A stretch of 25,151 bases of DNA, from positions 1 to 25,151 of the IMG/VR virus record IMGVR_UViG_3300036835_000168; one strand, 5' to 3'. The DNA comes from a virus. Below, piece by piece: positions 1-25,151 of the stretch; the stretch's first letter is position 1; the number at the start of each line of letters is the position of its first letter. The position numbers and the translations under genes were made by a program. The notes under the pieces were generated by a model that saw only the letters and a program-made list of their open reading frames with translations, ran no database searches and had not been told where the DNA came from.

Positions 1-127
1 TGCAGAACGCCTTCTTGTTCAGGAAGTCGAACGCGGCGTATCCGCCGTAGGCGACCTCGACGCCGAGCAGCCGCGGCTCGACGGCCTGCAGGATCCCGAT
101 CCGCTCCTCGTAGAACTCGAACCGGGT
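1..127. repeat. Terminal direct repeat, copy 1 (circular contig overlap)
   Basis: These 127 bases are identical to positions 25025-25151. Both copies lie inside the major capsid gene, and joining them gives one continuous reading frame across the junction. A repeat of exactly 127 bases is what a k-mer assembler with k=127 leaves on a circular contig, so it is most likely an assembly overlap and not a biological terminal repeat. The unique circle is 25,024 bp. Confidence 0.95.
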
Positions 128-1369
128 CGAGTTGCCGACGACCGCGGTCCCGTCCGGGAACGACGGCACCACGATGCGTGGCAGCTGCAGCACCTGCCCG
201 GCGAAGCTGGACAGCCCGCTGTCCGTGCCGGTGGCGTTCCCGAACACCAGCCGCGCCTGATCGACGACCGCGCCCATCGCGGCCCACTGGTCCAGCGACA
301 CCCATATCCGGTCCGGCATCCGCCCGCCGCCCTGATAGGCGAGCGCCGCGGCCTGGTACAGCGCGGTCGCCCAGGCGGCCAGGTCGGTGCCGTCGACCTC
401 GACGGACTGGGTGATGCCGGCGGCGAACGCTGCCGAGGAGGCGAGCTCGGTCCGCAGCCCGTACACGTCCTGCAGGTCCTGCAGCAGCGCGTTCCACGCC
501 GACGGGTCGGTCCAGTCGATGTCCTGTCGGGACACGTCGACCACGCCGCCGTAGGTCTTCTTCGTGAACGGCAGCCCGTCGATCTTCATCGGCTGCGAGG
601 CGAGCTCGCCCTTCTCCGCGGCCTGCTCGTCGACCTCGACGTGCTGGGTGATCGTCGGGCGGGTGAACGTCTTGCCCGGGATGCCGCCGAGCGGCTTCGC
701 GCCCAGCGACGTCACGAACGGGCGGGACGCGTCCAGGTCGGACTCGATCTGCCCGACGATCGGCTCCGGGAGGATGCCCGGCGTCTCGGCGGTGGTCTGA
801 TTCGCGACCGCGCGTCCCAGCGCTGCGGCGACCCGCTGCGCGGCGTTGCGGTCCGGCTCGAGCCGGTTGCCGTCGCGGTTCCAGCCGCCGTGCCGGGCGC
901 GGATGTAGTCCACGACGAACTCGCCGGCGGTGCGGTAGCCGCAGGCGCCGAGTCCGCGCGCCGCACCGGGTTGGCCGCTGCCGCCCAGCGGCATGCCCGG
1001 CGGGTTGTCGCGAGGTGCGGGCGGCGGTGGGGTCGGGACCGCGGCCCGGTGCGCGGCCCGCTGGTCCTCCCACTCCTGCAGCGGGCGGATCTGCTCGTCC
1101 AGCTCGGCGACCCGCTGCCGCGCCGCGTCCAGGTTCGCCCGTTCCGCGTCGACCAGATCCCGCCCGGCGGCCTCGACCTGCTCGAGCAGCTGGGAGATGA
1201 ACGCTTCCTGCTCGGCGACCTGGGCGCGGAGCCGGTCCAGCACCGGGTTCCCGGTGCCGTCACCGCCGCGGATCGGCCAGATCAGTCGGCCGTCGCGGCG
1301 GCGGCCGACCGCGCGCAGCCCGGTGCGCGGGTGAATCGGCAGGTTGGTGAGGGATTCGAGCTGGGACAT
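1..1369 (-). CDS. Major capsid protein, HK97 fold (N-terminal 456 codons; gene crosses the circle junction)
   Basis: Builds the icosahedral capsid shell. The frame opens with ATG at 1369, preceded by GGAG eight bases upstream, and runs off the left edge. Joined to 25024-24999 it gives 464 residues ending in a short Ala-rich tail and TAA. Residues about 42-110 are a charged, predicted coiled-coil segment like the HK97 delta/scaffolding domain, followed by a Pro/Gly-rich linker (about 112-135). The shell domain follows, with the typical features of the family: an N-arm region, a segment WVSLDQWAAMG, and a C-terminal stretch FEFYEERIGILQAVEP then LGVEVAYGGYAAF. Such a long N-terminal region before the shell domain is usual where the scaffold is fused to the capsid protein and removed by the protease encoded just upstream. 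Position after protease and before head-tail connectors is canonical. Confidence 0.9.
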   Translation of the reverse strand, partial: MSQLESLTNLPIHPRTGLRAVGRRRDGRLIWPIRGGDGTGNPVLDRLRAQVAEQEAFISQLLEQVEAAGRDLVDAERANLDAARQRVAELDEQIRPLQEWEDQRAAHRAAVPTPPPPAPRDNPPGMPLGGSGQPGAARGLGACGYRTAGEFVVDYIRARHGGWNRDGNRLEPDRNAAQRVAAALGRAVANQTTAETPGILPEPIVGQIESDLDASRPFVTSLGAKPLGGIPGKTFTRPTITQHVEVDEQAAEKGELASQPMKIDGLPFTKKTYGGVVDVSRQDIDWTDPSAWNALLQDLQDVYGLRTELASSAAFAAGITQSVEVDGTDLAAWATALYQAAALAYQGGGRMPDRIWVSLDQWAAMGAVVDQARLVFGNATGTDSGLSSFAGQVLQLPRIVVPSFPDGTAVVGNSTRFEFYEERIGILQAVEPRLLGVEVAYGGYAAFDFLNKKAFC

Positions 1370-1379
1370 CGCGCACGCT

Positions 1380-1417
1380 CCACACGAGACGACGACAAGG
1401 AAAGTCGCCTCGCGTGG
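1380..1417 (-). promoter_or_regulatory. Strong hairpin in the capsid gene leader
   Basis: In minus-strand RNA, positions 1417-1404 and 1393-1380 pair over 14 bp (two of them G-U), with a 10-nt loop (1403-1394). The 3' arm ends 11 bases before the capsid ATG and takes in two bases of its GGAG ribosome binding site. There is no U-run after it, so it does not look like a terminator. It could be a processing or stability element raising capsid mRNA, or a control on capsid translation. The role is inference. Confidence 0.55.
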
Positions 1418-1503
1418 TGGCCAGTCCCGCACCGCCAGGTGGTTCCCCGTGGATCATGGCCCGGCCTGGCGCGCATCGTCTCCGGCGCGAGGTGTTGCGG
1501 CGC

Positions 1504-1659
1504 CTACCGTAGACGCCCGCGGCGACGCTCGTCCACACCCGGCCGGTCCGGCGGCGTGTCGCGCCGCTCGGCCCCGTCGTCGGTCTGCGGTTTCGGCCAC
1601 GCGTACAACCCGACCCGGGCCCACACCCGCCGCCACCGGCGCTGGCGCCGGTCAGGCAC
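1504..1659 (-). CDS. Small basic protein of unknown function between protease and capsid
   Basis: A 51-codon frame starting at GTG 1659 that overlaps the protease stop by eight bases (GTGCCTGA), the same arrangement used elsewhere in this genome at 10231. Third codon positions are strongly G/C. The N-terminus is Arg/Trp-rich (RRQRRWRRVWARVG), followed by WPKPQTDD and an Arg/Asp-rich tail. No convincing ribosome binding site is seen, so translation would depend on coupling to the protease. Not recognised. It could be a small capsid-associated basic protein or a chance frame; the G/C-rich third positions and overlap favour a gene only moderately. Confidence 0.4.
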   Translation of the reverse strand: MPDRRQRRWRRVWARVGLYAWPKPQTDDGAERRDTPPDRPGVDERRRGRLR

Positions 1660-2275
1660 GCGCGGCGAGGAAGTCACGCCATCCGGCGAGCTCGGCACGC
1701 CCGGCCGCGGACGCCGCCCGGTGCTTACGCACCCGCTCCGGCGGCGCGGACCGCACCAGCGACACCTGCGCCCCCGCGTACGCCGGCGTCGGGGTCAGCG
1801 ACACCTCCAGCAGCCGCCCCTCCACCCGGGTCACCCGATCCAACGCGCCCTTGTCCGGATCCCAGTCCTCGTCGGAGAGGTACTCCCAGGTCGAGGTGAT
1901 CGGCACGAACCCGACCGACATGCCGACCAGGTACCCGTCGCGGGCCTGCTGCGCCGCCCGGGCGGCCTCCGTCGAGTCGTCGAGATCCCACACGCCCCGC
2001 AGCCCGTGATCGGTCGAGGACCACTCCGCCGAGCGGCCAATCGGCCACGTCTGATTGTCGTGCCACAGCAGCAGCGGCAGCACGCTGGCCGCCTCCGCGA
2101 TCGACTTGTCGAACACCCCCCGCGCCATCGATTCCTCGTACCAGCCGACGTTCGTCCAGATCCCGTACGGAACGGCCTGCCCCTCCAGTCGGCGCAGGTC
2201 GTCGGTCGCGTCCACCGCCCGCATCTGCAGGCACGGGTACGTCCGCACCTCCGGCGCCCGCAACGTCACGGTCAT
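1652..2275 (-). CDS. Prohead protease (HK97 family, peptidase U35)
   Basis: Cleaves the scaffolding part of the capsid protein during head maturation. The 207-residue length fits the family. Characteristic segments are visible: a start region ending in LEGQAVPYG, the FDKSI segment, a histidine in the LLLWHD motif (about residue 72), a GLRGVWDL strand, the DGYLVGMSVGF segment carrying the likely nucleophile Ser, and the C-terminal EVSLTPTPAYAGA motif. Its ATG overlaps the portal stop codon (ATGA, 2272-2275), so the two are translationally coupled. The gene sits between portal and capsid as in other HK97-type phages. The last 25 or so residues are Arg/Ala-rich. Confidence 0.88.
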   Translation of the reverse strand: MTVTLRAPEVRTYPCLQMRAVDATDDLRRLEGQAVPYGIWTNVGWYEESMARGVFDKSIAEAASVLPLLLWHDNQTWPIGRSAEWSSTDHGLRGVWDLDDSTEAARAAQQARDGYLVGMSVGFVPITSTWEYLSDEDWDPDKGALDRVTRVEGRLLEVSLTPTPAYAGAQVSLVRSAPPERVRKHRAASAAGRAELAGWRDFLAARA

Positions 2276-3399
2276 TCCGAACCTCCCTCGATCGTGTCCA
2301 CCGGTGACGCCACCGTCACCACCTCACCCTCAGCGACCGGCAGCGCCAGATACTGCCGCGCCTCCTGCGTGCTCATGAACGGCCCGCCCGACGCCTGCAC
2401 CAGCGTCGACACCGTCGTCTGCATGTCGTCGCGCAGCAGCATCTGCCGGTCGAAGCGGGCCCGCTGCCCGCGCGGCAGCCACGCATCCGACCACACGTCC
2501 TCGAAGTCGACCATCACCGGCTCCAGCGACGTCCGGAGCAGGTTCAGGTACATCGGCCCCGGGGTCCGGTAGGTCATCGACCCGGCCGGCGCGCCCACCC
2601 AGTACCCGTCCAGGTTGAAGATGTTCGCGACGTCGACCAGCGACATCTTCCGCGCCTCGATCATCTGGTTGTCCGACGGTGACCAGCCCAGCGGGATCAC
2701 CTGGGTGCCGCCGGGCAGGATCGCCGGCTCCCGCTTCGGACCGCCGTACTTGTCCAGCCAGGACACCTTCGCCTCGGCCACCTCGTCGTCGCCGATGTTC
2801 GGGTTGGGTGCGATCACCGCCACCGACGGCACCGCCCCGTTCGCCAACGCGTCGCGCTCGTACTCCTCCTCCATCGCCATCCGGTCCAGCGACCAGAGGT
2901 ATTCCTCCACCACGCCCACACCGATCACCGGGTAATACCGGTTCGCGCCCCGCTTCACGTGGATCACGTCCGCCGTCGGCACCTGCTCGCCCGAGATCCA
3001 GTACTGCACCGGCTGCCCCGGCGCCCACTGCACGAAACACCACTGCGCCGGCACCCACGCACACGTCGTCGGCCACCCGTCCGCGCCGCGAGTGGTGACC
3101 TTCGCGATCGCGTTGCCGTTGAGCCAGTAGTCCTCGACGCTGTTCTGCACGAACCACGACCGGGCGTTGTCCGGATCGGGGCGGTCCAGCAACCTGGGCC
3201 GCGGCAACGCGGTCACGCCGCGCCACGCGTCCAGCGGCGCCTGCTTGAGCATCCCGCCGTAGATCGCCAACGCCCGGCCGATCCCGGGGATGCGCCGCAC
3301 CGACACCGCATCCCACACCAGCGGCCCGGCCAGGAACGCATCCAGCGAGCTCAACCGCCCGATCCGCCCGACCGGACCCGCAACCGCTGTCGTCATCAA
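2272..3399 (-). CDS. Phage portal protein, HK97 family
   Basis: Forms the dodecameric ring at the capsid vertex through which DNA enters and leaves. It is 375 residues, on the short side for the family. Visible family features are the N-terminal IYGGMLKQAPLDAW segment, the wing/stem region with FVQNSVEDYWLNGNAIAKV, a VIHVKRG strand, PVIGVGVVEEYLWSLDRM, a clip/stem segment LPGGTQVIPLGWSPSDNQM followed by IEARKMSLVDVANIFNL, and the crown-side segment that includes MTYRTPGPMYLNLL. It starts at ATG 3399, ten bases after the terminase stop, and overlaps the protease by ATGA. Confidence 0.9.
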   Translation of the reverse strand: MMTTAVAGPVGRIGRLSSLDAFLAGPLVWDAVSVRRIPGIGRALAIYGGMLKQAPLDAWRGVTALPRPRLLDRPDPDNARSWFVQNSVEDYWLNGNAIAKVTTRGADGWPTTCAWVPAQWCFVQWAPGQPVQYWISGEQVPTADVIHVKRGANRYYPVIGVGVVEEYLWSLDRMAMEEEYERDALANGAVPSVAVIAPNPNIGDDEVAEAKVSWLDKYGGPKREPAILPGGTQVIPLGWSPSDNQMIEARKMSLVDVANIFNLDGYWVGAPAGSMTYRTPGPMYLNLLRTSLEPVMVDFEDVWSDAWLPRGQRARFDRQMLLRDDMQTTVSTLVQASGGPFMSTQEARQYLALPVAEGEVVTVASPVDTIEGGSE

Positions 3400-3409
3400 C
3401 CGCCTCCCG

Positions 3410-4900
3410 TCACCGGATCACGAACCGGGCCGGCTCGGCCGGCGCATGCTCGCCCGCCCACATCGCCGCCGTGCCCGCCAGCAGCGGCACCGACGCGGCT
3501 GTCCGCTCCCACACCCGCGCCTGCCCGTAGTTACGCCACCGCGCTGTCGTCACCGCACCGTCAAGCGCGGCATGCTGACGGGCCCGCACCCGCGGCGGAT
3601 CCGCGTTGATCCGGTCGTACAGCTGACCGGACGCGGCGGCCATCTCCCGCCCGGTCAGCACCTGCAGCTTGTCCTCGTCGACCAGGCCGGCGAGCTCGTC
3701 CGCGACCGACCGGGCAGGACCCGTCCCGTCGATCCCGATCCCGGCCACCGGCTGCGCAACGGCCAGCTCGAGCAGCCGCGCCGCGCACCACGACGCACCC
3801 GCCCGGTCCTCCAGCACCTCGAACACGCCGTTCGCGCCGAACGCGACCACCGTCGCATGGGACCGGTCCGCCGCCACATCCAGGCCGAGGCCGAGCCGCC
3901 CGGACGGCGCATGCTTCGGCGTCGACAACCGCGCCCAGACCTCCGGGTCGAACACCGGCCGGGTCAGCGACGGCACCCACTGGTTGAGCCACTGCTGCCG
4001 GAACGCCAGCTCCCCGTCCTCGTCATGGACCTTGCGCCACGCGTCAGCGACCGCGGCTTCGCGGGTAGCGTCCCAATGCGGCGTCGCCGCCCGCCACACG
4101 GCCGGGTCACCGATGTCCAGGTCCGGGTCCGGCGGCGCCGACCACTCGATCAGCAGCACGTTGTCGTGCTCGCCCGGCTGCTCGGTCGCCAACGCCAACG
4201 CCCGGTTCATCGCCATCAGATCCGACGTCGACGTGCCCGCAGTCGACACCAGCCACAGCTGCGGCGACCGAGACTCCGCCATCGTCGGCACCAGCCCGTT
4301 GTCGACGATGCCGCGCGCCACCCGCCACGCCTCATCCACCAAGACCTTCGTCAAGGCGTAGGACACGCCGGCGCCGTCGTTCGCGGCCTGGATCAGCCAG
4401 CGGGACCAGTCATTCAGCTCGATCTGCTGCTCGCCGTTGGCCCAGCGCACCGCGCCCCGGCCGTATTGCCCGGCCGCCCACCGCGCCGCCGGAGTCCACA
4501 CCTCCCGCGCCGCGTCCAGCTTGTGCGCCACATGCAGCACCGTCTGCGGCTCACCGAACCGGTCGGCCTGATGCAGCCGCCACGAGCAGCCCACCCGCTC
4601 GAACACGCTCTTGCCGATCTGACGGGGCCCGGACACGATCACCGTCCGCCACACCAGCGCCCCGGTCTCGTCGTGCTCGAGCGCGCGGCCCAGCGCCAGC
4701 CGCTGCCACCAGCGCGACGAACGGACCCGTCCCGCGTGCATGCGGTGCCGCATCGCCCAGCGCATCGCCGCCGGACCATAGGAGCCGACCGCGCGCGGAT
4801 GCGGCCCGGTCATCAGCCGCGGCCAGGTCGCCGAAGCGGGCATCGCGCCCACACCCGCGGTGCGGAAACGCGCCAGCTCCGGCCGGGACGCGGCGATCAT
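3410..4900 (-). CDS. terL: Terminase large subunit (packaging ATPase-nuclease)
   Basis: Drives DNA into the prohead and cuts the concatemer. The 496-residue protein has the two-domain layout. In the ATPase there is a Walker A SGPRQIGKS (residues 90-98), a Walker B VLVDE (186-190, with catalytic Glu190) and a coupling motif VSTAG (218-222). In the RNase-H-fold nuclease there is GLGLDVAADRS with Asp341 and GIGIDGTG with Asp391, spaced as expected for metal ligands. ATG 4900 overlaps the stop of a small upstream frame (ATGA, 4897-4900), with GGGG 7-10 bases upstream. No recognisable small subunit precedes it, which is unusual. Confidence 0.93.
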   Translation of the reverse strand: MIAASRPELARFRTAGVGAMPASATWPRLMTGPHPRAVGSYGPAAMRWAMRHRMHAGRVRSSRWWQRLALGRALEHDETGALVWRTVIVSGPRQIGKSVFERVGCSWRLHQADRFGEPQTVLHVAHKLDAAREVWTPAARWAAGQYGRGAVRWANGEQQIELNDWSRWLIQAANDGAGVSYALTKVLVDEAWRVARGIVDNGLVPTMAESRSPQLWLVSTAGTSTSDLMAMNRALALATEQPGEHDNVLLIEWSAPPDPDLDIGDPAVWRAATPHWDATREAAVADAWRKVHDEDGELAFRQQWLNQWVPSLTRPVFDPEVWARLSTPKHAPSGRLGLGLDVAADRSHATVVAFGANGVFEVLEDRAGASWCAARLLELAVAQPVAGIGIDGTGPARSVADELAGLVDEDKLQVLTGREMAAASGQLYDRINADPPRVRARQHAALDGAVTTARWRNYGQARVWERTAASVPLLAGTAAMWAGEHAPAEPARFVIR

Positions 4901-5025
4901 CCGCGATCCCCGCCGATACGCGCCGGCCGCGGCTGATCCGGCCGGATTCCGCGGAGAGAGAGACGGACACAGTCGGGGTGTCCGCTCGCGGGTCGCGCTC
5001 CAAAAAACCGGCCCCTATTGATCAT
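4897..5025 (-). CDS. Small coupled frame between endonuclease VII and terminase
   Basis: A 42-codon frame whose ATG (5025) overlaps the endonuclease VII stop as ATGA and whose own TGA overlaps the terminase ATG as ATGA. GGAGGA lies a few bases before the start. The peptide is basic, starting MINRGRFFGARP and ending RIGGDRG. It occupies the place where a small terminase subunit would be expected but is much too short and shows no HTH. Third-position G/C is only about two thirds, weaker than neighbours, so it may be a leader peptide coupling the two genes, a remnant, or chance. Confidence 0.4.
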   Translation of the reverse strand: MINRGRFFGARPASGHPDCVRLSLRGIRPDQPRPARIGGDRG

Positions 5026-5708
5026 GTGTCCTCCTCGGGGCCGTATACCCCGAGGTAGGTGATCATGGCGGTGAGTATGGCGGGGTCGTTCCGGGCCATC
5101 CCGAGGGCGCTGTTGCACAGCGTGCAGATCAGTCCGCGCACACACTGGCCGCAGCTTGTTAGGCCGGGGCAGCAGTCGTGATCGTGATCAACGACGAGCA
5201 GCGCGCGGACCTTCTGGGTGGTTGGGTCACGGCGCTTGGCCACGATGTCGATACCGCAGATCTCGCAGCCCGGATCGGTGAGCAGTCGCCTGGCGCGTTC
5301 GTGTGGGACGTGATGATCCTTGAGTCTGGTGAGTAGGTGACGGATGGATTCGGTGCAGCGGTTGCAGATGTAGGGCCAGACCCGTCCGCCACGCGCGGGG
5401 TGAGGCGCGGTAGTTCCGCACCACGCGCACAGCGGAAGCGTTCCCTCAGGGCGCACGGTGTAGCCGATGCGTTTGCAGTCAGCCGAGCAGTACTTGGTGC
5501 CCGCCCCATTGACTCCGACGGTGAAGCTCTTGCCGCAGGATTGGCACAGCCGAGTGGGGTTGGCACACGTGGAGCCGGCGCAGTAGCGGGCGTAATCGTG
5601 GGTACCGCGGAGTCGACGCCGCGGACGTTCGCACATGGGGCAACGGGGTGCGCTGCTGATCGGGGTCGCTTCGGGTGCGAACAGATCCAGTTGCTCAGGC
5701 TCGGTCAT
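5022..5708 (-). CDS. Recombination endonuclease VII-like HNH protein
   Basis: Endonuclease VII of T4 resolves branched DNA before packaging. This 228-residue protein has zinc-ribbon-like pairs in the first half (CPMC, CQSCGK with YCSADCK, CAWCG with CNRC), and the C-terminal third carries the family signature: VVDHDHDCC, then CGQCVRGLICTLCNSALG (about residues 170-210), with the catalytic His within DHDHD and structural Cys pairs. It starts at ATG 5708 directly after the HNH gene stop and ends with an ATGA overlap. Its place immediately before terminase suggests clearing of branched concatemers during packaging. The extra zinc motifs at the N-terminus are more than in the minimal domain. Confidence 0.85.
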   Translation of the reverse strand: MTEPEQLDLFAPEATPISSAPRCPMCERPRRRLRGTHDYARYCAGSTCANPTRLCQSCGKSFTVGVNGAGTKYCSADCKRIGYTVRPEGTLPLCAWCGTTAPHPARGGRVWPYICNRCTESIRHLLTRLKDHHVPHERARRLLTDPGCEICGIDIVAKRRDPTTQKVRALLVVDHDHDCCPGLTSCGQCVRGLICTLCNSALGMARNDPAILTAMITYLGVYGPEEDT

Positions 5709-5711
5709 AAC

Positions 5712-5996
5712 TCACCAGGGGCGGGACGGGGCGGCGGTGCGGGGGCGGCGGGTGGTGGCGCCGGCGGCTCGGTTGCAGGAGGTGTGGGCGGGGCGTAGGT
5801 GCAGGTCGGTGCCGCCGTGGATGCGGGGGATGGCGTGGTCGACGTCGAACCGTTGGCCGGGGCGGATGGGCTGGTTGCAGTAGGGGCAGGTGACGGGTCT
5901 GCCGGCGGCGTGGTCGGTGTGGACTTGGCGGGTGACGGCGGCGACGATGCTGCGCCAGCGGCGGGTGCTGCCGCGTGGGGTGAGGCTGCTGGTCAC
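5712..5996 (-). CDS. HNH endonuclease
   Basis: A 94-residue protein starting at GTG 5996 with GGAAGG eight bases upstream. The HNH signature is clear: a CPYCNQPI zinc knuckle, RFDVDHAIPRIHGG containing the central His, and LRPAHTSCNRAAG completing the motif and second Cys. HNH proteins next to the terminase genes of many HK97-like phages are required for specific packaging cuts together with the large subunit, so this one may help packaging here. A free-standing nicking enzyme is the alternative. It is followed after three bases by the endonuclease VII gene. Confidence 0.85.
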   Translation of the reverse strand: MTSSLTPRGSTRRWRSIVAAVTRQVHTDHAAGRPVTCPYCNQPIRPGQRFDVDHAIPRIHGGTDLHLRPAHTSCNRAAGATTRRPRTAAPSRPW

Positions 5997-6104
5997 GGGT
6001 TGACCTTCCGGGCAGGCTGACGCCGGGGGGTGCCGTGGCCACGACGGGGTTAGCGTAGCGCCGTTGTCGGCGGGCGGGGTTACCCTGCGCCGCCTGTGTG
6101 GTGG

Positions 6105-6287
6105 TCAGTTCCATCGTTGCGCGAGGATGCCGCGGGCGATCTCGGTGACGGTCTGCGCGATCTCGATGGCGTCGGGTGCCCAGAGCAGGACGTGGTAGTC
6201 GTCGAATTGGATGAGGACGGCGGGGTGTCCGTCGGGTGCGGTGGCGCGGCGGATGTCGATGCGCATGGCGGGCCGGTGCTCGGTCAT
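6105..6287 (-). CDS. Small protein of unknown function
   Basis: A 60-residue frame from ATG 6287, which overlaps the previous stop as ATGA. A longer frame is open upstream but is Arg-rich and unlikely. The protein reads like a compact alpha/beta fold: MRIDIRRATAPDGHPAVLIQF strands split by a turn, DDYHVLLWAPDAIEIAQTV, then a helix ending AQRWN. Not recognised. It is the last of the coupled early genes before a 108-base gap. Confidence 0.65.
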   Translation of the reverse strand: MTEHRPAMRIDIRRATAPDGHPAVLIQFDDYHVLLWAPDAIEIAQTVTEIARGILAQRWN

Positions 6288-6490
6288 CGGGGGCGGTCCT
6301 TCCGCTTCGTGGCGGCGGCGAGCGCGCTCGCGAGGTTGTGCAGCGCGGTGGCGTGGGAGTCGAGGATCTCGGCGAGGGCGGCGGCGTCGCTGCGCGGGCG
6401 TGGCGTCTGTGCCCATCGCTCGACGGCGGTGGCGATGTCGAGCATGAGCAGGGTGATCTGCTCGCCGACGTTGAGGTCGTCGGTGATCAT
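6284..6490 (-). CDS. Small helical protein of unknown function
   Basis: A 68-residue frame from ATG 6490 joined by ATGA overlaps at both ends. It is predicted to be all-helical, with a hydrophobic first helix (ITLLMLDIATAVERWAQ) and a second Ala/Leu-rich helix (ALAEILDSHATALHNLASALA), then a basic end KRKDRPR. Not recognised. Tight coupling on both sides supports it being real. Confidence 0.65.
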   Translation of the reverse strand: MITDDLNVGEQITLLMLDIATAVERWAQTPRPRSDAAALAEILDSHATALHNLASALAAATKRKDRPR

Positions 6491-6660
6491 CGGATGGGGA
6501 TCCTTCCGCGCGCGTGTCGCGCGTGCTGGTAGCTAGGAAGATCTCTCAAGGTGAGTATTCGTCCGTCAGTCCGTCCGTCCGTCCGTCCGTGCATCGATCG
6601 GCATATGCGACGGCATCTGCTACAGCATCCGATTGGCACATGCGACAGCACGTCGGTCAT
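6487..6660 (-). CDS. Cys-rich small protein containing a tetranucleotide repeat
   Basis: A 57-residue frame whose ATG (6660) overlaps the upstream stop as ATGA and whose TGA overlaps the downstream ATG as ATGA. The N-terminus has a Cys cluster (GCCSRCRRICRS), possibly metal-binding. Next comes GRTDGRTDGR, encoded by the GGAC/GTCC tetranucleotide run at 6561-6592, and a basic end. Base composition is less GC-rich than its neighbours. Gain or loss of one 4-base unit would shift the frame and abolish the coupling to 6490. Function unknown. Confidence 0.5.
   Translation of the reverse strand: MTDVLSHVPIGCCSRCRRICRSMHGRTDGRTDGRILTLRDLPSYQHARHARGRIPIR
6561..6592. repeat. Tetranucleotide repeat (GTCC)n
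   Basis: Eight 4-base units on the plus strand: gtcc, gtca, five perfect gtcc (6569-6588) and gtgc. In the minus-strand gene it encodes a four-residue period G-R-T-D. Such repeats change length by slipped-strand mispairing. Confidence 0.9.
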
Positions 6661-7004
6661 GGGTCGGGGTTCCATCGTTTGAGTGCGTTGCGCCGTGCCG
6701 CGTTCGATCGTCTCTCTTGTGCTTCGATGCCGTCCTGCTGGAACTCGGCCCAGCCGTGGATCTCCCACCCGTCGTCGCGCTTGTGCCACAGCTCGGCGTC
6801 GACGAGGGCTTCCGCGTCGCGGGTGGTGCCGCCGAGGATCCGCAGCACCGACACCGGCACGAACCCGCCCAGCTCGTGTGCGCCGCACCATGCGAGCCCG
6901 GCCATGTAGAGGCTGATCGCTGCGTGCTTGCGGTGATGCATGAGCTCCGCGAACTTCGCGTTGTGGTACCAGTTGGTGTCCAGGCGGACCCACGGCAGCG
7001 GCAT
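6657..7004 (-). CDS. Replication-initiation-like protein, N-terminal domain only
   Basis: A 115-residue protein from ATG 7004 with a good AAAGGA nine to ten bases upstream. The start PWVRLDTNWYHNAKFAEL, the helix HAAISLYMAGLAWCGAH and the segment GGFVPVSVLRILGG followed by LVDAELWHKRDDGWEIHGWAEFQ match the winged-helix N-terminal domain of phage replisome-organiser/DnaD-like initiator proteins common in actinophages. Those usually carry a further C-terminal domain, which is missing here, so this is either a short version or a truncated gene. It ends in NALKRWNPDP just before an ATGA overlap. Likely role: binding DNA at the phage origin or recruiting host helicase (inference). Confidence 0.6.
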   Translation of the reverse strand: MPLPWVRLDTNWYHNAKFAELMHHRKHAAISLYMAGLAWCGAHELGGFVPVSVLRILGGTTRDAEALVDAELWHKRDDGWEIHGWAEFQQDGIEAQERRSNAARRNALKRWNPDP

Positions 7005-7019
7005 GGTTTGCCGGTCCTT

Positions 7020-7181
7020 TCATGGAGGCGGTTCGGGGTCGGTGGCGAGGTAGGCGAGGGCGCGCAGCACCATCGGGGTGAGGTTGACGGGGAACTCGAT
7101 TTCGGTGCCGGCGGATTCGTCGATGATGACGATGAGGTGGTCGACGCGTTGCACGAGCAGCCGGTCACTGATCCGGGTCAT
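7020..7181 (-). CDS. Small protein of unknown function
   Basis: A 53-residue frame whose ATG (7181) overlaps the previous stop as ATGA. Sequence character: a strand LIVIIDESAGTEIEFPVNL followed by an amphipathic helix PMVLRALAYLAT and a Pro-rich end. Not recognised. Its stop lies 15 bases before the ATG at 7004. Confidence 0.6.
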   Translation of the reverse strand: MTRISDRLLVQRVDHLIVIIDESAGTEIEFPVNLTPMVLRALAYLATDPEPPP

Positions 7182-7504
7182 GCGTCGTCGGGCAGTTCCT
7201 CTTGCCCGTCGATCTGCCGGTCCTGGTCGAGCTGGCGCGCGGCGGCGGCGAGCATCTTCGTGGCGGTTTTGCCGTCGACTTCGGTGATCTGTTGGGCTTC
7301 GACGGTGTGCAGCCGGGTGATCTCGTCGTCCTTCTCGCGGTGGGTGACTTGGGTGACGGTGCCGCGGAGCAGGTAGTAGCACTCATCGCCGATGTGCAGT
7401 GCCTTCGGCCGGATCTTGAGTGCTTCGGATAGTCCGTCGCCGGCGCGGGTGATGCGGACGGTGGCGCGGTCGACGGGTTGGTCTTCGAACAGCGGCAGGC
7501 TCAC
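7178..7504 (-). CDS. Conserved-looking phage protein of unknown function
   Basis: Start chosen at GTG 7504 because AAAGGA lies six bases upstream; the longer open frame is low-complexity shadow. The 108-residue protein begins SLPLFEDQPVDRATVRI, has a beta-rich core (ALHIGDECYYLLRGTVTQVTH) and an acidic end ending EELPDDA. The composition and spacing look like a real soluble protein. The family is not known to me. It precedes the replication-like gene and follows the gene with the in-frame stop. Confidence 0.6.
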   Translation of the reverse strand: MSLPLFEDQPVDRATVRITRAGDGLSEALKIRPKALHIGDECYYLLRGTVTQVTHREKDDEITRLHTVEAQQITEVDGKTATKMLAAAARQLDQDRQIDGQEELPDDA

Positions 7505-7520
7505 GGTGGTCCTTTCCGGG

Positions 7521-7970
7521 TCAGGTGCCGAGCTCGTCGGCGAGGGCTTCGGGTGGGGCGAGCCGTAGCAGCGGGCCGAGCGTGGCGGCGCGGCGGTGTG
7601 CCTCGGCGCTGCGGCGGATGTCGCGGACTTCTCCGACGGGGCGTGCTTCGGCCGGGGTGAGCCGGCGGCGCAGGTGGAATGCGGCACCGGTCCACTCGGT
7701 CCATTCGCCGAGCGACGGGTCGCCGTAGCCGTGCAGGATGGCGCGGGCGTGCTGCTCGAGCACGGCCGGGCCGAGCGGGATCCGTCGTGGTGCTGTCGAG
7801 ACGTGCCAGACCGGCCCGCCATATCCGGCTTCGATTCATTCGTAACCCGAGTTCACGGTGAGCACGACGCTGAACCCGAGCCGCTTGTCCACCCAGGAGA
7901 ACCGGGGGTGCATGGTTTCGATCGCGAGGCGGCAGTGGTGGCGCAGCGCTGTGCGGTGGTGTTCGCTCAT
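7521..7970 (-). pseudogene. Early gene interrupted by an in-frame TGA (codon 45)
   Basis: The frame opens with ATG 7970, overlapping the RyR-gene stop as ATGA, and codes 44 residues ending VVLTVNSGYE. It then meets TGA (7838-7836) and continues in the same frame for a further 104 sense codons: IEAGYGGPVWHVSTAPRR, LGEWTEWTGAAFHLRRRL, then VGEVRDIRRSAEAHRRA. Both parts have the look of one soluble protein, and no ribosome binding site or early start codon follows the TGA; the first in-frame candidate is GTG 7763. The simplest reading is a TGG-to-TGA nonsense change (Tyr-Glu-Trp-Ile). Readthrough is the alternative. TGA is otherwise a normal stop in this genome. Function unknown. Confidence 0.7.
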
Positions 7971-8353
7971 GGCTCGATCCCCAGCGCGTCAGCGATCCAT
8001 TGGCGGGCGATCTCGCAGAGCGCGACGAACACCGCGTCCTTGTTCTGCTCGCGCCAGCCCAATTGATCGAACGGCACCATGTCCGGGTGCGTCTTGGCGA
8101 CCGGGTCACGCACCCAGCCGAATCGCCAGCCCATCGCCTCGTAGGCGCGCACCCAGTCGTCGTGCAATTCCTCCGGTGCGGACTTGCGGTCCGGGCCGCA
8201 CATCATCGCGATCACGTCGAGGAACTGGGCGCGGAACGCCTCGTCCCGCTCCGGCCACGGTTCGGGCACGATCGGCGCGTCGACGGCGATCGCCTGCAAC
8301 CGCGCGGCCTCGTAGACGAAGACCGCGCACCGCTCGACCTGGGAGCCCGTCAT
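7967..8353 (-). CDS. RyR-domain protein
   Basis: A 128-residue protein with a recognisable RyR (ryanodine-receptor repeat) domain in its second half. The segments are [19 protein letters not shown], then [18 protein letters not shown] (about residues 60-102), matching the H-D-W...GW..G..RD...KTHP..VP[YF]..L pattern of that family. RyR domains occur in many phages and in bacterial conflict or nucleotide-sensing proteins, where ADP-ribose-like ligand binding has been proposed; the phage role is unsettled. The N-terminal half is helical, with [15 protein letters not shown]. It is joined by ATGA overlaps to both neighbours. Confidence 0.75.
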
Positions 8354-8589
8354 CGTTCGATCCCTAGCGCGTCGGCGACGGCGAGTCCGGCACGCACGTC
8401 AGGACACGGCCAGAGCCACATATCCAGCGCGCACTCCTCTATCGACTGGCCGTCGCGGATCACGTCAACGGGCGTGTGCCGTTCCGCGATGCCGTCGAAC
8501 AGGTCAGCGAGAGCGGCGGTTTCGGTCGTGGGCTGGTAGTGCTCGCGGTACACGATCGCCACTGCCCGCAGGCGTTCGGTGTCGGTCAT
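8350..8589 (-). CDS. Small protein of unknown function
   Basis: A 79-residue acidic protein from ATG 8589 with ATGA overlaps at both ends. It is mostly helical ([29 protein letters not shown]) with a Trp/Cys segment [11 protein letters not shown] near the C-terminus. Its last residues DALGIER resemble the end of the next protein (DALGIEP), suggesting a local repeat of the 3' end or a shared short motif. Not recognised. Confidence 0.65.
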
Positions 8590-8945
8590 GACGCGCCGTC
8601 CGGGATGACGGCGCCGGATGCGGCGAGCAGCACCGCGGCGTCGACCAGCAGGAACTCCGGCAGGTCAGTCGGCTCGCCGTCCTCATCGGCGGGGCCGAAG
8701 AACAGCACCGGGCCGACGAGGACGCCGTAGCCGAGGCCGCCGGTGTTGCGGACCAGGATCGACGCGACCGGGTTGGGCGCCAGCCGCTCGTGGATGCCGT
8801 CCTCGTTGACATAGCCGTACCAGCCCGGGCCGAAGATGAGCTCGACGAACCCGCCGACCAGGTCCTGCCAGGCGCGCAGGTCACCCGGGGCGGGGTTGTG
8901 CATGCTGGCTACCCCGTCGACGTCGATGCGCAGCACCCGGGTCAT
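8586..8945 (-). CDS. DUF3846-like protein
   Basis: A 119-residue protein matching the DUF3846 pattern as I remember it. It has LRAWQDLVGGFVELIFGPGW near the N-terminus, YVNEDGIHERLAPNPVAS in the middle and VGPVLFFGPADEDGE towards the end. This family is common in phages and plasmids of actinobacteria and firmicutes, often near anti-restriction or accessory genes, and has no settled function. ATG 8945 and its stop are both in ATGA overlaps with neighbours. Confidence 0.72.
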   Translation of the reverse strand: MTRVLRIDVDGVASMHNPAPGDLRAWQDLVGGFVELIFGPGWYGYVNEDGIHERLAPNPVASILVRNTGGLGYGVLVGPVLFFGPADEDGEPTDLPEFLLVDAAVLLAASGAVIPDGAS

Positions 8946-9526
8946 GACGCTGTGTTCTTGCGGTAGTCGTGTTTCCAGCGGCGGTGCACGCCGAGACGTT
9001 GCGCGGTGTCGAACAGCTCGCCGCAGTCGGGGCAGGCGCCGGCGCCGGCGGTGCGTTCCCCGCCGGGCAGACCGGCGGCGTGGCGGGTGTCTTTCAGCTT
9101 GGCTTTGGCGGCGGCGAGCTTCTTCTCGAGCTCGGCGATCTCGGCGAGGGCCTTGGCGCGGGCCTCGGCCTGGGCGCGGTCAGCCTCCGCGATCGCACGT
9201 TCTTCGACGAGGCGGCCGCGCAGGTCTCTGAGTTCGGCGGCGATCTTCTCGGCGAGAGCGACGGTGCGTTTGAACTGCGATCGCCTCCCGGCAGCGAGGA
9301 TCTGGTCGATCGTCGGCCCGGAGCTGGTCGGTGTCGGCGGCTTGGCCGGCGCGGCGTGGACGAGTTGGACACCGATCGGCGCGCTCACCGCTGGCACGAC
9401 ATGCTGCGCCGGCTGGTAGCGCAGGCATTCGCATCGGGCCGCGGAGCACTGCGGCGACAGCGCGGCGTGCTGCTCGTGGCTGTGCCCGCAGCGGCAGTCC
9501 GGGTGTTCGATCGGGCTTGCGGTCAT
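8942..9526 (-). CDS. Zinc-finger/coiled-coil protein of unknown function
   Basis: A 194-residue protein in three parts. The N-terminus is Cys/His-rich (CRCGHSHEQH, then QCSAARCEC), likely one zinc site. The middle, about residues 75-145, is a strongly charged coiled coil rich in Ala/Glu/Lys. The C-terminus has a C2H2-like finger (CPDCGELFDTAQRLGVHRRW followed by KH). A coiled coil between two DNA- or protein-binding zinc motifs suggests a dimeric nucleic-acid-binding or architectural protein. Starts at ATG 9526 in an ATGA overlap with the upstream gene. Confidence 0.65.
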   Translation of the reverse strand: MTASPIEHPDCRCGHSHEQHAALSPQCSAARCECLRYQPAQHVVPAVSAPIGVQLVHAAPAKPPTPTSSGPTIDQILAAGRRSQFKRTVALAEKIAAELRDLRGRLVEERAIAEADRAQAEARAKALAEIAELEKKLAAAKAKLKDTRHAAGLPGGERTAGAGACPDCGELFDTAQRLGVHRRWKHDYRKNTAS

Positions 9527-9768
9527 GGCGTGTCCTTCCGTCGCCAGTCGGACGCGTTCGGGCAGATGACGAAATGGGAGCGGTACAGCTCGCCGCCGGC
9601 GGACTCGAACTTCTGCAGCACGTGCGCGGTCGCGCCGCCGTCGGGCCGCGGGATCAGGGTGATGTTCCCGGCCGGGTGCGGCTCGGCGTCGACGGGCATG
9701 TGCTTGCCACGCTCGGTGACCGCCCAGATCACCTTCTGCCCGCAGGATCGGCAGCGGGTCACGTTCAT
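9523..9768 (-). CDS. Zinc-ribbon-like small protein
   Basis: ATG 9768 has a strong AAGGAG eight bases upstream and overlaps the preceding stop (ATGA). The 81-residue protein starts NVTRCRSCGQKVIWAVTERG, followed by MPVDAEPHPAGNITLI, with a later VICPN. This arrangement is typical of small phage zinc-ribbon proteins in early operons. Function unknown; DNA or RNA binding is plausible. Confidence 0.7.
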   Translation of the reverse strand: MNVTRCRSCGQKVIWAVTERGKHMPVDAEPHPAGNITLIPRPDGGATAHVLQKFESAGGELYRSHFVICPNASDWRRKDTP

Positions 9769-9872
9769 CGGCGCCGCTCCTTGCGGCGTTGCTCCCGCTC
9801 GTCGGCGATGATCAGCCAGAACAGCCCGGCGTAGCCGGCCGCGAGCCCGGTGACAGCCAGCCACACCAGCAT
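9765..9872 (-). CDS. Tiny single-pass membrane protein
   Basis: A 35-residue frame from ATG 9872, formed by a TGATG stop/start with the upstream nuclease gene and an ATGA overlap with the downstream gene. Residues 2-23 are a hydrophobic membrane segment (MLVWLAVTGLAAGYAGLFWL), followed by a charged tail ending RRKERRR. The positive tail would stay in the cytoplasm. Its 3' end also encodes the AAGGAG of the next gene. Function unknown. Confidence 0.65.
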   Translation of the reverse strand: MLVWLAVTGLAAGYAGLFWLIIADEREQRRKERRR

Positions 9873-10231
9873 CACGACGCCACCTCATCCGGCGTCCACG
9901 GCTCGCACGGCCAGGACCGTGAGTGCGGGGTGTGCGGGCCGGTGAGCCGCTGATAGCGGATACGCCGCAGCGCGGGTCCGGTGCGGTCGGCGAGCAGCGG
10001 GACGGCGCCGGCGCGGCGCGCCAGCTCGAGCAGCAGATTCCACTCGGTGCCGGAGATCCGAGTCGCCCCGGACTTGGCTTGGACGAGCAGCACCTGCCCG
10101 GGTTTGAACGCGACAAGATCCGCCACGCTCTTGGAACCCCGGGTCTGATACACGACGTAACCGTCGCCGCGCAGCTGCTCGGCAACGCGGCGCTCGAACT
10201 GGTTCCCCGATCGGTACTGCGGGTTAGGCAC
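9872..10231 (-). CDS. Holliday-junction-resolvase-like PD-(D/E)XK nuclease
   Basis: A 119-residue protein (from GTG 10231; GTG 10249 would add six residues) with the Hjc-type nuclease core. It shows QFERRVAEQLRGDGYVVYQT with catalytic Glu, then GSKSVADLVAF with Asp, then VLLVQAKSG with the Q/E-x-K pair. The remainder is helical and ends with DEVAS. This enzyme type cuts four-way junctions. In a recombination cassette with RecT it would resolve intermediates or debranch replicating DNA. The chosen start overlaps the previous stop by eight bases (GTGCCTAA). Confidence 0.78.
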   Translation of the reverse strand: MPNPQYRSGNQFERRVAEQLRGDGYVVYQTRGSKSVADLVAFKPGQVLLVQAKSGATRISGTEWNLLLELARRAGAVPLLADRTGPALRRIRYQRLTGPHTPHSRSWPCEPWTPDEVAS

Positions 10232-10481
10232 GGTCGCCGCCGGCCGCACGGCCGGTCAGCACCGACACCGCCAACCCCATCCGGCGCCGCAGCTCCTGGT
10301 TGTCCGCAGCCAGCTCAGCCAGGTCGTGCGCGAACTCCCGTATCTCGGTCTGGGTCGGTGAGTCACCGAGCTGGTAGGCGTCGAGCAGCTGCTGGCGGCG
10401 TTCCAGCATCGCCTGAATCTCCGCGACCGACAGCAACCCGGCCAGGTACTCGCCGATCTCGCGGCGCGCCTCCGCGGTCAC
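10224..10481 (-). CDS. Helical small protein of unknown function
   Basis: Start set at GTG 10481, which overlaps the previous stop as GTGA and has GGGAGG seven bases upstream. The 85-residue protein is helical with heptad character: AEARREIGEYLAGLL, EIQAMLERRQQLLDAY, IREFAHDLAELAADNQELRRR. It may dimerise as a coiled coil. No family recognised. Confidence 0.65.
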   Translation of the reverse strand: MTAEARREIGEYLAGLLSVAEIQAMLERRQQLLDAYQLGDSPTQTEIREFAHDLAELAADNQELRRRMGLAVSVLTGRAAGGDRA

Positions 10482-10669
10482 GACCCGACCTCCCGCGGCT
10501 CCCACCCGAACCGCGGTTCACCCCACACGTACGCGTACTCGTCCTGTGGACGGACCCCACTCGTTGTCCACAGCATCCACAGCCGGCACCCGGGGGTGTG
10601 GTCGCCCCGGGCGTGGCAGGACGGGCACACCGTCTCCGGATCCGGGTCACCCCACCAGTACTCAGCCAT
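10478..10669 (-). CDS. Small zinc-binding protein, Trp-rich
   Basis: A 63-residue frame from ATG 10669, overlapping the recT stop by eight bases. It starts AEYWWGDPDPETVCPSCHAR and continues GDHTPGCRLWMLW, giving a CxxC-H...H-x-x-x-C zinc site, and ends with aromatic VWGEPRFGWEPREV. Not recognised beyond being a small zinc protein typical of actinophage early regions. Confidence 0.65.
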   Translation of the reverse strand: MAEYWWGDPDPETVCPSCHARGDHTPGCRLWMLWTTSGVRPQDEYAYVWGEPRFGWEPREVGS

Positions 10670-11675
10670 CGGACGGGATGTCCTTGTCGACGATCTCCGC
10701 GTCGCGGATCTCCTGATCGGTGCCGCGGTTGTCCAGCTCGCCGTCATTCGCGGCCTGCCGGCGCCGCTCGTCGTCAGCGTCGGTGGTGGGCGGATCCGCC
10801 GGCGGCTGGGGTGCCGCGGGGACGGCGTCCGCCGGCGGATCCGCGTCCTCGTCGGGGGACGTGTCAGGGTCGATCTCGCGGTCGATCTCAGCGGCCTGCA
10901 GGTCATGCACCCGACGCTGCATGAACCCACCCAGCTGCATCACCTCACCGGTCTCGACATCGGTGACGTCCGCGTCGAGCAGCTTCGCCCGGGCCGCTTC
11001 ACGCCAGGTCAGCTGCATCTCGGCCACCGACACCGCGGTAATCGCCGCCCCGTGCAGCTCCTGCAGCGTCAACGGCGCCGGACCCTGGTCGACGATCCGG
11101 TCCGGCGCCGGCATCTCATCAATCGAATGCGTCGAAGCCAGGTCCTGCGGGAACGTGGCACGCAACGCGTCGGCCTCGGCGACCTTCGCCAGCATCAACG
11201 CCGGCATGTCCTGCCACGTCTGCATCAGCTTGCCCTTGCGGTCGTAGCGGGCCCGCTCAGCCCACATCGCGATCCCGTACACCGGTTCGTCCCACCCGGC
11301 GCGCCGCACCCCGATCCGCGCCGCTACCGGCGGCTCGTCCGCCTCGGTCCACACGTCACGCCACACACCGTCGCGGCCGAGCCATTCCGGTTGGGTGCGG
11401 CCCCGGTACTCCCCGGTGCGTTCCGCGATGACCCGCAACCCGTCCCGGGCGGTGACCGCCTGCCACTTCCCGGCGAACCGGAGCAGGAAACACTGTTTCG
11501 CGAACGGGTCCAGCCGGACCCGCTGGCAGAAGGTGAGATAGACGCGCAGATCCGCGGCGGTCACGGACTCGTCGACGCCGAGCGCTTTGAGCGCGGCCAG
11601 TTGGTCCGGGGTCCAGTAGTTCTGGTCTTCGCGGACGGCGAGCACACCCGCCGGACGCTGCACAATCTCAGTCAC
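10662..11675 (-). CDS. recT: RecT/Bet-family single-strand annealing protein
   Basis: Anneals complementary single strands during phage recombination and end repair. The first 210 residues hold the RecT core: VYLTFCQRVRLDPFAKQCFL, then FAGKWQAVTARDGLRVIAER, VWTEADEPPVAARIGVRRAG, YGIAMWAERARYDRKGKLM, then WQDMPALMLAKVAEADALR. This follows the pattern of Bet-type annealers. The last 110 residues are acidic and low-complexity (many Asp/Pro/Ala), common in this family. Its ATG overlaps the upstream nuclease-like gene (ATGA). A dedicated exonuclease partner is not obvious; see the 11672-12157 gene. Confidence 0.87.
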   Translation of the reverse strand: MTEIVQRPAGVLAVREDQNYWTPDQLAALKALGVDESVTAADLRVYLTFCQRVRLDPFAKQCFLLRFAGKWQAVTARDGLRVIAERTGEYRGRTQPEWLGRDGVWRDVWTEADEPPVAARIGVRRAGWDEPVYGIAMWAERARYDRKGKLMQTWQDMPALMLAKVAEADALRATFPQDLASTHSIDEMPAPDRIVDQGPAPLTLQELHGAAITAVSVAEMQLTWREAARAKLLDADVTDVETGEVMQLGGFMQRRVHDLQAAEIDREIDPDTSPDEDADPPADAVPAAPQPPADPPTTDADDERRRQAANDGELDNRGTDQEIRDAEIVDKDIPSDG

Positions 11676-12157
11676 GTCGTCTCTCTCATCCCGAAGATCG
11701 CGTCGAATGGTTCGCAGATGTCGCGGCTGATCAGCACGAACGGGGTGCCGGATCCGTTGCCGCGGAACTTGCCCTGAGCGCCGGCCGTGCGGATCCGGTC
11801 GGGTGTGGTGACGGTGCGGTCAGCGAAGACGAACCACACCGGGCACTGGCTGAAATCGGCCCATGCTTCGGCCGCATCCGCGGCTGCCAGCTCGACGTCG
11901 TGGTTGCCGGTGTCTTTCCACCGCTGACCGGCCTTGGCGTCGATGAACACCAGCACGTCGCGCGCTGCGAAGCGGCGCCGAGCGGCGATGTCCGGTGCCC
12001 ACCGTGCCCTTGTCAGATGACCGGCCAGCAGCGCGCGGACGCGTGGTCCCCAGTCGAGCACGTCCTGGTAGCGGGCGATCGCATCATCGGACGGACGCAG
12101 CCGCGGATACAGCTCGGCGATGAACCGGACGTCGGCCACCCGCATCGGTGTGGTCAC
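11672..12157 (-). CDS. Putative PD-(D/E)XK-like nuclease, coupled to recT
   Basis: A 161-residue protein from GTG 12157, which overlaps the upstream stop as GTGA. The suggestive segment is DVLVFIDAKAGQRWKDTGN (about residues 67-85), a hydrophobic strand ending in D-x-K, then a helix VELAAADAAEAWADFSQC and a second strand PVWFVFADRTVT. This order resembles the catalytic half of PD-(D/E)XK enzymes. RecT is normally paired with an exonuclease; an ATGA overlap with recT makes this the best candidate for that partner. The motif match is partial, so the function is inferred. Confidence 0.45.
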   Translation of the reverse strand: MTTPMRVADVRFIAELYPRLRPSDDAIARYQDVLDWGPRVRALLAGHLTRARWAPDIAARRRFAARDVLVFIDAKAGQRWKDTGNHDVELAAADAAEAWADFSQCPVWFVFADRTVTTPDRIRTAGAQGKFRGNGSGTPFVLISRDICEPFDAIFGMRETT

Positions 12158-12426
12158 CGCTGACCACCGGCCGGATGCCGCCGTACTGCCGCGTCGAGGC
12201 GCCGCCGGTCGAGGTCGCCGGCAGTGAGCGCTTCGGCTTGCGCGGCTCGGTCGTCGAGGTCGTCGTCACCGGCCGGCCAGTGTGCGGCGCCGCGCATCGC
12301 GCGCAACTGGGTGATCCAGTCGTCGGCCCATGCCGCGTCTCTGCGGTCGCGGGCGTAGGTGGTTGCGCGCCACGCCACGCATAGGGCGATGGCGAGGGCG
12401 GCCAGGCCGAGCAGTAGCGCGGTCAC
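12154..12426 (-). CDS. Small membrane-anchored protein
   Basis: Start set at GTG 12426, overlapping the preceding tiny gene as GTGA; the longer frame upstream is Arg/Pro shadow. Of 90 residues, 2-19 are one hydrophobic membrane segment (TALLLGLAALAIALCVAW) and the remaining 70 are a charged, Asp/Arg/Ala-rich cytoplasmic domain including WADDWITQLRAMRGAAHW. Function unknown; early membrane proteins of this kind can act in exclusion or lysis control. Confidence 0.6.
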   Translation of the reverse strand: MTALLLGLAALAIALCVAWRATTYARDRRDAAWADDWITQLRAMRGAAHWPAGDDDLDDRAAQAEALTAGDLDRRRLDAAVRRHPAGGQR

Positions 12427-12539
12427 CGTGCCGCTCGCCGCCGGGCGGTGCGGATGATCCGGAACCCGAGCGCGGCGAGGAGGAAGGCGGCGGCGAACCC
12501 GAGCAATGCGCCGGTCGCGGCCGCGAGCAACGCCGTCAC
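12423..12539 (-). CDS. Tiny single-pass membrane protein
   Basis: A 38-residue frame from GTG 12539, coupled by GTGA overlaps to both neighbours. Residues 2-26 are Ala/Leu/Gly/Phe-rich and membrane-spanning (ALLGFAAAFLLAALGF), followed by a basic tail IIRTARRRAAR. It is the first of two consecutive small membrane proteins in the early operon. Confidence 0.6.
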   Translation of the reverse strand: MTALLAAATGALLGFAAAFLLAALGFRIIRTARRRAAR

Positions 12540-12925
12540 GCGGACGCCTCGGCCGCGGGGACACCCGCGGTGCCGGAGTCCAAGGCGCCGCGAGTGTCAC
12601 CCTCTTCCCCTACGGTCGCGTTCAACCCAGGCGTTGCCGCGCCTGGCACAACCGAAAAGGAGTCCTCATGCCTAACCGACAGCGGAACATCCAGGCCAGA
12701 ATCGCCAGCCTGGTCGACGTCCCCGCCAGCAGCCTGGTCTCGGTACCGACCGAACGTGACCGGCCCGAGGATGCGGTCCGCAAGCTGCAGGTGCAGTGCT
12801 TCGAGCTCGCGGATGCGATCGCTGATCTGGTCCAGGAGGTGGACAGTCTGCGCGCCCAGGTCACCCGCGGCAGCAGCCTCGGCCGCGGCTGACCGGGACA
12901 GGTACTGCGGCGACGGCCCGGTCAC
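12536..12925 (-). CDS. Coupled early frame, partly antisense to a plus-strand gene
   Basis: A 129-residue frame with GTGA overlaps at both ends (12925 and 12536), which fits the polycistronic early unit. Residues about 27-52 look coiled-coil (VHLLDQISDRIRELEALHLQ). The last half is Gly/Asp/Ala-rich and ends EASA. In the part antisense to 12668-12892 its third-position G/C is only about three quarters, lower than the plus-strand frame. Either this frame or the plus one, or both, are real. Not recognised. Confidence 0.5.
   Translation of the reverse strand: MTGPSPQYLSRSAAAEAAAAGDLGAQTVHLLDQISDRIRELEALHLQLADRILGPVTFGRYRDQAAGGDVDQAGDSGLDVPLSVRHEDSFSVVPGAATPGLNATVGEEGDTRGALDSGTAGVPAAEASA
12627..12646 (+). 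promoter_or_regulatory. Hairpin before the plus-strand ORF ribosome binding site
   Basis: A perfect 7-bp stem (12627-12633 with 12640-12646) and a 6-nt loop lie just upstream of AAAAGGAG and the ATG at 12668. No U-run follows, so it is more likely a leader structure than a terminator. Confidence 0.4.
12668..12892 (+). CDS. Small coiled-coil protein on the opposite strand
   Basis: A 74-residue frame from ATG 12668 with an excellent AAAAGGAG five bases upstream and about 85 percent G/C in third positions. The N-terminus is basic (PNRQRNIQARIASLVDVP), the second half is a coiled coil (VRKLQVQCFELADAIADLVQ, then EVDSLRAQV). It lies wholly inside the minus-strand frame 12536-12925 and would be transcribed head-on against the early operon. 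No clear promoter is visible. Function unknown; antisense interference with early transcription is possible. Confidence 0.6.
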   Translation: MPNRQRNIQARIASLVDVPASSLVSVPTERDRPEDAVRKLQVQCFELADAIADLVQEVDSLRAQVTRGSSLGRG

Positions 12926-13206
12926 GCGGACGCCCGCTCGCCGAGCAGAGCGTCAACGGTCGCGAACACCTGCGGCTTGCCACCCAGCGGCGACATCTGC
13001 CTGACGAGCCCAGCCGCGCGCAGAACGCCGATCGCGACGTTCGCGGTCGAGTACGGGTGCCCCACCCTGCTTGCGATCAGTTCGGCGGCGACCGTGCGGC
13101 GGGTGAACACTCCTTGCCGCTCGATCTCCTCGATCGCGGCCTCGTACCGAGGCCACGTGTACGGCGACGGGGCGATCGGGAACAGGTCGCGGACCGGGCC
13201 GCTCAC
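12922..13206 (-). CDS. Winged-helix-like small protein
   Basis: A 94-residue frame from GTG 13206 overlapping the HTH gene stop (GTGA). The segment RYEAAIEEIERQGVFTRRTV, followed by AAELIASRVGHPYSTANVAI and GVLRAAGLVRQM, reads as a winged helix: two helices, a recognition helix, then a wing with GGKPQVFATV. It is likely a DNA-binding regulator. As the second gene of the early operon it could be a Cro partner, an excisionase or an early activator; sequence alone does not decide. Confidence 0.55.
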   Translation of the reverse strand: MSGPVRDLFPIAPSPYTWPRYEAAIEEIERQGVFTRRTVAAELIASRVGHPYSTANVAIGVLRAAGLVRQMSPLGGKPQVFATVDALLGERASA

Positions 13207-13397
13207 TGGCCGGCCTCGCTGTACCAGTTGATGACGGTCTGCGGTGTGACGTCGACCTGGCCCTTGGTGGCTTCGTAGATGTCGCGGGCGATGACGCGCC
13301 AGCTGCGGTCGGGGCGTCGTTCGGCGATGAAGTCGACGACGTCCTGCTTGAGCAGCGCGGTCGCCAGCTTCTGGTTGGCGCTCGTAGCTGTTGGCAT
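13203..13397 (-). CDS. Cro-like HTH protein, first gene of the leftward unit
   Basis: A 64-residue protein from ATG 13397, apparently on a leaderless transcript: there is no ribosome binding site, and a TACGTT -10 box ends eight bases before the ATG. The second half reads as an HTH: SWRVIARDIYEATKGQVDVT followed by PQTVINWYSEAG. It is divergent from the repressor and separated from it by paired operators, the place of cro in lambda and of the divergent small regulator in BPs-type mycobacteriophages. Likely represses the lysogeny promoter or fine-tunes the early promoter. Confidence 0.6.
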   Translation of the reverse strand: MPTATSANQKLATALLKQDVVDFIAERRPDRSWRVIARDIYEATKGQVDVTPQTVINWYSEAGQ

Positions 13398-13404
13398 GAG
13401 TCGG

Positions 13405-13433
13405 AACGTAGGCCAACTATTCGGAAAATACAA
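13405..13433 (-). promoter_or_regulatory. Early leftward promoter
   Basis: On the minus strand TTGTAT (13433-13428), a 17-base spacer and TACGTT (13410-13405), which fits the actinobacterial TANNNT -10. The ATG at 13397 is eight bases beyond, predicting a leaderless mRNA. Operator candidate 13412-13426 fills the spacer, so bound repressor would block polymerase. Confidence 0.5.
13412..13426 (-). promoter_or_regulatory. Operator candidate 1
   Basis: Reads TTCCGAATAGTTGGC on the minus strand and differs at one base from candidate 2. It sits between the -35 and -10 of the leftward promoter. Extra half-sites ttggc/gccaa occur at 13391, 13452 and 13485. Confidence 0.6.
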
Positions 13434-13462
13434 CGTCTAATACGAGGCTGAGCCAAGTTATC

Positions 13463-13477
13463 TTCCGAGTAGTTGGC
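13463..13477 (+). promoter_or_regulatory. Operator candidate 2
   Basis: Reads TTCCGAGTAGTTGGC on the plus strand, in opposite orientation to candidate 1, 51 bp away. It overlaps the -35 of the repressor promoter, consistent with autoregulation. A perfect 7-bp inverted repeat (agccaag at 13451-13457, cttggct at 13484-13490) flanks it. Confidence 0.6.
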
Positions 13478-13502
13478 AAATGTCTTGGCTAACCCGTAGA
13501 GT
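13473..13502 (+). promoter_or_regulatory. Repressor/integrase promoter
   Basis: TTGGCA (13473-13478), an 18-base spacer and TAGAGT (13497-13502). The repressor ATG at 13511 begins eight bases after the -10, again suggesting a leaderless transcript; no ribosome binding site is present. Confidence 0.5.
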
Positions 13503-13510
13503 CCCTGGCT

Positions 13511-13888
13511 ATGGGACGGGCGATGAAGATCCTCGACTTTCCGAGCGAGACCGATCGGGTCATCGCCGCTACCGTGCGCGCCCTCGCATCCGGACGCGAC
13601 CAATCGATCGAGCGCGTCGCGGTGAGTTGCAACATGACCAAATCGGCCCTGTACGAACGGATCAGAGGCATCCGCAGCTTCAAGGCACCCGAGGTAGCGG
13701 CCATCGCGGACCACTTCGGGGTCAGCGTCGGGGATCTCTACGATGGGCTCGGCGGCCGCTTCGGGCCGCCGAACGGGCCTCTAGCTCAATTGGCAGAGCT
13801 GCGGACTTTTAATCCAGAGTCCCGCTCTGCGAAAGTCATCAACTTCCCGGCCGGCAGACGCCGCAGCTCAGTGAAGCTCTCGGCCTGA
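13511..13888 (+). CDS. XRE-type immunity repressor with attP inside its 3' end
   Basis: Predicted to hold the prophage silent by binding the divergent operators. The 125-residue protein has a Cro/CI-type HTH at about residues 32-79: SIERVAVSCNMTKSALYERI, then APEVAAIADHFGVSVGDLYD. Residues 89-102 are encoded by 41 bp of a tRNA-Lys gene (13775-13815), the likely attP core. Site-specific integration would replace everything after about residue 102, including the basic tail ending RRRSSVKLSA. In mycobacteriophage BPs the same layout makes the viral form of the repressor unstable through a C-terminal degradation tag and the prophage form (103 residues) stable. The Leu-Ser-Ala end here only loosely resembles an ssrA-type tag. 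It is joined to integrase by TGATG. Confidence 0.8.
   Translation: MGRAMKILDFPSETDRVIAATVRALASGRDQSIERVAVSCNMTKSALYERIRGIRSFKAPEVAAIADHFGVSVGDLYDGLGGRFGPPNGPLAQLAELRTFNPESRSAKVINFPAGRRRSSVKLSA
13775..13815 (+). other. Phage attachment site (attP core): 5' part of tRNA-Lys(TTT)
   Basis: The 41 bases read as acceptor 5' strand GGGCCTC, TA, D-stem GCTC, D-loop AATTGGCA, GAGC, T, anticodon 5' stem GCGGA, loop CTTTTAA and TCC of the 3' stem. The next bases (AGAG) no longer pair, so tRNA identity ends at 13815 and the rest of the tRNA is absent. It therefore is not a working tRNA gene. Its place in front of integrase marks it as the crossover site with a host tRNA-Lys gene as attB. Confidence 0.85.
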
Positions 13889-14751
13889 TGCCGCCCGCTC
13901 GACATCTGCGTCTCGTACCTCCTGGTATGGACATCCCCGCATTGGACGAGTGGGAGCTCGCGCAGACACGCCGCTCACCGCGCACCATCGACGCTCGCAG
14001 CCGCATCGTCCGGCTGCTGGCACGCCGCCAGTCCGTTGACCCGGTCACTGCGGACTGGCACGACATCGCACGGTTCCTCGACAACCCGAGCTTCGCGGAC
14101 GGGACGGTGCTGACCTACTTCTCCGGGTTGGAGGCGTGGTTCAGTTGGCTTGTCCGCCAGGGCGTGCGCTCGGACAACCCGATGGATCGGCTTGAGAAGC
14201 CGCGCACGCCACGGCGGTATCCGCGGCCGATCACGACTGAGCAGCTGGGCCAGGTGCTCGCGACGGTGAACCGGCGGCGGACGCGAGCGATGGTGCTGCT
14301 CGGCGCGTATGAGGGGATGCGTGTGCACGAGATCGCCAAGCTGCGCGGGCAGGACTTCCGCAGTGGGTTGCTTGAGATCATCGGCAAGGGTCGACACCGT
14401 GCCGCGATCCCGGTGCATCCGGTCGTCACGGCGCTGCGTTCGGCGTTCCCGCAGATCGGCTGGTGGTTCCCGTCCTATCTGGATCCGGCAGTTCCGGTGA
14501 CGAGCAAGAACGTGTCGGCGGTGATCAGCGCCGTGATGCACCGTGCTGGTGTCGACGGCAGCGCGCACCAGCTGCGGCACTGGTACGGCACGAATGTGCT
14601 GACGTTGGCGGGCGGGAACATCCGCGTCGCTCAGGACGCGTTGCGGCACGGGTCGATCGCGTCGACGGCGATCTACACGCTGGTCACGGAGGCGCAGTTG
14701 CAGGCGGCGATCGCAAGCTTGCCAGTGCCATTGCATGCGGTAGGCGCGTGA
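13888..14751 (+). CDS. int: Tyrosine site-specific recombinase (integrase)
   Basis: Integrates and excises the phage at a host tRNA-Lys gene. The 287-residue protein has an N-terminal core-binding domain (helices about 18-100) and a catalytic domain. All active-site residues are visible: Arg145 (YEGMRVHEIAKL), Lys167 (IGKGRH), His227-x-x-Arg230 (HQLRHWYGTN), His254 (LRHGS) and Tyr263 (STAIYTL). The N-terminus is short, so an arm-type DNA-binding domain is probably missing or reduced, as in simple actinophage and XerC/D-like integrases. Translation is coupled to the repressor (TGATG). After integration it lies on the other side of the attachment site from the repressor promoter. No clear excisionase gene is next to it. 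Confidence 0.92.
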   Translation: MPPARHLRLVPPGMDIPALDEWELAQTRRSPRTIDARSRIVRLLARRQSVDPVTADWHDIARFLDNPSFADGTVLTYFSGLEAWFSWLVRQGVRSDNPMDRLEKPRTPRRYPRPITTEQLGQVLATVNRRRTRAMVLLGAYEGMRVHEIAKLRGQDFRSGLLEIIGKGRHRAAIPVHPVVTALRSAFPQIGWWFPSYLDPAVPVTSKNVSAVISAVMHRAGVDGSAHQLRHWYGTNVLTLAGGNIRVAQDALRHGSIASTAIYTLVTEAQLQAAIASLPVPLHAVGA

Positions 14752-15335
14752 TGGCCAGGGGCAAGCACGGCGTCGCGGCAGCTGGCAGGCGTGCCAATGA
14801 CGTTCTTGAAGCTGATCTCGCGACCTACCAACGCAAAGTCGCAGGGCAGGCCGCCGAGATCAAACGGCTCCGCGATGCACTCGAATCAGTACAACTGGAA
14901 TGGGGCAAGGAACGCCGCACTCTACTTGAGCAGCGTCGTCAAGGCGTGGCCCCGGAGCTCGCCGCCCGAGACCGCAAGATCCTGGAACTCACCGATCATG
15001 TGCAGCGAGCCGAACGGGCGGCCCTTCGACGCGAGGAACAGTTCACCAGCATCGTGCATCGCGCCATCGATCACTTCGCCGCCGATCATCATTGGTCGCG
15101 CCGAGAAGGGCTGGAGTTGGTGATGGCATGGCTCGGGATGAATACCGCCGTCGGGATCAGCGAGGACCAGCTGATCACGCTGGACGATAGCAAGATCGGC
15201 AGTAGGAAGAAGATGGGCGCCGAGGCGGTTCGGCGTCTCGAGCGTGCGCAACGTCGCCGGCATCGCAGCGCCGATGAATATCGGATCCCGCGCGCCGACG
15301 CTTCATCGGATGTCGATGCTCCCGATGAAGCGTAA
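14751..15335 (+). CDS. Coiled-coil protein of the lysogeny operon
   Basis: A 194-residue protein starting in a TGATG overlap with integrase. The first 100 or so residues are a charged coiled coil (ADLATYQRKVAGQAAEIKRL, then ELTDHVQRAERAALRREEQF). A helical segment IVHRAIDHFAADHHWSRREG and LELVMAWLGMNTAVGISE follow, then a basic RRLERAQRRRHR region and an acidic end. It could be a DNA-associated accessory factor such as a partition-, integration- or exclusion-type protein. Family not recognised. Co-transcription with the repressor suggests expression around establishment of lysogeny; in the prophage it is on the integrase side. Confidence 0.65.
   Translation: MARGKHGVAAAGRRANDVLEADLATYQRKVAGQAAEIKRLRDALESVQLEWGKERRTLLEQRRQGVAPELAARDRKILELTDHVQRAERAALRREEQFTSIVHRAIDHFAADHHWSRREGLELVMAWLGMNTAVGISEDQLITLDDSKIGSRKKMGAEAVRRLERAQRRRHRSADEYRIPRADASSDVDAPDEA
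15299..15332 (+). promoter_or_regulatory. Hairpin over a gene junction
   Basis: A perfect 11-bp inverted repeat (15299-15309 with 15322-15332) with a 12-nt loop spans the end of the 194-residue gene and the possible starts of the next gene (ATG 15310, 15316 in the loop; 15325 in the 3' arm). It could restrict translation of the downstream gene to ribosomes finishing the upstream one. Confidence 0.5.
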
Positions 15336-15675
15336 GCATCGGATACCGGTCGACAAGTTGCGTCTGTCCGATCCTGTCACTCCGGAGTACCAGTCCGAGA
15401 TCGACGCCACGATGGAGCGTGCGGCTGCCCGCTACGCGCAGGCGCAACGTGCGCTCGAGCGCGCTCAGGCCCGCGTCGCCCGGATCCGCGCCACAGCAGT
15501 AGAGCAGCGGCGTACCGCAGCCCATCGGCGGGAGCTCCGGATCGCCGAAGCGGATCTGGAGTTGAGGCGTGAGGAGCTGCGTCGCCTCGACTCGCTCATG
15601 CATGCGTCGCCGCAGTCGGCGTCCCATCGCGGCAAGCGGTCCTACAGACCACGACCCGATCCGAAGCTGTTCTGA
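15325..15675 (+). CDS. Basic coiled-coil protein of the lysogeny operon
   Basis: A 116-residue protein if it starts at ATG 15325 (ATG 15310 and 15316 are in frame and also possible; none has a clear ribosome binding site). The start overlaps the previous gene. The N-terminus is basic (KRKHRIPVDKLRLSDP), followed by one long Arg/Ala/Glu-rich helix (MERAAARYAQAQRALERAQA to LRREELRRLDSLM), then a basic, Ser/Pro-rich tail ending RPDPKLF. Function not recognised; likely oligomeric and possibly nucleic-acid-associated. Confidence 0.6.
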   Translation: MKRKHRIPVDKLRLSDPVTPEYQSEIDATMERAAARYAQAQRALERAQARVARIRATAVEQRRTAAHRRELRIAEADLELRREELRRLDSLMHASPQSASHRGKRSYRPRPDPKLF

Positions 15676-15932
15676 TGGTTGCACCGCGCCCGGTGGTCGA
15701 GAATGCCGACTACACCAGTTTCAACCGCCGTATTCTGCGCGCCATGGCCAAGCGTGCTTCCTCCGATATCGACGCGTTGCCGATGCTGGCCGCCACCCTC
15801 GAGGAGGGGCAGCAGCTGATGCGGGATGCGGTGACGCGGCTGCGCGCGGACGGGTACAGCTGGGCGGATATCGGTGCTCGGCTGGGGATCAGTAAGCAGG
15901 CCGCTCAGCAACGGTTCGGCGTCAAGGACTAG
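15675..15932 (+). CDS. Small HTH protein, end of the lysogeny operon
   Basis: An 85-residue protein beginning in a TGATG overlap. The C-terminus is a clear helix-turn-helix, [20 protein letters not shown] followed by RFG, of the sigma-region-4/HTH type widespread in small actinobacterial and actinophage proteins that share a helical N-terminus ([20 protein letters not shown]). Likely a DNA-binding regulator. Its TAG lies inside a bidirectional terminator and overlaps the end of the collagen-like gene on the other strand by 11 bp. Confidence 0.75.
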
Positions 15933-15944
15933 TTGACGCTGTTT
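15918..15944. terminator. Bidirectional terminator between convergent operons
   Basis: GCGTCAA (15919-15925) and TTGACGC (15933-15939) form a 7-bp stem with a 7-nt loop; a TGTTT run follows on the plus side. Stop codons of both convergent genes lie within the hairpin, so termination and translation end at the same place from each direction. Confidence 0.6.
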
Positions 15945-16461
15945 GCACGCACACGGCGAGGGTCGGTGTTCCCTCCGGATCGCGCTGGTGCACGGCGATG
16001 GTGGCCAGCGCAAACCCGGCGGGGCAGGTGCGTGGCGCGGTCACGGTAACGGTGGGTCCGGGCAAGCCGCGTGGACCGGCCGGTCCCGGGCTACCAGCAG
16101 CGCCCGCCGCGCCGCGTTTTCCTCGCGGACCGCGTGAGCCTGCCGCTCCCGACGCACCGGCCTGACCCGGGATTCCCTGGACACCCTGGACGCCTTGGGG
16201 GCCAGCGGCGCCGCGCTTCCCGGGTTTGCCCTGCTCGCCGACTGGTCCTGGTGGGCCCTGCGGCCCGGCTGGTCCCTCCGGGCCGGCCGGGCCGGTCGGG
16301 CCGGGTGACGGTGTCACCGTTGTGACCGACGCTGCCGGGGTGGTGGGGGTGATCGCCACCGCCGCCAGGGTCAGCGACCCGGCCAACAGCAGCAGCGCCG
16401 CGATGAACGCCGCGGACGCGGTGCGGAACACCTTCGCCGCGGCATCAGTCGGCGACATCAT
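15922..16461 (-). CDS. Membrane-anchored collagen-like protein
   Basis: A 179-residue protein from ATG 16461, overlapping the preceding stop by 17 bp. Residues about 15-37 form one membrane segment or uncleaved signal anchor ([19 protein letters not shown]), followed by a Thr/Pro/Val stalk. Residues 54-137 are 28 uninterrupted Gly-X-Y triplets, many with Pro in X, sufficient for a trimeric collagen helix. The C-terminal 42 residues hold two Cys ([14 protein letters not shown] and LAVCVQ), perhaps a small disulfide-bonded trimerisation or binding knob. Last gene of the late unit, after lysin and holin candidates. It may be a virion appendage, a spanin-like lysis protein or a surface protein shown by the host; undecided. 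Confidence 0.8.
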
Positions 16462-16705
16462 CGTCGATCCCGTTGCGGACGAGCAGCACGTGGTACTCGT
16501 GCGCCCGGTGCTCGGCTTCGATCCGTGCCCGGCGTTCGTCGGCGAGCTCGCCTGTCACCTCGTCCAGCTCGTCAGCGGCGGCCTTACGTTCTTTCGACCG
16601 GACGGCGCGCACCGTCAGCAGCACCCCACCCGCAGCGGAGATGATCGCGGCCAGGCCGGTGATGATCGCCCCGACGGTGGCTTCGGTGTCGGTGAGCAGT
16701 GGCAC
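16445..16705 (-). CDS. Holin candidate / small membrane protein
   Basis: An 86-residue protein from GTG 16705, nine bases after the endolysin-like stop. Residues 9-34 are a membrane segment ([20 protein letters not shown]), followed by a basic patch VRSKERK and a charged helix ([20 protein letters not shown]). One membrane segment plus a charged cytoplasmic helix next to a lysin gene fits a class-III-like holin or the small membrane proteins (for example DUF2746-type) of actinophage lysis cassettes. The assignment rests mainly on context. Confidence 0.55.
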
Positions 16706-16714
16706 ACCGGCCGG

Positions 16715-16966
16715 TCACCCGGAGGTGTTCTCGTCGATGCGGTTGACCTGCGTATTCAGCGAGGTGAGGAACGCCCACGCCGGTGACGGGGCGCCGGTGA
16801 CGTCGTTGCGGACCTGCGTGTTCCACACACTGCCGGGCATGTCATGGACGCCCTTGTTGATGGAGTTGAGGAACGCCCATGCGGCGGCGTTCTTCCCGGT
16901 GACGTCGTTGCGGATCGCGCATTGCCAGACGGCGGTGGCGATCTTCTGAATGTCCTGGTCGTTCAC
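16715..16966 (-). CDS. C-terminal repeat domain of the endolysin-like gene, possible separate product
   Basis: GTG 16966 has GGAGGAG nine bases upstream, so this 83-residue piece can be made on its own even though the full gene is frameshifted. It holds two copies of one motif: [20 protein letters not shown] followed by FLNSINKGV, and [20 protein letters not shown] followed by FLTSLNTQV. Such W-x-x-x-[IV]-R-N...AWxFLxS repeats are found at the C-terminus of actinophage lysins and tail proteins and probably bind the cell wall. Independent production of the binding domain from an internal start is known for some endolysins. Confidence 0.6.
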
Positions 16967-17479
16967 GTCATCATCTCCTCCGTCGCCGCTGCTCGACCCG
17001 TCGGTGATGACAGCGGCCACAGCCTGCAGCGCGGTGTCGTCGCCGGAGTACTGCCTCAGGATTGATAGGTGGATATGCCAGGGCGGCATATGAGGTGGGA
17101 ATCATCCGAGGTGACTGCATAGCCACCTTGGTAATCCCACCCGCAAACCACCTCCCCGTTAGTCGATCCGTAGAACTCGCGGACGGCTTTCTTCATCCGT
17201 GCGTCGTTCTTCGCGTTCAATAGCCGTTTGCTTACGGTGTATTGGTCGGACGCGTCGGACCAGCTGATGTCCAGCGCGCACGCGGCCTGCCCGTCGCCTT
17301 TGCGGTCTTGCGGGTAGTCGGCGACGGAGTAGTCGGAGCTGGACACGAAGTCCCGACCCCGGTGGTCAATAGCCGTAGGTATGCGCCTGGTCCCCGATGA
17401 TCCCGGCCATCTGCGCGGACGGGATCGACTTCTTCACCGTGTTGAACAGGTTCTCAATTGCTTGAGGTGCGTACTCCAC
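16715..17479 (-). pseudogene. Endolysin-like (M15-type peptidase) gene split by two compensating frameshifts
   Basis: Fragment A starts at GTG 17479 with AGGGGAGGTG upstream and codes 37 residues (VEYAPQAIENLFNTVKKSIP to GDQAHTYGY) before TGA at 17368. Fragment B, in the next frame, continues the same protein (HRGRDFVSSSDYSVADYPQD, ALDISWSDASDQ, REFYGSTNGEVVCGWDYQGG, VTSDDSHL). Fragment C, back in the frame of A, resumes with WHIHLSILRQYSGDD and the C-terminal repeats. Joined, this reads as a known actinophage type with M15-like metal ligands (H..D near the start, WHIH near the end). The first break is explained by one extra T near 17368. The second is an 11-base insertion (17081-17091) that makes a perfect ATATGCC/GGCATAT inverted repeat. 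Net change is a multiple of three, but B is out of frame. Confidence 0.75.
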
Positions 17480-17523
17480 GTTGCATCACCTCCCCTTGTG
17501 TCGTTCGGATCCGGGCACAAGCG

Positions 17524-17775
17524 TCAGCTCGGATCCTCGGCCGGGTCAGGCCGCTCGTGCGCGCCGGTGTCGCGGAATCCGGGCACGACGTCCGCGTCGT
17601 CGCCGCTCTCGTCATCGTCCTGGTCACCGTCGTCGGGCTGTTCGTCGTCGGTGTCGGTGTCGCCCGGCGCCGGGTACTGCTGCACCTTCTCCGAGACTTC
17701 CTCGACCCGCTGCTCACGCGACGATTCCTCGACGGGCAGGTTGTCCGGGTCCGGGGTCCTGGTGGGTTCGGTCAT
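17524..17775 (-). CDS. Acidic low-complexity protein
   Basis: An 83-residue frame from ATG 17775, set in a TGATG overlap with the previous gene and with AGGAG upstream. It is dominated by Asp/Glu/Pro (for example DTDTDDEQPDDGDQDDDESG) and is presumably disordered. Function unknown. It is the last gene before the lysis region. Confidence 0.55.
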   Translation of the reverse strand: MTEPTRTPDPDNLPVEESSREQRVEEVSEKVQQYPAPGDTDTDDEQPDDGDQDDDESGDDADVVPGFRDTGAHERPDPAEDPS

Positions 17776-17954
17776 CACTTCTCCTCAGGGGTGGGTGGGG
17801 GTGGGTCGATGTCGGTGATCTCTTGCCCGCACGGGCCGCACCACACCGGCACCGCGTAGATGATCTGCCCGTCGCCGAGGTCCATTTCGAGGTTCATCTC
17901 AAGCGGGATGCCGGCGTTCATGCAGCCGTCGGTGCGGCAGGTGACGGTCGACAT
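17775..17954 (-). CDS. Small zinc-binding protein
   Basis: A 59-residue protein from ATG 17954 with GGAG six bases upstream. Two Cys pairs (CRTDGC and CGPCG) flank a strand-rich middle (LEMNLEMDLGDGQIIYAVPV), a zinc-ribbon layout, with a Pro-rich acidic end. Not recognised; small zinc proteins of this sort are common between tail and lysis genes in actinophages. Confidence 0.6.
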   Translation of the reverse strand: MSTVTCRTDGCMNAGIPLEMNLEMDLGDGQIIYAVPVWCGPCGQEITDIDPPPPTPEEK

Positions 17955-18004
17955 CTCACACTCCAATCGCTGGCTAACGGCGTTGATCGCGCTTCACGGC
18001 CCGG

Positions 18005-18466
18005 TCATCCCACCGCCATCGCGTGCCAGAAGGCAGTGATCGAGTTGGTGCCGACGGTGCCGTCGCGGTGCGCCACGCCGAGGGTGGTGCTGGCCGCGGT
18101 CGGCGTGCCCATGAACCCGAAGTAGTCGCTTCTGTTGGACACCACGACGACGCTCGGCGGACTGGTGAACCGGCCGGCGGGGAAGGTGACGGTCGCGGTG
18201 CCGGAGGCGGAGTTGCTGACCGATATCACCAGGCTGCCCGCCGCGCTGGCCGTGGTCGGCACCGGCACCCACGCCCCGTTGACGTAGACCCACAGCGTCC
18301 GGGTGTCCTCGGTGAACGACACCGCGCCGGGCTGCGGCGCGGGGAACTGGTTGGCCCGGTCGGCGGCGGAGGCGAAGCACTGCACCGAGTGGTCCCACAG
18401 CGGGTTGCCCCAGCCGGCCGAGACGATGGTCTGGCCGGGGGCGACCTGGATTCGTCCGGTCGGCAT
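18005..18466 (-). CDS. Minor tail / adhesin-like protein with lectin-like C-terminus
   Basis: A 153-residue protein whose ATG directly follows the stop of the preceding tail gene (TAGATG). The N-terminus (MPTGRIQVAPGQTIVSAGWG, then NPLWDHSVQCFASAADRANQ) and LWVYVNGAWVPVP are typical of short actinophage tail-tip/fibre proteins. The C-terminal 80 residues are beta-rich (ATVTFPAGRFTSPPSVVVVS, then VGTNSITAFWHAMAVG) and resemble H-type lectin folds used in receptor binding. Likely part of the host-recognition apparatus. Confidence 0.65.
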   Translation of the reverse strand: MPTGRIQVAPGQTIVSAGWGNPLWDHSVQCFASAADRANQFPAPQPGAVSFTEDTRTLWVYVNGAWVPVPTTASAAGSLVISVSNSASGTATVTFPAGRFTSPPSVVVVSNRSDYFGFMGTPTAASTTLGVAHRDGTVGTNSITAFWHAMAVG

Positions 18467-19780
18467 CTAGATGAACCCCCACTGGTCGGCGTCCCATGTC
18501 GCTGCGTCCCACGCGCCGGCGGCCCAGGCGGACATGTCCAGCAGCGCGATGACGCCGGTGATCTCCCGCCGGCTGATCTGTACGTCGCTGAACGCGGACG
18601 GCGCGACCTGCCAGGTCTTGATCCCGTCGGTGACGGCGATGCGGTGGTCGAAGTCCAGGCCGAGCAGCAGCTGCGCGGCGCGCGGGTCGACGCGGGAGTT
18701 GAGCTCTACGGTTTGCGGCGCGTCCCGCGGCCACGCGGACCCGGCGAGGACCGCGTCGGCGACCACGCCGGACCAGGAGTCGTCCCAGTGGATCAGGTCG
18801 GTGCGCTGGTAGGTGTGCGGCAGGAACCGGGCCACCGACTCGTCGTCGGTGCGGGTGATCGTGACCGGGGTGTCGGTCTCGTCCCGCGCCTGCCTCGAGA
18901 TGGACACGATGTTGCGGGTGACGGTGGGTTGCCCGCCTTCCATCGTCACCATTTGGATCTGCGATGAGTCGGCGGGGCAGACCGCGATGGTCGCGTCCAC
19001 GGCGATCATCGAGGTGATCCGGCCGAGCGGGCGGTAGCAGACGTAGCCGTCGCGGCGGATCCACAGTAGCGCCAGGTCGGTGTCGGCGACCTGCAGCAGC
19101 ATCGTCCACGCGTTCTCCGCGAGCGTGGTGGCCTGCACCGTGACGCCGCCTGCGGTGATGTCACGCAGTTTCGGTGACCACAGCGCGGTGTTCAGGATCC
19201 GGGTGACCCGCGCCGACGCGGTTTCCTGCGCGCCTTGCGGGGTCTGTTCGAGCCCGTCGAACGCGGCGAGGATGCGGGTGCCGTCGGTGCAGGCGAGCGC
19301 TGCGTAGGAGCGGTCCGGGTCGGTGGCCGGGTTCCAGTTGTATCCCTCGTCGTCGACGGCGCCGACGAAGGCGAACTGCCACCCGTCGAGTTCCGGGTCG
19401 GGCTGCTCGTCGGCGATGCCGGACAGGGCGGCGACGCCGGTCGCGGGGCGCCACCGGATCCGCACCGGCAGCCCCGGTCCGGCCAGCCCGGCGTAGGGGC
19501 CGTGCCACGGGTCCCAGGCCGGGCCGAGCAGCCGCATCGAGCAGGTTGCCGCCGCCCAGTGCGTGACGACCCCGTCGGTCTGGTCGGTGCCGGACGTGGT
19601 GGACAGGCTCTCGTCGATGACGTCGCAGGTGAAGTCCACCCAGTCCCCGAGGCTGGTGTCGGACTGGGTCCACACGTTGCTGTCCCACACGGCGCTGTCC
19701 CACACGCCTTCCAGCGCGGACCGGCCGACGCCGAGCTCGACCGCGATCTCGATCTGCCCGTCCGCGACGAGGGTGCTCAT
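18467..19780 (-). CDS. Minor tail protein (tail tip/baseplate)
   Basis: A 437-residue protein. The start is set at ATG 19780, which overlaps the tape-measure stop as ATGA; GTG 19792 would add four residues. It follows the tape measure, where distal-tail and tail-associated proteins are encoded. Two Trp/Asp-rich motifs bracket the protein: VWDSAVWDSNVWTQSD near residue 30 and WAAGAWDAATWDADQWGF at the C-terminus. The middle is beta-rich (VRIRWRPATGVAALSG, FAFVGAVDDEGY, LALLWIRRDGYVCYRPLG). Similar tail proteins are widespread in actinophages. The exact homologue (Dit or Tal-like) is not settled. Confidence 0.75.
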   Translation of the reverse strand: MSTLVADGQIEIAVELGVGRSALEGVWDSAVWDSNVWTQSDTSLGDWVDFTCDVIDESLSTTSGTDQTDGVVTHWAAATCSMRLLGPAWDPWHGPYAGLAGPGLPVRIRWRPATGVAALSGIADEQPDPELDGWQFAFVGAVDDEGYNWNPATDPDRSYAALACTDGTRILAAFDGLEQTPQGAQETASARVTRILNTALWSPKLRDITAGGVTVQATTLAENAWTMLLQVADTDLALLWIRRDGYVCYRPLGRITSMIAVDATIAVCPADSSQIQMVTMEGGQPTVTRNIVSISRQARDETDTPVTITRTDDESVARFLPHTYQRTDLIHWDDSWSGVVADAVLAGSAWPRDAPQTVELNSRVDPRAAQLLLGLDFDHRIAVTDGIKTWQVAPSAFSDVQISRREITGVIALLDMSAWAAGAWDAATWDADQWGFI

Positions 19781-22143
19781 GCCGATCGCCACCCGGCTCC
19801 GGCGGCCCGTTCATAGGCTTGGATTGCCTTGATGATGACCCGGCCGGTTTCGGCGGGGTTCGCGGTGGGCGGGATCTGGAAGTTGTACACGTTGCCGCCG
19901 GCGCGGCCGAGCTCGTCGCGAATCACCTGCCGCAGCATCGGTTCCGGCGCGACGAACTCCGCCGAGCGGCCTTCACCGACGACGGCAGCGGTCGCGCGGG
20001 TGACGTACGCGCCGGACTCGAGCAGCGGCAAGTTCGGGGTGCTGATCGTGACCGACGGGAACTTGGTGTGCGGCGGGAACGGCAGCCGGAACCCGCCGAT
20101 GGTGAACGACAGGTTGTTCCAGGCGCGGATCACCGCGTTGATCGGGGTCTTGAGCGCGCTGCCGAGCGCACCGAACCCGGCGCTGATCTTGTCGATGACG
20201 TTCTTCTTGATCCACGTCCAGGCCGCGGAGAACGGTGCTTCGATCGCGGCCGCCACGCCGGACATAGCGCGCCCGATCGCGCCGACGATGCCGGTGAACG
20301 CGTTCTTGACTGGGCCGACGACATACCGGTCGATCCAGTCCCAGCCTTGCTTGAAGGGTGCGTAGATGGCGTTGGCGACGCCCGACAGTGCTCGCCCTAC
20401 CGCGGCCAGCACGCCGCTGAACGCGTTCTTCACCGGGGTCACCACATAGCTGTTGATCCAGTCCCAGCCCTGCTTGAACGGGGTGTAGAGCGCGTTGGCA
20501 ACCCCGGACACGGCCCGAGCGACGGCCGCGGGCGTACCGGTGAACGCGTTCTTGACCGGGGTCACCACGTAACGGCTGATCCAGTCCCAGCCCTGCTTGA
20601 ACGGGGTGTAGATCAGGTTGGCGACGGTGGACAGGGCACGCCCGATCGCAGCCGGCACCGCGTTGAGCGCGGACTTCAGCAGCGGCACCAGCGTCCCGGA
20701 GATCCACTGCCAGGCCAGCTTGTACGGGCCGACGATGATGTCGAACAGGCCGGACAACGCGGACCGGATCCAGCCGGGGATCTTCTTGAAGAAGTCCACG
20801 ATCGCCTGGAAATGGTCGATGATCAGCTTGACGATCAGGACGATCGGGCCGAGCAGGACGGCCAGCAGCAGCAGCTTCCAGTGCGACTTGATCCAGCCGA
20901 CCACGGCCTTGGCCGCGTCGACGATCCAGTCGAACGCAGCGACGATCCCATGGAACGCCTTCACGATCGCGCCCCACACGACCTTGGCGGCGGCAGCGAG
21001 CCCGCGGAACACGGCCTGCACGATGGCGCGGAACGCCGCGGACTTCTTGTAGGCGAGCACCAGGGCGGCGACCAGCGCGACGAGCGCGAGGACGATGATC
21101 GCGACCGGGTTGGCGTCCATGATCGCGTTGAACACGGCCTGGACCCCGGACCAGATCTTCGTCGCCCCGGCAGCCAGGTTGGTCTGCTTGATCCAGGCGA
21201 CCAGCCCACCGGCCTGGCCGAGCGCCGCGGACGCCTGCCCCACCTTGATCGCGGTGTAGACGGCGCCGATCGCGGCGGCGAACGCGAGCACCGCACCCTT
21301 GTGCGAGGTCATCCACCCGATGACCGCGGAGAACGCGGGCATCACCGTCTTGGTCAGGATGTCCGCCAGCAAGGTCAGCGCCGGCATGAACGAAGCGACC
21401 AATGACTGGGACACATCCTCGAAGGACCGCTTCGCGCGGGCCATCTGGCCCGGCAGGGTCTGCCCGGCCGCCTTCGCCGACCCGCCGAACTCCTTACGCA
21501 GCTCGGCCATGATGACCTTCTGCGCGCCGACCGTGTCCCCGGCCTTCTGCATCGCCGCGATCTGCTTCTTCTGCGCGTCGGTGAACGTGACCCCGATCTT
21601 GGTCAGCTTCGACACGCCCTTGGCCGGGTCGTTGAGCGCCTTCCCCAGCTGCACCGCGTACTTGGACGCGTCGCCGCCCATCTTCGCGGCCATGTCCGCG
21701 GTCATCTTGGTGGCCTGGTTGAAGATGTCGTTGTTCTTGCCGGCCGCGTTGCGGACCCCGGTGAAGGTGAGCAGCAGCTTCTCCGAGGCGACGATCGAGT
21801 CATCGGTCTGCCCGGAGTAGTTCTGGATCGAGCTCGCGAGGTCCTCGAGCCCGCCGACACTGACATGGGCGGCGTTGCCGGTGGACTTGATCCCGTTCGC
21901 GAGCTGCGCCTGCCCGGACAGGAAGTCTTTCTGCTCGTCGACGCCGGTCTTGAACATCTTGATCACGCCGCCGAGCGCGGCGCCCCCGATCGCCAGCCCG
22001 GCCGCCTTCGCGAACCCACCGAACTTCGACCCGGACTTCTCCACCGACTGCCCGGCTTTGCCGGCCGCGGAGTCGATCTCCTTGATCCCGGACACAGCCT
22101 TGGACGCGTTGGTGATGATGTCCAACACCAGCGTCGCGGCCAC
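19777..22143 (-). CDS. Tape measure protein
   Basis: Sets tail length and helps DNA injection. The 788-residue protein is the longest in the genome; start GTG 22143 with AAGGGAT upstream, six bases after the chaperone stop. The N-terminal 240 residues are the phage tail tape-measure domain (AATLVLDIITNASKAVSGIK; KFGGFAKAAGLAIGGAALGG; then GKALNDPAKGVSKLTKIGVT, FTDAQKKQIAAMQKAGDTVG). Two strongly hydrophobic segments lie near residues 345 and 430 (VAIIVLALVALVAALVLAY; LLLLAVLLGPIVLIVKLII). Residues about 460-665 are five 41-residue repeats with a conserved W-D-W-I. The C-terminus holds LPLLESGAYVTRATAAVVGE, then GRSAEFVAPEP, the usual end of this family. At 0.15 nm per residue it predicts a tail of about 118 nm. 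Confidence 0.92.
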   Translation of the reverse strand: MAATLVLDIITNASKAVSGIKEIDSAAGKAGQSVEKSGSKFGGFAKAAGLAIGGAALGGVIKMFKTGVDEQKDFLSGQAQLANGIKSTGNAAHVSVGGLEDLASSIQNYSGQTDDSIVASEKLLLTFTGVRNAAGKNNDIFNQATKMTADMAAKMGGDASKYAVQLGKALNDPAKGVSKLTKIGVTFTDAQKKQIAAMQKAGDTVGAQKVIMAELRKEFGGSAKAAGQTLPGQMARAKRSFEDVSQSLVASFMPALTLLADILTKTVMPAFSAVIGWMTSHKGAVLAFAAAIGAVYTAIKVGQASAALGQAGGLVAWIKQTNLAAGATKIWSGVQAVFNAIMDANPVAIIVLALVALVAALVLAYKKSAAFRAIVQAVFRGLAAAAKVVWGAIVKAFHGIVAAFDWIVDAAKAVVGWIKSHWKLLLLAVLLGPIVLIVKLIIDHFQAIVDFFKKIPGWIRSALSGLFDIIVGPYKLAWQWISGTLVPLLKSALNAVPAAIGRALSTVANLIYTPFKQGWDWISRYVVTPVKNAFTGTPAAVARAVSGVANALYTPFKQGWDWINSYVVTPVKNAFSGVLAAVGRALSGVANAIYAPFKQGWDWIDRYVVGPVKNAFTGIVGAIGRAMSGVAAAIEAPFSAAWTWIKKNVIDKISAGFGALGSALKTPINAVIRAWNNLSFTIGGFRLPFPPHTKFPSVTISTPNLPLLESGAYVTRATAAVVGEGRSAEFVAPEPMLRQVIRDELGRAGGNVYNFQIPPTANPAETGRVIIKAIQAYERAAGAGWRSA
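20150..20764 (-). repeat. Five 123-bp in-frame tandem repeats in the tape measure gene
   Basis: The sequence coding the W-x-W-I motif recurs at 20210, 20333, 20456, 20579 and 20702, exactly 123 bp (41 codons) apart. The inner three units are nearly identical (for example atccagtcccagcc then tgcttgaa); the outer two have diverged. Unit boundaries given here are arbitrary. Each unit adds about 6 nm of tail if the rule of 0.15 nm per residue holds. Confidence 0.9.
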
Positions 22144-22148
22144 GTCGG

Positions 22149-22271
22149 TTATCCCTTCTTGCGTGCTTCGGCGAGCTGCTCGAGTACCCGGATCGTGGTG
22201 CCGATCAGCGCCGGGTCCTTGACCAGCACCGCGTACGGCATGCCGGCGCCGGACCCGACGGCGGCTGTCAC
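22149..22271 (-). CDS. Second tail assembly chaperone segment (GTGA-coupled or -1 frameshift product)
   Basis: A 40-codon stretch directly downstream of the first chaperone, in its -1 frame. It can be read as a separate gene from GTG 22271 (GTGA overlap with the chaperone stop), or as the C-terminal extension of a G-GT type fusion. The frame is also open across the end of the first gene (AGGYVELAV). The peptide ends PALIGTTIRVLEQLAEARKK G, a helix as in GT-type T domains. No classical slippery heptamer is visible; CCC-T near 22288 is the only weak candidate. Confidence 0.6.
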   Translation of the reverse strand: MTAAVGSGAGMPYAVLVKDPALIGTTIRVLEQLAEARKKG

Positions 22272-22600
22272 GGCCAGCTCGACGTACCCGCCGGCTGGGT
22301 AGGGTCCAGCGGATCCGGTTCCTGCTCGTCCTCGTCGTCGCTGTCCTCGGCGAGGTCGTCGAGCGCGGCCAGGAACTTCGGCCAGTCCCGCGCCACCGGA
22401 TGCTCCGGATGCACGCGGCCGAACGCCGCGAACGCGAGCTTGGTCTGCATCAGGATCGGCGCGTTCTCGGTCGGGTTCGGGATCTTCTCCCGGCGCATCG
22501 CATGCTCGGCGGCGACCAGGTCCGCAGGCTTGGTCACGATCTCGAACTTCTCCCCGTCGAGGGTCATCGTCAGGTGTGCGGCGGTGGTGTTCTTCGGCAT
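22268..22600 (-). CDS. Tail assembly chaperone (gpG-like)
   Basis: A 110-residue protein from ATG 22600 with GGAG nine bases upstream. It lies immediately before the tape measure and after the major tail protein gene, the place of lambda G. The pattern TMTLDGEKFEIVTKPADLVA, followed by AEHAMRREK and LMQTKLAFAAFGRV, then an acidic end DDLAEDSDDEDEQEPDPLDP, is typical of siphophage G chaperones, which coat the tape measure before tail polymerisation. Confidence 0.75.
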   Translation of the reverse strand: MPKNTTAAHLTMTLDGEKFEIVTKPADLVAAEHAMRREKIPNPTENAPILMQTKLAFAAFGRVHPEHPVARDWPKFLAALDDLAEDSDDEDEQEPDPLDPTQPAGTSSWP

Positions 22601-22604
22601 GCGG

Positions 22605-22982
22605 TCACGCTCCGTGGACGGTGTTGGCGATCTTCTGCAGGTCCCGCTCGTACTCGCTGAGCCATTCCGGCTGCGTCTCGGTCGCCGCCTCGAGCAGGAA
22701 CTCGTTGGCGTCGATGTTGTGCTGCGGAAAGCCCCAGTGGATGACCCCGGCGTATGGCAGCGACGAGGTGACCCGGGCCCGGGCGAGCTGCCGGGCCGGG
22801 CGCAGCGACCCGGACAGTTGACCCGAGCGGCGCGGCGCCCGCGCCGACCCGGCTCGGGCCACGGTCTGCGCCGCCGCCTGGTTGGCCGTCTTCATGTCGG
22901 CCATGTCCGCCCCGGCCTGTTTCAGCGAACGGCGGAACGCGGCCAGCCCCTCGACCTTGACGACCGTGCCCCGGTCGGCCAT
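22605..22982 (-). CDS. HK97 gp10-like tail/connector protein
   Basis: A 125-residue protein from ATG 22982 (TGATG with the major tail gene). The pattern VVKVEGLAAFRRSLKQAG, followed by TVARAGSARAPRRSGQLSGS, PYAGVIHWGFPQHNID and EFLLEAATETQPEW, is the one seen in HK97 gp10-like proteins, normally a head-tail joining or tail-completion factor. Here it is encoded after the major tail protein and not before it, an altered order. Confidence 0.75.
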   Translation of the reverse strand: MADRGTVVKVEGLAAFRRSLKQAGADMADMKTANQAAAQTVARAGSARAPRRSGQLSGSLRPARQLARARVTSSLPYAGVIHWGFPQHNIDANEFLLEAATETQPEWLSEYERDLQKIANTVHGA

Positions 22983-23491
22983 CAGGCTCCCGCCGCGGCC
23001 GGCTCCTGCTCGGCCTGCCCGGACTCTGCGTCGGCCGACAGCCCGGCACCACCGCCCGCGTAAGCCCGATCCACCTCGCCCTGGATCTTGAACGAGAAGT
23101 CCGACGTCAGCCGCGTCTCCACGTCGCCGCCGTAGGTCTCCTCCGGGATCGTGAGCTGAACCTGCCCGGTGATGGTCGGCGCGCCGACCGTGTTCGGGAC
23201 GAAGGAGAAATCGACGATCTCCAGCTCGTGGTTCCACAGATAGTCGATCACCCCGCCGTCGGTCTCCTGGAAGTCGAAGTCCTGCACGATGGTGCCGTCC
23301 AGGGTGCGGCCGTCGACCTTCTGCCCGGCCGGGACGGTCGTGCCGCACAGCACCGTGACCGGGTCACCGTCATCGGTGTACGCGGTCTTGACCACCGCGT
23401 TGGTGATCTGGCAACTGACGTCGATGTTTCCAGTCCCCGTGGGACCGAGGCTCAGCGTGCCGTCCTTGAGCCTGCTCTCCCGGAATGACAT
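22982..23491 (-). CDS. Major tail protein
   Basis: A 169-residue beta-rich protein from ATG 23491 with AGAAGGG about 11 bases upstream. Segments such as DVSCQITNAVVKTAYTDDGD, VTVLCGTTVPAGQK, LDGTIVQDFDF, IDYLWNHELEIVDFSFVPN and PTITGQVQLTIPEETYGGD, then FSFKIQGEV are typical of siphophage tube proteins. The C-terminus is Ala/Glu-rich and flexible. Position before the chaperones and tape measure agrees. It is the first gene after the inserted HNH gene and its terminator-like hairpin. Confidence 0.82.
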   Translation of the reverse strand: MSFRESRLKDGTLSLGPTGTGNIDVSCQITNAVVKTAYTDDGDPVTVLCGTTVPAGQKVDGRTLDGTIVQDFDFQETDGGVIDYLWNHELEIVDFSFVPNTVGAPTITGQVQLTIPEETYGGDVETRLTSDFSFKIQGEVDRAYAGGGAGLSADAESGQAEQEPAAAGA

Positions 23492-23518
23492 GGTCAGGCC
23501 GCCCTTCTACTGTGGGAG

Positions 23519-23557
23519 ACAAAAGCGGCCCGGACACCGCGTGAACGGTGCCGGGCC
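23519..23557 (-). terminator. Terminator-like hairpin in front of the major tail gene
   Basis: Positions 23557-23546 and 23539-23527 pair in minus-strand RNA (12 bp with a single bulge, 6-nt loop), followed by GC and TTTTGT at 23524-23519. This is an intrinsic-terminator layout within the late operon, between the HNH gene and the major tail protein. It may be an attenuator or may have come with the HNH gene. Confidence 0.6.
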
Positions 23558-23586
23558 TGTCCGAACCGAACTTGGGCGGTCCGAAC

Positions 23587-24087
23587 ATGAGTAACGCTAC
23601 GTGCAGCATCGACGGCTGCGACCGCGCAGCTGTGCGCCGCGGCTGGTGCCAGCGGCACTACTTCCGGTGGTGGGTCCACGGAGATCCTCGCGTGGTCCTC
23701 AAGCCCGGCCCGCCCCGACAGGCAGCCGTCGCTTGCACGGTCGACGGATGCGATCGGCCCCACTACGCGCGGGGCTGGTGTCACACCCATTACCAGCGGT
23801 GGCGGCGGGTCGATGACGTCCGCGCGGATATCGCAGTGCGGTCCGGACCATCCGGTTACGACGCTGCTCACAAGCGCATCTACCGATCGCGTGGGAAGGC
23901 ATCCGCGCGACCCTGCGCTGATTGCGGCAAGCCCGCGGATGACTGGTCCTACGACGGATCCGATCCGGATGAGCGGGTTGATGCCAAGGCGCGTAGGTAC
24001 AGCCTGCGTGTCGAGCGGTATCAGCCGCGGTGCCGGTCGTGTCACTGGATCCGTGACGGGAAGACCCCTAGCCTGCGCGCGCATTAG
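23587..24087 (+). CDS. Free-standing HNH homing endonuclease on the opposite strand
   Basis: A 166-residue protein from ATG 23587 inserted in the head-tail module against the direction of all its neighbours. Two zinc-finger-like repeats open it: CSIDGCDRAAVRRGWCQRHY followed by FRW, and CTVDGCDRPHYARGWCHTHY followed by QRW. The C-terminal part is an HNH-type zinc domain (ARPCADCGKPADDWSYDGSD to YQPRCRSCHWIRD). Zinc-finger DNA recognition plus HNH cleavage is typical of mobile actinophage endonucleases. It ends with a stop that overlaps the stop of the connector gene by three bases. Ribosome binding site is weak; it has to be transcribed from its own unseen promoter. Confidence 0.82.
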   Translation: MSNATCSIDGCDRAAVRRGWCQRHYFRWWVHGDPRVVLKPGPPRQAAVACTVDGCDRPHYARGWCHTHYQRWRRVDDVRADIAVRSGPSGYDAAHKRIYRSRGKASARPCADCGKPADDWSYDGSDPDERVDAKARRYSLRVERYQPRCRSCHWIRDGKTPSLRAH

Positions 24088-24473
24088 CGTGGCCTTTCAC
24101 TCGTGGCTTCGAAGGTGATCCGTAGCGTGTAGAAGCTGCTCGACCCGTTCGCAGTCGGCAGCGTGATCCGGTCCGTCGCGATGTGTTTGCCAAGGTTTGC
24201 CAACGCGTCCTCGACCGCCCACTCGATCGTGTCGGCCATCTCCGCGGCGGTCTGCTCGTTGGCGGCGAGCGCGACGTAGGCGTACCAGGTGACGCTGGCA
24301 GCGCAGCTGTTGATCCGCCGCCGGGTCGACGCGGCCGGCCACGCCATCCCCGGCGCGAGGGTGGACGGCCGGTACGGCACGCCCTGCAGCCCGTCCACCC
24401 CGGTCAGGGCGGCAGCGATGCTGTCCCGGCCCACCGCGGTGGGCCAGCCGCGACGCAGCATCGGCGTGCTCAT
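24084..24473 (-). CDS. Head-tail connector / tail terminator-like protein
   Basis: A 129-residue protein from ATG 24473 (ATGA overlap). It shows a mixed alpha/beta layout, with STRRRINSCAASVTWYAYVA, LAANEQTAAEMADTIEWAVE and DALANLG, then LPTANGSSSFYTLRITFEAT. A central strand, a helix and a final strand at this length fit phage head-tail joining or tail-terminator proteins. Position between connectors and major tail protein agrees. Its stop overlaps that of the plus-strand HNH gene. Confidence 0.65.
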   Translation of the reverse strand: MSTPMLRRGWPTAVGRDSIAAALTGVDGLQGVPYRPSTLAPGMAWPAASTRRRINSCAASVTWYAYVALAANEQTAAEMADTIEWAVEDALANLGKHIATDRITLPTANGSSSFYTLRITFEATSERPR

Positions 24474-24784
24474 CCGAACACGAACTTCCGCCACGGCCCC
24501 TCGAGGCGGGACAGCTCCGAGTCGTAGGCGAGCCGGACCGGCCCGAATTCGCCGCCGTCGCCGATCACCCCGAGCGGCAGCCCTTTCGCCTCGACCGCGC
24601 GGGCCACCCGGCGCAGCAGGGCTTCGTCCAGCGACGGCTGGACGAGGTCCGGGTCGATCCGGCACTGCTTCGCCTGGTCGGCCTTCTCCCCGTCGAAGAT
24701 GACCTGGAACTGGTCGTCGGGGAGCAGCTCGGCTGACACACCTACCCAGGCGCGGGCCTGCTCGGGAGTGACGTTCACGCTCAT
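24470..24784 (-). CDS. Head-tail adaptor protein
   Basis: A 104-residue protein from ATG 24784 with ATGA overlaps at both ends. The pattern VTPEQARAWVGVSAELLPDD, followed by helices (PSLDEALLRRVARAVEAKGL) and a terminal RLAYDSELSRLEGPWRKFVF, fits the small connector proteins that follow the capsid gene in actinophages. Exact family not certain. Confidence 0.6.
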   Translation of the reverse strand: MSVNVTPEQARAWVGVSAELLPDDQFQVIFDGEKADQAKQCRIDPDLVQPSLDEALLRRVARAVEAKGLPLGVIGDGGEFGPVRLAYDSELSRLEGPWRKFVFG

Positions 24785-24987
24785 CCGGCGATCACCCCGT
24801 CCAGCCAGGTGAGCAGCGTGGAGCGGTTCTTGCCGGCCGCCTCCGCATCCCGCACCGTCTGCGCCTGCCCGGGGTTGGCGGTCACGTAGTCCTGCACCTC
24901 GGCCACGGTGTGCGCACCGGGGTCGTACGCGGCAGCTTCGTCGCCCGCGTAGGCAGGAATGTCGCCGGCACTACTGCCCACTTCCAC
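24781..24987 (-). CDS. Small post-capsid protein
   Basis: A 68-residue frame from GTG 24987, eleven bases after the capsid stop. It is acidic and helical (AHTVAEVQDYVTANPGQAQT, VRDAEAAGKNRSTLLTWLDG), a kind of short protein often encoded immediately after the capsid gene in actinophages. It overlaps the adaptor by ATGA. Function unknown; a head-completion or capsid-associated role is inferred. Confidence 0.65.
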   Translation of the reverse strand: MEVGSSAGDIPAYAGDEAAAYDPGAHTVAEVQDYVTANPGQAQTVRDAEAAGKNRSTLLTWLDGVIAG

Positions 24988-24998
24988 GCGGGCGGTGA

Positions 24999-25151
24999 TT
25001 AAGGGGCCGCTGCTGCGGTGAGCTTGCAGAACGCCTTCTTGTTCAGGAAGTCGAACGCGGCGTATCCGCCGTAGGCGACCTCGACGCCGAGCAGCCGCGG
25101 CTCGACGGCCTGCAGGATCCCGATCCGCTCCTCGTAGAACTCGAACCGGGT
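24999..25151 (-). CDS. Major capsid protein, C-terminal end (continues at window position 1-1369)
   Basis: Holds the last 51 codons of the capsid gene and its TAA at 25001-24999; bases 25025-25151 duplicate 1-127. The frame passes from position 1 into 25024 without interruption, giving KKAFCKLTAAAAP at the end. This proves the circular join at protein level. Confidence 0.9.
   Translation of the reverse strand, partial: TRFEFYEERIGILQAVEPRLLGVEVAYGGYAAFDFLNKKAFCKLTAAAAP
25025..25151. repeat. Terminal direct repeat, copy 2
   Basis: Identical to 1-127; see the first copy. When numbering the circle this copy should be dropped. Confidence 0.95.

What the first reader, a model, noticed from the sequence alone, without database searches (positions are those of the whole stretch)
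13775..13815. The phage carries the 5' half of the tRNA, so a lysogen would make tRNA-Lys from the repressor promoter
Phages integrating in tRNA genes usually carry the 3' end and leave the host promoter in place. Here identity starts at the first base of the tRNA and ends in the anticodon stem. After crossover the intact tRNA would consist of phage 5' half plus host 3' half, downstream of the repressor promoter. The host promoter would face integrase and the two coiled-coil genes. If this tRNA is unique and essential, the cell would depend on a transcript that also encodes the repressor. This would be a form of addiction; it is inference from the arrangement.
Basis: inference. Interest (0 to 1): 0.85.

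Follow-up and report, generated by a model that had tools for sequence, protein, structure and literature searches.

The report
Phage repressor gene carries tRNA's front half
A small bacterial virus keeps the front half of a lysine tRNA gene inside the end of its repressor gene, so that after inserting into the host chromosome the repaired, probably essential tRNA would sit behind viral instead of host control DNA; the repressor-trimming part is a known trick, but in every relative that could be judged it is built the other way round.

Summary
Bases 13775-13815 are an exact 41-bp copy of the 5' half of tRNA-Lys(TTT), from base 1 to the anticodon stem, as found in 45 actinobacterial genomes. 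It lies in sense and in frame inside a repressor gene whose stop overlaps the integrase start. Repressor and integrase belong to the families of the known integration-dependent immunity phages (BPs, Charlie, Brujita, Gordonia phages). Joining phage 5' half to host 3' half gives an intact tRNA-Lys and an in-frame TAG that shortens the repressor from 125 to 102 residues. All 15 published relatives with a recognisable tRNA half, and 13 chromosomal relatives, carry the 3' half in antisense and so keep the host tRNA promoter; only this phage carries the sense 5' half. The promoter swap therefore follows if this site is used. That the repressor promoter drives the tRNA is not shown: a -10-like TACGAT and a 9-bp hairpin just before the tRNA resemble host tRNA-Lys leaders. 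'Addiction' is overstated, since precise excision restores the host gene, although the tRNA is single-copy in 29 of 33 candidate hosts. No lysogen was found. Precedents with a 5' half and lost host promoter exist (archaeal pTN3; rarely bacteria). Verdict: new variant of a known kind.

The parts
13473..13502 (+). candidate repressor promoter PRep (TTGGCA, 18-nt spacer, TAGAGT), placed so that the mRNA would start about at the repressor ATG (leaderless)
   Evidence: only promoter-like site found in 13380-14000, shuffles mean 0.3; function not tested
13511..13888 (+). repressor gene, viral form, 125 aa (HTH, ends ...VKLSA)
   Evidence: HTH_31/HTH_3; best PHROG phrog_2328 transcriptional repressor, E 3e-7, the top PHROG of seven repressors from known integration-dependent immunity phages or their relatives
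13511..13815 (+). part of the repressor gene kept in the prophage; with host bases it would encode 102 aa ending LRTFNP
   Evidence: in-frame TAG (tRNA positions 43-45) in 45 of 45 host tRNA genes; simulated attL
13739..13744 (+). TACGAT, -10-like hexamer 36 bp before the tRNA start; candidate local promoter for the hybrid tRNA
   Evidence: one of 5 TANN[CA]T sites on the + strand of the whole window; host tRNA-Lys genes often have such a hexamer 28-49 bp upstream; candidate only
13749..13772 (+). perfect 9-bp hairpin (TCGGCGGCC-GCTTCG-GGCCGCCGA) ending 2 nt before the tRNA; candidate 5' leader
   Evidence: z -2.2; 4 of 1478 window 34-mers have a stem of 9 or more; synonymous-codon null p about 0.05
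13775..13815 (+). tRNA-Lys(TTT) 5' half, predicted attP common core, in frame inside the repressor gene
   Evidence: exact in 45 genomes
13806..13812 (+). anticodon loop CTTTTAA (anticodon 13808-13810), likely 7-bp strand-exchange region
   Evidence: ARAGORN anticodon position 34; crossover here is inferred from related Y-integrases
13816..13885 (+). virus-only C-terminal extension of the repressor (23 aa, ESRSAKVINFPAGRRRSSVKLSA) lost on integration
   Evidence: comparison of viral and simulated prophage forms
13888..14751 (+). tyrosine integrase, 287 aa
   Evidence: PF00589 E 7e-15; 44-45% identical to integrases of Charlie, Redi, Ewald

Best explanation
This is the repressor-attP-integrase switch of an integration-dependent immunity phage, in a variant in which the phage half of the tRNA is the 5' half in sense. 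In the free phage the repressor is made as a 125-residue form with a C-terminal extension (by analogy unstable). [quoted passage not shown] At one junction the repressor gene now runs into phage 5' half plus host 3' half: this rebuilds an intact tRNA-Lys and puts an in-frame TAG (tRNA positions 43-45) in the repressor frame, giving a shorter 102-residue, presumably stable repressor. At the other junction the host tRNA promoter and a dead 5' half are left in front of integrase. The hybrid tRNA is therefore transcribed from phage DNA, by read-through from the repressor promoter, by a local promoter inside the repressor gene (TACGAT plus hairpin leader), or both. Shown from sequence: anatomy, frames, families, intact hybrid tRNA. 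Inferred: use of the site, repressor stability, source of transcription.
For: 41-bp exact sense 5' half; in-frame TAG in 45/45 hosts; attL is called as tRNA-Lys and attR has none; repressor in phrog_2328 with the known systems; integrase closest to Charlie/Redi/Ewald; tRNA-derived residues lie at the matching place in the repressors; same order rep-attP-int with divergent genes; published BPs switch 136 to 103 residues (PMC4557955, PMC9262239); contig with a 127-bp direct end repeat, so attP is not an assembly end.
Against: No lysogen of this phage was found (no integrase above 45% identity in the searched genomes). The viral repressor ends LSA, not the usual AA, so the degradation tag is uncertain. 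Integrase and repressor are distant from the studied ones (about 45% and 12-27% identity). No RNA data.
Confidence: 0.76

Rival explanations
1. Sub-rival on transcription A: the phage carries its own tRNA promoter and leader inside the repressor coding region (TACGAT 13739, hairpin 13749-13772), imitating the host tRNA-Lys gene. The hybrid tRNA is then largely independent of the repressor promoter.
For: TACGAT 36 bp upstream lies within the host range (28-49 bp) and is one of only 5 such hexamers on the + strand; leader hairpins are enriched before host tRNA-Lys (stem of 6 or more: 29% against 12%); the phage hairpin is stronger than all 45 hosts. The Fionnbharth lysogenic tRNA-Lys has its own strong promoter (PMC10865867).
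Against: Given the protein sequence the hairpin is only p about 0.05; no -35 match; Tyr-Asp codons explain TACGAT.
Confidence: 0.5
2. Sub-rival on transcription B: the hybrid tRNA is made only by read-through from the repressor promoter and cut out by RNase P, so repressor and tRNA come from one transcript.
For: Only PRep passes the standard promoter scan and no terminator-like site lies between. AAA is rare (11 AAA, 108 AAG in 15 phage genes) and 30 of 33 hosts also have a tRNA-Lys(CTT) match, so little tRNA-Lys(TTT) may be needed.
Against: The scan also misses the host tRNA-Lys promoters (0 of 45 reach 9/12), so its silence means little. RNase P cleavage would remove the repressor stop codon, an awkward conflict.
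Confidence: 0.3
3. The 41 bp is an inert relic or decoy and not the attachment site; the phage integrates elsewhere or not at all.
For: No lysogen found; short identity only.
Against: Exact 41 bp at the place where relatives have attP, next to an intact integrase, ending in the anticodon stem, with a usable frame.
Confidence: 0.07
4. True addiction module: loss of the prophage kills the cell.
For: tRNA-Lys(TTT) is single in 29 of 33 candidate hosts; disruption of the single tRNA-Lys(TTT) of M. smegmatis needs a complementing phage tRNA (PMC10865867).
Against: Precise excision recreates attB and the host gene with its promoter; four hosts have 2-3 copies. Only imprecise loss or promoter death would be lethal.
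Confidence: 0.08

Closest known systems
Integration-dependent immunity of mycobacteriophages BPs, Charlie, Brujita and Gordonia phages (Broussard et al. 2013, described in PMC9262239 and PMC4557955)
   Same: Same order rep-attP-int, attP inside the repressor gene at the matching place, related repressor (phrog_2328) and tyrosine integrase, tRNA attB rebuilt, repressor shortened by host sequence.
   Different: [quoted passage not shown] Here the 5' half is in sense and the host promoter goes to integrase.
Archaeal pTN3-type integration (PMC8371274, PMC5495485)
   Same: 41-bp core in the 5' half of a tRNA gene, lying inside a gene of the element; rebuilt tRNA is separated from its host promoter; the review says the like is seldom seen in bacteria.
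   Different: There the integrase gene is split and the integrase promoter reads the tRNA; here the repressor gene is trimmed and integrase stays whole.
tRNA-dependent lysogeny (Fionnbharth, cluster L; PMC10865867)
   Same: Integration at tRNA-Lys(TTT); lysogen depends on phage-borne tRNA supply from a phage promoter.
   Different: There the host tRNA is destroyed (core of about 10 bp) and a whole phage tRNA complements; here the tRNA is rebuilt from two halves.
Small Gordonia cluster CW phages (GRU3, Jeanie; PMC5559632)
   Same: Small temperate actinophages with integration-dependent immunity at a tRNA-Lys gene; distant terminase similarity.
   Different: GRU3 has the antisense 3' half and an integrase only about 29% identical.

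Membership tests
Integration-dependent immunity | attP core lies inside the repressor reading frame | tested here: met
   13775-13815 inside ORF 13511-13888, in frame
Integration-dependent immunity | integration shortens the repressor through host sequence | tested here: met
   in silico only: 125 to 102 aa with all 45 hosts
Integration-dependent immunity | repressor homologous to known members | tested here: met
   phrog_2328 best hit (E 3e-7), top hit of seven repressors of known members or their relatives
Integration-dependent immunity | tyrosine integrase directly downstream, same operon, related | tested here: met
   stop/start overlap at 13888; 44-45% identity to Charlie, Redi, Ewald
Integration-dependent immunity | ssrA-like C-terminal tag on the viral repressor | tested here: inconclusive
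   ends KLSA; known members mostly end AA
Integration-dependent immunity | short form active, long form degraded; immunity needs integration | not testable with these tools
   needs lysogen and protein assays
Integration-dependent immunity, usual tRNA geometry | tRNA 3' half, antisense to the repressor (as found in relatives) | tested here: not met
   sense 5' half here; this geometry is common to the relatives, not part of the published definition
5'-half tRNA integration with promoter exchange (pTN3-like behaviour) | element carries tRNA 5' half; rebuilt tRNA separated from host promoter | tested here: met
   works like it in simulation (for the precedent); the integrase gene is not split as in pTN3, so not filed as a member
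tRNA-dependent lysogeny | short core, host tRNA destroyed, whole phage tRNA gene | tested here: not met
   41-bp core, tRNA rebuilt, no tRNA gene in the window

The most novel reading that the evidence does not exclude
In the lysogen one transcript carries both the repressor message and an essential tRNA, with the repressor's stop codon inside the tRNA. RNase P cleavage at the tRNA start would strip the last 14 codons and the stop from the repressor message, so each transcript yields either a tRNA or a full repressor; the nonstop product would be tagged by tmRNA and destroyed. Lysogeny would be tied to tRNA processing, and host tRNA promoter activity to integrase.
Probability: 0.15. Interest if true: 0.78.

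Novelty: new variant of a known kind. Interest (0 to 1): 0.52.

Why it matters
Tyrosine integrases target tRNA genes because the anticodon stem-loop is symmetric, yet phages nearly always keep the host tRNA promoter. This phage appears to break that rule inside a switch that already couples integration to immunity, so one crossover would trim the repressor, hand an essential tRNA to viral transcription and hand the host tRNA promoter to integrase. It gives a clean test of whether host-promoter retention is a real constraint, and of how a cell copes with a message whose stop codon lies inside a tRNA.

Tried and rejected
Close relatives: single-integrase and repressor scans of IMG/VR found none; tblastn of the repressor in phages none. 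The five closest integrases (L239-L243, 50-53%) have no recognisable tRNA half or evident repressor upstream. RecT relatives were only 31-47% identical and were not followed. Lysogens: none of the 45 host loci holds the repressor or a convincing integrase; prophage ends in the five genome regions examined could not be closed by direct repeats. My ARAGORN filter did not work and that list was sorted by eye. The record MT838127 looked like a phage with this tRNA but appears to be chromosomal DNA with a whole tRNA-Lys. Direct repeats for integrase arm sites: none. The standard promoter scan was calibrated on hosts and found uninformative.

Full report
What is there. The window is a 25,151-bp virus record with a 127-bp direct end repeat, so it is probably a complete circle and the site in question is internal. 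At 13775-13815 it holds GGGCCTCTAGCTCAATTGGCAGAGCTGCGGACTTTTAATCC. This 41-mer occurs exactly in 45 stretches of actinobacterial genomes (mostly Micrococcales, also Glycomyces, Nocardioides and others). ARAGORN calls every one an intact tRNA-Lys(TTT). Identity begins at tRNA base 1 and ends after position 41, where the phage has A and all hosts G. The window itself has no tRNA.

The half tRNA is not downstream of the repressor but part of it. The ORF 13511-13888 (125 aa) has an HTH, its best PHROG is phrog_2328 (E 3e-7), and it reads in frame through the tRNA segment; its stop overlaps the integrase start. phrog_2328 is also the top family of seven repressors tested from known integration-dependent immunity phages or their relatives (Charlie, Brujita, GRU3, Liefie, Ewald, Fireball, Hedwig). 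The integrase (287 aa, PF00589) is closest to those of Charlie, Redi, Ewald and kin at 44-45% identity. In these systems attP lies in the repressor gene, and integration removes a C-terminal degradation tag, as worked out for BPs: 136 residues in the virus, 103 in the prophage (PMC4557955; PMC9262239).

What integration would do. Joining the phage to the 3' half of each of the 45 host genes gives the same in-frame TAG at tRNA positions 43-45; the repressor would end LRTFNP at 102 residues. Because the hosts share this sequence, the 45 are not independent. In four simulated junctions ARAGORN finds tRNA-Lys at attL and nothing at attR, and an RNA fold keeps a leader hairpin separate from the tRNA. 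At attR the host promoter and dead 5' half face integrase, whose ATG is 113 bp after the tRNA start; no terminator-like site lies between.

How unusual it is. In 18 published relatives I looked for tRNA halves between repressor start and integrase. Fifteen have a clear one, always the 3' half in antisense. The same holds in 13 chromosomal relatives (L209, L210, L212-L216, L380, L385-L388, L390) and in 43 of the 56 IMG/VR loci long enough to judge (these include phages already counted). No relative showed a convincing sense 5' half. The search used tRNA arm motifs, so unusual tRNAs could be missed. In the repressor alignment the tRNA-derived residues sit at the same place, so the antisense 3' half and the sense 5' half look like two solutions at one site. 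My inference: both put the phage-borne half on the repressor side of a crossover in the symmetric anticodon stem-loop, so the tRNA is rebuilt on that side in either case, but only the antisense form keeps the host promoter.

Who transcribes the tRNA. Upstream of the ATG there is one promoter-like site, TTGGCA-18-TAGAGT at 13473-13502, fitting a leaderless message. Demand may be low: 11 AAA against 108 AAG codons in 15 phage genes, and 30 of 33 hosts have a tRNA-Lys(CTT) match. But there is also TACGAT 36 bp before the tRNA, one of only five TANN[CA]T sites on the + strand of the window, followed by a perfect 9-bp hairpin that ends 2 nt before the tRNA. Host tRNA-Lys genes often show such a hexamer 28-49 bp upstream and are enriched for leader hairpins (stem of 6 or more: 29% against 12% of random host 34-mers). 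Against this, synonymous recoding of the same amino acids gives a stem of 9 or more in 5% of trials, and the Tyr-Asp codons account for TACGAT. The standard promoter scan cannot decide: no host tRNA-Lys gene reaches its 9/12 threshold. I put a local promoter at about 0.5 and read-through alone at about 0.3.

Is it addiction. By pattern count tRNA-Lys(TTT) is single in 29 of 33 hosts; four have two or three. M. smegmatis has a single one, whose disruption is reported to need a phage tRNA for viable lysogens (PMC10865867). A lysogen of a single-copy host would thus depend on phage DNA for this tRNA. But precise excision recreates attB with its own promoter, so loss of the prophage by its normal route is harmless. 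The dependence protects against deletion or mutation of the repressor region, which is weaker than addiction.

A possible conflict. If the tRNA is cut from a repressor transcript by RNase P, the message loses its last 14 codons and stop. It would be a nonstop message, subject to trans-translation. Repressor and tRNA would then compete for each transcript. This is inference and is my most novel reading.

Known precedents. The archaeal review PMC8371274 states that with very few exceptions bacterial recombinant tRNA genes keep the original promoter, that pTN3-like integrases use the 5' half and the tRNA is then expressed from the integrase promoter, and that the like is seldom encountered in bacteria. 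PMC5495485 describes a shared 41-bp stretch in pTN3 with the tRNA separated from its promoter. So promoter exchange is not new as such. In IMG/VR I also saw unrelated contigs with a tRNA-Lys 5' half and no 3' half, two of them directly after an integrase-like reading frame (L413, L449). What I did not find elsewhere is the 5'-half arrangement combined with a repressor-trimming switch.

Limits. No lysogen of this phage or a close relative turned up in about 1,200 genomes searched, nor in the 45 host loci. The true host is unknown. The viral repressor ends in LSA where most relatives end in AA, so the degradation tag is uncertain. All statements on function are predictions from sequence.

Noticed in passing
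L413:4538 (reverse strand of locus) and L449:2538: Unrelated viral contigs carry a tRNA-Lys 5' half without the 3' half, in sense, 8 and 45 bp after the end of an integrase-like reading frame: candidate bacterial counterparts of the pTN3 arrangement.
   Followed up: partly
L137:3763 and L190:5948 (reverse strand of locus): Viral contigs with a tRNA-Lys 5' half ending exactly after TTTTAATCC and no 3' half: further candidate 5'-half attP sites, without a repressor gene identified as reading into them.
   Followed up: partly
L443:1423: Actinobacterial-looking contig where a tRNA-Lys 5' half is followed by non-tRNA sequence and an HTH gene: maybe the broken-tRNA junction of another 5'-half element.
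   Followed up: partly
window 13671-13679, 13797-13805, 13861-13869: The core-side 9-mer AGCTGCGGA/GAGCTGCGG recurs inverted on both sides of attP; possible integrase binding sites.
   Followed up: no
window 14751-15932: Two coiled-coil-like genes and a small HTH gene (phrog_686, sigma-70 region 4-like) follow integrase on the same strand and would lie behind the host tRNA promoter in a lysogen.
   Followed up: no
window 15922-16461, - strand: Collagen-like Gly-X-Y repeat protein with an N-terminal hydrophobic stretch (ORF list).
   Followed up: no
window 13203-13433, - strand: Small divergent gene opposite the repressor, in the place of cro/xis in relatives, with no PHROG match.
   Followed up: partly
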